From Parasedimentitalea huanghaiensis (lineage in GTDB: Bacteria; Pseudomonadota; Alphaproteobacteria; Rhodobacterales; Rhodobacteraceae), in assembly GCF_009753675.1 (NCBI RefSeq), contig NZ_WQLV01000001.1, positions 310,001 to 374,000 of the forward strand: 64,000 bases of DNA, written 5' to 3'. Below the pieces are notes generated by a model. It ran no database searches. It saw nothing but the letters and a program-made list of their open reading frames with translations, and was not told the origin of the DNA. Below are positions 1-64,000 of the stretch, in pieces (position 1 is the first letter of the stretch; the number at the start of each line of letters is the position of its first letter). The translations under genes were made by a program, and so were the position numbers.

Positions 1-2492
1 ATCGCGGCGACCCCTTGTCCGCCACGCCCACTTACTCGGTAGTCATGCGAGGAAGTCAGATTGCCTGCACCACTTTTGTTGATGGTGACCAAAAGTTCAT
101 TTGCAGCCAGCATTTCTTGATAACGGTCCTCGGGCAATGCGCCTTCGATCTCGTCACCGTTCTCATCTTCGGTAACATCGCCACCAAGTTCCGTCCGGAA
201 CCGCTTGATAAAGGCACTTCGTTCAGATGGTTCTGCCTCAAAATGACGAATTACCGACATAGACACTACGCGGTTGTCATCATTCAAGCGGATGCCTCGC
301 ACACCAGTGGATTTACGACCCTTGAAGACCCGGACGTCGGTTGTTGAAAACCGGATAGCGCGGCCTGCATCAGATACAAGCATGACATCGTCGTCTTCCG
401 AACAGATCCGCGCATTGACCATCTCAACCCCTTCGGGCAAGTCCATGGCAATCTTACCGTTGCGTTTGACGTTGACGAAATCGGACAATGCATTTCGACG
501 GACATCGCCAGCCGTGGTGGCAAAGATGATCTGCAGATTGGCCCAATCATCCTCGGGAACGTCTACCGGCATAATAGCGGCAATCGATACTCCGGGTGGA
601 ATTGGCAGTATATTGACCACCGCCTTCCCCTTGGAGGTCCGGCCACCCTGAGGTAGGCGCCAGGTCTTCAGTTTGTAGACCATGCCATCGGTGGTAAAGA
701 ACAACAGCTGGGTATGGGTATTTGCAACAAAGAGGGTGGTGATGACATCCTCTTCTTTAGTCTGCATTCCGGACACACCTTTGCCACCGCGTTTTTGCGC
801 GCGGAAGTCGGCCAGGGGCGTACGTTTGATATATCCACCTGAGGTCACGGTCACCACCATGTCTTCGCGCTCGATCAGATCCTCATCGTCCATATCACCG
901 GACCAGTCGACGATTTCGGTGCGACGTGGAACCGCAAACTGTTCGCGAACTTCGGTCAGTTCATCCGCAATGATGCCCATGATGCGTTCACGGGAACCAA
1001 GAATTTCTAGATACTCTTTGATCTTTCCTGCAAGTTCTTCCAACTCGTCAGTGACTTCTTTGACGCCGATCTGGGTCAGACGCTGAAGGCGCAGTTCCAA
1101 AATAGCGCGGGCCTGGGTTTCCGACAGGTTGTAGGTGCCATCGTCATTGGCAGTGTGGGTCGGATCATCGATCAGGGCAATATACTGCAGGATCGGTTGG
1201 GCTGGCCACCGCCGGGTCATCAGTTTCTCGCGTGCCTCAGCGGCATCTGCAGATGAACGGATGGTGGCGACGATTTCGTCGATATTGGTTACGGCAACGG
1301 CCAGACCACATAGGATGTGACTGCGTTCGCGCGCCTTGCGCAGCAAATAAGCTGTTCGCCGTGCCACCACGTCTTCGCGGAAGTCGATGAACGAGGTCAG
1401 AAACCGGCGTAGTGTCAGAGTTTCCGGTCGACCACCATTCAGCGCAAGCATATTGCAGCCAAAATAGGTTTGCATGGGGGTGAACCGGAACAATTGGTTC
1501 ATCACCACTTCGGCAGTCGCGTCCCGTTTCAACTCGATCACGACACGGACGCCGTTGCGGTCAGATTCATCCTGAACGTGGGCCACGCCCTCAATCTTTT
1601 TCTCGCGGACCTGCTCGGCGATCTTTTCGATCATAGCCGCTTTGTTCACCTGATATGGAATCTCGTCGATAATGATTGCGTAGCGATCTCGGCGGATCTC
1701 TTCGACACGGGTTTTGGAGCGAATGATGACGGAACCACGACCTTCAAGGTAGGCCTTGCGGGCGCCAGTCCGGCCCAACATTACACCACCAGTCGGGAAG
1801 TCGGGGCCGGGGACGTAGTCGATCAGCTGTTCGCTGGTCAGATCTGGATCCTCGATCAGCGCAAGGGTCGCGTCGATCACTTCGCCCAGGTTGTGTGGCG
1901 GGATATTGGTGGCCATGCCGACGGCAATACCGCCAGCCCCATTGACCAGCATATTCGGGAATCGAGCCGGCAGAACAGTTGGCTCTTGATCCTTGCCGTC
2001 ATAGTTATCTTGAAAATCGACAGTGTCTTTGTCGATGTCACTTAGCAAAAATGCAGCCGGCTTGTCCATCCGGACTTCGGTGTAGCGCATCGCTGCAGCG
2101 TTATCGCCATCCATCGAGCCGAAGTTGCCCTGGCCATCCAGAAGTGGCAGCGACATTGAAAAGTCCTGCGCCATCCGAACCAGAGCGTCGTAGATAGCAC
2201 TGTCACCATGCGGGTGGTATTTACCCATGACATCACCAACAGGTCGGGCCGATTTACGATACGACTTTTCGTGACTATTGTTGGTTTCGTGCATCGCATA
2301 AAGAATGCGGCGGTGCACCGGTTTCAACCCGTCCCGTAGGTCAGGAATGGCCCGGCTAACGATGACAGACATCGCATAGTCGAGATAAGAGGTCCGCATC
2401 TCGGATTCGATAGAGACGGAAGGACCATCAAAAATCGGCCGCGAAGGGGGTGTTTCATCCATATTTTCAGGAGTTTCCGGCGTATCGCTCAC
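1..2492 (-). CDS. gyrA: DNA gyrase subunit A (3' end cut by the window)
   Basis: GyrA is the breakage-reunion subunit of DNA gyrase, which introduces negative supercoils together with GyrB. Reading the minus strand from a GTG at 2492 gives an uninterrupted frame to the window edge. It begins [11 protein letters not shown], then carries the family hallmarks in order: the [11 protein letters not shown] segment, [13 protein letters not shown], the quinolone-resistance region with [17 protein letters not shown], and the catalytic tyrosine segment [10 protein letters not shown]. Later, the C-terminal DNA-wrapping blades show GGKGVSG-type motifs. The end of the C-terminal domain lies outside the window. 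No clear ribosome binding site precedes the GTG; an in-frame ATG ten codons inside is the alternative start. The quinolone-region serine (S in GDSAIYD) is the wild-type residue. Confidence 0.97.
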
Positions 2493-2686
2493 GTGTGCTG
2501 CCCGTTGTTATTGATGGGTCTATATCTTGTGTATGCACCCTAACAGAGAGGGTATATGGGGCGCAAGCAAGCAGAGTTTTTCAGTGCTATTTACACGTTA
2601 ATAATTTCGTAACCTGCTGTTTTTGAGATAAATTAACATCTTTCGCGCTACCATTGTTTTGTACACTCTAATTATGGAGGTTTTTG

Positions 2687-2956
2687 ATGGAGCGTAGCGA
2701 AACTGAATTGATGCTAAAGGGCTATGGCTTGACCACTGCGGAATTCACTTACCACATGCCTGATTATACCCATGTGTTGAACACTTATGTCTGGCAAGAT
2801 TATGATTTGCTGCCAGATCATCCCAAACTGTTTGAGTTCGTAGAATTCTGGCAGCGGGAGATTGAGGGGCCCCTACATTCGGTGCGTTTTAGTCATCGAA
2901 AAATGATCAGTCCTGGTGAATGGCGTAATGTTAAAGGTGTGTTGACTTTACATTAA
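2687..2956 (+). CDS. usg: Usg family protein
   Basis: This is an 89-residue protein matching the Usg family, small conserved alphaproteobacterial proteins named from a gene near tryptophan genes in rhizobia. No biochemical role is established. The start is set at the ATG at 2687 because a strong GGAGG at 2676-2680 sits six bases upstream; a TTG one codon earlier would crowd the binding site. The protein is rich in aromatic and acidic residues (YHMPDYTHVLNTYVWQDYD) and has no signal peptide or membrane segment, so it is probably cytosolic. It is monocistronic and convergent with the radical SAM gene, whose stop is 28 bases away. Confidence 0.85.
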   Translation: MERSETELMLKGYGLTTAEFTYHMPDYTHVLNTYVWQDYDLLPDHPKLFEFVEFWQREIEGPLHSVRFSHRKMISPGEWRNVKGVLTLH

Positions 2957-2984
2957 AATTGCCCGTCCAACTGGGAGGATGGAG

Positions 2985-3938
2985 CTAGGCAGAACAGCGG
3001 GCTCCACCTAGTACACAAAACTTTGCGCAGTGAGGGTGGTTCAAAGAAACATCCTGTTCTGCGCTAGCCAAAGTCTCACCTAGTTCAAATTCGGCTGTAT
3101 AGGGCAACAAGGTGCAAGCAAGAACAGTCGGTCGTCTGGCACCTTTTCGTTTCACAACCATGCGAGAGGTTGAACACATGACATCTTTGGGTGACTTACC
3201 AAGAATATCCCAGCACGCAGTGGTGATTTCTGGAACTTCGATAGTATCATCCATTTCTGGAAATAGAACGGTTTGGCTGGGGTTCTGGGCGTCTATACAA
3301 AACCCATACTCAGCGAATAATTCTTCAAATCCGGCCCGAGAGGCCGTATCGTTTTTGCCCCATTGGCTACGCGCAGCAACGGCAATTTCGAAGCCATTTT
3401 CCTGCAACCAGCGCATACCCAGCAATGACTTTGCAAAACTGCCATGGCCACGCTCTGCGTCGTGTATGTCTTCACTAAAATGATCCAGTGAAATACGTAA
3501 CACCATCTGTCCTGGGAAATCGATAAGTAGCTGTATCAATCCTGCCTGCATGGATTTTCGCATCATAGGTTGCATTGCGTTGGTCAGAATCAACACTTTA
3601 TATCCACGCTCTAACGCAAAACGGATCATGCCAACGATCTGAGGGTTCATAAAGGGCTCACCACCGGTAAAACCAATTTCTTTGACCGGCCAATTTCTTG
3701 CTTCAATCTGATCAAGGTAGTCTTGGACTTCATCAGCGGTAAGATAGACCAGAGCATCGTTGCTTGGTGAACTGAGAATGTAGCAATTTGCACATTCAAT
3801 ATTGCAAAGGGTTCCAGTATTGAACCAAAGTGTTTCGGGATTACTGAGTGCTACGCTCGCTCGTTCGTCTCCGTTGGACGTTAGATAGCTATCTTGAAAT
3901 TTTCCTTGGTTGGCCGCAGGTTGAGGCAAGTCTTTCAT
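2985..3938 (-). CDS. radical SAM protein of unknown substrate
   Basis: The protein has 317 residues. It carries the radical SAM cluster motif Cx3Cx2C at C45, C49 and C52, followed by the SAM-binding GGE motif in GFTGGEPFMNP near residue 95. The C-terminus has further cysteines (CAKFCVLGGARC, near residues 303-315) that could bind an auxiliary iron-sulfur cluster or a metal, as in SPASM-like radical SAM enzymes, although the spacing is not a full SPASM domain. The enzyme would cleave S-adenosylmethionine reductively to a 5'-deoxyadenosyl radical. The substrate cannot be told from sequence. It stands alone, divergent from zwf, with no small peptide gene next to it that would suggest peptide maturation. 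Confidence 0.8.
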   Translation of the reverse strand: MKDLPQPAANQGKFQDSYLTSNGDERASVALSNPETLWFNTGTLCNIECANCYILSSPSNDALVYLTADEVQDYLDQIEARNWPVKEIGFTGGEPFMNPQIVGMIRFALERGYKVLILTNAMQPMMRKSMQAGLIQLLIDFPGQMVLRISLDHFSEDIHDAERGHGSFAKSLLGMRWLQENGFEIAVAARSQWGKNDTASRAGFEELFAEYGFCIDAQNPSQTVLFPEMDDTIEVPEITTACWDILGKSPKDVMCSTSRMVVKRKGARRPTVLACTLLPYTAEFELGETLASAEQDVSLNHPHCAKFCVLGGARCSA

Positions 3939-4085
3939 CAGGTAATCCCGGGTGGTTTTTTCATTTGGGTCTAGCCTATACTCATAGGCGAGTTAAAGTC
4001 TGTGAACAAATATATGATCAGGTCGTGATCCAGAGACATACTAAAATTGGAATGCGTTATACGACGCGGTAGGTAAGGGCAAAGT

Positions 4086-5561
4086 ATGGTTTCGCGCGTC
4101 ATCCCAGTGGATTTGTTCGATCTGGTAATTTTTGGTGGCACCGGAGATCTTGCGCAACGCAAGATCTTACCTGCATTGTTTCGTCGGTTCTGCGGTGGAC
4201 AGATGCCTAACGGCGCCCGCATAATTGCAGCAGCGCGGGCGGATTTGTCTCAGGCTGCTTATAAGGCTATGATATCCAAAGCTATTCATACCTATGGTGG
4301 CAATTTTGCGAATGACTCTGTTGCACTAGACGCATTTCTTGATTGCCTCACCTACTCCCGCGTGGACGCTACAGGTGATATCGGTTGGCCCGAGCTCACC
4401 ACGTTGATGGAGCAAGGGCAGGGCGCCCGGGTTACAATCTTCTATTTTTCAGTTGGTCCCAACCTGTTTGGCCCATTGGCCGAGCGTTTGCACAAACATG
4501 GCTTGGCTCAAGAGAGCAGCCGAATTGTTGTAGAAAAGCCCTTTGGTCGCGATCTTGAGTCTGCTCGCGCCTTAAACGCCACGCTTGCGACCCATTTCTG
4601 CGAAGGCCAGATCTACAGGATAGATCACTATTTGGGTAAAGAAACCGTACAAAACCTTATGGCGATCCGATTTGGCAACATGTTGTTCGAACCTTTGTGG
4701 AACAGCCAGTACGTTGACCATATTCAGATTACGGTTGCTGAAACTGTCGGTATTGCAGGCCGCGAGGCTTATTACGACCGGTCAGGTGCCATGCGGGACA
4801 TGATGCAAAATCATTTGATGCAATTGTTGTGCCTCATCGCGATGGAACCACCGGCAAAATTCGACCCAGACGCGGTGCGTGATGAAAAACTAAAGGTAAT
4901 TCGGGCGCTGGACACTGTTGAGCCACATCACATTGTGCGGGGACAGTATCAGGCTCAGCAAGGCGCTGATGATCGGCACGACGCTTATCGCGAAACTGTT
5001 GGTAATCTCCGGTCTACTACCGAAAGTTACATCGCTCTGCGTGCGCATATCAGTAATTGGCGTTGGGCGGGCACACCGTTTTACTTGCGAACTGGTAAAA
5101 AACTGGTTGCACGATCCTCAGTGATCAATGTGTTTTTTAAGGATGCGCCGCATTCGATTTTTGGAGAAGATGCGGGGCGGCATGCCAATCTGTTGTCCAT
5201 TCGCTTACAGCCAAATGAAGGTATTACTTTGAAGGTAACAATCAAAGAGCCTGGGCCTGGTGGTATGCGATTGATGGATGTGCCTTTGGATATGACCTTT
5301 TCGGAAGCATTGGGGGCTGCAGGGGGTAACCCTCCGGACGCCTATGAACGCCTGATCATGGATGTGATCCGCGGCAATCAAACTCTTTTTATGCGCGGAG
5401 ATGAAGTCGAAGCAGCCTGGGCCTGGACCGATCCGATCATTGCGGGTTGGCAATCCCGTGGAGATGTGCCCAAACCCTACGATAGTGGCAGCACGGGACC
5501 AGATGATGCCGACCTTTTAATGAGACGCGATTTACGTGAATGGCAAGGGATAAATCCATGA
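4086..5561 (+). CDS. zwf: glucose-6-phosphate 1-dehydrogenase
   Basis: The enzyme oxidises glucose 6-phosphate to 6-phosphogluconolactone with NAD(P)+, the entry step of the Entner-Doudoroff and oxidative pentose phosphate routes. The protein has 491 residues, the usual length. The N-terminal Rossmann motif is FGGTGDLAQRKILPAL. The family active-site signature is RIDHYLGKE, and VVEKPFGRDLESA precedes it. The ATG at 4086 lies directly before the conserved hydrophobic strand (DLVIFGGTGDLA). The stop overlaps the start of pgl by an ATGA junction, indicating translational coupling of the dehydrogenase to the lactonase that uses its product. Confidence 0.96.
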   Translation: MVSRVIPVDLFDLVIFGGTGDLAQRKILPALFRRFCGGQMPNGARIIAAARADLSQAAYKAMISKAIHTYGGNFANDSVALDAFLDCLTYSRVDATGDIGWPELTTLMEQGQGARVTIFYFSVGPNLFGPLAERLHKHGLAQESSRIVVEKPFGRDLESARALNATLATHFCEGQIYRIDHYLGKETVQNLMAIRFGNMLFEPLWNSQYVDHIQITVAETVGIAGREAYYDRSGAMRDMMQNHLMQLLCLIAMEPPAKFDPDAVRDEKLKVIRALDTVEPHHIVRGQYQAQQGADDRHDAYRETVGNLRSTTESYIALRAHISNWRWAGTPFYLRTGKKLVARSSVINVFFKDAPHSIFGEDAGRHANLLSIRLQPNEGITLKVTIKEPGPGGMRLMDVPLDMTFSEALGAAGGNPPDAYERLIMDVIRGNQTLFMRGDEVEAAWAWTDPIIAGWQSRGDVPKPYDSGSTGPDDADLLMRRDLREWQGINP

Positions 5562-6229
5562 ATACTATAGAATACCCTGATCGTGACATGCTGGCGATTG
5601 ATGTAGCCAATCGATTAGCCGGAGATCTTGAAACCCATTTGTTGAACCACGAAAGCGCCTCTCTTGCCGTTGCAGGCGGCACTACTCCAGCGCCCATATT
5701 TGATGACCTCTGTGCCGCTGATCTCGATTGGTCCCGGGTTCGGGTGTTGGCGACTGACGAGCGATGGGTGTCTGAGACCAGCGAACGCTCTAATGCACGG
5801 ATGATTTCCGAGCGCCTGTTGGTTAACCGTGCAGCAGCAGCCCACTTTTTACCTTTTCATGTTCCAGATCAGGTCCCCGAAGATGTAATTGCAGAAGTTG
5901 AAGCGATTATAGCGCCTGAATTGCCTATCTCTGTTCTGCTATTGGGTATGGGGTCGGATATGCATACGGCTTCGTTGTTTCCTGGTGTGCCAGGACTTGA
6001 GGCCGCGCTGGAGGCGTCAGCACCGGTATTAGCAATACTGCGACCAGACAGTCAGCCTGAAGCCCGTATAAGCCTGTCAGCAAGGGTTCTGGATGCCGCT
6101 ATTTCGAAGCACTTAGTGATTTATGGTGATGACAAACGAAAAGCGCTTGAACAGGCGATGTTATTGCCGCCTGAAAAAGCCCCAATACAAGCGGTGTTAT
6201 CCGAAACCACCGTTCATTGGGCGCCATAA
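5558..6229 (+). CDS. pgl: 6-phosphogluconolactonase
   Basis: The enzyme hydrolyses 6-phosphogluconolactone to 6-phosphogluconate in the cytosol. The start is placed at the ATG at 5558, which overlaps the zwf stop (ATGA) and has AAGGGA about seven bases upstream; an in-frame ATG at 5540 would overlap zwf by 22 bases and has no ribosome site. The protein has 223 residues. Family landmarks are LAVAGGTTPAPIFDDL near the N-terminus and LLGMGSDMHTASLFPG, where the usual EDGH is SDMH but the key histidine remains. It ends six bases from the convergent RTX gene. No pgi follows, unlike many zwf-pgl-pgi clusters. Confidence 0.93.
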   Translation: MNTIEYPDRDMLAIDVANRLAGDLETHLLNHESASLAVAGGTTPAPIFDDLCAADLDWSRVRVLATDERWVSETSERSNARMISERLLVNRAAAAHFLPFHVPDQVPEDVIAEVEAIIAPELPISVLLLGMGSDMHTASLFPGVPGLEAALEASAPVLAILRPDSQPEARISLSARVLDAAISKHLVIYGDDKRKALEQAMLLPPEKAPIQAVLSETTVHWAP

Positions 6230-6235
6230 GGCAAG

Positions 6236-8467
6236 CTAAAGATGCGCGATGTTTGCCTGAAGCACGAGCGCTTCATGGGATTTCAGCGCTCGCCGAGCAG
6301 TTGGGTAATGGTAGTCTTGGCACTGGAGTTCCGGAAACAGGTCAACAAGTTCCTCGCGTTGTTTTGCATCCATACCAACGAGTGTCTGGTCCCCAGGCTG
6401 AAAACTTTCACTCCATGTTCGATCTGCTTGAATAAGTTCATGCTGGTCAAACAGAAGGTGGATGTAAGTAACAGCTTTAGAGGTTGCACGTAAAATATTA
6501 TGGTCATTGATTAAGTGCAGCGCTGGAACCAATACTTCTGGATCCCCGAACAGCAATTCAGACAGAGCACCAGTGATGAGCATTCGGTGTTGAGGTGATA
6601 CGTACATATCGCGCTCTGGTATACCGTTACCTAGGGCATTTGCCCGAATTTTTACTGGTGCAAACTGAGGTTTGATCGAAAGGTCGTGTTCATTCAGATT
6701 GCGTCGTCCGATCCAACGAATTGCTTGATACCCATTATCGCGTGTAAGTACTTTGTCGCCGACGGATAGCTGTTCAACCGGAACCTCGCCGTGTGCTGTC
6801 AGAATTAATGACCCTGGTGTGAAGCAGGCGATGACCTCCTCTATATTGGAGAAGGTGAGGCTGCCAGTCACATTTCCTAACTCATCCAGAATCTCAACTG
6901 TTCCAGATCCGTTGTTATCGGAATCGTAAATGATATTGGTGCGGCTAGATCCACCAAGCGCGCTAATATCCAGTTGGTCGTGATCATCGCCTCCCTCACC
7001 ACCGTCGACGACATCGCCATCACCGGCAATAATCAGGTCCCGGCCATCGCCCCCTGACAAAGTGTCAGCGTCATCGCCACCAATCAGGGTGTCGTTTCCA
7101 AAGCCACCATTGATTCTATCGGAACCAGAACCCCCAACCAGGTAGTCATTTCCAGACCCACCATTCAGGGTATCTCGACCCTCATCTCCGTACAGGGTAT
7201 CGTCTCCGACCCCGCTGTTCATATAGTCGTTACCTGTGCCACCTTCGCCATAAAACGAAGACCCAGCTGACGCGCCATCAAGGAAGTCATTTCCTGCATC
7301 GAGAAAAATTCGATCTGAGTCTTCGTGGACACCTATGAATACAAGGTCATTTCCGTCGCCACCGTGTATTTCATCATTCCCTTGGCTACCTGCAAGGGTG
7401 TCATTTCCGTCGCCGCCATAGACTGTATCCACGCCCATGCTACCAATCAGCGTGTCATTACCTTCTTCGCCAAAAATCAGATCATCTTGGTCGCGGCCAA
7501 ATACGTGGTCATCGCCAGCGCCGGCATAGATCAAATCGTTGCCATAAAGCCCTTCAAGACGGTCATTACCATCGCCACCCAAAAGGGTGTCGTCGCCCCA
7601 ACCACCAGTTAGGGTGTCGTTGCCGCTGCCACCCGAGATTAGATCATCGCCATCACCGCCACTGTGGTAGTCGTGTCCGTCACCTCCATAAAGGGTATCA
7701 TTGCCGTCGCCCCCTAAAATGGAGTCGTTACCAAGCCCACCGTTAACAGAATCGTTTCCGTCGCCAGCAAGAATTGTATCATCACCGTCGCCAGCAACAA
7801 TTTCATCGTCGTTTGATCCATCTAAAGCGTCATTGTGGTCGACTTTGTCACCTTCAGGATCACCCAGATAAGATGTATCAATTAGGTCAGATCCATCTGT
7901 TCCTTCGACAACGTCGCCAAGAGCATCGGGGATGGAAAAGCTTAGATCAGAGAGGCCAGCAGCACCTGAGATCGGAGCGTCGGCTCCATTGCTTAAGGCC
8001 AAGGTCAACTGTGAGATAGGACCTGGCAAAAGAACAGTGATGTTAGCGGGGTCGACGCTTTCCGCCTCAATCGAAACAGATCCATCTGGATTAACTGAGA
8101 TAACTTGATCCGTCACGCCCCCAAGGGACGCAATGACAGTATCCGACGGTATTAGAACACTATCAGCGTCGTACACCCACAGGGTTAATTTATCATCGAG
8201 CGACGAGCTTGTTGAGTTAACATGCTCGAGTTGGAAACTCAGGTCGGTGACCGGATTAGAAAACCCAAAACTTGCAGTTACCGGATCGCTGGCCCCAAAC
8301 GAACCGAAATCAGAGACGTTATTACCGGATTGGCTTGCATCCCATGAAGCCTCTGAAAAGGTCCCAGTAACAGTTGTGCTGTTGCCGCCGTCTTCCAGCA
8401 CCATACTGGCGCTCTCAGCTGTACCGTCTGATCCAGTGAGCCAAATATCGTTGTCGAGGCTGATCAT
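6236..8467 (-). CDS. secreted RTX calcium-binding protein with C-terminal Hint domain
   Basis: The 743-residue protein has three parts. Residues 1 to about 190 are a low-complexity, Ser/Asp-rich domain with beta-sandwich character. Residues about 195-500 hold many nine-residue RTX repeats of the GGxGNDxLx type, which fold into calcium-filled beta-rolls outside the cell. From about residue 555 a Hint domain begins at CFTPGSLILTAHGEVPVEQL and contains the downstream histidine motif VSPQHRMLI; this Hedgehog/intein fold can self-cleave. There is no N-terminal signal peptide, as expected for type I secretion through a C-terminal signal, but no T1SS genes lie nearby. Such RTX-Hint proteins are common in Roseobacters; surface attachment or antagonism has been proposed, and the true role is not known. 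It is strongly acidic and monocistronic. Confidence 0.88.
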   Translation of the reverse strand: MISLDNDIWLTGSDGTAESASMVLEDGGNSTTVTGTFSEASWDASQSGNNVSDFGSFGASDPVTASFGFSNPVTDLSFQLEHVNSTSSSLDDKLTLWVYDADSVLIPSDTVIASLGGVTDQVISVNPDGSVSIEAESVDPANITVLLPGPISQLTLALSNGADAPISGAAGLSDLSFSIPDALGDVVEGTDGSDLIDTSYLGDPEGDKVDHNDALDGSNDDEIVAGDGDDTILAGDGNDSVNGGLGNDSILGGDGNDTLYGGDGHDYHSGGDGDDLISGGSGNDTLTGGWGDDTLLGGDGNDRLEGLYGNDLIYAGAGDDHVFGRDQDDLIFGEEGNDTLIGSMGVDTVYGGDGNDTLAGSQGNDEIHGGDGNDLVFIGVHEDSDRIFLDAGNDFLDGASAGSSFYGEGGTGNDYMNSGVGDDTLYGDEGRDTLNGGSGNDYLVGGSGSDRINGGFGNDTLIGGDDADTLSGGDGRDLIIAGDGDVVDGGEGGDDHDQLDISALGGSSRTNIIYDSDNNGSGTVEILDELGNVTGSLTFSNIEEVIACFTPGSLILTAHGEVPVEQLSVGDKVLTRDNGYQAIRWIGRRNLNEHDLSIKPQFAPVKIRANALGNGIPERDMYVSPQHRMLITGALSELLFGDPEVLVPALHLINDHNILRATSKAVTYIHLLFDQHELIQADRTWSESFQPGDQTLVGMDAKQREELVDLFPELQCQDYHYPTARRALKSHEALVLQANIAHL

Positions 8468-8742
8468 ATTTGAAAACTCTTCTTGGAGTTATTGAACATT
8501 GCAGGGCCCCAACTGTTTAAATTCTGCATATTAGGAGCCTCAAGGTCACAATGATTTGGCCTGACAAAAATGTATTCTCGCCACATGATGAAGTTTCTTT
8601 CACGTCAAAGAGACCATGACACGACCGAGGTAAGGTCAACCAGCGCCCGTAATATGGTGAAACTGTGACCAAAATTATTTGATCAGCTGTTTTTTAGGGG
8701 CTGTAATGGAATGGAGCGACCATATTGGAGCTTGCCCGAGTT

Positions 8743-9636
8743 CTATTGCAGATCAAGGTATTCTAAGAACAAACGGACTGACGATGTCTCTGCTCGTGCA
8801 TTGGGGTAGATGCAAACATAGTCCTTTTTCATGGGGAGCGAGACGCTGGAGGGGGAGACCAATGAACCTGAAGAAAGAGCAGAGTTTACAAGAATTGAAG
8901 GTGCTAGAGCGATACCGGCTTCCTGTTTTGCAGCCGAAATTGCAAGCGACGTATCGCTCAGAACTAACCCAGGACTTGTGAGGGCTGCGCCGCCAGTGCC
9001 CGCTTCACGACGCCAGTCTAACCAGACCGGTTCGCTGGCGTAACTCGGGCCCCATTTGTTATGAATAAGCTTAGCGTCAGGAACATTGGTGAGCATTCCT
9101 TCAGGATCGGAGTGCTGTGCCCAAAATGACGGTGCACAGACCGGAATTGCAAAGTCAGAAAACAAGGCGGTTTGGCGGTATTCCGGATAGAACACCGAGC
9201 CAAATGTCAGACGAATATCAATCGCTTCTCGCTCGAAATCAATTGGATCTTCCTGCACACGTATATCTAAGCAGATACCCGTCTTGTCACTGAATCCTAG
9301 CGCTTTCGGGAGAAACCAAAGCTCAGACAGGGCAGGGAGTACACTGACCACCAACTGACGAGAGCGTTTGTTGCTGCGAACGATTTGGGCTGCATCAGAT
9401 AACTCGCTAAAGGCATGCGCAAGTTTCGGGTACATTTCCTCTCCTGCATCGGTCAGAGAGATGCGGTTTCCTTTGCGCAGGAAAAGCTTTTTACCCAAGT
9501 GATCTTCGAGACTTTTGACCTGCAAGCTGACGGCGGCGGAGCTGACGCCAAGTTCATCGCCTGCCAGCACAAAACTGCCGCATCTGGCGGCGACCTCAAA
9601 TGCTCGCAGTCCGTTCAATGAAGGTAGGTTTTGCAT
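8743..9636 (-). CDS. LysR family transcriptional regulator (GcvA-like)
   Basis: A 297-residue LysR-type activator/repressor. The N-terminal winged helix-turn-helix covers residues about 4-63 (LNGLRAFEVAARCGSF, GVSSAAVSLQVKSLEDHLG, LFLRKGNRISLTDAGE). A periplasmic-binding-protein-like effector domain fills the rest. The closest remembered relatives are GcvA-type regulators. It is transcribed away from the oxygenase/DddP-like/lyase operon, with 91 bases between the two starts. This divergent layout is typical for a LysR protein that controls its neighbour in response to the pathway's substrate or an intermediate. I could not settle on a single T-N11-A operator by eye in that gap. Confidence 0.93.
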   Translation of the reverse strand: MQNLPSLNGLRAFEVAARCGSFVLAGDELGVSSAAVSLQVKSLEDHLGKKLFLRKGNRISLTDAGEEMYPKLAHAFSELSDAAQIVRSNKRSRQLVVSVLPALSELWFLPKALGFSDKTGICLDIRVQEDPIDFEREAIDIRLTFGSVFYPEYRQTALFSDFAIPVCAPSFWAQHSDPEGMLTNVPDAKLIHNKWGPSYASEPVWLDWRREAGTGGAALTSPGLVLSDTSLAISAAKQEAGIALAPSILVNSALSSGSLVSPSSVSLPMKKDYVCIYPNARAETSSVRLFLEYLDLQ

Positions 9637-9727
9637 CTACACCCTGGTTTTTCTTATGGTACCCAATAATTGATCTGGTTGTGGTCGTCCAGCGCTTGCG
9701 TTCAATTGAGACAATGGAGGACGCGAT

Positions 9728-10519
9728 ATGAACCAGTTTATCGATCTTGAAAAATACCCATTGGACCGCCCGGACAGTGCGGCATATGCCAAATTGGTCG
9801 AAAAGTGTCAGGCTGACCTTGCCAAGGACGGAATGTTCAATCTGCCGGGTTTTTTAAAGTCTGGAGTGGCACAAGCTGCGGCAGATGCTGCCAAACCGGC
9901 AATGGACAACGAATCATTCCGGCATGCCCGGCGTCACAACGTCTATTTCAGAGACACGATGCCGGGTATCACCGATGACCACCCGGCAATGAAGAAAATT
10001 GAGACCGTGAACCACACACTCTGCGCCGACCAGTTGGAAGGTAATCCGGTGATTGATGTATATAAGTGGGCACCTTTTGCAGCGTTTCTGGCCGCAACCA
10101 AAGGCAAAGAGAAGCTATATCAGATGTCCGACAAAATGGCCTGCGTAAATGTGCAGGCGACCCGTGATGGCGAAGGGTTGAACTGGCATTTTGACCGGTC
10201 TGAATTCACCACAACGATCCTGCTTCAGGCCCCGCAAAAAGGCGGGCAGCTAGAATTTCGCAAAGACCTGCGTTCGGCTGATGATCAAAACTTTGACGGC
10301 GTAGCGGCGGTGTTGGCAGGAAACGACCCTGAAACCAAACAAATAATGCCCGAACCGGGAGCCCTGAATGTTTTTCGGGGTGTGAATACACCGCACCGTG
10401 TGGTTCCCGTAGAAGGGCCAACCGACCGCGTGATTGCCATCTTTTCCTTCTATGAACAACCCAACGTAGTCTTTTCAAGCGAGGAGCAGCGGGGATTCTA
10501 CGGGCGCTCAGTTGTTTGA
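9728..10519 (+). CDS. Fe(II)/2-oxoglutarate-dependent oxygenase, BesD/HalD-like
   Basis: The 263-residue protein resembles the family that includes the free-amino-acid halogenases BesD/HalD and related hydroxylases. The iron site is visible: H154-F155-D156 in LNWHFDRSEF and the distal H223 in TPHRVV, with R234 placed to bind 2-oxoglutarate. Halogenases of this family replace the aspartate with Gly or Ala to make room for chloride; here the Asp is present, so hydroxylation (or desaturation) is expected rather than chlorination. A good GGAGG (9716-9720) precedes the ATG. It is the first gene of a three-gene set with a DddP-like enzyme and a MIO-less lyase homologue, opposite a LysR gene. The substrate is unknown; a free amino acid or betaine is a reasonable guess. 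Confidence 0.8.
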   Translation: MNQFIDLEKYPLDRPDSAAYAKLVEKCQADLAKDGMFNLPGFLKSGVAQAAADAAKPAMDNESFRHARRHNVYFRDTMPGITDDHPAMKKIETVNHTLCADQLEGNPVIDVYKWAPFAAFLAATKGKEKLYQMSDKMACVNVQATRDGEGLNWHFDRSEFTTTILLQAPQKGGQLEFRKDLRSADDQNFDGVAAVLAGNDPETKQIMPEPGALNVFRGVNTPHRVVPVEGPTDRVIAIFSFYEQPNVVFSSEEQRGFYGRSVV

Positions 10520-10625
10520 CGCTCTCCGCTCGCCCTCTGAATATTCCGGTACGGACTACAACAAAACATGACGACAGGGTCTCCACATTATGGTGGGAGC
10601 CAGTACTTCATTACAGGATGTCACA

Positions 10626-11885
10626 ATGACTCAATCCCAGAGCGTCTTTAAAGATGACCGTAAGCTGACGTATTTGAATGGTGACGGCGCAGATAGACCG
10701 CTGATTAGCCCGGTGCCTCAGACAACGTTGGACAAAGCTCGTTCTTACCGCTTGGGACGTTTGCGAGAGCAAATGGCGGTGCATGATGTGGCAGGGCTTT
10801 TGCTCTATGACCCAATCAACATCCGATACGCATTTGACAGCTCAAACATGCAAGTCTGGACTGGTCATAATCCAGTTCGGTATGCTCTGATCCTAGCCGA
10901 CGGACCGGCGATCCTGTGGGAGTTTAAGGGATGTGAACATTTGAATGATGGCTTAGATGGTATTGACGAAATTCGTACTGCAGTCTCATGGATGTTCATG
11001 ACCAAGGGCGATAAGGCACCAACTGGCGTCAATATTTGGGCTGATGAAATTGCAGATGTTTTGCGTCAACATGGTGGCGGAAACACTCGCTTTGCAGCAG
11101 ATAAACTGGATGGCCCCGGTTTGCATGCTCTTGAAAATGCCGGTTTCACCTTTGTTGAGGGTGCAGAGCTTACCGAACGCGCCCGGTCTATCAAGTCAGT
11201 TGAAGAAATTGATTTGATGCGTTGGACAATCCGCGTTTGCGAAGCTGGTATGGCACGGATCTACGACCACTCTGTCCCTGGCGTTACCGAATGTGAACTC
11301 TGGGCTCATCTTCACTTTGAAAATGCACGTTCTGGCGGTGACTGGTTAGAAACCAAACTATTGGCTTGCGGACCGAACACTAACCCTTGGTACGCCGAGT
11401 GTTCCGATCGGATCTGTCAGAAAGGGGAAATGATTTCTTTCGACACTGACATGATCGGCCCATACGGCTATTGTGCGGACCTTTCGCGCAGTTGGACATG
11501 TGGCTATACGCCAATGAACAGCACGCAAAAACGGATATATTCAACGGCGTTGGAGCAAATCAATCACAACATGTCCATCCTAAGCCCGGGGATGAGTTTT
11601 GCCGAGTACAATGATAAGAGTTGGCGTATCCCTGAACAACATGCCGATTACCGTTATTCCCTTGCTGTACACGGGGTTGGGATGGCCGATGAATGGCCCG
11701 TAATACCTCTGCATGTAGATTTTGACGACACAGCTACTTCGGGGCAGATCGAACCCGGCATGGTGTTATGTGTCGAGAGCCTGGTTGCTGAGCAGGGATC
11801 CGAAAGCGTTAAGCTGGAAACGCAGGTTCTGATTACGGAATCTGGTTATGAAAGACTGGATAGTTTTCCGTGGGAAACCATTTGA
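10626..11885 (+). CDS. DddP-like M24-fold metalloenzyme (possible DMSP lyase or related C-S/C-N cleaving enzyme)
   Basis: A 419-residue creatinase/aminopeptidase-P-fold (M24) protein that matches my memory of DddP, the Roseobacter DMSP lyase, closely through the C-terminal half (for example RICQKGEMISFDTDMIG and HGVGMADEWP). The metal ligands of DddP all have counterparts: D273, D275, D285, H349, E384 and E398. The residue corresponding to the DddP catalytic aspartate is D355, the tyrosine five residues before the histidine ligand is Y344, and W255 in NPWYAEC is also kept. The N-terminal half is more divergent. Ectoine hydrolase (DoeA/EutD) and Xaa-Pro peptidases are other M24 relatives, so the substrate remains open. 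The start at 10626 is chosen over 10590 because an AGGA lies nine bases upstream and it fits the family's N-terminus. It is the second gene of the LysR-divergent operon. Confidence 0.75.
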   Translation: MTQSQSVFKDDRKLTYLNGDGADRPLISPVPQTTLDKARSYRLGRLREQMAVHDVAGLLLYDPINIRYAFDSSNMQVWTGHNPVRYALILADGPAILWEFKGCEHLNDGLDGIDEIRTAVSWMFMTKGDKAPTGVNIWADEIADVLRQHGGGNTRFAADKLDGPGLHALENAGFTFVEGAELTERARSIKSVEEIDLMRWTIRVCEAGMARIYDHSVPGVTECELWAHLHFENARSGGDWLETKLLACGPNTNPWYAECSDRICQKGEMISFDTDMIGPYGYCADLSRSWTCGYTPMNSTQKRIYSTALEQINHNMSILSPGMSFAEYNDKSWRIPEQHADYRYSLAVHGVGMADEWPVIPLHVDFDDTATSGQIEPGMVLCVESLVAEQGSESVKLETQVLITESGYERLDSFPWETI

Positions 11886-11930
11886 TCCGATGGATTTCAA
11901 CGCGTGACAATCCTATATTGAAAGTGAGCT

Positions 11931-13433
11931 ATGGACAAAGTTTCCCACCTGCCGACCGGCGGTCCAATTGTGCTGAACGGGGTGTCTCTGACCTGCGAAC
12001 AGCTGGTTGAGGCGGTACAGCAGAAATCAAGAGTGACGTTTACGCAAGAAGCCAGACAGCGGATAAAAGAAGGTCGTGAGGTCGTACAGGAAGTCGTGGC
12101 CAGCGGTGTCCCCGGTTATGGGATCACCACTGGCGTCGGATCGCAAAAGGATTTCATGGTCGCAGCAGACGGTGTACTGGATTTTAACCGTCGACTGGCT
12201 CGGGCACATGCAACCCATGTCGGTGGTGCAGTGCTGCCAAAAAGCCGAGTCCGGGCTGCTTTGATAATCCTCGTCAATGAGTTTTCACTTGGTTTATCCG
12301 GTGTTTCGGAACCTTTGGTTCAATTGCTCACTGACAAGATCAACACCGCAAAAATGCCCGAGGTATCGTCGTACGGCACTGTGGGTGCGGCGGATCTCAT
12401 ACCGATGTCTCAGATCGCGAATTGGCTGCAAAGCACGCCGGAAGCTCAGAAACTTGGCATTCCCGGCCCAAAAGAGACGTTGTCTCTTATCAATACCAAC
12501 GCGATCACCCTGGCTACCGGAGCTGAAGTTCTGATGGAAGCGCGCTCGATCTTGGACTTGGCAAATCTGTCGTTGGCATTTTCGCTTGAAGCGTTTCGCG
12601 GTAATCTAGATTCAATTTCAGAACAGGTAAACCGTGCCCATCAACGTCGTGGGCAGGCGCAAGTCAGTGAGAAGGTGCGCGATCTTCTATGCAACAGTAA
12701 ACTTTGGAATCCGGATCAAGCCCGCCGCATTCAGGACCCGCTGAGTTTTCGTTGTGCATCGCAGATCCATGGTGCGCTGTGCGAGTTGCTCGACCGAGCG
12801 ATTGAGATTTGGGATCAAGAGCTGAATTCCGTAACAGACAATCCGATTGTCGATACTGTTGCTCAGTGTGTCCGCTCGCACGGCAATATGGATTCAACCC
12901 GCATGACTCTGGCGATTGATGGGTTACGGCAAGCCTTTGCCAAAACATTGGATATCTCTGGTGAGCGGCTCCACAAGCAACAATGGACCGAGTTTTCCGG
13001 ACTACCCACTGGTTTCGCCGATACCAATAGCCCGCTGGGCGGCGTGCAATTCTTGAATCTTGGTCATTTGGCAGCGTCCCTTATCACATCCACCAAGATA
13101 TGGGCCGCACCTTCGTTGCTTTTATCTGTAGGCCAACTCGCTGACGGAGTAGAAGATACCGCAGGTCATGCATTTCACTCGGTTGCCGATTTTGAACGTA
13201 TTCTTGAAGCTGCCCGTCAGGTTTTGACCATAGAAATCATAGTATCTGTCTGGGCAATCAACAAACGTGAGCTACCAGTGTCAACGCTGGGTGAAGGTCT
13301 ACGGGACTATGCTGCGAGAATTACCCCGTTATTGCCAATCGGGACTGAAGGAATGGATGTTTTTTCAATCGTACCGATCGTTGAAGCCCTGCGTAGTACC
13401 CCATGCAAAACTGAAATTCCATGTCAAGTTTGA
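11931..13433 (+). CDS. aromatic amino acid/histidine ammonia-lyase homologue lacking the MIO triad
   Basis: The 500-residue protein is a full-length member of the HutH/PAL superfamily by its landmarks: YGITTGVG (Y63, matching the conserved loop tyrosine), LSLINTNAITLA, QDPLSFRCASQIHGA, SVTDNPIVD, and HGN later. The segment that should read G-S-V-G-A-S-G-D-L reads G-T-V-G-A-A-D-L (residues 149-156): the serine is replaced by alanine and the glycine is missing, so the MIO electrophile cannot form by Ala-Ser-Gly cyclisation. The tyrosine of the QDPYSLRC motif is leucine here. The frame is otherwise open and undamaged, so this is not simple decay. It lies 45 bases after the DddP-like gene, in the same operon. 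It may be a scaffold, a binding protein, or an enzyme using another chemistry. Confidence 0.82.
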   Translation: MDKVSHLPTGGPIVLNGVSLTCEQLVEAVQQKSRVTFTQEARQRIKEGREVVQEVVASGVPGYGITTGVGSQKDFMVAADGVLDFNRRLARAHATHVGGAVLPKSRVRAALIILVNEFSLGLSGVSEPLVQLLTDKINTAKMPEVSSYGTVGAADLIPMSQIANWLQSTPEAQKLGIPGPKETLSLINTNAITLATGAEVLMEARSILDLANLSLAFSLEAFRGNLDSISEQVNRAHQRRGQAQVSEKVRDLLCNSKLWNPDQARRIQDPLSFRCASQIHGALCELLDRAIEIWDQELNSVTDNPIVDTVAQCVRSHGNMDSTRMTLAIDGLRQAFAKTLDISGERLHKQQWTEFSGLPTGFADTNSPLGGVQFLNLGHLAASLITSTKIWAAPSLLLSVGQLADGVEDTAGHAFHSVADFERILEAARQVLTIEIIVSVWAINKRELPVSTLGEGLRDYAARITPLLPIGTEGMDVFSIVPIVEALRSTPCKTEIPCQV

Positions 13434-13734
13434 TGGGCAATAATCCAACAGAGGCAAAAGGCATCCTTTTGCGGCAATAAAACCTGTTTTCCACTGCTCT
13501 CGACTACTGGCTTTCGGAGGGGGCGCTGACAGATTTTACATTTCAATAGCTTAGCTTGCCGCTATGGGGCGGCGCAGGGCCGGTTAAAATCACCGTTGTG
13601 GCCTCAAACTAGCTCATCATCAAAAATCGATCATCCAATCCCATTGGACAAAAAGGTCCATTGAGCGGACTAAGCAGTCGTCGCCAAGAAAGTCTCAGAT
13701 GTCCGGCTTTCTGGTAACAAGCCCAGATCTGAGG
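13434..13734. other. gap of 301 bases with one hairpin
   Basis: No gene is visible between the convergent lyase-homologue and 534-residue-protein genes. A perfect 8-bp hairpin with a 3-base loop (GCAAAAGG, CAT, CCTTTTGC) sits at 13454-13472 about 20 bases after the lyase stop. The rest is unremarkable sequence with no long open frame. Confidence 0.6.
13454..13472 (+). terminator. hairpin downstream of the oxygenase/DddP-like/lyase operon
   Basis: GCAAAAGG pairs perfectly with CCTTTTGC over a CAT loop, 20 bases after the stop. There is no U-tract after it, so it may be a weak terminator or an mRNA 3'-end stabiliser rather than a classical intrinsic terminator. Confidence 0.4.
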
Positions 13735-15339
13735 TCAATCCAAGTTTCGGCCTGCAATCAGGTTATTGAAGTGCTTCTTAACATCAGTTTCGGGTTCCAC
13801 TCCCATGAACTTTTGTAGCGCCACCTCCGTGCCTTCCGGCCAGTTTTCTCGACGCCATACAGACAGAGCTTTGAGCGCCATAATCCTATTTCTCACAACT
13901 GGGCTCTGCAGGCCTGCTTCGACAAACGCCCAACCTTTCCCAGGATAGTCGCCCAAATCCCGCAAGATGAAGTCGAGTGCAGTGTGCGAAGCATATTCAA
14001 TGCCAAGTCCCAGCTTGTTACTTGGACCGGTAGCGATGTCGTCGAGAGGAATTTTCTCCATCCCCAAAGCTAAAACTTCGTCAATGCGGCTTGGGTCAGA
14101 TCTCCGCATCAGGTCCCACCAGTAATCTTCACCCGCCTTGGTCCGGTTTACGAAATGTGGCCAAGGGTCGACCCCGAGCTTTTCGCATGCTCTGCTGGCA
14201 TCCCAGAATGCTTGCCGATCTCCGTGTTTCAAGTCGGCAATGATCACCTCTTTCCAGTCGCGACATGAAAGCAATTTATCGAGCTTTTCGGCGATTTCTT
14301 TAGCGTCTGACTGCGACCAATCCTGTTCGATTTGCCGTTCGCCAGACAGATATTCACCAACGCGCTCTTTAAGTTTCCAAAGAAACCGGTAGTGGGACGC
14401 TGTAGAAAACTTGCCTTCACCGTGAGCCAGTAGTCGGCTCACGGCAGCGCAACCATGTTCATAGTCGGCCAAGCCTTCGGCGGGACCTCCTTCCCCAGAA
14501 ACAAGTGTGTCGATAAGTTCAGATGCAGAGTTAAATAGCTCAGAATCTATTTCATCACGCTGTAACGCGAGATGAAGTTCACCCGCACGAGCACAAATGC
14601 AGGCCAAATACTCATACATAATGCTATTCTTGAAGCCGCTCCGTAAAAGCCAGTCTTTGATCTCTGGGTTATTCGTATCCGTAAGTCGTTCGACCGTACT
14701 GATACGACCCCACCCTTCGACAGACTTGGCCAATTGCCAAAGAACTTCGTCGTTGTAAGATTCGTTGTTTGATATTGCTACAGCCGAAAAGAGTGTAAAT
14801 TCATCGTGCCTTCCCAGTGTCAGGAAGACTTTTGAGTCTTCGACTTCGCGTAACAAACCAAGCAACGCCATCGATAATTTCACCGGTTCTCGGTCAGCCG
14901 CCTTCGTCGTGAACCAGTAGACAATCTCTCGAATCCGACCTCCGTTGATTACTTGCTGTTCATGAATGCGCTTGACCAGCGGGTCGACTACCTCGAGTGC
15001 CGAGCTGTCTTTGAACATTCTGTACAAGGAGTGAACGTTACGATCCGAAGCGTTTTCACAGGCGGACATCAATGCTGCATGCAGGTCTGAAACAATTTCG
15101 TCCTGTATCTTTGAGGAGCCGTGATGGCCGAACATTCCGTCCATCGCTCCGGAAGCAAAAGATATGGAGTTGGGGTCGGCCTCAGGCTCATCCGGGAGGC
15201 GGTAACCTCCCTCTGATAGGTCCTCATGGCGCTCGGGGTTGATGTGTTCAGCGATATGGTCGTAAATTGACTTTCTGTCCCCCCAAGGTGGATTTTTGAA
15301 ATTTGGTGGCCATACTGGTTTCTTAAAAAAATTGAACAT
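13735..15339 (-). CDS. uncharacterised 534-residue protein, mostly helical
   Basis: I do not recognise this protein. It has no signal peptide or membrane segment and is predicted to be cytosolic and largely alpha-helical, with many Leu/Ala-rich helices that would suit a HEAT-like or TPR-like solenoid. The N-terminus is Trp/Pro-rich (WPPNFKNPPWG), and a Gly-rich acidic segment lies near residue 280. No catalytic motif stands out. The gene stands alone between two long gaps, in a region with an integrase relic downstream, so it is probably accessory. The ATG at 15339 follows a fairly AT-rich upstream stretch. The long open frame and normal codon use support a real gene. Confidence 0.6.
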   Translation of the reverse strand: MFNFFKKPVWPPNFKNPPWGDRKSIYDHIAEHINPERHEDLSEGGYRLPDEPEADPNSISFASGAMDGMFGHHGSSKIQDEIVSDLHAALMSACENASDRNVHSLYRMFKDSSALEVVDPLVKRIHEQQVINGGRIREIVYWFTTKAADREPVKLSMALLGLLREVEDSKVFLTLGRHDEFTLFSAVAISNNESYNDEVLWQLAKSVEGWGRISTVERLTDTNNPEIKDWLLRSGFKNSIMYEYLACICARAGELHLALQRDEIDSELFNSASELIDTLVSGEGGPAEGLADYEHGCAAVSRLLAHGEGKFSTASHYRFLWKLKERVGEYLSGERQIEQDWSQSDAKEIAEKLDKLLSCRDWKEVIIADLKHGDRQAFWDASRACEKLGVDPWPHFVNRTKAGEDYWWDLMRRSDPSRIDEVLALGMEKIPLDDIATGPSNKLGLGIEYASHTALDFILRDLGDYPGKGWAFVEAGLQSPVVRNRIMALKALSVWRRENWPEGTEVALQKFMGVEPETDVKKHFNNLIAGRNLD

Positions 15340-16269
15340 AATGGGTTCACTCTAACTATGCTGAGCTGCGGAGCACTCGTTACCTCCGGCGATATTGGTA
15401 CATTTTTAAAAAATGGTCTTAAGGACTCAATCGACTTGGTCACGTCTACAAAAGTACACAGTGAGTACTATAATTCCATTTCTTTAGGGTCCTAACCTCT
15501 GCGCACCGTACGAATGATGGCATCACAGATTGCCGACCTGGCCTTAGCTGGGCGGGAGAGGCTATACCAAGCTGCGAGCCTATTGCCTAGAGAAACAGCA
15601 AATATGGACGTGGCGCCAATCGTGAGAAGTTCCGAGATAGTGGTAGTCTTTGGCTTACGGACTAAGGGAAGGACAGGGGTGATGGCTATGCTTGTCCGGT
15701 GACTTATCCGAATACCGCACGCGACGTGGCAGCTACCCCTCGATGTTATCTTGCATTGTATGGCGCTCTCCCCTGTGTTCATGATTAGTCCTTTAACCTC
15801 GTTTGAGGCCATCGGTGGGATGTCGCCTCTCAACCCATGGAAAAGACTTTATTGATGGGCAACATGCCACTCAATAGACAAGGAACCAACAAATGAACTG
15901 CGCTGTCTGGAAGCCGGTGGGCGCTTTTTGTCTCATCTGACATTGGCACAGGGGGCTAAGATGCCGAAGAAACCCTGCGCGCATTTATAATGTTATCAAA
16001 GGGAAAGGCGCAGTAATATTTTCACTATGGGGTTCTTCCCAGTTACCGAATTTCAATCGAGACCAGATAGTCTGGATGAGTGGTTTCACACCCGACCATT
16101 CACCGAACCAACTCCAATGCTCTCAAATAGATAGTGTTCTCTACTGGGGAATGACTGACGAATGAGTTCGACATCTTGATATGGAAGGGAGCCAAATACG
16201 CCTTTTTGATGTGTTCGAGCTATATCAATATGCAGCAGGTTTAAACGTCGCAGAGCGCACTAAAAAGCG
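15340..16269. other. 930-base region without an intact gene; possible decayed coding remnants
   Basis: Only weak frames are present. A minus-strand frame at 15492-15833 shows no recognisable domain. On the plus strand, 15990-16273 reads as protein-like sequence (for example AVIFSLWGSSQLPNFNRD) but is broken by a TGA near 16160 and ends in a helical tail at a TAG at 16271. This could be the remains of a gene, yet I cannot name the family. The composition and lack of conserved motifs suggest eroded accessory DNA. Confidence 0.4.
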
Positions 16270-16941
16270 CTAGTTTTCAGCAAAACAATAGAACAGACCA
16301 GTCCCGCCTGAACCCTGAAGTTTCGTTTGGCTACACCCCCATGTCACATGGGCTGAATTCCACTGTTTGGGACGTGCACCGCCACCAACGCGATCATGAT
16401 GGCCAACCAACGCCTTACCTTTCCCGTTTGTTGTCCAATTTGAACATGTCAGGTTGTATTCCAAATTTGCCGTCCCGTCCGGTAATGATCCAGTGAGAAT
16501 ATCGTGCATGTTGGGTTTGTCCCCCAGACCATTCACAACTTCACCTTTTTCGGTCAAGGAGGTTTGCTTGCTAACTCCGGTATCTTCACTGTGCAGATGA
16601 TCCAGATCGCGCGCTATCATCACACCAGTTGAATTGTGCCACGGGCCGGTTCCAATACGATCCCGTGCATTCACAGCATCATCACCAGAAGTGCTTAGAT
16701 AGGCCCGCCAAACCTTTCCTGAAATACCCGCAGCTTCTGCAAGCTGGGTACAATGCGCGTCCGCCCCCTCAAGCCCACCCAGATTTGCACCTTCTCCTTT
16801 GCCTTCGCTCGTTATGAAAAAACTGGTATTTTCATCAGCGGCATGGGCCTGAGCAGCTATAAGAGTTGGCAAGAAAATCGCTGTCAAAACAGCCCATAAA
16901 GCAACCATATGGCCAATGTCTCGACGGTAAACCAGTATCAT
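16270..16941 (-). CDS. exported lectin-like protein
   Basis: This is a 223-residue exported protein. A hydrophobic signal segment (MVALWAVLTAIFLPTLIAA) ends at an AQAHA-A type cleavage site, so the mature part is periplasmic or secreted. The mature domain has a C-type-lectin-like look: GGLEGADAHCTQLAEAAG, VWRAYLSTS and paired cysteines (C-x-W-T and WGCSQ), similar to proteins annotated as lectin or DUF1554-like in Roseobacters. The start is placed at 16941 because GGGGAT lies seven bases upstream; an in-frame ATG at 16971 has no ribosome site and would push positive and polar residues ahead of the signal. The function is probably carbohydrate or surface binding; the ligand is unknown. It is monocistronic. 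Confidence 0.65.
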   Translation of the reverse strand: MILVYRRDIGHMVALWAVLTAIFLPTLIAAQAHAADENTSFFITSEGKGEGANLGGLEGADAHCTQLAEAAGISGKVWRAYLSTSGDDAVNARDRIGTGPWHNSTGVMIARDLDHLHSEDTGVSKQTSLTEKGEVVNGLGDKPNMHDILTGSLPDGTANLEYNLTCSNWTTNGKGKALVGHHDRVGGGARPKQWNSAHVTWGCSQTKLQGSGGTGLFYCFAEN

Positions 16942-17093
16942 TTCATATCCCCGTGAGTAATTAATTTTCATGCGTTTTCAACGAAGGTGACCCGTTGCTA
17001 TTACGCGGCACCCATAAAGGCTTATTGATATACAAATACGATCATCTACGTGGCGACATATGTGCCTGATGTTCGGCTGGCAAAGTTTGCCAT

Positions 17094-17123
17094 TTGATTC
17101 TAACCGTTAAAACAAGTTATACT
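17094..17123 (+). promoter_or_regulatory. sigma-70-type promoter placed for a leaderless mRNA
   Basis: A -35 box TTGATT (17094-17099) and a -10 box TATACT (17118-17123) are separated by 18 bases. The expected transcription start, about seven bases after the -10, coincides with the ATG at 17130, and no Shine-Dalgarno sequence is present. TAACC (17101-17105) and GGTTA (17124-17128) form a spaced inverted repeat over the promoter that could be an operator. Confidence 0.55.
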
Positions 17124-17129
17124 GGTTAC

Positions 17130-17750
17130 ATGAGCATTGCAACAAACCATCCTTCTGACCGCGAATTCACTCTTATTGGTGGAGTGCTTTGTCTGGATTT
17201 TGCCAATACCTGCAGCGGAAGGGAGGGGGCGTTTTATGAAGAGCGTATTCTTACACTTTCAAATTTGATTGCTTGGTCGCTGCAGTCAGAATGTCTGGAT
17301 TGGGCGGAAAACAAGATCGAAAATGCCGTTAATGGGTTAAACCAGCGACAATCAGCGTCGCTTGTTCGTACAGCGCGTTCAATTCGAGACAATATATACG
17401 CCGTGATGTCGGCCATTAGTAGCAATGAAACACCATCGGCAGACCGATTGAAAGCGTTGCAGGATCACTATGTCGCGTGCCTGCGCGTCGCCAGATTTTC
17501 TGTTCAGGCCAGCGATGGATGCTGGGATTGGCGCGAAAGCAGCGTGCTGGGAGCAGCAATATTCGGACCCATATTGCAGTCCTTTTTTGAATACCTGTCA
17601 AAGATAGATAATGCGAGATTGAAGTGCTGTCCTGCGCTCGATTGCAAATTTATTTTCCATGATTTTTCTAAAAATAAGTCCCGACTGTGGTGCGACATGG
17701 CAATTTGCGGCAACCGGGCAAAAAGCCGACGGTTTGGCGAAAAGAATTAA
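17130..17750 (+). CDS. CGNR zinc-finger regulator (ABATE domain)
   Basis: The 206-residue protein has the two-part structure of the CGNR family. The N-terminal ABATE stress-related domain starts with LIGGVLCLDFANTCSGR. The C-terminal treble-clef-like zinc finger reads CCPALDCKFIFHDFSKNKSRLWCDM then ends CGNRAKSRRFG, with the cysteines and the CGNR signature that name the family. Members are presumed stress-linked transcription factors. The ATG at 17130 is chosen over a TTG at 17094, because the upstream codons overlap a good promoter. No partner gene is adjacent; the downstream 317 bases hold nothing recognisable. Confidence 0.85.
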   Translation: MSIATNHPSDREFTLIGGVLCLDFANTCSGREGAFYEERILTLSNLIAWSLQSECLDWAENKIENAVNGLNQRQSASLVRTARSIRDNIYAVMSAISSNETPSADRLKALQDHYVACLRVARFSVQASDGCWDWRESSVLGAAIFGPILQSFFEYLSKIDNARLKCCPALDCKFIFHDFSKNKSRLWCDMAICGNRAKSRRFGEKN

Positions 17751-18067
17751 CAGTGAATGCTAAGCCACTCAATAATTTGAAAACTGTCCTGCTTTTAGTT
17801 AGTGCTTTGCGATTGGTAAAGACTGACAAATGTCGAGAAGATGCCCGAACATTGTTAGCGATGTGGGGTTATCCCCAATCATCAGTTATCTTGCCAGGAA
17901 GATCGTAACAGCGGCGCAGAACGCGTTTTTGACTGATCCAAGAACATCCACTTCACATTGGGTTGCGCTTGATCTGTTGGTCGCGATATGGGGCTCAAAT
18001 TTCTTTGCCGGTGTTGATTACAGGTTGGCCTGCAAACATGTAGTCCAGAGTATGCACCATAATTGTC
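17751..18067. other. gap with no recognisable gene
   Basis: Between the CGNR gene and the hairpin behind the large cassette, I see only short frames. One (17830-18120, plus) contains a hydrophobic stretch around DLLVAIWGSNFFAG but lacks a ribosome site and runs through the terminator hairpin, so I do not call it. Confidence 0.5.
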
Positions 18068-18102
18068 GATCATCCGCCAATCCTTTGGGGTGGCGGATGA
18101 TC
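18068..18102 (-). terminator. strong hairpin behind the three-gene cassette
   Basis: GATCATCCGCCA (18068-18079) and TGGCGGATGATC (18091-18102) form a perfect 12-bp stem with an 11-base loop, 15 bases after the minus-strand stop of the 1044-residue gene. The U-tract is lacking on the minus strand, so termination strength is uncertain. Confidence 0.6.
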
Positions 18103-18116
18103 AAAAGCATCCAGGC

Positions 18117-21100
18117 TTAGGTTACCAATTCAGGGTAGGCCTTCAGGGCCGTGATATTGCCGGTCACAACCTTGCTGCCTGCTTTGGCAATAGCGGCATA
18201 TGTCTTTGCTGCCTTGGCCATTCCGTCATGTTTATCGCTGCCCGATTCATTCATCGGCTGATATGCAGAATAGGCGGCCTCAAGGCGGTCAAGAATATAC
18301 TGTTGTGTCTCAAGCCGATCCAGCACTGCTTGATGTCTGTCGGGAAGATCCTTGGCCACGCCTTCTTCGCTTTCGGCCGCTTTTGCACTGCGGGCCCCGT
18401 CGAATTTTGCGGTTTGGCCCCAGTCAGGTACTTGGGCGAGATTGGCAAGAAGGCGGTCAATGGCTGGGGTGGACGTGCTGGCTTCGTTTAGCAGAGGTGT
18501 CGCCGACTTCCGCGCTGTCGCCTTGAACATCGTCCAGTTCGCCAGTTCCAAAGCGGGCTTGCCCGGTGCCCATTTGTTATCTTTTTGGTAATCGACAGCA
18601 AGAACTGTTGGATCGTCGGCAAGTTCATTTTCAAGGTATGCGACAAGCCGCACACAGATGTCTTTGTCATTTTGCAAGGCAGTGACTGTCAAACCAGTGG
18701 CCTTTATCGCCTGTTTGGCGGCAGTGTCCCCCTGAATGGCCGCACCATAGGCGATACAACACTTGGCGAGGGTACTATTCAACCTTAAAGCCTTTCGTGC
18801 AGCCTTTCGGTTGCCCGGATTGCTGCGCGCATCCTTATAAGCGGCCCAGCCAATTTTGATTTCGGCTTCTTTTTGCATCTTATAGGCAAAATCCACCACT
18901 GCTGAAGCCATACTTGCCCCAGCGGACACAGCCGTCGAAATGCCAGAGGGATCAAACATACGGGCCACGTCAGACGAGGCTTTTAGCGCGGACAGAATGG
19001 CCACAATTGCCGCCTGGGAAAGGTGGATTTTGGCATTGCGCACGGTGTTTTGGATCGCCGCCGCTGCGCCACCTTGCCCGGCCATTGCCACATCCATGCT
19101 ATCGCACCAAGTGTTATGAACCTCGACGCATTTGACCAGCGTATAAATATCGCGCACCAGTGCCTGCATTGAAGCGACAGCGCTGGCACCAGGAACCAGC
19201 GCTACGATTACGCCAGCGGCCCCACCAGACAAACCGTTGATCAGGGCTACTTTTTGGCGCAGAGCTGCCGTGTTGGCCATCGCCCTGTCAATGGCATCTT
19301 CGGCGTCAGCAATTTCTTGCGGCGTTCGGGATGTAATCCCGGTGTCGGGGAAGGCCTTGGAGTAGGTTTCTTCAAAGGCGTCGACTTCGGCATCAACGTC
19401 GTCGAACATTGCCTGAACCACTGCAGGACTAAGGGCGTCTTTCAACTCCTCCTCTGCCAGTTCCTGTTGTTTCGAATCGACTTCGGCATCTATGAGCTTC
19501 TGAAGCTCCTCTACCGAAGCCGGGTCCATCGCTGGAAGGTTCGGTTTGATCTGCCCCATGTTGATCTTTTGAACGCCTGAGACCGAACTGCTGATCGCAT
19601 CCATCGCCTTGGCAGCTGCTTTGTCCTGATTTGCCTCCTGATTGGCTCCTGTGGTTTCTAGGTAGTCGCCTTCAATGGGGGTGTCAGACACCTGACGGCG
19701 AAAGTTTTCTTCTGCACTAACATCTTTGTGCATCGCGTCAAAAATGGCCTCGGATGAAGGAGCAAGTGCAGCAGCAACAGCAGCGCCTCCAAGCAGCATT
19801 CCCAATGCCTTGGTATCTCCGCGTTTGTAGGCAGCAACAATTGCTGGGCCATTTCCAGCCTGGGTGATGGCCACCTTTAGTGCATTGGCCAGCAAAGCAA
19901 GCTGGGCTTTACTGTCCTTATCGGCCTGCTTTTGTTTCGCCTTTTCGTCGGGTGTTGCGTTCGCGTCAACGGTGTTGATTTGCGAAGCCGCTGCGTTGAT
20001 ACTGTCGGCGACAGCCCCAGCAAGTGTCCCAACCGCCGCGGCAATCATGGCAGCCCTTTTGGCTTCATCTGGTTCTTTCCAGATGGCGTAAGCCGCCGGA
20101 ACCAAACGTGCACCGGCAAAACCTGCATTCAGAGAACAAGTAATACAGGTAACAAATCCGGCTTCGGATTTGCCTCCATCTTTGGAACCCGCTAAAATCC
20201 CTGCTGTTGCGCTCTTTACCGCCATGCCCTGCGCAATTTCCAGCCCTTTTGACAGGGTTTGCGCCCATTTTGCCCACTTGTCCTGGTCTTTAGGTGCATT
20301 TTTATGTTCGATTGCAACCTCAGTTAGCGACAGACCACCGTTCAACAACGCTGTGCCCGCGTCGATGTACTTGGGTATGTTCTCCAGCTCTCTCACTTGC
20401 TTGTCTTTTGCTGCAATTTGCGCGTCAACAGCTGATGTATCACCCGGAGGAACCTGATTTTTCAGGGCTTCTTTTTCCCCTTTCAGCTCGTTCAATTCGG
20501 TTTTGCCAGCCGCGACGTCGGTGGCATTTTTCATCTGAAACGACCCGGACACGATGGCCCCGGTCACGGTGATCGTCTCTTTGGCTATGCGCAGACCAAA
20601 GGCCAGATTATCCTGTGTTTTGGTATGCGTAGCCGTGTATGCCGACAGTTTATCGGCATACAGATCCTGTGCGCCTTTGAAGGCGATGGCATGTTCGGAA
20701 AAATCGTCAGGCACCATATTTTCAGGGATCAGTCCGGATCGAACCAAAGGTGTCCAAAGTTCATTACGGATGTCTTCATCTGAAAAAAGCGGATTGCCTT
20801 TGTTATCGAACTGCAACCGCATGGTCTTTTCCATCTCCTTGATCCGCTGAAAAGAGTCCGTCAGCGCGATCAAGTCTTTTGGATCGATGTTTTGAGTTTT
20901 CTCGTTGATATCGGCAATCGTATCGACTTCCACGTCGGCCCGCAGTTCATATTTTGACAACAGCCCCGTATTGGTGTCGTTGTCGTCAGCGCGCCATTTC
21001 ATTTCGCCAGAATTGCTGCTCAGCTTTCGCCAGAGAATATTCTTGTCTTTCGGATCTTTGATTTTCTTAACAACGATGTCCTGCGCCTTGTCTATCTCGT

Positions 21101-21251
21101 CGCGCACATCATCCAGGCGTTGGCGAATGTTTTCGTCAAGAACCTTTTGTTTTAAAACGTCATGAGCGATCTGATCATTGACCGCTGCAATGTCGATTTT
21201 CTTGCCTGAGATCCACTTGATCCAATTGGCTTCATCTTCGCTAAAGGACAT
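18117..21251 (-). CDS. uncharacterised 1044-residue protein with hydrophobic helices (third gene of cassette)
   Basis: I do not recognise a family. The chain is alpha-helical. Residues 1-200 are charged; residues 245-295 are coiled-coil-like and rich in Lys/Glu. Several Ala/Gly/Val-rich stretches could enter a membrane: about 400-420, 482-499, 668-697, 744-757 and 771-788. A cysteine cluster lies at about 368-373 (CITC) and further cysteines at 831-832 (CC). The C-terminal 100 residues are again charged. There is no signal peptide. Soluble ends around internal hydrophobic helices recall helical pore-forming proteins, but this is inference. It lies 14 bases after the 1167-residue gene, so the two are surely co-transcribed. 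Confidence 0.7.
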   Translation of the reverse strand: MSFSEDEANWIKWISGKKIDIAAVNDQIAHDVLKQKVLDENIRQRLDDVRDEIDKAQDIVVKKIKDPKDKNILWRKLSSNSGEMKWRADDNDTNTGLLSKYELRADVEVDTIADINEKTQNIDPKDLIALTDSFQRIKEMEKTMRLQFDNKGNPLFSDEDIRNELWTPLVRSGLIPENMVPDDFSEHAIAFKGAQDLYADKLSAYTATHTKTQDNLAFGLRIAKETITVTGAIVSGSFQMKNATDVAAGKTELNELKGEKEALKNQVPPGDTSAVDAQIAAKDKQVRELENIPKYIDAGTALLNGGLSLTEVAIEHKNAPKDQDKWAKWAQTLSKGLEIAQGMAVKSATAGILAGSKDGGKSEAGFVTCITCSLNAGFAGARLVPAAYAIWKEPDEAKRAAMIAAAVGTLAGAVADSINAAASQINTVDANATPDEKAKQKQADKDSKAQLALLANALKVAITQAGNGPAIVAAYKRGDTKALGMLLGGAAVAAALAPSSEAIFDAMHKDVSAEENFRRQVSDTPIEGDYLETTGANQEANQDKAAAKAMDAISSSVSGVQKINMGQIKPNLPAMDPASVEELQKLIDAEVDSKQQELAEEELKDALSPAVVQAMFDDVDAEVDAFEETYSKAFPDTGITSRTPQEIADAEDAIDRAMANTAALRQKVALINGLSGGAAGVIVALVPGASAVASMQALVRDIYTLVKCVEVHNTWCDSMDVAMAGQGGAAAAIQNTVRNAKIHLSQAAIVAILSALKASSDVARMFDPSGISTAVSAGASMASAVVDFAYKMQKEAEIKIGWAAYKDARSNPGNRKAARKALRLNSTLAKCCIAYGAAIQGDTAAKQAIKATGLTVTALQNDKDICVRLVAYLENELADDPTVLAVDYQKDNKWAPGKPALELANWTMFKATARKSATPLLNEASTSTPAIDRLLANLAQVPDWGQTAKFDGARSAKAAESEEGVAKDLPDRHQAVLDRLETQQYILDRLEAAYSAYQPMNESGSDKHDGMAKAAKTYAAIAKAGSKVVTGNITALKAYPELVT

Positions 21252-21265
21252 CTGTCAGACCCCAA

Positions 21266-24200
21266 TTAAACTGGTTGTAATTTTGTAAGAACATCTACGT
21301 CAAAACTGTGTAGTGCCGAGGCAAAGCCGTCCCATGACTTGTTCGAGAACGGGTTGCCGCGATAAACTTTGAGTGCCGGATGCGCGTCCATTTCGGTGCG
21401 TATTCTACGCACTTCCGCTAGGGCCTTTTCCCTAACTAAGGCCAATGCTTTCTTGCGGGTCACAGCGTTTTTGTCCGCAAGGGCTGCGGCCGCCTCAGTA
21501 GCAATGTTTTTGTCCAGCGTCAGGATTTTTTCAAATTTGGAATAAGTGACTAACCCAAGAGTCTCGGCGACGTCCGAAGCTGCATCTTTCAACTCTTCCA
21601 GCACCTCATCTTCCTCAGCCACACCCGAGGGTTCATATTTTGCCTTGTCGATAATGCTGGCTGCGACATTCGACGCTGACTTTGAGATATTTTCCATTTT
21701 GGTCTTCAGCGCATTTTCCCATCCAGGGAAATCAGGGCCCGTTGCCTTGCCTGATTTGATGACAGAAAGGTTCTGAAGCTCGTCATCCAATTGCTTTGCA
21801 CTGGAAATTTGCGGTTTGATCTGAGCCACCCCCTGTTCGGGATCAGTGATCTTCTTGGTCGCATCAAACTGCGCTTTCATGCTGTCGTATACGTTTTTGT
21901 ATTCGTTGTAAGACGTGAGAGTAGCTTTCTCTTTCTTTAAAGTCTCGGCCGCACTTTTCAGAGATGCCTCGACTTTTTCCTTACCACTTTCAAATTCGGC
22001 GACAGCAGCCTTGCGGTCAGACGCGCCCTTGGCTTCTTTCTCAAGGAATTTTGCAAAGTCCTCCAAAGCTTTAAGGCCGTTACTCGAAGGATCAAACTCG
22101 GCCATCTTGCCATCTATTTTTACTTCTATCGCTTCGGCTTTTGCCTTGGCTGTTCGAATGCCGGTTTCCGATTTGGTCTCGAGCGTCTGACGCGCCGTAT
22201 TGATATCGGATTTAAACTCTCCCTCGAGTCCGTTGCTGTCCAGAGCCGGGCCGATATCTTCCAGAGCCTTTTTCATGCGGGCGAGCAAATCTTCTGCTTC
22301 CTCAAGTTCTCCGGGGGCACTGGTGTAGCCAAGCATTAAGGCTCCGGGTCCTTCTTTAATAAGGTCACGCAGCTGATCTGCCAGGTTTGGTTTAGGTGCT
22401 TTTTTCCCACCAGCCAGCTTTGCTTCTACCCGTTTTACGACGATCTCAGCATCGTCGTATTCTTTGGACAAAGCTGTTGCAGCCTCCTTCTTGGCTTCGA
22501 GCGCCGCGTGCAGCTCATCCACTTTTAGCTTGGCCTGCGCCGGCAGGTAGCTGGTGATATAGTTGTCTTTGAAATTCTCAAACTCGACCTTCAGTTCGTA
22601 CAGGCCGTCCGGAACCCAGGAAGAAAAACGTTTTTCAGCCAGGAGCTTATCGCATTCCTTAACCTGCTTCGCCACATAATCATAGTCGGGGCCACCTTTC
22701 GATATTGCCGCAAGATCGGCCTGACCCTTAGCAACAGCGGCTTCAATTTCAGCGAAACAATCCGGGGACTGGCTTTGGGCAAGCAGCTCCAACATTGTGG
22801 CCTGTTCAAGCAGCAGGTCCATAGCTTCGCGTGGAATATGCTTGTCGGAAACCTTGTCTTGTGTTCCGCCGCGCTCTGTCTTTATCTCGAAGTATTTTGT
22901 GACACCGTCTTGCTTTATGACCAACAGTTTGTCCGAAGGGACATCCGCCAGCTGGGCTTCCTGTAGCTCCCTTGTATTATACATGGATAGGAGGCCCTGC
23001 AGGATCTCGTTCTTTGCATCCTGCGCCCGGTCTCGGGCCAATTGGTCACGCAGCTGCGGCACATACTCAGCAATTGCCTGTGCCAGTGCCTTATCAAAGC
23101 TATCAGCATGGGCCTGAATATTTGCAACATCAGGTACGTCTTTTGCGACTTCAATATCCCGTGCTTTGGCAATTTTTTTAAGTTGGGTGCGTAGAGTGTT
23201 TTGATCATCCCCTCCGCGCCCCCAAAAGCGGTCGAGCTCCACATTAAGCGCCGTGAGCTGTTTGTTCAGCTTTTCAATCTCAGACAACGGCGGATCCTGT
23301 GCCGGCGGCAGCGCCATCCGAGCGGAATCGCGAAAGATCTGATGCAAACTGCGCGCTTTGATAAAGGCAAATTCTGCTTCCGGGTTTTTACCCTCTTCGG
23401 CAAGTCTTTTACCTTCGTCGATGATGCTCATCAGGATTCTGAACTGATCGTCATCAATATAGGTGATTTCTTTTTCTTCAGGAAACAGCTTTGCGTCCAG
23501 GAGAATGCGCTTTCGGTCAGTTTCATATTGATTGGCTTGATTGAAATACATCCCGCCATCACCAATGAGCAACTCCAATGATGGCTCACCGGGGGGCTTC
23601 AACTTCGTTCCCTGATCAGCCAGCAGTTTGGTAACAGTCTCTGCCGGGTCTACAAACCACTCCCACAACTCATTCTCAGCCTTGGCGATCTTGGCTGCGT
23701 GTTGGGCCATCAAGGCCTCATAAGCTTCGAGGCGGAATTTGCGGGCGTTAAGTTCGTCCAGTTGCTCTTGACCTTCGTGAAATGCTGTGGCGGCCTCTCG
23801 TTTGGCAACTCCAGGCTTGGCCTTAGCAAAAGCACTGCGCAGCGAGGTAACCTCCTCTTCCAACGCTTCGGTCTGTCGGCTCAACGTTTTCAGGCTTTCG
23901 GTGATAATCTTGGCGCGCTGCATCTCTCGTGCTGCAACTGGACTGCCATCTGCCATCAGTTGAGCAATTTTATCGTGCGCATGCCCGTTAATTGCAATGA
24001 TCAAACTCTCAATTATGGGTTGGCGGTCGCCCTCGAGTTTATCAACCAGATCCCCAGCCGATGAGACAAAGCCATTTCGCAGAGAAGCCTTATCAGGGTT
24101 TTGGGCATCAACGATCATCGCATCAATGCGATCAAAGCATTTTTGGCACATTAAGTCATGAGCGGTTACTGCTTGGGACCGCTGTTGCTCCGCAACCTCA

Positions 24201-24769
24201 TCCGGCAGTTTCATTCTTACAATGCTCTCTGATAACAGCTTGGTGTCTTCAAACTGTTTCAGTGATTGAATTTCGGCGCGCTTCCTGAACAGAACTCCGA
24301 TTGTGCCATCTTCTATAATTTTGGGCTGATCAGGTATTTTGGCCTTCAAGTATTCAAGATTTATTTGGTGTGTGCCCAGACTTCTCGCGCCTTGCACGAA
24401 TTCAGGGTTTTCAGAATCCGCGTTTGACAAAGAAACGTGGATACCATCCACTGCATTCTTGATTGTCGTAAATGATTTAGTCAGGGAGACAACTGTTTCA
24501 CGAAAAGCCAGGACCTCATCGTTAACTTGCCCTTTGGGAATAGCCTTCAGAGCTTGGCTGCACTGACCTAACATGGCCCGAATTGCGTCAAGCAAAGAGT
24601 CTACTTCAGATTTTTTCTCTAAATAACTCTGATATTCCTGTTTGATCCGTGTGTTATGCTCAAGTTCTGCATCTCGCTTTTTTTGCTTGCGCTTGAATGA
24701 ACTTGGGGAAGGTACAACGTGGAGATAATTTGCTAGGAACGTCAATTGGGTCGAAGTCAATTCAGTCAT
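21266..24769 (-). CDS. uncharacterised 1167-residue coiled-coil protein (second gene of cassette)
   Basis: This is a long, soluble, almost entirely helical protein. It is rich in Lys, Glu and Ala with long heptad-like stretches, notably residues about 30-120, 280-360, 520-620 and 740-1000 (for example EKKSEVDSLLDAIRAML and LKSAAETLKKEKATL). There is no signal peptide, membrane segment, P-loop or catalytic motif that I can see. The C-terminus ends with an aromatic segment (FSNKSWDGFASALHSFDVDVL). An extended coiled-coil scaffold or tether is the simplest reading. The gene follows the repeat-protein gene after a 261-base gap and precedes the hydrophobic-helix gene by 14 bases. The ATG at 24769 has only a weak ribosome site. 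Confidence 0.7.
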   Translation of the reverse strand: MTELTSTQLTFLANYLHVVPSPSSFKRKQKKRDAELEHNTRIKQEYQSYLEKKSEVDSLLDAIRAMLGQCSQALKAIPKGQVNDEVLAFRETVVSLTKSFTTIKNAVDGIHVSLSNADSENPEFVQGARSLGTHQINLEYLKAKIPDQPKIIEDGTIGVLFRKRAEIQSLKQFEDTKLLSESIVRMKLPDEVAEQQRSQAVTAHDLMCQKCFDRIDAMIVDAQNPDKASLRNGFVSSAGDLVDKLEGDRQPIIESLIIAINGHAHDKIAQLMADGSPVAAREMQRAKIITESLKTLSRQTEALEEEVTSLRSAFAKAKPGVAKREAATAFHEGQEQLDELNARKFRLEAYEALMAQHAAKIAKAENELWEWFVDPAETVTKLLADQGTKLKPPGEPSLELLIGDGGMYFNQANQYETDRKRILLDAKLFPEEKEITYIDDDQFRILMSIIDEGKRLAEEGKNPEAEFAFIKARSLHQIFRDSARMALPPAQDPPLSEIEKLNKQLTALNVELDRFWGRGGDDQNTLRTQLKKIAKARDIEVAKDVPDVANIQAHADSFDKALAQAIAEYVPQLRDQLARDRAQDAKNEILQGLLSMYNTRELQEAQLADVPSDKLLVIKQDGVTKYFEIKTERGGTQDKVSDKHIPREAMDLLLEQATMLELLAQSQSPDCFAEIEAAVAKGQADLAAISKGGPDYDYVAKQVKECDKLLAEKRFSSWVPDGLYELKVEFENFKDNYITSYLPAQAKLKVDELHAALEAKKEAATALSKEYDDAEIVVKRVEAKLAGGKKAPKPNLADQLRDLIKEGPGALMLGYTSAPGELEEAEDLLARMKKALEDIGPALDSNGLEGEFKSDINTARQTLETKSETGIRTAKAKAEAIEVKIDGKMAEFDPSSNGLKALEDFAKFLEKEAKGASDRKAAVAEFESGKEKVEASLKSAAETLKKEKATLTSYNEYKNVYDSMKAQFDATKKITDPEQGVAQIKPQISSAKQLDDELQNLSVIKSGKATGPDFPGWENALKTKMENISKSASNVAASIIDKAKYEPSGVAEEDEVLEELKDAASDVAETLGLVTYSKFEKILTLDKNIATEAAAALADKNAVTRKKALALVREKALAEVRRIRTEMDAHPALKVYRGNPFSNKSWDGFASALHSFDVDVLTKLQPV

Positions 24770-25030
24770 TAGAACAATCCATTACTGGCAATTCGCGAAA
24801 CTCTTTAGAAACAATTCCTAGTTAAGTTAAACCGATGTTGAGTGCGATATTGTGTGTCAACAAAACGGGCTCTTAGGACATATATGGCTTCCAGAGACTT
24901 TAGCTGAGATAATATAGTGAGGTGAAGCGAGCGGCAACGACGCCATGTGTCAACCACGTCCAGATAGCGGAGAGCTGCCGAAACAGAAATTGGCTACCTC
25001 TCTTTGCTACCATATTGTCGGTTGTTAACA

Positions 25031-26926
25031 TTAGGCCGCGAGAACCTTGTCAATTTCGCCAAGTGCAGCGCGCGAAGTGGAGGCGACAGCAACATCCGCA
25101 AACCCGTTCCCCTGATCGACGTCTTTGAAGAATGGGGTGTTGAGCTCTTTCTGATATTCATTCACCAGCAAACGAGCCTGTTTTTTCGCGGCTTCGCGCT
25201 GCTCGCCTTCTTGTGAATTGACGATCTCATCGAGTTTAACTTCAAGTCGGGCATCTAGTTTTTCAATATAGCCGGTCAGATTACCAACTTTATCGCCAAC
25301 CTCTTTCAAATCATTGTTTCCTGCGCAGAATTTAAGAATGGCCGATTGCAGTTTCTCGATTTCCGATTTGAGCACATCGCGTGTTTTGTTCCAGTTAAGG
25401 CGGGAAATCGCGAAAGGCTGAACGTCTGACGGAACTTCCGACTGTTGGGCAGTTTCCTCCAGAGAAGCTCCTGCTGCGATCATCTCTTCTGCAAGCTTCA
25501 GTTGGGTCCAGGCCTTAGCATGATCTGGGCCCGACACCAGCTCTACCGCAGTGTTGAACAGAATACTCAGCTTATTTGGGTCCGCGACTTTACCCGAAGA
25601 CATGGCCGCCACAAAATTGGGCATTACCCGATCTATCGCAGCCTGCAACTTCAGTGCTTCACGTACTTGGTCCAATCCACTAACTGCCGTCTTGATCTCG
25701 CCGCCGGAAAGATTGTTCTGTATCTGGTCAAGCTGCGTGATCAGCGATGATTGCACATCGCCTGATGGCAGCGCGTTAACGTTTTCGCGCACTGTATCAA
25801 CGTCGGCCAAAATCGTCGAAACACGCGGATCCTCCTCGGTTTTGGTTGCTGAGTTAGCCGGATCGGCTCCTACAAGTTTATCCAGAGCGGATTCGATTTT
25901 CGACAGGCCGGTTTCGGCAGCGGCTGCATCCTTTTTCTTGATACTGGCCGCGACCCCCATCAAAGCCTTTTGTAACTTTTCTGCGGTAACTTTCGGCATT
26001 TCCGAAATGCGCAGCTGCAACGCTTTTAGACGAGTGATCAATGCGGCCAGGTCCGCGTTTGCCTGCTGCTGTGCAGTCGTCTCAGAGACCTCATTCGGCT
26101 CGGAATTTCCGCCAGCTTTCGCCAATGCGGTCTCTATCTGATCCATTACCGCGCGAGCAGGACCCAATTCACCCCGTTTGATTTTTTGAACAACGTCTGC
26201 CAGCGCCAGTTTGAGCTTGTCACTTACTTGTTCCGGGGCTTGCTTAAGCAGCGGTTGAGCGACTTTGATCCGGGCAACTAAATCGGAAGAGTCTTCTGCG
26301 TCAGCGGCCTCAGTCGCAGTACTAGGCTCTGCCGGTAGCTTGTCAAGTGCTGCCTCGATCCGGTTCAATCCCTGATCGGCGGCGGTAAACTCTTGCGCTT
26401 TGATCTGTGCAACAACGCCATCAAGTGCGGATTTAAGTTTTTTGGAGAAGGGCGCTGGAACTGCGGCAACACGAGGTTGCGCGGCCTTAATACGAGCTAC
26501 GAGTCCTGCAGCGTCGCCTTCTTTGATATCAGCTTGGTTTCCCTCATCCTGCAGGCTGGGGTCGCTAGGTAGATCTTCGATGTCTTCTTCCAGCACATTT
26601 CCGTCGGCATCTAGAATCCGGACGTTCAGCGATATTTTGTTGGCCTTCAGAAATCGCTTGAGCATGCGCGCCAGGGCAGGGACCGCACGCTCGCACGTCA
26701 AGGACATTAACTTTTCTTCAACGACGCACATACCAAAGGCGACTTTAGCACCTATGCCTTCTTTCTTAGCAGCTTTGCCTAAAATCTCGGCCGAGCGTTT
26801 CCGGTGCATAGCGAAGTAGTGCTCGGACTCGTTCTTGCCGGGATTAAATGCAAACGGCAACGGTCCTTTCTGCGCCAGTTTTATCATTTTCTTCAGCTCG
26901 GGGCCTTCGATCTTGAATTCTGACAT
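25031..26926 (-). CDS. uncharacterised 631-residue repeat protein (first gene of cassette)
   Basis: The protein has three parts. Residues 1-120 form a compact N-terminal domain with conserved-looking features (PLPFAFNPGKNESEHYFAMHR, then a helix ending KRFLKANKISLNVRI). Residues 142-427 contain four diverged copies of a helical hairpin of about 56 residues, typified by LVARIKAAQP, KLKSALDGVVAQIK and ADQGLNRIEAALDKL, joined by acidic linkers. Residues 505-631 are charged helices beginning ISRLNWNKTRDVLKSEIEKLQSAI. I remember similar helical-hairpin repeats in uncharacterised proteobacterial proteins near large helical proteins, but no function. GAGG five bases before the ATG supports the start. 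It is probably the first gene of a three-gene operon. Confidence 0.72.
   Translation of the reverse strand: MSEFKIEGPELKKMIKLAQKGPLPFAFNPGKNESEHYFAMHRKRSAEILGKAAKKEGIGAKVAFGMCVVEEKLMSLTCERAVPALARMLKRFLKANKISLNVRILDADGNVLEEDIEDLPSDPSLQDEGNQADIKEGDAAGLVARIKAAQPRVAAVPAPFSKKLKSALDGVVAQIKAQEFTAADQGLNRIEAALDKLPAEPSTATEAADAEDSSDLVARIKVAQPLLKQAPEQVSDKLKLALADVVQKIKRGELGPARAVMDQIETALAKAGGNSEPNEVSETTAQQQANADLAALITRLKALQLRISEMPKVTAEKLQKALMGVAASIKKKDAAAAETGLSKIESALDKLVGADPANSATKTEEDPRVSTILADVDTVRENVNALPSGDVQSSLITQLDQIQNNLSGGEIKTAVSGLDQVREALKLQAAIDRVMPNFVAAMSSGKVADPNKLSILFNTAVELVSGPDHAKAWTQLKLAEEMIAAGASLEETAQQSEVPSDVQPFAISRLNWNKTRDVLKSEIEKLQSAILKFCAGNNDLKEVGDKVGNLTGYIEKLDARLEVKLDEIVNSQEGEQREAAKKQARLLVNEYQKELNTPFFKDVDQGNGFADVAVASTSRAALGEIDKVLAA
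25646..26503 (-). repeat. four tandem copies of a 56-residue coding repeat
   Basis: Within the 631-residue protein, residues about 142-196, 216-271, 297-352 and 371-427 align with one another, with the pattern L-x-x-R-I/L-K-x-x-Q near the start and a G/A-x-x-x-I-E-x-A-L-x-K ending. The copies are clearly diverged, the fourth most of all, and are separated by acidic linkers of 19-26 residues. Confidence 0.7.
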
Positions 26927-27308
26927 GCGGTCCTCTGCAATGATTTTCTAATTTGCAGCAAGCTAGCGCACTGCATAATGGTTGTATAGACATCGTTAAC
27001 ATATTACTTAAACGATTTCCAATATGGCTAAAATGGTTTCCGAAAGTTGCTGCAGCAATGATACGTCGAAAAGGGCGGGGCGCCGACTTTAGCTGTGGAG
27101 TGGATCGTGGGCAGTAATCTGCAAATTGCGATTTTTGCAATGTCTCTAAAACTCAACTTACGCGTTAGGGGGGTCAGGCAATCACCCAACTAAAATCAGT
27201 CATTCAGCTCAATACAGTATGCGCCCCATCTAGGGCGGAACCCAATATATTTCTTTGTCAGCAGATCGTCGAAGATGAGGAAAAATTCAGCGGTTTGGAG
27301 AACTGGTT
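26927..27308. other. upstream region of the cassette; no gene seen
   Basis: The 382 bases ahead of the 631-residue gene hold its presumed promoter but no gene I can support. On the minus strand, TTAA and TTAA are spaced by eight bases near 26998-27013, one more than a CtrA site needs. I see no clear -35/-10 pair by eye. Confidence 0.4.
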
Positions 27309-27480
27309 TTGTCACCTCTCAACCTTCCTTCAATTCGCGAATGGGCTGCTTGCTCTGGGCTTGAACCAAGCACCTATGGCACCCGATCCATGCGTCGCAC
27401 CAAGATGGATAACTTGTCAGATACCTCGGAGTTGTATTGGAGAATATGCCGACGATCTCAGAAGGGGAGAGGTCTGAACC
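27309..27480 (+). pseudogene. C-terminal remnant of a tyrosine recombinase/integrase
   Basis: Two plus-strand frames together spell the end of a phage-type integrase. One frame reads REWAACSGLEPSTYGTRSMRRTK, matching the conserved W-x-x-x-x-G-L-x-P-x-x-Y-G-T-H-S-M-R-R-T-K block that carries the catalytic His-x-x-Arg (here His is replaced by Arg, but the R of MRR remains). After a deletion of the expected LLGH block, the next frame reads VRYLGVVLENMPTISEG, the usual VRYLGVEL-x-D-A-L-x-x-A-E tail with the catalytic tyrosine. The frameshift, the missing segment and the lack of an N-terminal part show that the gene is dead. It marks past integration into this region. Confidence 0.72.
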
Positions 27481-27849
27481 TCCAGCTATCTTAAGGGGCG
27501 CTCACCGCACGAAATTTGGAAAACCATCGTTAAAAAGAAGCTGTAGAACGTGGCATCTGCTCTGGACGTTCGGTCTTGGCTCCGCTTAGTTTTCTCAGAG
27601 AACAGTCGCTCTGCTCCTGCCGCCTTTAGCGCGTCGGACTGAGCGTCAAGATTCTAGCCTGCGATTGAAAACGCTAGTATATCCGATGGTCATGCCTGAT
27701 GATGACAAAAATACCTTTCCCTCCAAAAAATGCGTTTTGTCACAGATTTTTGTAACGACTAATAGCTTGATAACTCGTTCGGAGATTGAGCGTGACAAAA
27801 ACGACTGTCTCAGATAACGCTCGACGAACTTTTTGGCCAAAGGTGTGAC
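27481..27849. other. gap between integrase relic and AT-rich membrane gene
   Basis: No gene is supported here. Base composition becomes AT-rich from about 27650. The last bases (AAAGG at about 27839-27843) form the ribosome binding site of the next gene. Confidence 0.5.
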
Positions 27850-28296
27850 GTGAAGATTCTTGTCGGAGTTTTTGTTTATTTTTCGTTTTCAATTATATTG
27901 TGGGTAAGCACAGAGGTTTATTTTTATTATATTGCGGTCGCTTCTTCTACCCGTGGATTGACATCAGCACTATTAGATGCACTTGTTCTTGTAATCCTTG
28001 TGTCGATTGCTAGAACCGTATTGTGCTTTCTTTTTGTAAAGCCCGGTTACCACACAACGTATTTCGTTGCTGCTGCAATATGGACAATCGGCTGGTTCCT
28101 GCTCAAAATAGGGATGCCGCGAGGGGCCGGCTTCCAATTTTTTGCTTACGGCCAAACTTTGATAGAAAATGGAGAAATAACTGAGAGCGGTTGCGCCATA
28201 TATTTGGCGATATTACTCTCAAGAATAACGACGATTTTAGTGACTTTTTTTGGCGCAACCTTGGCTTCATCATATTTCGTAAGGAACACACAATGA
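27850..28296 (+). CDS. small membrane protein coupled to a Hint-domain protein
   Basis: A 148-residue hydrophobic protein with about four membrane segments: residues about 4-30, 38-62, 72-90 and 116-142. It starts with GTG at 27850, six bases after AAAGG. I do not recognise a family. Its stop overlaps the ATG of the Hint-domain gene (ATGA at 28293-28296), so the two are translated together and the membrane protein may help export, anchor or restrain its partner. The gene is markedly richer in A and T than the surrounding genes, which suggests horizontal acquisition. Confidence 0.6.
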   Translation: MKILVGVFVYFSFSIILWVSTEVYFYYIAVASSTRGLTSALLDALVLVILVSIARTVLCFLFVKPGYHTTYFVAAAIWTIGWFLLKIGMPRGAGFQFFAYGQTLIENGEITESGCAIYLAILLSRITTILVTFFGATLASSYFVRNTQ

Positions 28297-30068
28297 CGAC
28301 TTGGTCTTACAATAGTGATGGAACGATATCTTTTAATACCAACGACCTCGGAACTATAACTGTTGGCGTCGGGCATATTGTTGGCACCCCTTTAGAAGGC
28401 ATCAACACCAACCATGTTTGGTACCATGAATACGATGAAATTAGCTCTCTTGGAATACCTGTTGGATCAATAAGTGAGCAATTTTTGTATGATTCACTAG
28501 CGGCGTACCCAACACCGTTTGGGCCTGATTTTGCTGGTCCAGGTTGGGTCACGCATGAACAAATTTCAGACACGATGATTGTCAATTACACCGCGACATC
28601 AACCGTGTTGGGAATAGAAGTTCCAGCTCACGGTCTCACGCCGGGATTGGTGGTTAGAGAAATCATCGAAGTTGATGGTGTGTACGCCATTCGAACGTAT
28701 GGAATGGGACAAGGAGTCTTTCCTAGTTTAAATGAAGATTTGGCGGATGCTGTTTGGACCTATGCCGATTCCGTACTTGTAGATGATCTCGTCAACAGAG
28801 CGGGAATTAGTATTTTTGACGCTATGACAACTGACGAAAGTTTTGTTACAAGTTATGTTGGTCGGCAGTTTATCGAAAGTACCGCTCGTCTCATTGTCGA
28901 GAATGCAGGCATTGGGAGTAGTGCGTTAGATACTTCGAATGCAGCAACAATTCTATCCACCTCTATTCGTGCAATCATTCTGCAAGGTGGGGATGTAACC
29001 ACTGAAGACTTGGCTGCTATCGTTGCGCGAATGGATGAGCTTGTTGACGCTGGTTTGCCTGTGGGGTGGGGAGCCACTGTACTATTTAGAGAAATATATG
29101 ATACCTATAACGCGGGAAATGGAACCAATTTTGATTCCTGCTTCGGTCCGGAGGTTCCCATCGACATGTGGCCGATTGATCCTGATCTCAAACCCGGGCC
29201 AGATGGTATTTATGATCAAGATGAAGTTCTCTCAAAGGTGTGGAAGAAGCCTATTGAACTGATCGAAGTCGGCGACATCGTAATGTCCTTTGACGAGAAC
29301 GATAATCTCGTCCCTGGCCCTGTGACCAGAACCTTCCAAAACGATGCCAAAATCTTGTTGAATTTCCACGGCACTCGCGTAACTCCCGGCCACGTTTACT
29401 ACCGCCCAGACAGCAAGAAGTCGTACAAATACGAGATGCTGATTGATGTGCTGCGCGATGATGGCGTGATCAAGCATCAAGACGGTACGCTGATCCGCGC
29501 TGCGACCAACGTGGCTGTCGATGATCCACGTGATGGCTTTGTCAAAGCAGTTGCTGGAAACCGTAAAACAGACGGCACCTTTGAACAGTTAGACGAAGGC
29601 CGAATCCGCCTTGGTACCCGCTTCCTTGTAGGTCGTGGCAAAGAGCGCAAGTCGTGGTCAGCGGCTGACTTGATCGCGCTTGGCGGCGGTGTCGTCGGCG
29701 ACGATGAGCTGATCCGGGTTGGCGAAGGCGAACCGCTACCCTTCCTCTGGGATTTTGGCGAAACGCTGCCCAAGCCTGAAGATTTTGTGCTGGCCAGTTC
29801 CGGCACGACACTCGAAGACATCTACAAAGCCGCTGAATGGGAAAGCCAAGGCCCGCGTCTTGCTGCACCCATGGTGTTGGATCGCGGTCCTGTTCAACCG
29901 CTCAAGGGCGCTGCACTGTCGGCCATGCCCCGCAATGAACCGCTTGAAGTGGTGCATTCGCTAATGGCCTCGGTAAAACCGAAACGGACCTTGAACCGCA
30001 AACAGCGTAAAGCGAAGGAAGTGCAGCGACGCAAATCAGCAAAGTCACGCAAACAGGTCGCGCTATAA
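28293..30068 (+). CDS. chimeric protein with C-terminal Hint-like domain and basic tail
   Basis: The 591-residue protein has an acidic, beta-rich N-terminal region (residues 1-280) of unknown family. A Hint/intein-like domain starts at C283 (SCFGPEVPIDMWP), contains PIELIEVGDIVMSFD and the histidine motif VTPGHVYY near residue 370, and continues to about 480. The protein ends with a Lys/Arg-rich tail (about residues 560-591). The start at 28293 overlaps the previous stop and has AAGGAA about nine bases upstream. Base composition changes inside the gene: the N-terminal half is AT-rich like its partner, while from about 29250 the DNA is GC-richer and host-like. The gene therefore looks like a fusion of an imported front onto a resident Hint end. 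Self-cleavage is possible but unproven. Confidence 0.68.
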   Translation: MTTWSYNSDGTISFNTNDLGTITVGVGHIVGTPLEGINTNHVWYHEYDEISSLGIPVGSISEQFLYDSLAAYPTPFGPDFAGPGWVTHEQISDTMIVNYTATSTVLGIEVPAHGLTPGLVVREIIEVDGVYAIRTYGMGQGVFPSLNEDLADAVWTYADSVLVDDLVNRAGISIFDAMTTDESFVTSYVGRQFIESTARLIVENAGIGSSALDTSNAATILSTSIRAIILQGGDVTTEDLAAIVARMDELVDAGLPVGWGATVLFREIYDTYNAGNGTNFDSCFGPEVPIDMWPIDPDLKPGPDGIYDQDEVLSKVWKKPIELIEVGDIVMSFDENDNLVPGPVTRTFQNDAKILLNFHGTRVTPGHVYYRPDSKKSYKYEMLIDVLRDDGVIKHQDGTLIRAATNVAVDDPRDGFVKAVAGNRKTDGTFEQLDEGRIRLGTRFLVGRGKERKSWSAADLIALGGGVVGDDELIRVGEGEPLPFLWDFGETLPKPEDFVLASSGTTLEDIYKAAEWESQGPRLAAPMVLDRGPVQPLKGAALSAMPRNEPLEVVHSLMASVKPKRTLNRKQRKAKEVQRRKSAKSRKQVAL

Positions 30069-30072
30069 AACG

Positions 30073-30177
30073 ATGAGCGTCAATGACATCAAAAAGGGTG
30101 ATGTTGTCGAGTACACAGAGGTTTTCAGCCACAGTGATTATAGGCTCAGAAATGAGTGGGTCAAAAAGCCCACTTGA
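30073..30177 (+). CDS. possible 34-residue small protein
   Basis: An ATG four bases after the Hint-protein stop opens a frame for MSVNDIKKGDVVEYTEVF and 16 further residues. The KKGDVVEYTEV pattern resembles the first strands of a small beta-barrel. There is no clear ribosome site, but translation could reinitiate from the gene before. A hairpin with AGTGGG/CCCACT arms (30155-30174) lies at its end. It could also be a truncated remnant. Confidence 0.3.
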   Translation: MSVNDIKKGDVVEYTEVFSHSDYRLRNEWVKKPT

Positions 30178-30205
30178 ATTCCTAAGCCACGAAGGCAGAT
30201 TTTTT

Positions 30206-30252
30206 ACGGGGTCGAGTGCGCAGATAAGCACTACAACCCAGCCCCGTTTTTT
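30206..30252 (+). terminator. terminator after the Hint-protein unit
   Basis: ACGGGG (30206-30211) pairs with CCCCGT (30242-30247), followed by a run of Ts. An inner AGTGC/GCACT hairpin fits inside the loop. The rest of 30253-30500 contains nothing I can name. Confidence 0.5.
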
Positions 30253-30500
30253 GTCGCATCTGCGGCAGTACAACAGTCGACTTAACTAGGTGAGCCTGCA
30301 TTGCCAAGTCCGTCAGCGTTGAGCTGAAACAGGCATGGTTTCGTGGTTGAAAACACTCTGGGGATTGGTCTAGGAGGAGATACCCCCCCAACAAAAAACG
30401 TTCTCTCTATCTTCCAAATCCAACATTCCAGAATTCCGAACTCTTATCCAACAGCACATCTTGGAGTTTTGGAAATACAAGGTTTAATTTTGGAGGCTTA

Positions 30501-30574
30501 TGGAGCGGGTAACGAGAATCGAACTCGTAACTTAAGCTTGGGAAGCTCGCGTGATACCTTTTCACCATACCCGC
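30501..30574 (-). tRNA. tRNA-Gly (anticodon CCC)
   Basis: The minus strand from 30574 folds as a tRNA: acceptor GCGGGTA pairs with TACCCGC, the D arm contains AAAAGGTA, the anticodon loop is TTCCCAA (anticodon CCC, for GGG glycine codons), the T arm is ACGAG-TTCGATT-CTCGT, and CCA is encoded. The anticodon stem is slightly weak, with one G-T pair and one C-A mismatch. The 3' end points to the accessory region on the left, so it is a plausible old integration site, though I found no second copy of its 3' end. Confidence 0.93.
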
Positions 30575-30633
30575 ACACCAAGGGTTGGGTATTCCGGCTG
30601 AGATGTAGCGTCAATACCAGATCCCCGAATTGT

Positions 30634-32676
30634 TTATTCTCGGCGTCGGCGACGCTTGCGGCCTCCGGGCTGATCACCCCCGCCTGTGTTGAAGTTAACG
30701 TCAGGTAGCGAAACAATGCTATTTAGGATAGGAAAAGGTTCTGTGGAGTTCGGGATCGCCGACGCGTTGACAAAGTGCTCTTGAAAGCGTGACTCAACTG
30801 CGGTTTCAATTTTTTCAATCCGGCGCACCGTGTCTTCGATTTCGGTTCGGGCTTTGGTGTTTAGCAATGCGATACGGGCGCCGGTTCCGGCGGCATTTCC
30901 TGCACTGGTCACCTTTTCCAGAGGGCAATCCGGGATCATCCCTAAAACCATGGCGTGTTTTGCAGAAATATGGGCACCAAAGGCACCGGCAAGAATGACT
31001 TTATCAACGGTATCAACACCAAATTTATCCATGAGCAAACGAGCGCCAGAATATAATGCTGCCTTGGCCATCTGAATTGCACGGATATCCGGGTTTGTGA
31101 CAGTGATATTGGGGCCGCCTTCTTCGCTGCCATCCCAAATGACGTAAGAATTGGTGCGCCCATCAGCTATGCACCGCGAAGTTCCTGTTTGTTCGGCTGA
31201 TCCAATGAGGCCAGAAGCATCTAACAGCCCGGCAAGACGCATCTCAGCGATGGCTTCGATAATGCCTGATCCACAAATACCAGTGACGCCGGTGGTGGCA
31301 ATAGCATCGGCAAACCCATCTTCGTTTGACCAAATATCTGATCCAATCACCTTAAAACGAGGTTCCTTGGTTTGCGGGTCTATCTCGATCCGTTCGATGG
31401 CACCAGGAGCTGCGCGCTGGCCGGAGCTAATCTGTGCGCCCTCAAAGGCTGGACCAGTAGGAGAAGAACAAGCCAGTACTTTGTTTGTGTTACCCAAAAG
31501 GATTTCGGCGTTGGTGCCAACGTCAACCACCAGCATCAGGTCTTTGGATTTGTCGGGGGCCTCAGAGAGCGCCACAGCAGCGGCGTCCGCCCCGACATGC
31601 CCTGCAATACAGGGCAGAATGTACACACGGGCAGTGGGATGGATCTCTAGATCCAGTTCTTTCGCATAAAGAGATAAGGCACCGGACGACGTCAGCGCAA
31701 AAGGGGCTTGACCCAACTCAAACGGATCAATGCCAAGAAAGAGGTGGTGCATCACAGGGTTGCATACGAACACAGCGTCGACAATCAGTGCTTTGTCAAT
31801 TTCTGCTTCGTCGGCTACCTGCGCAAACAGTGTATTCATTCCTTCACGGACGGCCTGCGTCATCTCCTGATCGCCGCCTTTGTTCATCATCGAATAGCTG
31901 ACACGGCTCATCAGGTCTTCACCAAACCTGATCTGAGGGTTCATGATACCCGATGAGGCAACAACATCTCCGGTTTGAAGGTCACACAGGTGCGCAGCGA
32001 TAGTTGTTGATCCAAGATCAATAGCTAGCCCGTAGATCGAGCCATCATAAAAGCCGGGCCAAATATGCATGATTGTAGGCGGGTGAATTTCATCACCTAA
32101 ATGTACGGCAACCGTGACTTTCCAGTCTCCCTTTCGCAAAACGGGCTGCATGGATTGCAATATGTGCAGGTCAGCTTTGACGTCTTGCAAGTCCCACTGG
32201 GTTTCCAGCGCTTCAATCAACCGTTCCAGATCGCCACTGGGCTTGTGCATGTCGGGATGTTCAACATCGACGTAATACAGCCGGGTTGATGGGTTCATAG
32301 TGATATCTCGGACCTCAGCCCGTTTGCGGACCACTTGCCGGTGGACCTGACTTTCTGGAGGAACATCAATCACGATGTCGCCTTGGACCAAAGCCTGGCA
32401 CCCCAGGCGCCGTCCTTTTGTCAGTCCTCGTATATCATCATACCGTTGCTCGACTTTGTTCCATTCACTTAGTGCAGCCTCTGCGACTGTAACTCCGTGC
32501 TTTGGGAACTCTCCATATGATGGGGTGATTTGGCACTTGGAACAAATGCCTCTGCCTCCACAGACCGAATCCAGATCAACACCCAACTGCCTTGCTGCAG
32601 TCAGAACTGGTGTTCCAACCGGGAAGTGGCCGCGTTTACCTGAAGGGGTGAAAAGGACGAGAGGATCGGTGGTCAT
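30634..32676 (-). CDS. ASKHA/ferredoxin-domain protein, corrinoid-activation (RACo-like)
   Basis: The 680-residue protein begins with a plant-type 2Fe-2S ferredoxin domain: the ligands are in CGGRGICSKC (about residues 39-48) and LGC (about residue 92). A middle domain leads to an ASKHA ATPase domain of the DUF4445 type (LAIDLGSTTIAAHL near 220, VVDVGTNAEI near 370, GICGSGIIEA, and ILAGAFGAHI). Relatives reductively reactivate corrinoid proteins in methyl-transfer systems. No methyltransferase or corrinoid protein gene lies in the window, so its partner must be elsewhere. The C-terminus has a glycine-rich linker and a basic RKRRRRRE tail. It ends 59 bases from the tRNA-Gly gene. Confidence 0.85.
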   Translation of the reverse strand: MTTDPLVLFTPSGKRGHFPVGTPVLTAARQLGVDLDSVCGGRGICSKCQITPSYGEFPKHGVTVAEAALSEWNKVEQRYDDIRGLTKGRRLGCQALVQGDIVIDVPPESQVHRQVVRKRAEVRDITMNPSTRLYYVDVEHPDMHKPSGDLERLIEALETQWDLQDVKADLHILQSMQPVLRKGDWKVTVAVHLGDEIHPPTIMHIWPGFYDGSIYGLAIDLGSTTIAAHLCDLQTGDVVASSGIMNPQIRFGEDLMSRVSYSMMNKGGDQEMTQAVREGMNTLFAQVADEAEIDKALIVDAVFVCNPVMHHLFLGIDPFELGQAPFALTSSGALSLYAKELDLEIHPTARVYILPCIAGHVGADAAAVALSEAPDKSKDLMLVVDVGTNAEILLGNTNKVLACSSPTGPAFEGAQISSGQRAAPGAIERIEIDPQTKEPRFKVIGSDIWSNEDGFADAIATTGVTGICGSGIIEAIAEMRLAGLLDASGLIGSAEQTGTSRCIADGRTNSYVIWDGSEEGGPNITVTNPDIRAIQMAKAALYSGARLLMDKFGVDTVDKVILAGAFGAHISAKHAMVLGMIPDCPLEKVTSAGNAAGTGARIALLNTKARTEIEDTVRRIEKIETAVESRFQEHFVNASAIPNSTEPFPILNSIVSLPDVNFNTGGGDQPGGRKRRRRRE

Positions 32677-32782
32677 GATGGCGTCTTCTTGTTGTGTAGG
32701 TAAGGCGGAGAATATTGGGTTTTTCTAGGAGCGAAAGGCAGGTTACGCCATTTTCAGGCCTTGCGGCGGCATTTTGTTGTAA

Positions 32783-34384
<1,602 letters not shown>

Positions 34385-34403
34385 CCAACAAGGAGCGTAG
34401 ACG

Positions 34404-34439
34404 ATGAGCAATGAGATAGACCAAAGGGTATCGGCGTGA
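34404..34439 (+). CDS. possible 11-codon upstream reading frame
   Basis: AGGAG at 34391-34395 is well placed for the ATG at 34404, which opens a frame for MSNEIDQRVSA ending in a TGA that overlaps the GTG start of the methyltransferase gene (GTGA). It may be a coupling leader for the downstream gene, or the strong site may simply be a remnant of an older start. Confidence 0.3.
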   Translation: MSNEIDQRVSA

Positions 34440-35614
34440 CCCCCGGTGCCCGTTTGCAAGCGGCGATTGAAATTCTCGATCAAATCCTGGACGGCGATGC
34501 CGCCGAGAAAGCTCTGACAGGCTGGGCGCGGCGTAGTCGCTTTGCTGGATCTAAAGATCGCGCAGCTGTTCGTGATCACGTATTTACCTCTTTGCGTTGT
34601 CTACGCTCACATGCTGCGTTGGGCGGTGCCAGCACTGGACGCGGACTGATCCTTGGCGCTTTACGCGAGGCAGGAATAGATCCTGATACTCTGTTCAATG
34701 GCGTAGGTTATGGTCCAACCGAGCTTAGTGACGACGAGGGTTTGATCGCGCGAGAACCGACCAGCCCAGCTGAACGCCACGATATCCCCGAGTGGCTATG
34801 GCCTCATTTCGAGGCCAGCCTAGGCGAGGCCGCCGAGGCAGCGGCTGGATCGCTGCGCCATAGGGCCCCTGTACATCTGCGTGTAAACGCACGTCGTTCA
34901 AATATTGAACAGGCAATTGAAGACCTAAAGGAAGAAGGAGTCACCTGCTCTGCTCATCCTGCTTCTGAAATGGCACTGGAAGTTAAGGAAGGTGCGCGTA
35001 GAATTCGCAATTGCGACGCCTACCAAACAGGTGTGGTTGAATTGCAAGATGCTGCTAGCCAGGCAGTGGTAGAAATTTTGCCACTAACCAATGGCATGAG
35101 AGTGTTGGACTATTGTGCCGGCGGAGGTGGAAAAAGTCTGGCAATGGCTGCGCGCGCAAGCCTATCACTTTTTGCCCATGACAAAGCACCGCAAAGGATG
35201 GAAGATTTACCGTTGCGCGCCGACCGGGCAGGGGTCGATTTGACAGTGCTTACAACTGATACGCTTGACCAAACAGAACCGTTTGACCTTGTACTATGTG
35301 ATGCGCCCTGTTCTGGATCTGGATCCTGGCGGCGCTCTCCCGAGGGTAAATGGCGCCTAAGCTCAGAGCAACTGGCTGAGCTACAGGATGTTCAGGGTGA
35401 AATACTAGACAAGGCTTCGCAGCTGGTCGCGCCCAACGGAGTTCTCGCCTACGTTACATGTTCGGTCCTGGATGGCGAAAACACGCATCAAATACAACAA
35501 TTTATGGAACGTTCAACAGGTTGGAAATTGGAAACGGAACAGGCCTGGCCGGTTCAAGAAGGCACAGACGGTTTCTATGCAGCTGTGTTGACGCGCACAA
35601 TTACCGATTGCTAG
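34436..35614 (+). CDS. RsmB/NOP-type rRNA (cytosine-C5) methyltransferase
   Basis: The 392-residue protein has an N-terminal NusB-like helical domain (about residues 1-130) and a Rossmann methyltransferase domain. The SAM-binding motif is VLDYCAGGGGKSLAMAA; the catalytic cysteine lies in YVTCSVLDGE and the second conserved cysteine in LCDAPCSGSGSWRR. Family members use SAM to methylate C5 of a cytosine in 16S rRNA; RsmB itself modifies C967. Start: GTG at 34436 with AAAGGG about seven bases upstream, overlapping the stop of a short upstream frame. It follows guaB by 51 bases and is likely co-transcribed. Confidence 0.88.
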   Translation: MTPGARLQAAIEILDQILDGDAAEKALTGWARRSRFAGSKDRAAVRDHVFTSLRCLRSHAALGGASTGRGLILGALREAGIDPDTLFNGVGYGPTELSDDEGLIAREPTSPAERHDIPEWLWPHFEASLGEAAEAAAGSLRHRAPVHLRVNARRSNIEQAIEDLKEEGVTCSAHPASEMALEVKEGARRIRNCDAYQTGVVELQDAASQAVVEILPLTNGMRVLDYCAGGGGKSLAMAARASLSLFAHDKAPQRMEDLPLRADRAGVDLTVLTTDTLDQTEPFDLVLCDAPCSGSGSWRRSPEGKWRLSSEQLAELQDVQGEILDKASQLVAPNGVLAYVTCSVLDGENTHQIQQFMERSTGWKLETEQAWPVQEGTDGFYAAVLTRTITDC

Positions 35615-35641
35615 GTGTTCTGTAGGGAAAGCTTCATTTTC

Positions 35642-35657
35642 TTAACGTGGTCTTAAC
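35642..35657. promoter_or_regulatory. CtrA binding site in the cckA promoter
   Basis: TTAACGTGGTCTTAAC matches the full CtrA site TTAA-N7-TTAAC exactly. It lies 50-65 bases before the cckA ATG. CckA feeds phosphate to CtrA through ChpT, so this site implies feedback of CtrA on its own kinase. Confidence 0.7.
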
Positions 35658-35706
35658 CCTGAATGCCGCGAAGTAGGCGGCAAAGAATCCAGCTAACGGA
35701 GCCGTA

Positions 35707-38013
35707 ATGATCGGTCGCCAAAACTCACCTGTTCCTGACTTTCGCGTTTCAGCCCCTGAAAATGCCCGGCTTGCTGCCACGGTGCTGCTTGCAATCATGA
35801 TGGTTTCTGCCTCCTGGCTTTTTGGCTGGCCAGACTGGGTGGCGCGCGGGCTGATTGCAGTAGGGCTGACATTGGTTGCAGTTGCCGCAATGATGGCGGC
35901 ACAGGCTCGGCTCCGGATTCGCGCGCGCGCGATGGCTACCGATCTGTTGACTGGGTTCATCGAAAAGGATGCGAGTCCTAGTTTTGTTGCCGATGATGAC
36001 GGTGTGATTCATGCAAGAAATCCAGCAGCTGCTAAACGGTTTGCGGATGCTGAAAAGGAAACTCTTGCCGGAACGTTACGGGCCGTGCTGGCAAACCCTT
36101 CAGCTGTTTTGTTCCGGCTGCAAAGCCGGGCCCGTGCAGACGGTGCTGCGCAAGAGGATGTGATTACACGTCGTGGCCATGTCAGGCTATCTGTTCACCA
36201 GATGCACGGTGGCAGTTTTTTGTGGCGGGTAGAAGATATTGTTGAACGTAGCAGTACCGGCCGAAATGCAGAAAGCATTCCAATTCCGCTTATGACTGTG
36301 GGACGCACTGGCGCCGTTTTGTTCATGAACGAAGCAGCACGCAGCTTGATTGGCAGTCGTGTAAAATCATTGGACCGCTTGTTTGTCGATCTCCCGGTGA
36401 GATCTGGTCAGATCAACACAATGACGACTGCAAACGGACCAATTCAGGCGATGGTGGTTGAAAATACGCGTACACAAGGGCGTAACGAACTGTATTTTCT
36501 TGAAACGGATGGGGCAGAAGGTTCTGAGGGGAATACTACTTTTGAAAACCTACCGGTGCCATTCCTAAAAGTAGCGCCCAGCGGTGAGGTTTTGTCCGTA
36601 AACAAACTTGCCCTTGCCCTAATGGGCGTTGCCAATTGTAATGATAAAAAATTGGGCCAGTTGATGGAGGGGCTAGGGCGCCCAATGTCTGATTGGCTAC
36701 GCGATACTGCAGATGGTCTTGCCCCTAACAAATCTGAGTTTTTGCGCCTATCACGCCGCGACAAGGAAGTTTTTGTACAGGTTACCTTGAGCCGGGCGGT
36801 TGAAGATGGCGTTACTGTCCTGATTGCAGTTCTGAATGATGCAACCGAACTAAAGACGCTGGAAGCTCAATTTGTGCAAAGCCAGAAAATGCAGGCGATT
36901 GGCCAATTGGCGGGCGGTGTTGCGCATGATTTCAATAACCTGTTGACGGCCATCTCAGGTCATTGCGACCTTTTGCTACTGCGTCACGATCAAGGCGATC
37001 AGGACTACGGTGATCTAATTCAAATTCACGAAAACGCCAATCGAGCTGCTGCATTGGTAAGCCAGCTGCTGGCGTTCTCACGTAAGCAAACACTACTGCC
37101 CGAAGTGCTTGATCTACGTGATACTCTTTCTGATTTGACACATCTGTTGAACCGCCTGGTGGGGGAAAAAGTTACGCTTACACTTAGCCATGATCCTGTC
37201 ATGCGGTCCATTCGCGCTGACAAGAGGCAGTTGGAACAAGTGTTGATGAACCTTGTCGTGAACGCGCGCGATGCGATGCCTCAAGGGGGCGAGATTCGTA
37301 TTGAGACAGAGGTTGTCTCCTTGGATCGACCAATCGAACGCAATCGCGCTACTGTGCCCGCTGGTGACTGGGTTACCGTCAAGGTGTTGGACGAAGGTGA
37401 AGGCATTGACCCAGATAAGCTACAAAAAGTGTTTGAACCGTTTTACACCACCAAACGGACAGGGGAGGGGACTGGCTTAGGGCTTTCCACTGCCTACGGA
37501 ATCATCAAGCAAACCGGCGGCTATATTTTTGTCGATTCTATTAAGGGTTCGGGAACAGAGTTTACCCTCTATTTTCCTGTTCATAATGCACAGGTCTTGC
37601 AAGCCAAATCCGCCAAATCAAAGATCGAAGATACTGCTCCGAAGCATGGTGAAGGCGTTGTGCTCCTCGTGGAAGATGAGGCACCAGTGCGCGCATTTGC
37701 GTCACGTGCGCTGCGCCTTCGTGGCTACACTGTGTTAGAAGCTGAATCTGCTGAAGACGCTTTGCGTACTCTAGAGGACCCAGGTTTGAGCGTAGATGTG
37801 TTTGTCACTGATGTGGTGATGCCCGGCATGGATGGCCCCAGCTGGGTACGTGAGGCGTTAAAAACACGCCCGGACACCCGTGTCGTGTTTGTTTCAGGTT
37901 ACGCTGAAGGGGCATTTGGCGAGTCACAGCCCAATGTTCCCAATTCAGTTTTCTTGCCCAAACCGTTTTCGCTTAATCAGCTGACCGAAACGGTACATGA
38001 GCAACTTAACTGA
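35707..38013 (+). CDS. cckA: hybrid sensor histidine kinase CckA
   Basis: CckA is the bifunctional kinase/phosphatase at the top of the CckA-ChpT-CtrA phosphorelay, which in Roseobacters governs motility, gene transfer agents and quorum-linked traits. The 768-residue protein has two membrane segments near the N-terminus (about 21-37 and 45-63), PAS-like domains (about 85-370), a kinase core with the phospho-acceptor histidine in [17 protein letters not shown], the N-box [14 protein letters not shown], the G-boxes [11 protein letters not shown] and [14 protein letters not shown], and a C-terminal receiver domain with the acceptor aspartate in [18 protein letters not shown] lies about six bases before the ATG. 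Confidence 0.94.
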
Positions 38014-38037
38014 CCCGCCATCCATTCGAACAGGTCC

Positions 38038-38067
38038 GGGCTACCTTAAAGGGTAGCCCATTTTTTT
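38038..38067 (+). terminator. cckA terminator
   Basis: GGGCTACC and GGTAGCCC form an 8-bp stem followed by seven Ts. It is a strong intrinsic terminator 25 bases after the cckA stop and lies at the 3' end of the convergent sulfotransferase-like gene. Confidence 0.9.
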
Positions 38068-38070
38068 GGG

Positions 38071-38667
38071 CTATAAGCCTATACTGCGATATAGGGTAAA
38101 CTCATCCGCATATTTGCGTCGAAGAATGGTTTCGGTTTTGGAAGACAATGACAGCTCCATAACAGGACTGACATTTTCCTTTTTAAGGCAAATTTCAGTG
38201 TTCAACCTTTGCTGCAGAAAGGCAATCAGACGCTCTTGTTTTTCATACTTAAACAAATGGTTCACTGAACACCCATTTGGTTGAGCTGCAAGAAATACAG
38301 CCTGACTTCCAACATTTGCAAATGGCGGTTGTTTGCCCTTGCAATACGCACGCACGAACTCATCAAATTCGATATTTGTGGTTGCGTTGTCCTTACCCAA
38401 CATGAATGGCCGACGGCGAAAACGATACCAGCTTCCCAACCAACTGATCGGCTCTCGCATGACCGCAACAACTTCCATTTCGGCATCGCAAACTCTCTGA
38501 AACATCGGCCTGACCCAGCGATTGTATCTATAAAGAGGCGCGTGTTTTAAATCTGGGGGACTCGAAATCACCATATCAGCACGCGCACGCAAGGCGGTAT
38601 GCAAAGCGGTTGTTCCGGTTTTTGGAACAGAAAGGAGAACAAGACGTTCTTTAAAGAATACCAACAT
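38071..38667 (-). CDS. sulfotransferase-family protein
   Basis: This 198-residue protein carries the 5'-phosphosulfate loop LLSVPKTGTTALHTAL (residues about 10-25), typical of PAPS-dependent sulfotransferases, and a later segment VVAVMREPISWLGSWY that matches the 3'-phosphate-binding R-x-P region. It is short for the fold, but similar single-domain proteins occur in Roseobacters, where they are often misannotated as gamma-glutamyl kinase. The acceptor is unknown; polysaccharide or lipid sulfation is possible. It is monocistronic and convergent with cckA. Confidence 0.75.
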   Translation of the reverse strand: MLVFFKERLVLLSVPKTGTTALHTALRARADMVISSPPDLKHAPLYRYNRWVRPMFQRVCDAEMEVVAVMREPISWLGSWYRFRRRPFMLGKDNATTNIEFDEFVRAYCKGKQPPFANVGSQAVFLAAQPNGCSVNHLFKYEKQERLIAFLQQRLNTEICLKKENVSPVMELSLSSKTETILRRKYADEFTLYRSIGL

Positions 38668-38786
38668 TTATGAGTTCCGGTCGTAAGATCATATGGTTAA
38701 CACTCATAAACCATTCTTTAACAGTATTGATGAACAGTAAAGGCGTGAAGAATTAATTTGCAATGTTCTCACTTTGATCTCATAAG

Positions 38787-38801
38787 GAACATTAAGGGAA
38801 C
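38787..38801. promoter_or_regulatory. LexA (SOS) box of recA
   Basis: GAACATTAAGGGAAC is the reverse complement form of GTTC-N7-GTTC, the alphaproteobacterial LexA direct-repeat operator. It sits about 57 bases upstream of the recA ATG, as expected for SOS control. Confidence 0.8.
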
Positions 38802-38857
38802 AAAGCAGTGATTGCCGCCCGCTTTAGGGTGTGACACATAGGGAAGGACTGGGGACA

Positions 38858-39925
38858 ATGGCGGATCTTTTGACCATGAAAGACAAGAAAAGCGGCGATA
38901 AACAAAAAGCCCTGGATAGCGCTTTAGCGCAGATCGAGCGTCAGTTCGGTAAGGGTTCAATCATGAAGCTCGGTGATGGCAACGCCATCCAGCAAGTCGA
39001 AGCGAGTTCGACTGGCTCGTTGGGGCTGGACATAGCTCTTGGAATTGGCGGTTTGCCAATGGGACGCATAATCGAAATTTACGGACCAGAAAGTTCCGGC
39101 AAAACTACCCTGACTCTGCATTGTGTTGCTGAACAACAGAAAAAGGGCGGTGTTTGCGCTTTTGTGGATGCCGAACATGCTCTCGATCCCATGTATGCGC
39201 AAAAGCTGGGTGTTAATCTTGATGAATTGTTGATTTCTCAACCTGACACCGGCGAGCAGGCTTTGGAGATTACCGACACATTGGTCCGTTCTGGCGCAGT
39301 TAACATGATTGTTGTCGATTCAGTTGCGGCACTTACTCCCAAGTCTGAACTTGAAGGTGATATGGGGGATAGCAGTGTTGGTGTTCAGGCCCGCCTGATG
39401 AGCCAGGCAATGCGGAAATTGACGGGTTCGATCAGCAAATCTAAATGCATGGTGATCTTTATCAACCAGATTCGCATGAAGATTGGCGTGATGTTTGGAT
39501 CACCGGAAACAACCACTGGCGGCAATGCGCTGAAGTTTTACTCATCAGTTCGCCTTGATATTCGCCGTATCGGTGCAATCAAGGATCGAGACGAGGTTGT
39601 TGGCAACGCAACCCGGGTAAAAGTGGTGAAGAACAAAGTGGCTCCGCCCTTCAAGCAGGTTGAGTTCGACATCATGTATGGTGAAGGCATCTCCAAAATG
39701 GGCGAACTTCTGGATTTGGGGGTGGCAGCCGGTGTCGTCAATAAATCAGGCTCTTGGTTCAGTTATGGTGATGAACGCATTGGTCAGGGCCGTGAGAACG
39801 CCAAGACCTATTTGCGTGAACATTCGCATATAGCCTTCGACATCGAAGACAAGATTCGAGCCGCTCATGGATTGGAATTTGACCGTCCAGCAGTTGCGGA
39901 TGGAGACGATATCCTAGAAGCCTGA
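38858..39925 (+). CDS. recA: recombinase RecA
   Basis: RecA forms filaments on single-stranded DNA, drives strand exchange and triggers LexA self-cleavage. The 355-residue protein has the Walker A motif [13 protein letters not shown], Walker [16 protein letters not shown], loop L1 region and the L2 block [27 protein letters not shown]. The ATG at 38858 is preceded by GGGGAC and gives [11 protein letters not shown], the normal N-terminus; a GTG at 38831 is possible but adds nonconserved residues. An SOS box lies upstream and a strong terminator follows. Confidence 0.98.
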
Positions 39926-39948
39926 AAGTGTAGACTACGGGTACAAGA

Positions 39949-39976
39949 GGGCGCAATTTTGATTGCGCCCTTTTTT
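39949..39976 (+). terminator. recA terminator
   Basis: GGGCGCAAT and ATTGCGCCC form a perfect 9-bp stem with a TTTG loop followed by six Ts, 24 bases after the recA stop. Confidence 0.93.
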
Positions 39977-40074
39977 CGTTTGTGTCGGGGCAATGGCAAC
40001 TGTGGACAGTAACCGACGTGGCAGCTAAACCTGATTGAAATGCTGTCCAAAGCCCGCCAAGAGATCATAAAAAC

Positions 40075-42729
40075 ATGCCGACTCTGAACGAAATTCGATC
40101 AACCTTTCTGAACTACTATTCCAAACAAGGGCACGAAGTGGTTGCATCTAGCCCGCTGGTGCCGCGAAATGATCCGACATTGATGTTTGTCAATTCGGGG
40201 ATGGTTCAGTTCAAAAATCTGTTCACGGGTCTGGAAACACGTGACTATAGCCGCGCGACATCGGCTCAGAAGTGCGTAAGGGCAGGTGGCAAGCACAACG
40301 ATCTGGACAATGTTGGTTACACCGCTCGTCATCACACTTTTTTTGAAATGCTGGGTAACTTCAGCTTTGGAGATTATTTCAAAAAAGAAGCAATCCCTTT
40401 TGCTTGGGAACTGTTGACCAAAGAGTTCGATATTCCCAAGGATCGGTTGTTGGTGACTGTCTATCATACTGATGACGAAGCCGCAGAGATCTGGAAGAAG
40501 GTTGCAGGGTTAAGCGACGACCGAATTATTCGTATCCCTACAAATGATAATTTCTGGCAGATGGGGCCAACTGGTCCTTGTGGTCCATGTACAGAAATAT
40601 TCTTTGATCATGGCGATCATATCCCGGGTGGCCCCCCAGGGAGCCCAGATGAGGACGGTGACCGTTTTATCGAGATCTGGAACGTAGTGTTCATGCAGAA
40701 CGAGCAGTTTGAAGATGGCTCGATGACGGAACTTGATATGCAGTCGATAGACACTGGTATGGGGTTGGAGCGGATTGGTGCCTTGTTGCAGGGCAGCCAT
40801 GACAATTATGATACGGATCTGTTCAAAACATTGATCGAAGCCTCGGCCAATGCCACCTCAGTTGATCCCTATGGCGAACAAAATGTGCACCATAGGGTGA
40901 TTGCAGATCATCTTCGCTCTACGTCCTTTTTAATCGCTGACGGTGTAATGCCCTCAAATGATGGCCGCGGCTATGTTCTTCGACGTATCATGCGCCGAGC
41001 CATGCGGCATGCACATTTGCTCGGGGCTAAAGATCCTGTGATGCATCAGTTGGTTCCTACACTGGTGCAACTTATGGGTAGTGCATATCCTGAGCTTGGC
41101 CAGGCTCAGATGTTGATCGAAGAAACCCTGAAACAAGAAGAAACTCGGTTTAAGCAGACCCTGGATCGCGGGCTGAAATTGCTCGATGACGAGCTGGATG
41201 GGTTGGATGAAGGAGCACCTTTGCCAGGGAGAGCAGCCTTCAAGCTATATGACACCTACGGATTTCCATTGGACCTGACGCAGGATGCTTTGCGTGAAAA
41301 AAACCGCAGTGTCGATACCGAAGGCTTTGACAGCGCTATGGCTGAACAAAAGGCCAAGGCCCGCGCAGCTTGGACTGGTTCGGGTGAAGCAGCAGATAGC
41401 ACCGTTTGGTTTGATATAGCCGAAGAACAAGGGGCAACAGATTTCCTAGGTTACGACACTATCGTTGCTGAAGGCCAAGTCGCTGCACTCGTCCAAAACG
41501 GAAATCAGGTTCAAACTGCAGCTCTTGGGGAAGAGGTTCAGATTGTCCTCAATCAAAGCCCGTTTTATGCAGAATCGGGAGGCCAGGTTGGCGACAGCGG
41601 TATGATCCGCAGCGACACTGGAACAGCACGTGTTACAAGCACGCGTAAGGTGGCAGGAGTGTTCATTCACTTTGCAAATGTCACCGAAGGCAAGATCGAT
41701 GCGGGCACTGGTGCACAGCTAAAGGTCGATTCAGAGCGTCGCGCTAACATCCGCGCAAATCATTCTGCCACCCACCTGCTACATGAGGCCTTGCGGGAAA
41801 CCCTTGGAACTCACGTTGCACAGCGCGGATCGCTGAACGCTGATGATCGCTTACGTTTTGATTTTAGTCATTCAAAAGCCATGACAACTGAGCAGTTGTC
41901 AAAAGTTGCCGCTGATGTGAACGCCTATATTCGGCAAAACACTGTTGTTGAAACTAGAATAATGACGCCTGATGATGCGCGGGAAATCGGTGCGCAGGCT
42001 TTGTTCGGCGAAAAATATGGTGACGAAGTTCGGGTTGTGTCGATGGGGCACGCCAACACCGGCAAAGGGCGCGATGGCATGACTTATTCCATCGAGCTTT
42101 GCGGTGGTACACACGTACGCCAGACCGGCGACATTGGTACATTTGTATTGCTAGGTGATAGCGCCTCGTCATCCGGTGTACGCAGGATCGAAGCCCTGAC
42201 AGGAGCAGCGGCCTTTGCGCATCTTGAACGCGAAGCGTCCCAACTGGGAGCTGTAGCCGGCGCGCTGAAGGCACAACCTGCCGATGTTCTAGAACGGCTG
42301 AAAGGCCTTATGGACGAGCGCAAGTCTTTGCAAAATGAAGTTGCTCAATTACGCCGTGAACTTGCGATGTCTGGTGGATCAGGACCGAGTGCCGAGGCAA
42401 AACAGGTCGGTGGGGTAGCCTTCATTGCACAGGTGTTGAATGGTGTGTCCGGTCGAGATCTTCCAGCCCTTATTGACGAACATAAAGAACGTCTGGGCTC
42501 CGGTGCGGTGTTGTTGATTGCTGATACTGGTGGAAAAGTGGCTGTAGCGGCGGGCGTAACAAAAGATTTGATCGGCACAGTTTCAGCCGTGGATCTGGTT
42601 AAGGCTGCTGTGGTTGAACTGGGCGGGAAGGGTGGCGGAGGCCGCCCCGATATGGCGCAGGGCGGTGCAAAAGATGTAACGAATTCTGACGCGGCGATCT
42701 CAGCCGCTGAAAACGTATTGGGAGGTTGA
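40075..42729 (+). CDS. alaS: alanyl-tRNA synthetase
   Basis: AlaS charges tRNA-Ala and edits mischarged Ser/Gly. The 884-residue protein has the class II catalytic core ([23 protein letters not shown] at the start, then [15 protein letters not shown]), the editing domain zinc-site motif [11 protein letters not shown] with the downstream C-x3-H pair in CGGTH, and a C-terminal coiled-coil/C-Ala region ([22 protein letters not shown] onward). Length and order are normal. The next gene starts two bases after the stop. Confidence 0.97.
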
Positions 42730-42731
42730 TG

Positions 42732-43019
42732 ATGGGCGCACTTTGGATTGCACATGTAACTGTGACTGATGACGAGGCATATGGCAAATATGCAAAGCTG
42801 GCCGGCCCTGCAATCGCAAAGCATGGTGGCGAATTTGTTGCCCGTGGTGGACGTTTTGTGCAACTGGAAGGCAAGGAACGTCCACGAAATGTTGTCGCCA
42901 AATTCCCCTCAGTTGATGCAGCCGTTGGTTGCTACCACAGCGAAGAATATCAAGAAGCTTTAAATCATGCGCGCGGTGCGTCGGAGCGCGAACTGATGGT
43001 TGTCGAAACCAGCGAGTGA
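42732..43019 (+). CDS. DUF1330 family protein
   Basis: This 95-residue protein belongs to the DUF1330 family of small dimeric alpha+beta-barrel-like proteins (ALWIAHVTVTDDEAYGKYAKL, then GGRFVQLEGKERPRNVVAKFPS, then YHSEEYQEAL). The function is unknown. GGAGG (42721-42725) six bases before the ATG at 42732 decides the start; a second ATG at 42729 is too near the site. The gene nearly abuts alaS, so it is probably transcribed with it, and a bidirectional terminator follows. Confidence 0.85.
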   Translation: MGALWIAHVTVTDDEAYGKYAKLAGPAIAKHGGEFVARGGRFVQLEGKERPRNVVAKFPSVDAAVGCYHSEEYQEALNHARGASERELMVVETSE

Positions 43020-43069
43020 TTGGCTTTACGAACCGTTTGAAACATCTGTGTGTGTTCCTAATTAGATGA

Positions 43070-43108
43070 GTAAGGGGCGCCGGTGAAAACCGACGCCCCT
43101 TACTTTTT
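43070..43108. terminator. bidirectional terminator between DUF1330 gene and typA
   Basis: A long stem (GTAAGGGGCG with CGCCCCTTAC, then CGGT with ACCG around a GAAA tetraloop) with T-rich sequence on the right and A-rich sequence on the left can end transcription from both sides. Confidence 0.85.
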
Positions 43109-43125
43109 AGTATACCAATTTAGTC

Positions 43126-44946
43126 TTAACCGGCTGCGCGGGCGGCACGTTTACGCTCGTGTGGGTCCAGATGACGCTTACGCAAGCGGATCGCATTTGG
43201 CGTGACTTCAACCAATTCGTCGTTGTCAATGTAAGCGATCGATTGCTCCAGAGACAGCGTTACCGGTGTTGTCAAACGTACAGCTTCGTCGGTGCCGGAT
43301 GCACGCACGTTGGTAAGTTTCTTACCCTTCAGCGGGTTCACTTCCAAATCATTTTCACGGCTGTGTTCACCAATAATCATGCCTTGATAGATATCAGCCT
43401 GAGCGCCGATGAACATTTTCCCACGTTCTTCTAGGTTCCACAGCGCAAAGGCCACAGATTGACCGCTCTCCATTGAAATCAGAACACCAGCTCTACGGCC
43501 TGGGATCTTGCCTTTGAAAGCTTCCCAGTCATGGAATACGCGGTTTAGTACACCGGTACCGCGCGTATCCGTCATGAATTCTCCTTGGTATCCGATCAAA
43601 CCACGAGACGGCACATGGGCAATAATACGGGTCTTGCCGACGCCAGCTGGCTTCATTTCGGTTAGAACACCCTTACGAACGCTGGTCAGCTTTTCGATTA
43701 CGACGCCAGAGTATTCGTCATCAACATCAATGGTGACTTCTTCAACCGGCTCCATTTTTTGACCATCAACGTCACGGAACAACACTTGTGGGCGTGAGAT
43801 CGAAAGTTCGAAGCCTTCACGACGCATGTTCTCGATCAGAACACCCATCTGGAGTTCGCCACGACCAGCAACCTCAAAAGCGTCTCCGCCGGGCGTGTCG
43901 GTGATGCGGATTGCAACGTTGGTTTCTGCTTCTTTCAACAAGCGGTTACGGATAACTCGCGACTGAACGTGTTTACCGTCGCGACCGGCCAAGGGGCTGT
44001 CGTTGATCCCAAAAGTGACGGTAATCGTTGGTGGATCAATCGGCTGGGCTTCCATAGCTTCGGTAACCTGAGGGTCGACAATACTGTCAGCAACAGTGAC
44101 TTTAGCCATACCGGCGATTGACACAATGTCTCCGGCCTCGGCAACATCAATCGGTTGCTGGGTCAGGCCACGAAACGCCAGGACTTTGGTTACCCGAAAG
44201 CTCTCTATCTGCGTCCCATCACGGGAGAGGCCCTTCATCGTTTCGCCGGCTTTCAAAGTACCACTTTCGACGCGGCCCGTTAGTAGGCGCCCAATGAACG
44301 GGTCATGCCCCAAAGTGGTGGCAAGCATCCGGAAAGGTTCGTCTTTGCGAGTTTGTTGTGCAGGTGCTGGTACGTGTTCGACGATCAAATCGAACAATGC
44401 AGACAGATCCTTGCGTGGTCCTTCAAGCGACATATCTGCCCAGCCAGAACGCCCCGACGCATACATCGACGGGAAGTCCAGTTGTTCATCTGACGCACCC
44501 AGGTTTGCGAACAGATCAAAGCACTCATCCAGAGCTCGGTCAGGCTCACCATCAGGTTTGTCGACTTTATTGACCACAACAATAGGTTTCAGACCTAATG
44601 CAAGGGCCTTGGAAGTAACGAATTTTGTTTGCGGCATAGGGCCTTCGGCAGCATCCACCAAGAGAACCACGCCATCGACCATCGACAGAATCCGTTCAAC
44701 TTCTCCGCCAAAGTCGGCGTGGCCCGGTGTATCGACGATATTGATACGCGTCCCATTCCATTCCACTGAAGTGGCTTTTGCAAGGATGGTGATGCCGCGT
44801 TCACGCTCCAGGTCATTGGAATCCATGGCCCGTTCAGCCACAGCTTGGTTGTCGCGGAAAACACCGGATTGTTTTAGCATTTCATCCACGAGAGTGGTTT
44901 TACCGTGGTCCACGTGGGCAATGATCGCAATGTTGCGCAGGTCCAT
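43126..44946 (-). CDS. typA: ribosome-associated GTPase TypA/BipA
   Basis: TypA is a translational GTPase of the EF-G group that helps 50S assembly and stress growth. The 606-residue protein starts [24 protein letters not shown] (G1), followed by RGITILAK (G2), [11 protein letters not shown] (G3), [11 protein letters not shown] (G4) and a SALN-like G5 region. Domains II, III and V and the TypA-specific C-terminal domain follow, with GIDPDK-like motifs absent and the TypA LTPxxIRLRK-type ending visible as [14 protein letters not shown]. It is monocistronic. Confidence 0.96.
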
Positions 44947-45069
44947 GAAGTCAGCCTTTGTATGGGAGTTGATGCGCCCATAGCCTGATCACAGCTCAAA
45001 GGCCAGAGAAAACACATATCTGTTGCATCAAACCTGTCAGATCACCGGATCAGAGCAACTTTTTGCCAC

Positions 45070-45405
45070 TTAGTGATGTGAAGAATCCGAATAGAGGTGG
45101 ATGATCAAGATGCCAATCAGAATGAGGGACATTCCAAGTATCGCGGGCAGATCCAATCGTTGGCCAAAAACTGCATATCCAATAGCTGCTATCGTAACGA
45201 TGCCTAATCCAGACCAAATAGCGTAAACAATGCCAACAGGCATGACCTTAAACGTAAGTCCCATCATGTAAAACGAGAACCCATAGGCAAACAGGACGAT
45301 AAGTGACGGAAGCAAACGTGAAAACTGTTGGCTGGCCTGTAGTGCAGTTGTGCCAATTGTCTCTGCGATGACTGCTACAATTAGATAAATATAATGGACA
45401 GGCAT
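45070..45405 (-). CDS. SMR family small multidrug exporter
   Basis: The 111-residue protein has four membrane segments and matches the EmrE/SugE superfamily. The essential glutamate lies in the first helix (VIAETIGTTAL, E14), and the conserved VMPVGIVYAIWSGLGIV pattern is in the third. It is the drug-proton antiporter (EmrE-like) type rather than a SugE type by the WSGLG motif. It probably exports quaternary ammonium or aromatic cations as a dimer. The gene stands alone after typA. Confidence 0.88.
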   Translation of the reverse strand: MPVHYIYLIVAVIAETIGTTALQASQQFSRLLPSLIVLFAYGFSFYMMGLTFKVMPVGIVYAIWSGLGIVTIAAIGYAVFGQRLDLPAILGMSLILIGILIIHLYSDSSHH

Positions 45406-45661
45406 GTGGTGGCTTTCGAACAGTTCACAGGGAGGTGGCCCTTAAATTGCGCCTTTGATAGCGTTTGCGACAAACCGTGCTGATCAGAAAACGGCGTCAA
45501 CTGTCGTCTCTTGACCGATATCGGTAAAAGGTCTGTATGAATGAACAACGGCCTGTGCGCTGGAACACTCGACCTCTTTATGGCTGCAGTATAGAGGAGT
45601 TCCGAAATCGTTTGACTAAACCAGATGAATTTTTTCGCCTTGAGTTCAGGAAGGAAACCCG

Positions 45662-46441
45662 ATGTGCCGCTGGGCTGCCTATTTTGGAGACCCCATTTTT
45701 CTGGAAGATATCATCTCCCGACCTGATCACTCCTTGATTGCGCAAAGCCAAGAGGCAGAGGAAAGCAAAACATCAACCAACGGAGATGGGTTTGGAGTGG
45801 CTTGGTATGAAAACCGTCCGACTCCGGGGCAATATCGAGATGTCTACCCTGCTTGGTCGGACCCAAATCTACGGGCAGTGGCGCACCAGGTTCGTTCTGG
45901 TCTGTTTTTAGCCCATGTCCGCGCCTCTACAGGGTCTGCAATTAGTCGCAACAATTGTCATCCGTTCACCGCCGGGTCATGGAGTTTTATGCACAACGGT
46001 CAGGTTGGTGGTTTCGAACTTTTTCGTAAGCAAGCCGACATGAGTGTACCTGATGAACTGTATCAACATCGCAAGGGTGCCACCGACAGTGAAATCCTGT
46101 TTCTGCTAGCCTTAGGCGAAGGGTTGGACAGGGACCCGCAGGCGGCGCTTTCTCGCGCTGTCGCCCGAATGGAAAACCTTTCTCGTCAAAGCGGTATCTC
46201 ACCACATATGCGATTGTCAGTCGCCTTTTCAGACGGGAAACGACTATTTGCAGCCCGATATTCTTCGGATCATATCGCGCCTTCGGTCTATTACCGCTGG
46301 TGTGAAACCCGGCAGGGCTGGGCTGTCGTATCTGAGCCATTGGAACCAGATGAGGAGGGCTGGACAGAACTCCTGCCGGGGAAGTTTCTCGAGCTAAATG
46401 GCAAAGGCACGGTGCTATCCGAGTTCCTTCCTAGCTTTTAG
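45662..46441 (+). CDS. class II glutamine amidotransferase
   Basis: The 259-residue protein begins MCRWAAYFGDP: the N-terminal Cys2 is the nucleophile after Met removal. Other landmarks are GDGFGVAWYE, FLAHVRAST, NCHPF, and FMHNGQV, which build the N-terminal-nucleophile glutaminase site. It resembles the YafJ/EgtC group. The acceptor of the released ammonia is unknown; EgtC-type activity would need ergothioneine genes, which are not here. The gene overlaps the tail of the convergent tetR gene by 11 bases. Confidence 0.86.
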   Translation: MCRWAAYFGDPIFLEDIISRPDHSLIAQSQEAEESKTSTNGDGFGVAWYENRPTPGQYRDVYPAWSDPNLRAVAHQVRSGLFLAHVRASTGSAISRNNCHPFTAGSWSFMHNGQVGGFELFRKQADMSVPDELYQHRKGATDSEILFLLALGEGLDRDPQAALSRAVARMENLSRQSGISPHMRLSVAFSDGKRLFAARYSSDHIAPSVYYRWCETRQGWAVVSEPLEPDEEGWTELLPGKFLELNGKGTVLSEFLPSF

Positions 46442-47000
46442 GTTTGGCGCCCTCTAGAATCGTTTCTGCGATAGTCTTTGCATCCTGCGCGGCCGTTTCG
46501 CTTTGGCTAACATGGGCTGCTATGATTGCGCCCTCTTTCAACACCATTAGCTGCCGGGTCAGAGTATTAGTGTCGTCGTAGCCTGCCAAAACAAGCAACT
46601 TTTCAATATGCTCCGCCAGAAGCAGTTTATGCTCGGCGGATTGGCGGCGAATGGGGTGGTTTGGTTCTTGAAATTCTGATGAAGCTTTGATGAACATGCA
46701 GCCATGAAATTCAGAACTGTTGAACCATTCGCCCAGCACATCAAACAATGCAAGAACTTGGCCTTTGGGTGTCTCTGACAACTCTTCTTGACGCCGTTGC
46801 ACCATATTGCGAAATAGCTCATCCCTTAGGCGTAACGACGCAAGAATGAGATCTTCTTTCGTTTTGAAGTGCTTATACATGGATGTTTTAGAAATCCCGG
46901 TTTCTTTCACCAGCATATCCATGCCAGTTGCGTGAAAGCCATTTAGATAAAACACTGAAAGCGCTTTTTGGACCAGTTCATCTCGTTTGTTCGCACGCAT
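46431..47000 (-). CDS. TetR/AcrR family transcriptional regulator
   Basis: A 189-residue regulator. The N-terminal helix-turn-helix is FYLNGFHATGMDMLVKETGISKTSMYKHFKTKEDLI (residues about 17-52). The C-terminal ligand domain (LGEWFNSSEFHGCMFIKASSEF) resembles TetR proteins near reductases and transporters. Upstream lie a 14-base palindrome and an 11-bp stem inverted repeat that may be its operators. No obvious divergent target gene is next to it, as the upstream gene on that side is in the same direction. Confidence 0.9.
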   Translation of the reverse strand: MRANKRDELVQKALSVFYLNGFHATGMDMLVKETGISKTSMYKHFKTKEDLILASLRLRDELFRNMVQRRQEELSETPKGQVLALFDVLGEWFNSSEFHGCMFIKASSEFQEPNHPIRRQSAEHKLLLAEHIEKLLVLAGYDDTNTLTRQLMVLKEGAIIAAHVSQSETAAQDAKTIAETILEGAKPKS

Positions 47001-47061
47001 TTTGTAGCCACCCAGATAAATGAACCATATTCGGCTGCCTTCATTGGCAAACTAGGGCGAT

Positions 47062-47075
47062 GAATACTGGTATTC
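47062..47075. promoter_or_regulatory. palindrome upstream of tetR
   Basis: GAATACTGGTATTC is a perfect palindrome with six-base arms, 62 bases upstream of the tetR start. It is of the right size for a TetR half of a dimer operator. Confidence 0.45.
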
Positions 47076-47090
47076 AAGTGTTCATTAATT

Positions 47091-47129
47091 ACAGATCAGT
47101 ACACCGCAAATTGGAGGCTACTGATCTGT
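47091..47129. promoter_or_regulatory. inverted repeat with 11-bp arms upstream of tetR
   Basis: ACAGATCAGTA (47091-47101) and TACTGATCTGT (47119-47129) are perfect inverted arms around a 17-base spacer. It may be an operator or an mRNA leader hairpin. It is not followed by a U-tract that would make a terminator on the minus strand; on the plus strand TCATTTTT follows, but no plus-strand gene ends here. Confidence 0.5.
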
Positions 47130-47256
47130 TCATTTTTCATCAAACCAATACAAAAAATCGGATGGAAACCTAAGGAAAAGGTCAAGGTTTTGTATATGAT
47201 CAGGCGTCAAAGCTAGGCAACCATGAGATCATACTTTGAGGATACAGGTGGAACTG

Positions 47257-48417
47257 CTAGTCGCGGTTTTGGCTCACAAACCAAGGTTCGATTTGGGAGC
47301 GCACAAAATCCCAAACTCTTGGCGCACCCAAATTGACCTTATCGCCGACACGAGAATCGACTTGAGCCAGAGACACCGAATATTCGATCCAGCTACCACC
47401 GCCATTTTTCAGATTCAAAAGAACAGGCTGAACTCTGTCGATAGATTTAGCATAGATTGCATCATTGCTTTGAGCGGCCTCGAATTCATGCCACAAAGCA
47501 GTGAATGACACCTTCTGCGCTTCAGGAAGCAATCCAAACAAGCGCTTTGCAGCGGCCTCTTCTTTGGCAGCCATCTCCGTATGATCGATGTCACCGTGAA
47601 TAGGCGCATCTCCTGCATCAATCTCAACTAAATCATGCAAAAGAAGCATTTGCATCACTCGGTTAATGTCGATTTCAACAATTGAGTGCTCAGCCAATAC
47701 CCACGCGTACAACATTATATGCCAGCTATGTTCCGCGGAATTCTCCCGGCGCGAACCGCTACCCAATAACGTGGCACGGTGAACGTGCTTCAATTGGTCT
47801 GCTTCATTTAAAAACGGCAACCGTGAAGTAAACGCTGTACAATCTAAGGTATTGGGCCGCCCCAATAACAACGAGGCATGGGCAAAGGCTGTGGGGAGAT
47901 TCTGCTCTAGTGAAGCAGCGCGACCACCATCAATGTTGCCTTTAACTATCTCTAAATGTTCAGGAACTGGATCAATGCCATAGAGGGTTTGAAAAATTGG
48001 CTGACAACGGTCCAGTTGCTTGGCAAACATTGCATCAATGCTTTGGTTTGCCTCAAACTCGCGCCATAGATCTAACATTTCCAAGCCCAGATCATCGGGA
48101 AGGAGGCCAAACAAACGTTGCGCTGCTACTTCTTCGGCCTGCGCTACTTTTTGCCAGTCTGTAACTTGATGTATGGGGTGATCGCCTACATCAATTTCAA
48201 CCAAGTCATGCAACAGCAGCATTTTGATGACACGTGAAATCTGCACCTCTGGGGCGGCAAGAGGGGCGAGAACGAGGGCGTAGAGCGCTAAATGCCAACT
48301 ATGCTCTGCCGAGTTTTCACAGCGTGAACAATCAATAACTAGATTTGCGCGTACAACATTGCGGAGCTTGTCAGCTTCCTCAAGAAACTCAAACTGCGCA
48401 GCCAGCCGGTCTTTCAC
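47257..48417 (-). CDS. protein with two tandem HD domains
   Basis: The 386-residue protein is an internal duplication of a YfbR/HDDC2-like HD-domain nucleotidase-type unit. The first copy (about 1-190) has ENSAEHSWHLALYA and LLLHDLVEIDVGD; the second (about 196-386) has ENSAEHSWHIMLYA and LLLHDLVEIDAGD. Both keep the H-...-HD-...-D metal ligands. Relatives are 5'-deoxynucleotidases acting on dNMPs. A fused pair of intact copies is unusual; both sites look competent. It overlaps the small gene upstream by an ATGA junction. Confidence 0.85.
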   Translation of the reverse strand: MKDRLAAQFEFLEEADKLRNVVRANLVIDCSRCENSAEHSWHLALYALVLAPLAAPEVQISRVIKMLLLHDLVEIDVGDHPIHQVTDWQKVAQAEEVAAQRLFGLLPDDLGLEMLDLWREFEANQSIDAMFAKQLDRCQPIFQTLYGIDPVPEHLEIVKGNIDGGRAASLEQNLPTAFAHASLLLGRPNTLDCTAFTSRLPFLNEADQLKHVHRATLLGSGSRRENSAEHSWHIMLYAWVLAEHSIVEIDINRVMQMLLLHDLVEIDAGDAPIHGDIDHTEMAAKEEAAAKRLFGLLPEAQKVSFTALWHEFEAAQSNDAIYAKSIDRVQPVLLNLKNGGGSWIEYSVSLAQVDSRVGDKVNLGAPRVWDFVRSQIEPWFVSQNRD

Positions 48418-48662
48418 GATTTTGTCTTCGCGGCTGCTTCGGCTGCAACTTGAGCTTCGGAAATCTTGGAATTGAGGAACTTACGCGCAGTACGTTCAGC
48501 CAAACGCACACGGATTTCGGTTAGAAAGGCTTCTTCCAGTGTTTGTGAGGAAGCGGCCAATACGCCGCTTACCTCCATGAATAAACGGTCCTGACCAGTG
48601 GCATCCTGTACTTTCATAGTGTCGTCTGCCAGCTTTTCTGCGAGCCGTTCTAACGTACCCAT
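48414..48662 (-). CDS. small conserved protein of unknown function
   Basis: This 82-residue, mostly helical protein is charged, with an Ala/Lys-rich C-terminus. I do not recognise a domain. It overlaps the tandem-HD gene by an ATGA junction (48414-48417) and the alpha/beta hydrolase gene by one base, so all three are one transcription and translation unit. It lacks signal or membrane sequences. Confidence 0.65.
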   Translation of the reverse strand: MGTLERLAEKLADDTMKVQDATGQDRLFMEVSGVLAASSQTLEEAFLTEIRVRLAERTARKFLNSKISEAQVAAEAAAKTKS

Positions 48663-49315
48663 CAGCGTGTGTTTTCTGTAAGTCTGCGCTTCACGTATTC
48701 GGACACGTTACCAATCATTGTGTCCATGTGAGGCTCCTGGAAAAAGTGGTCGGCCCCTGGGATTTCCTGATGGGTAATTGTGATACCTTTCTGCTCATGA
48801 AGTTTGTTCACAAGGTTAACGGTATCAGCAGGAGGTGCGACGCGGTCAGAGGTACCGTTGATGACCAGACCCGAGGACGGGCAGGGCGCAAGGAATGAAA
48901 AATCATACATATTCGCCGGCGGCGAAACTGATATGAAACCTGTAATTTCTGGGCGGCGCATCAACAGCTGCATGCCAATCCAAGAGCCGAAGGAAAAGCC
49001 CGCAACCCAGCAGTGTTTCGAGTTGTTGTTCATCGATTGCAGGTAATCGAGTGCCGAAGCTGCGTCAGACAGCTCTCCGACCCCTTGATCGTATTCACCT
49101 TGACTGCGCCCAACACCTCGAAAATTGAAGCGTAAAACAGTGAACCCCATATTGTAGAACGCATAGTGTAGATTATAGACCACCTTGTTGTTCATGGTGC
49201 CGCCGAATTGAGGATGCGGATGCAAGACGATGGCGATGGGGGCGTCTTTTTCTTTTTGTGGATGATAGCGGCCTTCAAGGCGGCCTTCGGGTCCGGGAAA
49301 AATGACCTCAGGCAT
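48662..49315 (-). CDS. alpha/beta hydrolase
   Basis: The 217-residue alpha/beta hydrolase has the catalytic triad: Ser in GFSFGSW, Asp in GTSDRVAPP and His in GADHFFQ. The oxyanion region is LHPHPQFGGT, and RFNFRGVGRSQGEYDQG is typical of this cytosolic subfamily found across proteobacteria. The substrate is unknown. It is the first gene of the hydrolase/small protein/tandem-HD unit and is divergent from iscR across a 191-base gap that holds the iron-responsive site. Confidence 0.88.
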   Translation of the reverse strand: MPEVIFPGPEGRLEGRYHPQKEKDAPIAIVLHPHPQFGGTMNNKVVYNLHYAFYNMGFTVLRFNFRGVGRSQGEYDQGVGELSDAASALDYLQSMNNNSKHCWVAGFSFGSWIGMQLLMRRPEITGFISVSPPANMYDFSFLAPCPSSGLVINGTSDRVAPPADTVNLVNKLHEQKGITITHQEIPGADHFFQEPHMDTMIGNVSEYVKRRLTENTR

Positions 49316-49388
49316 GGGCGGTTGGATCCTACTCTGACTTTTGCGGGAAGTACCTGCAGGGTAAACTTGACGAATTCCCTAGGGCACC

Positions 49389-49403
49389 TTAGAACAGTTC
49401 TAA
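49389..49403. promoter_or_regulatory. Irr/ICE-type palindrome upstream of iscR
   Basis: TTAGAACAGTTCTAA is a perfect palindrome matching the core of the alphaproteobacterial iron control element (TTTAGAA-N-TTCTAAA) bound by Irr. A TTGACG at 49367-49372 followed 17 bases later by TAGAAC would place the -10 inside the palindrome, so Irr binding would block the isc-suf promoter. Confidence 0.7.
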
Positions 49404-49506
49404 ATACTGGCGCAAGCTAATGCATTGCACTGTGTCGCTGAGATACTCAACGATGTGGTGAAGGTCAATGTTTTCGCAAGGCTCAATCCGTTTGGAGACC
49501 ATAAAC

Positions 49507-49968
49507 ATGAAGCTTTCGACAAAAGGACGCTATGCGATGGTGGCCTTGGCCGACATAGCGTTGCATTCAGAAGGCAATTTGGTTGTTCTTGGCGATATCG
49601 CCAAACGTCAGGATGTTTCACTTCCTTATCTGGAGCAGCTCTTTGTAAAACTTCGTCGGGCAGAACTAGTTTGCTCGGTGCGCGGGCCAGGTGGTGGCTA
49701 TCGTTTGGCGAGACCTGCTTCGGAAATTAGAGTTGTCGACATATTGTCGGCAGTGGATGAAACTGTCGATGCTATGCATAAAGGAGCGGGTGCTTCTGGT
49801 GGTGCTTCCGGTAGTCGTGCACAGTCTTTAACCAACCGCTTGTGGGAAGGTTTAAGCGCACATGTCTATGTTTTTCTTCACCAAACCCGATTGTCGGATG
49901 TGATAGACAACGAATTGGCACCTTGCCCAGCTGTTCCTAGCTTGTTTTCGGTTGTTGACGCGGAATGA
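49507..49968 (+). CDS. iscR: Rrf2-family regulator IscR
   Basis: IscR controls iron-sulfur assembly genes. The 153-residue protein has the Rrf2 winged helix (MKLSTKGRYAMVALADIALH at the start, VSLPYLEQLFVKLRRAELV as recognition region, VRGPGGGYRLARP as wing). The region that carries three cysteines and a histidine for the 2Fe-2S cluster in E. coli IscR reads MHKGAGASGGASGSRAQSL here: none of the cysteines are present. This agrees with reports on the Rhodobacter-type IscR, which binds its cluster differently. The start at 49507 follows GGAGA. It is the first gene of the isc-suf operon. Confidence 0.92.
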   Translation: MKLSTKGRYAMVALADIALHSEGNLVVLGDIAKRQDVSLPYLEQLFVKLRRAELVCSVRGPGGGYRLARPASEIRVVDILSAVDETVDAMHKGAGASGGASGSRAQSLTNRLWEGLSAHVYVFLHQTRLSDVIDNELAPCPAVPSLFSVVDAE

Positions 49969-50023
49969 ATGCTTCACAAGACAATTCTGTTGCTAGACGA
50001 CACAGCTTGGAAAACATACATCC

Positions 50024-51067
50024 ATGACTAGGATTTATCTGGATCATAACGCGACTACGCTCTTACGGCCCGAAGCGCGCGCTGCCATGATTGGAGCAAT
50101 GGACGTTTGTGGAAATCCGTCTTCGGTACATGGTGAAGGCCGTGCTGCTAAAGCTTTGGTTGAGAACGCACGTGCTCAAGTTGCATCCGCCGTTGGTGCG
50201 GATGGCGCAGATATAGTATTCACCTCTGGTTCGACTGAAGGTGCCTCGTTGGCCTGTAGCGGGCGTGGCTTACAGGGCTCAGTAGTTGAACATGATGCTG
50301 TAAGAGCTTGGATAGATGAAGTTCTACCCGTTTCGACGGATGGAGTGGTTTCGGTCAAAGACCCTAAGAACTCGGTACTGCAGTTTGCCAATTCTGAAAC
50401 TGGTATTTTGCAGAAATTGCCGCAAGGTCTTGCCGTGACCGACGCCACCCAGGCATTTGGAAAACTGCCGATTGCGTTTAACTGGATGGACGCCACTATG
50501 GCGCTGATTTCTGCTCATAAGCTAGGCGGTCCCAAAGGGGTTGGTGCAGTGGTATTGAAGCGAGGTACCGAACTAAAGACCCAAATAAAAGGAGGCGGGC
50601 AGGAGATGGGGCGACGGTCCGGTACCGAAAACGTAATCGGGATCGCTGGGTTTGGAGCTGCCGCTGAAGCCGCAAGTCGAGATTTAGAAAATGGTGTCTG
50701 GGAGCGGGTAGAGGGGCTGCGAAATCTTCTTGAACAGGCCCTTGCGGCTGGAACTAAAGATACTATTTTTGTCGGGAATTCTGCAAGGCGCCTGCCAAAC
50801 ACATCGTGTTTTGCGACGCCTGGTTGGAAAGGCGAGACACAGGTAATGCAAATGGACTTGGCCGGTTTTGCGATAAGCGCTGGTTCAGCCTGTTCTAGCG
50901 GAAAGGTACGTGCAAGCACAGTCCTGACCGCTATGGGATACGATGAGACAACTGCCCAGGGCGCCATAAGGCTGTCACTTGGCCCCGAAACATGCGAAAG
51001 CGACGTGCTGCGGTTTGCAGACACTTGGCTGGCAAAAGAGAAGATATTCCGCGCTCGGGTAGCGTGA
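50024..51067 (+). CDS. cysteine desulfurase, NifS/IscS type
   Basis: PLP enzyme that takes sulfur from cysteine for cluster assembly. The 347-residue protein shows IYLDHNATT at the N-terminus, the PLP lysine in SAHKLGGPKG, and the persulfide cysteine in SAGSACSSGKV. At 347 residues it is shorter than typical IscS (about 400), but the core motifs are intact. It lies 55 bases after iscR. A second desulfurase (sufS) ends the same operon, so two sulfur donors serve one system. Confidence 0.9.
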   Translation: MTRIYLDHNATTLLRPEARAAMIGAMDVCGNPSSVHGEGRAAKALVENARAQVASAVGADGADIVFTSGSTEGASLACSGRGLQGSVVEHDAVRAWIDEVLPVSTDGVVSVKDPKNSVLQFANSETGILQKLPQGLAVTDATQAFGKLPIAFNWMDATMALISAHKLGGPKGVGAVVLKRGTELKTQIKGGGQEMGRRSGTENVIGIAGFGAAAEAASRDLENGVWERVEGLRNLLEQALAAGTKDTIFVGNSARRLPNTSCFATPGWKGETQVMQMDLAGFAISAGSACSSGKVRASTVLTAMGYDETTAQGAIRLSLGPETCESDVLRFADTWLAKEKIFRARVA

Positions 51068-51082
51068 GTCTAGGAGACTAAA

Positions 51083-52606
51083 ATGGTTGCTTTGGATCAG
51101 ACACAAGTAAAAGACGGCGTTGATCAAGAGACTGTCGATGCCGTTCGGGAAGTGGGCGGCGAATACAAATACGGCTGGGAAACCGAGATTGAAATGGAAT
51201 ACGCGCCTAAAGGTGTGTCGCCGGATATTGTCCGACTAATTTCGGAGAAGAATGAAGAGCCCGAATGGATGACAGAATGGCGTTTGCAAGCTTACGAACG
51301 CTGGCTTCAGAAAGAAGAACCAACCTGGGCCATGGTGAATTATCCGAAAATTGATTTTCAGGATATCTACTATTATGCCCGCCCAAAATCGATGGATGTC
51401 AAGCCAAAGTCACTTGAAGAGGTCGATCCTAAGCTCCTGGCTACATACGAAAAACTTGGAATCCCCTTGAGAGAGCAAATGATACTTGCCGGTGTTGAAG
51501 GCGCCGAAAAAGCCCCAGCAGAAGGGCGCAAAGTGGCCGTCGATGCGGTTTTTGACTCCGTGTCCATTGGCACGACCTTTAAAGACGAGTTGAAAGCCGC
51601 AGGGGTGATTTTCTGTTCCATTTCGGAAGCGATTAAAGACCATCCTGAACTTGTTAAAAAATACTTGGGAACCGTCGTCCCAGTAACTGATAACTATTAC
51701 GCGACACTGAATTCAGCGGTGTTTTCTGATGGATCATTCGTCTACGTGCCGCCTGGTGTTCGGTGCCCCATGGAACTGTCTACGTATTTCCGTATCAACG
51801 CGGAAAACACTGGCCAGTTTGAGCGTACTTTGATCATCGCTGATAAGGGTTCATACGTCTCTTATCTAGAGGGTTGCACAGCACCTGCTCGTGATACGGC
51901 TCAATTGCATGCAGCTGTGGTTGAAATCATCGTCGAAGAAGACGCCGAAGTAAAATATTCCACAGTGCAGAACTGGTACCCAGGAGATGAAGACGGCAAG
52001 GGCGGAATTTACAATTTCGTGACCAAGAGAGCTGATTGCCGCGGTGACCGATCCAAAGTGATGTGGACACAAGTAGAAACAGGTTCGGCAGTGACCTGGA
52101 AATATCCATCTTGCATCCTACGCGGCGAGGAAAGCCAAGGAGAATTCTACTCGATCGCTATTGCAAACAACATGCAACAGGCTGACACTGGTACCAAAAT
52201 GGTGCACCTCGGCAAAAACACAAAGTCACGTATCGTGTCGAAAGGGATCAGCGCTGGCAAAGCCCAAAATACTTATCGCGGCCTCGTGTCGATGCACAAG
52301 AAGGCTAAGGATGCGCGTAACTACACCCAATGTGATAGTCTGTTAATCGGCGACAAATGTGGTGCCCACACAGTACCCTACATTGAGGTCAAGAATAATT
52401 CTGCACGCGTTGAACATGAGGCAACAACTTCTAAAGTCGACGAAGACCAGCTTTTCTATTGCCGTTCTCGTGGAATGGACGAAGAAGAGGCGGTTGCATT
52501 GGTGGTAAATGGGTTCTGCAAAGATGTTTTGCAGGCCTTGCCGATGGAGTTTGCTATGGAAGCTCAACAGTTAGTGGCAATTTCTCTCGAAGGATCAGTG
52601 GGGTAA
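51083..52606 (+). CDS. sufB: Fe-S cluster assembly scaffold SufB
   Basis: SufB is the scaffold subunit of the SufBC2D complex. The 507-residue protein has the conserved N-terminal helical part ([19 protein letters not shown]), [21 protein letters not shown] in the beta-helix, and the C-terminal core [26 protein letters not shown] with the conserved cysteine. Typical length. It follows the desulfurase by 15 bases. Confidence 0.97.
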
Positions 52607-52753
52607 CAACCTCTAACGGGGCAGTCTCATCTGAATTTGTCCTGGTCGGCATCTGCCATCAGGGAGTGATAGACGCCTTGGGGTTATTGGAGGACTAGCC
52701 AATGGCTTGGCCCGCCCCAGGGTAAGTTGAATGTTCGCGATAAGGAGCGAAAA

Positions 52754-53509
52754 ATGTTGAATATCAATAACCTGCACGTCCAACTTGAAGAAGAAGATAA
52801 GCAGATCCTAAAAGGTGTGAACCTGACTGTTGAGCCTGGAAAAGTGCATGCAATTATGGGGCCGAATGGGTCTGGCAAGTCGACACTTTCTTACGTTTTG
52901 TCGGGCAAAGGCGGCTACGAAGTCACTGAAGGTTCAGCCACTCTGGATGGCCAGGACCTGTTGGAACAAGAAGCTGAAGAACGGGCAGCTGCTGGCCTGT
53001 TCTTAGCTTTCCAATATCCTGTTGAAATTCCGGGTGTTGGTAACATGACGTTTCTACGTACTGCAGTGAATGCCCAGCGAAAGGCGCGTGGTGAAGACGA
53101 ATTGAGCGCAGCCGAGTTTTTAAAGGAAGTTCGCGCTCAAGCAAAATCTCTGAAAATCGACGCGGAGATGCTGAAGCGTCCTGTAAACGTTGGATTTTCG
53201 GGAGGTGAGAAAAAGCGCAACGAAATCCTTCAAATGGCGATGCTTCAGCCAAAGATGTGTATTCTGGATGAAACCGACTCTGGTCTGGACGTGGATGCGA
53301 TGAAGTTGGTAGCCGAAGGCGTAAACGCATTGCGTAGTGAGAACCGAGGGTTTCTAGTTATCACACACTACCAACGTTTGTTGGATCACATCAAACCGGA
53401 CGTAGTTCACATCATGGCCAACGGTCGCATTGTGAAAACAGGTGGCCCTGAGCTAGCGCTGGAAGTTGAAAACAACGGTTATGCCGACATTCTGGCAGAG
53501 GTGGAATAA
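52754..53509 (+). CDS. sufC: Fe-S assembly ATPase SufC
   Basis: SufC is the ABC-type ATPase of the SufBC2D complex. The 251-residue protein has the Walker A motif MGPNGSGKSTLSYVL, the ABC signature FSGGEKKRNEI and Walker B LDETDSGLDV. The start at 52754 is decided by AAGGAG six bases upstream. A 147-base gap separates it from sufB; this gap contains a tiny frame for MAWPAPG after a GGAGG (start 52701), which I do not call. The next gene starts at once after its stop. Confidence 0.97.
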   Translation: MLNINNLHVQLEEEDKQILKGVNLTVEPGKVHAIMGPNGSGKSTLSYVLSGKGGYEVTEGSATLDGQDLLEQEAEERAAAGLFLAFQYPVEIPGVGNMTFLRTAVNAQRKARGEDELSAAEFLKEVRAQAKSLKIDAEMLKRPVNVGFSGGEKKRNEILQMAMLQPKMCILDETDSGLDVDAMKLVAEGVNALRSENRGFLVITHYQRLLDHIKPDVVHIMANGRIVKTGGPELALEVENNGYADILAEVE

Positions 53510-54790
53510 ATGGCACTGCCTGAACTGAACCAAACGGCCACTCAAGCACGCCTGTCGTCGCTTTCTCAACCCGAAGGTGGATGCCTTGCTGGTGCACGTC
53601 ATGCGGCGCTGTCGCGCGTTCAGACAACAGGTTTGCCCGGCCGACGTGATGAGTATTGGAAGTATACGCAACCTGATACCTTGGTACAGGCTGTAGCACC
53701 GGAAGCCTCCGTTTTTCATCACGACGAAGAACCGATGTTTGGCGGTTTTGATCGTTTGAAAATTGTGTTCGTTGACGGTGTGTTTGACGAAAGTGCTTCG
53801 GATGATCTGGAACTGGAAGGTGTTCGAATTGACCGTATCTCGGACATTTCGAACCAAGACATACATTGGGCCAAAGACTTGTACGGTGTTCTTGAAGCGC
53901 GTGGGCAATCCCCCGTGGCTCGTCCGTTGGCTGCTTTAAACACCGCGTTTGCCCGCGAAGGTGTTGCAATCCACGTAACAGGTAAACCAAGTAAACCAAT
54001 TAACCTGATCTACATGCACAAATCCGAAAAATCGGATGTAATGTTGCATCATGTGATACGGGTTGACCCTGGAGCCTCGGCTACGATCCTTGAAAACGGT
54101 CCAGCCGCCTCACGGTTTAACAAATGCACCGAAATCGATATCGCTGATGGCGCATCGTTGCATTTAATTTGCGCCCAAGGTCGAGACCACGAACGCCGCG
54201 CTGCAACTCATATGTTCGCCAGGTTGGGCAAGGAAACGACATTTAAGAGCTTTACCTTGACAGTTAACGGCGTGTTGACGCGCAATGAGACTGTCGTAGA
54301 GTTGTTGGGGGATAACGCTGTAGCCCACGTTTCTGGCGCTTGCGTCGGTGACGGTGATTTCCACCACGATGATACGGTTTTTGTGACGCATGATGCGGTC
54401 AATTGCGAAAGCCGACAAGTGTTCAAAAAGGTGCTTCGCAACGGCGCAACAGGGGTATTTCAGGGCAAAATTCTGGTTAAGAACAAGGCGCAAAAAACTG
54501 ATGGATACCAGATCAGCCAAGCGTTGATGCTCGATGATGACAGCCAGTTTCTCGCAAAACCAGAATTGGAAATCTACGCTGATGATGTTGTTTGCTCACA
54601 TGGCTCAACATCAGGAGCGATTGATGAAAATGCCCTGTTCTATCTTAGGTCTAGAGGCATTCCAAATGATGCGGCAACGGACTTGTTGACACTGGCCTTT
54701 CTTGGAGAGGCGGTCGATGAAATCGAAGATCAGGAGATTGCCACAGATATTGTTGAGCGCCTCGAAAACTGGTTGATCCGGCGGCGCTGA
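53510..54790 (+). CDS. sufD: Fe-S cluster assembly protein SufD
   Basis: SufD is the partner of SufB in the scaffold complex. The 426-residue protein has GRRDEYWKYTQP near the N-terminus, a beta-helix core, and the C-terminal motif CSHGSTSGAIDENALFYLRSRGIP with the conserved histidine. The ATG directly follows the sufC stop, and the stop overlaps the next ATG by one base, consistent with tight co-translation. Confidence 0.95.
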   Translation: MALPELNQTATQARLSSLSQPEGGCLAGARHAALSRVQTTGLPGRRDEYWKYTQPDTLVQAVAPEASVFHHDEEPMFGGFDRLKIVFVDGVFDESASDDLELEGVRIDRISDISNQDIHWAKDLYGVLEARGQSPVARPLAALNTAFAREGVAIHVTGKPSKPINLIYMHKSEKSDVMLHHVIRVDPGASATILENGPAASRFNKCTEIDIADGASLHLICAQGRDHERRAATHMFARLGKETTFKSFTLTVNGVLTRNETVVELLGDNAVAHVSGACVGDGDFHHDDTVFVTHDAVNCESRQVFKKVLRNGATGVFQGKILVKNKAQKTDGYQISQALMLDDDSQFLAKPELEIYADDVVCSHGSTSGAIDENALFYLRSRGIPNDAATDLLTLAFLGEAVDEIEDQEIATDIVERLENWLIRRR

Positions 54791-55275
54791 TGTCGGTTAT
54801 TGCTGATATTGCTGCCACATATAGAAGGCCGCGCCGCGTTGTGGCGCGTCTTTTGTTGAACGGAAAACGAGAAGACAGCGCATTGGCAATCCTGATGGGT
54901 AGCTGCATTTTTGCTTTTGTTTCTCAGATGCCAAATTTGGCGCGCAAGGCGCATTTGGACGGACAAGAGCTCAATATGTTGCTTGGCGGGGCGCTGTTTG
55001 GTTGGATATTTATAGCGCCACTGATGTTGTATACTGTTTCATGGCTGACGCATTTGGTGGCCCGCTTGATTGGCGGTGAAGGCGATAGTTTTGGGGCCAG
55101 AATCTCGCTGTTTTGGGCAATGTTATCAGCCAGCCCATTGATACTTCTTAACGGTCTAACAGCTGGGTTTATCGGACCCAGCCCAGCCCTGAACCTGGTT
55201 GGCATACTTTGGTTGGTGTTTTTTTTGTGGTTTTGGATTTCCGGTTTGTTCGTAGCGTACTGGAGCAAACAATGA
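54790..55275 (+). CDS. Yip1-family membrane protein (first of two)
   Basis: This 161-residue membrane protein has about four helices (around residues 32-48, 62-85, 105-127 and 133-155) and the look of the YIP1 domain family in bacteria. The function is unknown. It sits inside the suf operon, overlapping sufD by one base and its paralogue by an ATGA junction, so its expression is locked to iron-sulfur assembly. Confidence 0.75.
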   Translation: MSVIADIAATYRRPRRVVARLLLNGKREDSALAILMGSCIFAFVSQMPNLARKAHLDGQELNMLLGGALFGWIFIAPLMLYTVSWLTHLVARLIGGEGDSFGARISLFWAMLSASPLILLNGLTAGFIGPSPALNLVGILWLVFFLWFWISGLFVAYWSKQ

Positions 55276-55859
55276 ACATACAGCTACAGTCTCTGGTGAT
55301 GTTAACACTCACCGCACCAGACCAAGCTGCAGGTAAGATTCTAACCTTTGAATGGCCTAGGCAAGTCCTTTGGACTGGTCTCATATTGGCAATTGCCCTA
55401 AATTCAATGGTTTACTCTTTTCAGGAACTTATGTTTCCTCTCCCCAGTGATTTAGGCCTCCCTAAACTCTCGCCACTTACTTACTTCGGCGTAATGTTGG
55501 CCATTCAAGTGGTGTTCGTATGTGCGCTAGTTGTTATGGGACGTTGGCTAGGAGGGCAGGGTAGTCTTGAAAACCTTCTGGTCCTCGTTGTTTGGCTTCA
55601 ACTGCTTCAGGTCGCTTTGCAGATCGTCATGACGCTGCTATTTCTTGTAGCCCCCTTGTTGGCAGGTCTCTTGAACCTTGCTGCAACGCTGTTTGGGCTA
55701 TACATATTTGCAAATTTTATCAACGAAGCGCACCGGCTGGGTTCCCTGTGGCGAGCTTTTGGCGTTTTGTTGATGGCCAGCATTGCCATTGCATTAGTGC
55801 TGTCGTTTATTCTAGGCCTCGCAGGGCCTTCCTTACTAGGACTTTCTGCCAATGTTTGA
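55272..55859 (+). CDS. Yip1-family membrane protein (second of two)
   Basis: The 195-residue membrane protein has about five hydrophobic helices (around 33-50, 70-92, 104-125, 126-148 and 162-185) and is similar in layout to the gene before it. The start at 55272 overlaps the previous stop (ATGA). Its end overlaps the sufS start by eight bases. Membrane pairs of this type appear embedded in suf operons of Rhodobacterales as I remember, but no role in cluster assembly has been shown. Confidence 0.75.
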   Translation: MNIQLQSLVMLTLTAPDQAAGKILTFEWPRQVLWTGLILAIALNSMVYSFQELMFPLPSDLGLPKLSPLTYFGVMLAIQVVFVCALVVMGRWLGGQGSLENLLVLVVWLQLLQVALQIVMTLLFLVAPLLAGLLNLAATLFGLYIFANFINEAHRLGSLWRAFGVLLMASIAIALVLSFILGLAGPSLLGLSANV

Positions 55860-57072
55860 CGTGGACAAAATCCGTTCCGATTTCCCGATCCTCTCGCGAG
55901 AAGTGAATGGAAAACCCTTGGTCTATCTGGACAACGGTGCTTCAGCACAAAAGCCAAAAGTGGTTATTGATGCAATAACACGGGCCTACGCAGAGGAATA
56001 TTCCAATGTACACCGGGGCTTACACTTCCTTTCTAACCTGGCAACAGAAAAGTACGAGGCGGTTCGACAAACCGTATCGCAGTTTTTGAATGCTGGTGAC
56101 GAAAATACAATTGTTCTGAATTCGGGTACGACTGAGGGCATCAATCTCGTGGCCTATGGTTGGGCAATGCCTCATCTCGAGCCTGGCGATGAAATCGTAT
56201 TAAGCGTCATGGAACATCATGCCAACATAGTTCCTTGGCACTTACTGCGCGAGCGTCAGGGAGTAGTGTTGAAGTGGGTTGATCTTGAAGCTGACGGCAG
56301 CTTGGACCCACAGGCCGTAATTGACGCAATCGGGCCCAAAACAAAACTGGTTGCAATTACTCAATGTTCCAACGTTTTGGGAACCGTTGTAGATGTAAAA
56401 TCTATCACACAGGCCTCACAAGCGAAGGGCGTCCCAGTACTGGTGGATGGGTCTCAAGGGGCAGTTCATATGCCTGTGGACGTTCAGGACATAGGTTGCG
56501 ACTTCTATGCGATCACAGGACACAAACTTTACGGACCATCTGGTTCAGGAGCCATTTACATACGACCTGAGAGAATGGCTCAAATGCGTCCATTCATAGG
56601 TGGCGGTGACATGATCAAAGAAGTTACCAAAGACCACGTTACCTATAATGACCCACCAATGAAATTCGAAGCTGGCACGCCAGGTATTGTCCAAACGATT
56701 GGTTTTGGTGTTGCGCTGGACTACATGATGAATTTGGGGATGGAGAACATCGCAGCGCACGAAGCAATGTTGCGCGACTATACCACTCGACGCTTTGCAG
56801 AATTGAATTGGCTGAAGGTTCAAGGGCAAGCGGTTGGCAAGGCTGCGATTTTCAGCTTCACAATGGAGGGCGCTGCTCATGCGCACGACATTTCGACTAT
56901 CCTTGATAAGAAAGGTGTAGCGGTCCGGGCCGGACATCACTGTGCAGGTCCGTTGATGGAACATCTGGGTGTCTCAGCAACGTGTCGAGCATCGTTTGGA
57001 CTATACAACACTAAGGCTGAAATTGATACGCTTATAGAAGCGCTTGATCTGGCACATGATTTGTTTGGTTGA
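55852..57072 (+). CDS. sufS: cysteine desulfurase SufS
   Basis: SufS is the type II cysteine desulfurase of the Suf system. The 406-residue protein has VYLDNGASAQKP at the N-terminus, MEHHANIVPWHLL, the PLP lysine in TGHKLYGPSGSGAIYI and the active cysteine in RAGHHCAGPLM. The sulfur acceptor SufE or SufU and the carriers SufA/SufT are not in the window; a long intergenic stretch follows. It overlaps the Yip1-like gene before it by eight bases. Confidence 0.95.
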   Translation: MFDVDKIRSDFPILSREVNGKPLVYLDNGASAQKPKVVIDAITRAYAEEYSNVHRGLHFLSNLATEKYEAVRQTVSQFLNAGDENTIVLNSGTTEGINLVAYGWAMPHLEPGDEIVLSVMEHHANIVPWHLLRERQGVVLKWVDLEADGSLDPQAVIDAIGPKTKLVAITQCSNVLGTVVDVKSITQASQAKGVPVLVDGSQGAVHMPVDVQDIGCDFYAITGHKLYGPSGSGAIYIRPERMAQMRPFIGGGDMIKEVTKDHVTYNDPPMKFEAGTPGIVQTIGFGVALDYMMNLGMENIAAHEAMLRDYTTRRFAELNWLKVQGQAVGKAAIFSFTMEGAAHAHDISTILDKKGVAVRAGHHCAGPLMEHLGVSATCRASFGLYNTKAEIDTLIEALDLAHDLFG

Positions 57073-57132
57073 CCGGCTTTGTAGTTGGTTAGAGAACTGC
57101 AGCTAAACGCCGTGTAAGCAATTTCTACGAGC

Positions 57133-57169
57133 ACGGTGCGGCAGCCAGACACCTAATTAGCCGCACCGT
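57133..57169 (+). terminator. hairpin downstream of sufS
   Basis: ACGGTGCGGC (57133-57142) pairs with GCCGCACCGT (57160-57169) around a 17-base loop, followed by CTTT. The U-tract is short, so it is a moderate terminator for the isc-suf operon. Confidence 0.55.
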
Positions 57170-57315
57170 CTTTGGCATTTCTGGGCCAGAGAAATCATTG
57201 CGTTTTAACTCTCGGAAGGTCGCTCACAGCAAAACAGCTAAATTCATCGTATAATCGGTATTATGTCATATCGGTAAAGGATCATCTGAAGGTATTTGAT
57301 ACCGCACCTTCAACA

Positions 57316-58179
57316 TTATGATCTCAATGGACGCATCAAACCTTCTTGCGCAACGCTGGCCACTAACTGACCGTCCTGAGTATAAATTGAACCACGATTG
57401 AATCCACGACCTCCGCCAGCAAACGGTGAATCCATTGAATACAAATGCCAGTTTTCAAAATGAACTGGTGCATGAAACCACATTGTATGATCCAGGCTCG
57501 CGGTCATAGCTTCAGGACGATACCAGGTTAACCCATGTGGCCGTAACGCAGATCCGAGTAAGCCAAAATCAGATGCATAGGCCATCAAAATGTGCTGCAG
57601 TTGCGGATTAGCTCCTTTGGCTGCTTCCATTCGTATCCACATGTGGTTGATATCGCTGGTCTCCACAGGATTAAGTGGATCGCGCGGATCAACTTCTCGA
57701 ATTTCGAACGGACGCTCGCGTGTGAATTCAGTTCTTTGGCTCGATTCTATACGATGTGCGTGCTGGCTGTGCTGCTCAGCCCTGGAAACCAATTGATCAG
57801 GTTCAGGAACGTTCGGTATAGAATGCTGATGCTGCCAACCACTTTCTGAAATGTGAAACGAAGCAGCAAGGTTCAAAATCTGCTTACCATTCTGCATAGC
57901 GACGACACGCCTGGTCGTAAAACTACCACCATCTCGGGATGGATCTACTTCATAGATCACTGGCAATGACGGATCACCAGCCCGAATGAAGTAGGCATGA
58001 AGCGAATGACATAGCCTGTCTGGTACAGTGGCATAAGCTGCTGCCAATGCCTGCGCAATGACTTGTCCCCCGTAGATACGGGTTGGCGTCTCTCCGCCCG
58101 ATCCAATACCTCGATACAGATTTCGATCTAGCCGTTCTAAGTCAAGCAAGTTGAGTAAGATCAGTGCAGCATCAGTCAC
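57316..58179 (-). CDS. tesB: acyl-CoA thioesterase II
   Basis: TesB hydrolyses acyl-CoA to free fatty acid and CoA with a double hotdog fold. The 287-residue protein has GGETPTRIYGGQVIAQALAAA in the first hotdog and ASLDHTMWFHAP and FAGGGRGFNRGSIYTQDGQLVASVAQEGL in the second, which contain the Asp/Thr/Gln catalytic groups. It is followed 18 bases away (upstream gene) by the beta-lactamase-fold hydrolase on the same strand, forming a lipid-related gene group. Confidence 0.95.
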   Translation of the reverse strand: MTDAALILLNLLDLERLDRNLYRGIGSGGETPTRIYGGQVIAQALAAAYATVPDRLCHSLHAYFIRAGDPSLPVIYEVDPSRDGGSFTTRRVVAMQNGKQILNLAASFHISESGWQHQHSIPNVPEPDQLVSRAEQHSQHAHRIESSQRTEFTRERPFEIREVDPRDPLNPVETSDINHMWIRMEAAKGANPQLQHILMAYASDFGLLGSALRPHGLTWYRPEAMTASLDHTMWFHAPVHFENWHLYSMDSPFAGGGRGFNRGSIYTQDGQLVASVAQEGLMRPLRS

Positions 58180-58197
58180 TTACAGCTCTCCCTTAAT

Positions 58198-59409
58198 TCA
58201 ATCTAAGATGGCCGCATGGACCAGCGCTTTCAATTCGGCTCGCGCAGGATACGAACTTGAAGGCGACAACTGAGTAAAGAACACAACGGAAAGGTCCAGT
58301 TTTTGGTCAACCCAAAAGAACGTTGAAGCCATTCCTCCCCAACCAAAGTCACCAATCGATCCAGCACAGCGCGTACGTCTTGGATCCAAAACAACGGATC
58401 CCCCCAAACCAAATCCCATGCCTTCCATCGGTTGTTCGGCGAAGCTTTTAGGACCCAATGAAGCGATGTCACCTGCCAAATGGTTGTTCAACATGAAGTC
58501 AACTGTTTGAGGCGCAAGAATTTGCAAATCCTGATGTTTGCCGCGGCAACGTAACATTTCAGCAAACCGCATATAGTCATCAATGGATCCTGTTAGGCCG
58601 CCTCCCCCCGACATCATTTCAGCTGCCAGAAATGGCGAGTTATCATAGCTATCTATCAAACGAAGGCTTTCACTGCCCTTTTGGGCCGCAGTCAAAGCCA
58701 TGGCCTCACCCTCGAGTGGTGTATACAGTGATGCAAACCGATTTCCGGCCCCGTTAACAACTGAAAAGCCTGTTTCGGTCATTCCCAGGGGGGTGAAAAT
58801 TTCTTCATCGAAGAATTTGGCTAACGTGCGTCCGGAAATAACTTCAATAACGCGCCCAATAATATCTATGCCGATGGAGTATTCCCATCTCACCCCAGGC
58901 TGGAATGCAAGTGGATAACTGGCGGCGTCTGCTGCCAGGTCAACAAGTTTCCCCTGATCTGCTTTAAAAACTAAATCGCCTTTTGCCATCGCGTCTCCCA
59001 GTACACCTGGGTTGAAGGGATAGCTCAGCCCACTGGTATGGGTCAGCAATTGGTGGAGCGTTGGCGAACAGCTAGGTTCAGTTTGATCAATCGATGCCGC
59101 ACCTGGTACCAAGGCCGTCATTCGGCCAAATTCCGGAATAAAATCTGAAACAAGTGCATCCAAATGAACTAATCCACGTTCAACCAACATCATCATTGCA
59201 ACCGAAGTTACGGGTTTGGACATTGAATATATCCGGACCAAGGTGTCGCGGTCGAACGCAAGGTTTTCTTGGATATTGCGTAGCCCTACAGCGTTGAAAA
59301 GAACTTCACGCCCAGCCCGTTGGATCAGAACAGAGCTACCAGAAAACTTTCGTTGATCTACATAACGTTGCTGCCATTCTTTTAAGTATTTGAGGCGCGC
59401 TTGATCCAT
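58198..59409 (-). CDS. serine hydrolase of the beta-lactamase/EstB fold
   Basis: The 403-residue protein has the S-x-x-K motif in YSMSKPVTSVA (nucleophile Ser), a tyrosine motif YSIGIDIIG, and a GWGG-type segment toward the C-terminus. It resembles class C beta-lactamase-fold esterases such as EstB rather than a true beta-lactamase. There is no signal peptide, so it probably acts on cytosolic esters. The start at 59409 (MDQARLKYL) has AAAGG upstream; an in-frame GTG at 59454 lacks a site. It sits between tesB and the phosphotransferase gene. Confidence 0.84.
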   Translation of the reverse strand: MDQARLKYLKEWQQRYVDQRKFSGSSVLIQRAGREVLFNAVGLRNIQENLAFDRDTLVRIYSMSKPVTSVAMMMLVERGLVHLDALVSDFIPEFGRMTALVPGAASIDQTEPSCSPTLHQLLTHTSGLSYPFNPGVLGDAMAKGDLVFKADQGKLVDLAADAASYPLAFQPGVRWEYSIGIDIIGRVIEVISGRTLAKFFDEEIFTPLGMTETGFSVVNGAGNRFASLYTPLEGEAMALTAAQKGSESLRLIDSYDNSPFLAAEMMSGGGGLTGSIDDYMRFAEMLRCRGKHQDLQILAPQTVDFMLNNHLAGDIASLGPKSFAEQPMEGMGFGLGGSVVLDPRRTRCAGSIGDFGWGGMASTFFWVDQKLDLSVVFFTQLSPSSSYPARAELKALVHAAILD

Positions 59410-59503
59410 CGAAGGGCCTTTTCTATTTGGGTCGAGTTGTCGTTTTGTTGGCACTATTTAGTGCAAATTATCGCCCTATAAAAGTGATCCCTCTAACTCC
59501 GGG

Positions 59504-60532
59504 CTACTTTACAAGAGTTTCCAGACCTTTTTGGGCAAAAACAGGCACAAACTCTCCCAATTTCTGAGCATGACCAGGATTAGACGCGTTGCCCTCTACT
59601 GCCCGTTTGAGCACTCCCTGGAGGATAGCCGCCATCCGAAAAAAACTGAATGCTAGATAAAATTTGAAGTTTTCAATCACTTTCAACCCTCGGTATTCGC
59701 AATAGGTATCAATGAACTGCTGATCAGTAGGCAACCCAAGTTCTTTTCGGTCAACACCGGCTAGTCCACGACCCTCCTGCCCCGGCGGCATTTGCCACTG
59801 CATGATCACTGCGGCCAAATCAGCATACGGATGGCCGATCGTTGACAGTTCCCAATCTAGCAACGCTTGGCAACTGGTACCATTGTGCTGAAAAATCATA
59901 TTGTCGATGCGATAGTCGCCATGAACTAGACTACGTTGCCCGTCATCTGCTGGCATTTGTGTTTGCAGCAATGACATCAATTGGTCCATCGCAACAATAG
60001 GTTGCGTTTGGGTGAGAAGGTACTGCTTGGACCAGCGTGCCAATTGCCTTTCAAAATAGTTTCCTGAGGGGCCATAGTCCGACAGCCCAACTAGATCGAT
60101 ATCTACTTTGTGGAGTTCAGCCAAAATCCTGGCCATCTCATTGATCACCAACCTTCGACTGTCATGATCTAGCTTTGTAAGTGTTGGTTCTACAAAATTC
60201 CGTCCGTTAACATGGTCCATAATATAGAAAGATGAGCCGATGACGGCGTTGTCCTCACATAAGTGCAACATGGTAGCGACCGGTACATTGGTCTCTGAAA
60301 GTGCTTTTTGAACACGAAACTCGCGTTCCACCGCGTGGGCCGATTTCAACAGAACCCCGGTTGGTTTTCGTCTAAGAACATAGTTTCGGGAAGGGGTGTT
60401 GAGTAAGAAAGTTGGGTTTGACTGGCCTGTTTCGAATTTTTTTGCGTCCAATGGTCCTTTGAATTCACGCAGATGCAGACGCAAGTATTTTTCGACAGCC
60501 GCCAGGTCCAGTACTTGGCTGCTTTTGTCCAT
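59504..60532 (-). CDS. aminoglycoside phosphotransferase-fold kinase, acyl-CoA-pathway type
   Basis: The 342-residue protein has the APH/choline kinase fold: the ATP lysine in YVLRRKPTG, the catalytic LVHGDYRIDNMIF and the metal motif ALLDWELSTIGHPYADLA. Proteins with exactly this pattern neighbour acyl-CoA dehydrogenases and may phosphorylate hydroxyacyl-CoA intermediates, as in ACAD10/11 fusions. True drug resistance is unlikely. The start at 60532 has GGGAG six bases upstream. It is the first gene of the lipid-linked trio with the esterase and tesB. Confidence 0.87.
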   Translation of the reverse strand: MDKSSQVLDLAAVEKYLRLHLREFKGPLDAKKFETGQSNPTFLLNTPSRNYVLRRKPTGVLLKSAHAVEREFRVQKALSETNVPVATMLHLCEDNAVIGSSFYIMDHVNGRNFVEPTLTKLDHDSRRLVINEMARILAELHKVDIDLVGLSDYGPSGNYFERQLARWSKQYLLTQTQPIVAMDQLMSLLQTQMPADDGQRSLVHGDYRIDNMIFQHNGTSCQALLDWELSTIGHPYADLAAVIMQWQMPPGQEGRGLAGVDRKELGLPTDQQFIDTYCEYRGLKVIENFKFYLAFSFFRMAAILQGVLKRAVEGNASNPGHAQKLGEFVPVFAQKGLETLVK

Positions 60533-61003
60533 TTTGAGCTCCCGTTTGTACTGCTTCAGGTAAATGTTCAGCTGAAAATGCAACAGATTTTCATATCGGT
60601 TACGCCACGGATGAACTAGGATATGCGACTTAGCTAACCCCTGCTCAGATTTGCAATTACCATTTGGGTTGACAATGTATGAACTGGCACAGGACCTGAC
60701 GTAAGCTAGCCACAGAGGCCATGCATTTTAGAGTATATAGAAATTCGTATCCGCTCATAGATCCACAGTTTAACATTTGCACACAAAAACACTCTCTTCC
60801 AGCTCTGTGGTTCTACTTTTAGCTGCATGACCTCCGTTGCAGCGTACACTGAACTGATCCGTCATGAAGAGATGATGTTTGCATAATTGCCCCAATTCAC
60901 AATTTAATTGGATATTTCCAACCAGTTTTTCCACAACCCTTTCACCATATTTAGATGGATGCCATAATACCTGTATTATCAGTTGGCTAAGGAAGCGAGC
61001 GCA
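60533..61003. other. 471-base gap upstream of aroQ with a palindrome at 60964-60979
   Basis: No gene is supported. ATAATACCTGTATTAT (60964-60979) is a perfect palindrome with six-base arms around CCTG, ending 24 bases before the aroQ ATG, in the right place for an operator or for bending a promoter. The rest is AT-rich with no long frame. Confidence 0.4.
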
Positions 61004-61453
61004 ATGTCCAATATTTTGGTTTTGAATGGCCCCAACCTTAACCTCCTCGGAACGCGACAACCCGATGTCTATGGTCGGGAAACCCTCTCCATGATTGAAG
61101 CAGACTGCATTAAATATGGTGGAACCCGAGGGGCTCTTATCAGCTGCCTGCAATCAAACCATGAAGGTGCATTAATCGATGCGATACATGCAGCTAAGTC
61201 TGGCCAACAGGGTATTGTTCTGAATGCTGGTGCATATACACATACATCGATTGCATTGATGGATGCGATTGCCTCGGTGGAACTACCATGTGTAGAGGTA
61301 CATTTGTCGAACATACATGCGCGTGAAGAGTTTCGACATGTATCATATATTTCAAAGGTAGCCATTGGTCAGATTTGTGGATTTGGTTCCCGAGGCTACA
61401 TAATGGGAATTGACGCACTTCTCGCACATTTGGACATGTGTGACGACAAATGA
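61004..61453 (+). CDS. aroQ: 3-dehydroquinate dehydratase, type II
   Basis: The enzyme dehydrates 3-dehydroquinate to 3-dehydroshikimate in the shikimate pathway. The 149-residue protein has GPNLNLLGTRQPDVYG with the catalytic Arg and Tyr, QSNHEGALIDAI, NAGAYTHTSIALMDAI, and HLSNIHAREEFRHVSYIS with the catalytic His. The start at 61004 gives the family N-terminus. Its stop overlaps the start of a broken LuxR gene (ATGA at 61450-61453). Many Roseobacter type II enzymes carry GGLTHTS where this one has GAYTHTS, a minor variation. Confidence 0.92.
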   Translation: MSNILVLNGPNLNLLGTRQPDVYGRETLSMIEADCIKYGGTRGALISCLQSNHEGALIDAIHAAKSGQQGIVLNAGAYTHTSIALMDAIASVELPCVEVHLSNIHAREEFRHVSYISKVAIGQICGFGSRGYIMGIDALLAHLDMCDDK

Positions 61454-62176
61454 AACTTACCGAGTATCTGCATTTTGTATCCGGCTGCCGCAGCTTAGAA
61501 GAGCTATGGGTCGGTCATGTCGAACAGATGGCACAATACGGTCTGGATCGGCTCATCTATGGATACACTCGATATAAGACTGAAACATCACTTGGCGACC
61601 CTGATGACTTTGTCATTTTGTCGAATCATTCCAGCGAATACCTAAATGGCTTTATGCATACAGGTCTCTACTTTCATGCACCTATGACACGATGGGCCTT
61701 AGGTACATGAACAAATGGCCAAACAGGAACTCAGTGCTGAAGGTCAAAAGGTCATCGAGTTTAATGTTGGTCAAGGAATGACTGCTGGATACACCATTAG
61801 TTTCCATTCGATTTCTAGACGCTTTAAAGGGGCAATTTCGCTTGCTGCAAAACGGGGCGTTAGCCAAGATCAAGTGGATGAAATGTGGGAATTGCATGGG
61901 GAAGACATTGTTCTAATTAACAATATTACCCACCTAAAAATTTTGTCCCTGCCCTACTCTCCTCCCAATAGAGGCCTGACCAAACGCCAACGAGAGGCGC
62001 TGCAATGGGTCGGCGATGGAAAAACGACCCAAGATATCGCACTTCTAATGGGTCTGACTACTGCTACGGTGGAGAAGCATCTTCGGCTAGCACGTGACGC
62101 CCTCAGCGTGGAGACAACAGCCCAGGCTGTGCTAAAAGCCGCCTTACAAAATCAAATGTTCGTTATGGAAGCCTAG
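61450..62176 (+). pseudogene. LuxR-family autoinducer-binding regulator, frameshifted
   Basis: Two adjacent frames make one LuxR protein. Frame 1 (61450-61710) gives the first part of an acyl-homoserine-lactone-binding domain, ending HAPMTRWALGT and stopping at TGA. Frame 2 picks up as VHEQMAKQELSAEGQKVIEFN and continues through GYTISFHSISRRFKGAISLAA and the LuxR helix-turn-helix (GLTKRQREALQWVGDGKTTQDIALLMGLTTATVEKHL) to 62176. The expected block of roughly eight residues between RWAL and VHEQM (usually ending GACSW) is missing, so a deletion with frameshift is likely. It overlaps aroQ by an ATGA junction. The lower part could still be translated from the ATG at 61715 as a DNA-binding fragment. 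A sequencing or assembly error must be excluded. Confidence 0.8.
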
Positions 62177-62237
62177 CGCGCAAAACGTCCAAGTTTTTCG
62201 CCGTAACTATCTGTTGCCTAAGCTTTCTTTGGGTTTG

Positions 62238-62489
62238 AAAAGGTAAGGTATTCACTACTTACCCTTTAGCGAGAATCGTTGCATTCTCCGGTTGTTCCGT
62301 GAGTGGAGGCTTTAGCCTAAGGGACATGCGGTCAGAGGGGTTCTTATTTTGAACTGTCCTCATCCGTATCTCAAATTTGGTGTGTATTTTCACACCAATT
62401 AGGGAGTCCTGAGAGGACCTTCCATCCCCATCTAGAGGGGCCTTTCAAATATAGAACGGAGTCGCATTTTGCGGCTCCGTTTTTTTTTG
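62238..62489 (+). ncRNA. possible structured RNA: series of tandem hairpins
   Basis: Between the LuxR pseudogene and the tsf terminator, eight short hairpins follow each other: AAGGTAAG/CTTACC-CTT (62239-62267), GAGAAT/ATTCTC (62271-62288), AGGC/GCCT (62307-62318), GTTC/GAAC (62340-62354), GGTGTG/CACACC (62379-62396), GTCCT/AGGAC (62406-62418), CCCC/GGGG (62426-62440) and a strong terminator (62456-62489). No frame fits. I cannot assign it to a known RNA family; it may be a small RNA or a structured 3' untranslated region. Confidence 0.35.
62456..62489 (+). terminator. intrinsic terminator
   Basis: ACGGAGTCGC and GCGGCTCCGT pair (one G-T pair) over an ATTTT loop, followed by about nine Ts. 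Strong plus-strand terminator behind the LuxR pseudogene and hairpin region. Confidence 0.9.
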
Positions 62490-62504
62490 GGCTCTTCAAT
62501 ATGT

Positions 62505-62538
62505 AATAAAATGACCCGCACCAGGACGGCGCGGGTCA
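62505..62538 (-). terminator. terminator of rpsB-tsf
   Basis: On the minus strand TGACCCGC pairs with GCGGGTCA, followed by TTTTATT, 46 bases after the tsf stop. Confidence 0.85.
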
Positions 62539-62583
62539 ATGTAACTGCGATGATGGCACGCACTTGATACGCGCAGAAAGAAG

Positions 62584-63459
62584 TTAGCCCTGTGAAACCT
62601 TGGCAACTTCGGCCGCAAAGTCTTCTTTTACAACTTCGATTCCTTCGCCTACTTCAAGGCGAATAAACCCGGTGATTGTTGCACCTGCTTCTTTTGCAGC
62701 GGATTCAACTGTCAGGTCAGGATTTACCACAAAGGACTGGTTCAGCAAAGTCGACTCGCCGATGAACTTCTTCATCCGGCCTACGATCATTTTTTCAATC
62801 ACGGCTTCTGGCTTGCCGGATTCGCGCGCGATGTCCATCTGGACCTGCTTTTCCTTTTCAACAACCGAAGCGTCCAAATCAGCTTCGCTCAGCGCAGCTG
62901 GGTTGACAGCAGCGATGTGCATCGCAATCTGCTTGCCCAAGGCTTCGTCGCCACCAGTAAGTGCAACCAGAACGCCGATTTTACCCATGCCTGCAGTGAC
63001 CGAGTTATGTACGTAAGACACAACAACGTCGCCCTCAAGCGTGGACATACGACGTACCGACATGTTCTCACCAATGGTAGCAACCTTAGCGGTTACAACA
63101 TCGGCAACAGTCTTGCCTCCCATGTCCGCTGCATTCAGAGCATCAACATCAGCCACGCCCAAAGCAACCTTGGCGATGCCGCCAACCATTTCCTGGAATT
63201 CGGCGTTCTTACCAACAAAGTCGGTTTCAGAGTTAACCTCGACAGCCACACCTTTGTTGCCATCGACTGCAACTGCAACCAAGCCTTCAGCGGCGGTACG
63301 GCCGGATTTTTTGGCAGCTTTAGCCAAACCTTTGGTGCGAAGCCAATCCACTGCGGCCTCCATGTCACCATTGGTTTCAGTCAGGGCTTTTTTCGAGTCC
63401 ATCATGCCTGCGCCGGTGGTGTCGCGCAGTTCTTTCACGAGTGCTGCTGTGATTGCCAT
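62584..63459 (-). CDS. tsf: translation elongation factor Ts
   Basis: EF-Ts exchanges GDP for GTP on EF-Tu. The 291-residue protein has the N-terminal UBA domain ([26 protein letters not shown]), [11 protein letters not shown], and the coiled C-terminal domain with [21 protein letters not shown]. It follows rpsB by 78 bases, the usual order, and is closed by a terminator. Confidence 0.97.
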
Positions 63460-63537
63460 GTTTTGGCTCTCCTCAAATCAAAACGGAATTGGGGCAGGTC
63501 ATACCCTGCCCCATGTACTAAATCTGTGACAGTCGGA

Positions 63538-64000
63538 TTAAGCTTCAGCGCCTTCAGCCGGAACTTCTTCAACCAGCGCCTCTTCGAACTCGCCCAGATC
63601 TACGCCAGCGGCGCCCAGCTGAGTGGACATACCTTCCAGAGCTGCGCGGGCTGCCAGATCACAGTACAGCGAAATAGCGCGCGATGCGTCATCGTTACCT
63701 GGGATGATGTAATCAACGCCATCAGGCGAACAGTTGGTGTCGACGATTGCAACAACTGGGATTCCCAGTTTGTTGGCTTCGGCGATAGCCAGTGCTTCCT
63801 TTTTAACATCGATAACGAACAGCAAATCAGGCACACCGCCCATTTCGCTGATACCGCCGAGCGAAGCTTGCAGTTTACCGTGGTCACGCTCCATGCCGAG
63901 GCGTTCTTTTTTGGTCAGACCATCAAAGCCGACTTCCATCTTCTCATCGATGTCTTTCAGGCGCTTGATCGACTGGGAAACGGTTTTCCAGTTGGTCAAT
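63538..64000 (-). CDS. rpsB: 30S ribosomal protein S2 (5' end cut by the window)
   Basis: The visible C-terminal 154 residues or so contain [79 protein letters not shown], all S2 hallmarks, and an acidic tail. S2 lies at the 30S head-body junction and is needed for S1 docking. The N-terminal part is beyond the window. Confidence 0.96.

Follow-up and report, generated by a model that had tools for sequence, protein, structure and literature searches.

The window analysed here is a stretch of 64,000 nucleotides from Parasedimentitalea huanghaiensis, and within it lies a member of the PF00221 lyase family in which the residues that form the MIO cofactor are altered. The gene is preceded by a LysR-family regulator, an oxygenase and an M24 family enzyme, and the features of this cassette are as follows.

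8743..9636, minus strand: LysR-family regulator, divergent from the oxygenase gene
9728..10519, plus strand: HalD-family 2OG-Fe(II) oxygenase, reading HxD at the site that is HxG in Halogenase B
10590..11885, plus strand: DddP-like M24 family enzyme (Pfam 103.3 bits), ending 45 nt before the lyase gene
11931..13433, plus strand: MIO-free PF00221 lyase of 500 amino acids (from frame, Pfam, alignment, tree and dN/dS)
12375..12398, plus strand: GTVGAADL (residues 149-156) in place of GSVGASGDL, with Ser changed to Ala and Gly deleted
12732..12755, plus strand: QDPLSFRC (residues 268-275), with Leu in the HAL Tyr280 column and letters identical to those of ergothionase 6s7j

The lyase gene is a single uninterrupted frame, and the full-length protein with GTVGAADL and with Leu in place of Tyr that the first-pass annotation had described is indeed what the sequence encodes, the second site reading QDPLSFRC where the family has QDPYSLRC. 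Membership of PF00221 is clear (299.6 bits against a cut-off of 27.3, residues 20-458), while the score for the HutH equivalog TIGR01225 is 221.6 bits against a cut-off of 539.15. HAL residue numbers are given throughout according to the alignment with 1gkm and 1gkj, the latter being the Y280F mutant. The lyase resembles HutH in fold, in length and in the Tyr53, His83, Asn195, Arg283 and Glu414 columns, but differs in lacking both Ala-Ser-Gly and Tyr280 and in falling far under the TIGR01225 cut-off. In the alignment of homologues Ala154 occupies the HAL Ser143 column, the Gly that should follow is missing, and Leu271 occupies the Tyr280 column. MIO-dependent HAL, PAL and TAL enzymes contain Ala-Ser-Gly or Ala-Cys-Gly at the position where the lyase reads GAA-D. 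MIO is built from Ala-Ser-Gly (PMC12203737); with Ala for Ser and the Gly deleted, MIO therefore cannot form, as had been proposed, and judged by its sequence the lyase is unable to make the cofactor. Two further PF00221 members in the same genome (L001 and L002) read GSVGASGDL and keep both ASGD and the Tyr. One MIO-bearing paralogue is part of a hut row (L106), two genes from hutU, and the second is approximately 6 kb from a second hutU (L105:7751-16893).

To place the altered motif within the family we used an alignment of 67 rows, from which the duplicates L067, L097_0 and L070_0 were dropped and in which long frames were cut. The MIO tripeptide is absent from 43 of the 67 rows. In 40 of these 43 the Gly is deleted, and all 40, ergothionase included, fall on one side of a branch with a support of 99 in a quick tree of the 67 rows and 99/99 in a careful tree, for which 18 of the 67 were omitted as near copies, leaving 49 rows; the ergothionase row itself has a long branch and its placement was flagged as unsure by the tree tool. 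The lyase belongs to this MIO-free branch by its deleted Gly, its lack of Tyr280 and its position in the tree. Tyr occupies the 280 column in 22 of 24 rows that retain the MIO tripeptide, the remaining two having Cys for Ser, compared with 0 of the 43 rows without it. As Tyr280 is lost in every row that has lost MIO, the two changes seen in the lyase are one branch-wide change, and on the evidence of the alignment and trees the loss of both is an old trait of the whole branch, ergothionase included. A loss unique to this gene is therefore rejected. Loss of MIO in PF00221 was already known through ergothionase, and the lyase gene adds a new subfamily to this known kind. The joint loss of MIO and Tyr280 across the 67 rows offers a natural way of testing why HAL requires the cofactor.

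A second set of rows, reading GSVGY (L016, L020 and L097_1, the last at L097:13478-15112), lacks two to three residues as well as Tyr280. This group sits inside the MIO-bearing side of the tree and therefore represents a separate loss of the MIO motif. One of its members belongs to a hut cluster, where it is flanked by hutI and a BCCT gene.

The closest solved structure is the ergothionase of Treponema denticola (PDB 6s7j and 6s7q), reportedly the work of Maurer et al. in 2019. 6s7j is the best PDB match of the lyase by sequence (E 1.3e-42) and also ranks first in a fold search (E 1.1e-14, with ordinary HALs next at 9.9e-14) using a predicted model with a pLDDT of 64.5 and a pTM of 0.71, in which the loops around the MIO and Tyr columns are of low confidence. 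At the two altered sites ergothionase reads SSIGEG-DI and QDPLSFRC, and the lyase has in common with it the PF00221 fold, the absence of the MIO tripeptide, the QDPLSFRC letters, a GVG..KD motif after the Tyr53-type Tyr and a place on the same side of the branch. The lyase could on these grounds be an ergothionase proper, converting ergothioneine to thiourocanate and trimethylamine, but the two proteins are only 27% identical, their gene neighbours are not the same, and the branch holds many other subfamilies. They also differ at the Td Lys383 column: 22 of 25 other branch members have Lys there, but 14 of the 15 rows of the lyase's subfamily have His, including His379 of the lyase itself. The genome contains two urocanase (hutU) homologues, which score 687.8 and 668.7 bits for thiourocanate hydratase, both below its cut-off of 930. 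The His at position 379 and these two scores make an ergothionase less likely, and we regard this assignment as improbable.

Three other positions are strictly retained. Y63, R274 and E408, which stand in the HAL Tyr53, Arg283 and Glu414 columns, are invariant in all 15 subfamily rows. At the HAL His83 column 14 of the 15 rows have His, while 18 of 25 other branch members have Arg, including the hut-linked L090; since L090 and most other branch rows have Arg, this column is no pointer to histidine as a substrate.

The exact form of the motif varies with distance from the window. AAD is present in all nine rows of at least 71% identity (the window, L005-L008 and L041-L044), while a 61-63% relative from genome G016 reads SASD, five rows of 45-50% identity (L045, L046, L053, L054 and L086) read GAS-D, and the most distant subfamily row (L047, 37%) reads GMA-D. 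Not counted among the compared rows are two copies of the window (L003 and L004), two pieces from G016 (L009 and L052), the wide stretches L034-L038 and two duplicate records (L039 and L040). The sequence of states suggests that the Gly was likely lost first and the Ser later, in the lyase's own clade.

The cassette itself is conserved. Its four genes, for LysR, oxygenase, M24 enzyme and lyase, are grouped in the window as well as in G004, G002, G003 and G133, with a gap of 45 nt between the M24 and lyase genes in all five genomes, and G016 has all four genes in another order. Partial cassettes comprise M24 and lyase at the start of a contig (L041), oxygenase and lyase (L042), and LysR and lyase (L043), and in L036 the lyase occurs without cassette partners. 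The first-pass annotation had proposed asking whether AAD is fixed in a clade that shares the operon and had named intact ASG in homologues of the same operon as a finding that would count against it; AAD is fixed in the near clade, in all nine rows, and intact ASG is found in 0 of 10 lyases from the same cassette or its remnants, nine having AAD and G016 SASD.

The lyase gene is under purifying selection. The dN/dS values (Nei-Gojobori) against G004, G002 and G003 are 0.144, 0.089 and 0.086 for the lyase, 0.054, 0.043 and 0.046 for the M24 gene and 0.098, 0.072 and 0.061 for the oxygenase, while in the comparison with G133 dS is saturated and gives no ratio. The low dN/dS and the conserved cassette argue against decay of the lyase gene, and the earlier expectation of selection and not decay is in this respect upheld. 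The same annotation had gone further and taken the motif as a mark of selection on a new function; selection is evident, but the view that the loss marks a function of the lyase's own is not supported. A decayed gene would find some support in G016, where the lyase has a broken frame in the assembly, split over two frames (L038:9429-11014) with the M24, oxygenase and LysR genes intact alongside. Against decay or a sequencing error in the window stand the open frame, the dN/dS of 0.09-0.14 and the AAD read in 9/9 near rows, which makes sequencing error very unlikely. With the motif state conserved in separate assemblies we have set both aside as highly improbable. The lyase is probably a working enzyme and not a broken gene, going by its place in a cofactor-free branch that includes ergothionase.

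The missing MIO residues, the place in the MIO-free branch, the purifying selection, the cassette and the co-occurrence across genomes are results of the comparisons; the activity of the lyase, its leaving group, its substrate and the order of steps we infer as follows. In HAL, MIO activates the substrate before ammonia departs. The lyase would most likely catalyse a beta-elimination whose leaving group is a quaternary amine from the outset, namely trimethylamine from an N-alpha-trimethylated amino acid, or betaine. A quaternary nitrogen would lack the lone pair needed for an attack on MIO and would depart easily, and as such a group leaves unaided, MIO and Tyr280 would be dispensable. An enzyme that expels trimethylammonium could thus drop both while keeping the Tyr53, Arg283 and Glu414 columns. 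Our preferred reading is that the lyase is an active member of the MIO-free branch that eliminates a quaternary amine from a betaine, to which we give a probability of roughly 55%. The loss of the parent family's cofactor might instead indicate a pseudoenzyme with a binding or regulatory role. However, ergothionase functions without MIO and releases trimethylamine (PMC13405746), and Y63, R274 and E408 are kept throughout the subfamily. Catalysis without MIO is more likely than a new, non-enzymatic role, and we consider a pseudoenzyme quite unlikely.

Support for elimination of a quaternary amine comes from the gene neighbours of relatives. The frame of L046, a 46% relative in stretch L070, starts 1 nt after hutU in a hutI-hutH-hutG-hutU row with hutF divergent. 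L090, from another MIO-free subfamily, lies in a hut cluster (stretch L097) with a hutU of 1013.2 bits, which as a thiourocanate hydratase scores 682.5 bits (cut-off 930); next to L090 is an OpuAC binding protein, and the cluster also includes a BCCT transporter. The L087 lyase (stretch L095) is flanked by OpuAC and a ProV-like ATPase, and for the L047 lyase (stretch L071) MTTB lies immediately upstream, with a Rieske oxygenase of weak similarity to GbcA downstream. MTTB is also found 1.5 kb from the M24 gene in L038, and in L075 a gene that weakly matches MTTB (26%) is 4 kb away from the lyase. Genes for hut, MTTB, OpuAC or BCCT proteins occur at 7 of 31 lyase loci and in 0 of 40 control stretches (Fisher 0.002), the controls being arbitrary 20-kb stretches from the same genomes; as the families were chosen after viewing the loci and the query proteins were partly taken from them, with five of the 31 loci from or near the window's genus, this count is a guide and not a clean test. 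The other 24 of the 31 loci show none of these families, and two loci carry the hut link of MIO-free lyases. Rieske genes occur at 1 of 31 lyase loci and in 2 of 40 controls. Ornithine cyclodeaminase/mu-crystallin genes lie beside MIO-free lyases in L074, L076, L083 and L095, that is at 4 of 31 lyase loci compared with 1 of 40 controls, the latter a weak match.

For the substrate our best single guess is hercynine (histidine betaine), which would yield urocanate and trimethylamine. We offer this tentatively, because of the hut and betaine-transport neighbours in relatives, the two hutU genes and a PF10017 methyltransferase; neither a hut gene nor a betaine transporter is present in the lyase's own cassette. 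The genome encodes one PF10017 protein, but this family also has matches in an E. coli control genome and for that reason supports hercynine synthesis weakly. The substrate might also be another aromatic or oxidised betaine.

The partners of the lyase suggest what else the cassette might do. The M24 protein scores 402.8 and 402.4 bits in two scans for the DddP equivalog NF043017, under its cut-off of 600, while a true DddP is encoded elsewhere in the genome (910.8 bits, C11:726191), and the neighbour is therefore a paralogue. It shares the M24 family with DddP and, in an alignment with 4rzy, keeps the columns of what we take to be the DddP metal ligands and catalytic Asp and Tyr. A role as a DddP-type DMSP lyase was lowered in our ranking because a true DddP exists elsewhere. 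The oxygenase matches the Pfam family HalD (45.9 bits, cut-off 26), as do HalD/BesD-type 2OG enzymes, but has HxD where Halogenase B has HxG. It is presumably a hydroxylase on account of the HxD, and a halogenase was likewise lowered for this reason.

Orthologues of the M24 enzyme (at least 57% identity) follow the MIO-free lyase across genomes G000-G060, being present in 8 of 9 genomes with the lyase and 2 of 52 without it, or in 5 of 5 and 2 of 49 genera, in a tally for which the presence lists were compiled by hand and the lyase motif was checked at fetched loci. This co-occurrence, together with neighbours that are a DddP-like enzyme and an oxygenase, would also suit a lyase whose substrate is unrelated to betaines and which expels some other group, such as a sulfonium or one that the 2OG oxygenase has put in place. 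The methylated-amine context of the relatives speaks against this alternative, which we consider doubtful. With the quaternary amine as the leaving group, both the oxygenase and the M24 enzyme would have as substrate this onium compound or one related to it. It is possible, though speculative, that the cassette is an undescribed pathway of marine Rhodobacteraceae in which lyase, M24 enzyme and 2OG hydroxylase cooperate on an onium amino acid, either histidine betaine or a related oxidised compound. In such a pathway the MIO-free lyase, with its HAL fold, and the DddP-like M24 protein would be unrelated to each other but both related to enzymes that break carbon-onium bonds.

Among open-licence PMC papers we found none on a hercynine lyase, on the LysR/oxygenase/M24/lyase cassette or on the wider MIO-free branch, and no MIO-free lyase other than ergothionase. 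If the proposed reading is correct, PF00221 would have a broad second chemistry, the cofactor-free elimination of quaternary amines, with ergothionase and a hut-linked hercynine lyase as two examples. Many of the genes scored as histidine ammonia-lyases would then be MIO-free lyases of methylated amino acids, and these could be flagged by checking two positions, a deleted Gly of ASG and a Tyr280 column that is not Tyr. Bacteria would also have an added trimethylamine-releasing route and a fate for hercynine.

Matches to the lyase were obtained in 12 of 394 genomes of the family (E 1e-40 or better), 16 of 385 of the class (E 1e-36), 10 of 398 of the phylum (E 1e-42) and 5 of 390 of the order (E 1e-70), and within the genus the gene is patchy (5 of 8 genomes). 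The partner genes also occur apart from the lyase. The M24 and oxygenase genes are adjacent, away from the lyase, in G317, G188, G011, G045 and G043, and are 0.9 kb apart, likewise away from it, in G031. MTTB is found in a frame running past the M24 gene in L185 and 3 kb from a relative of the oxygenase in L186. A distant MIO-free lyase, L058, adjoins a DddP-like M24 gene 48% identical to that of the window (L085:5400-9523), which shows that the M24-lyase pairing recurs in another lyase subfamily. The relative in L186 (L186:3227-10119) is 50% identical to the cassette oxygenase and stands in a row with MTTB, an aldehyde dehydrogenase, a DHDPS-family gene, a GntR regulator and an FAD oxidase that resembles an operon for betaine or imino-acid breakdown.
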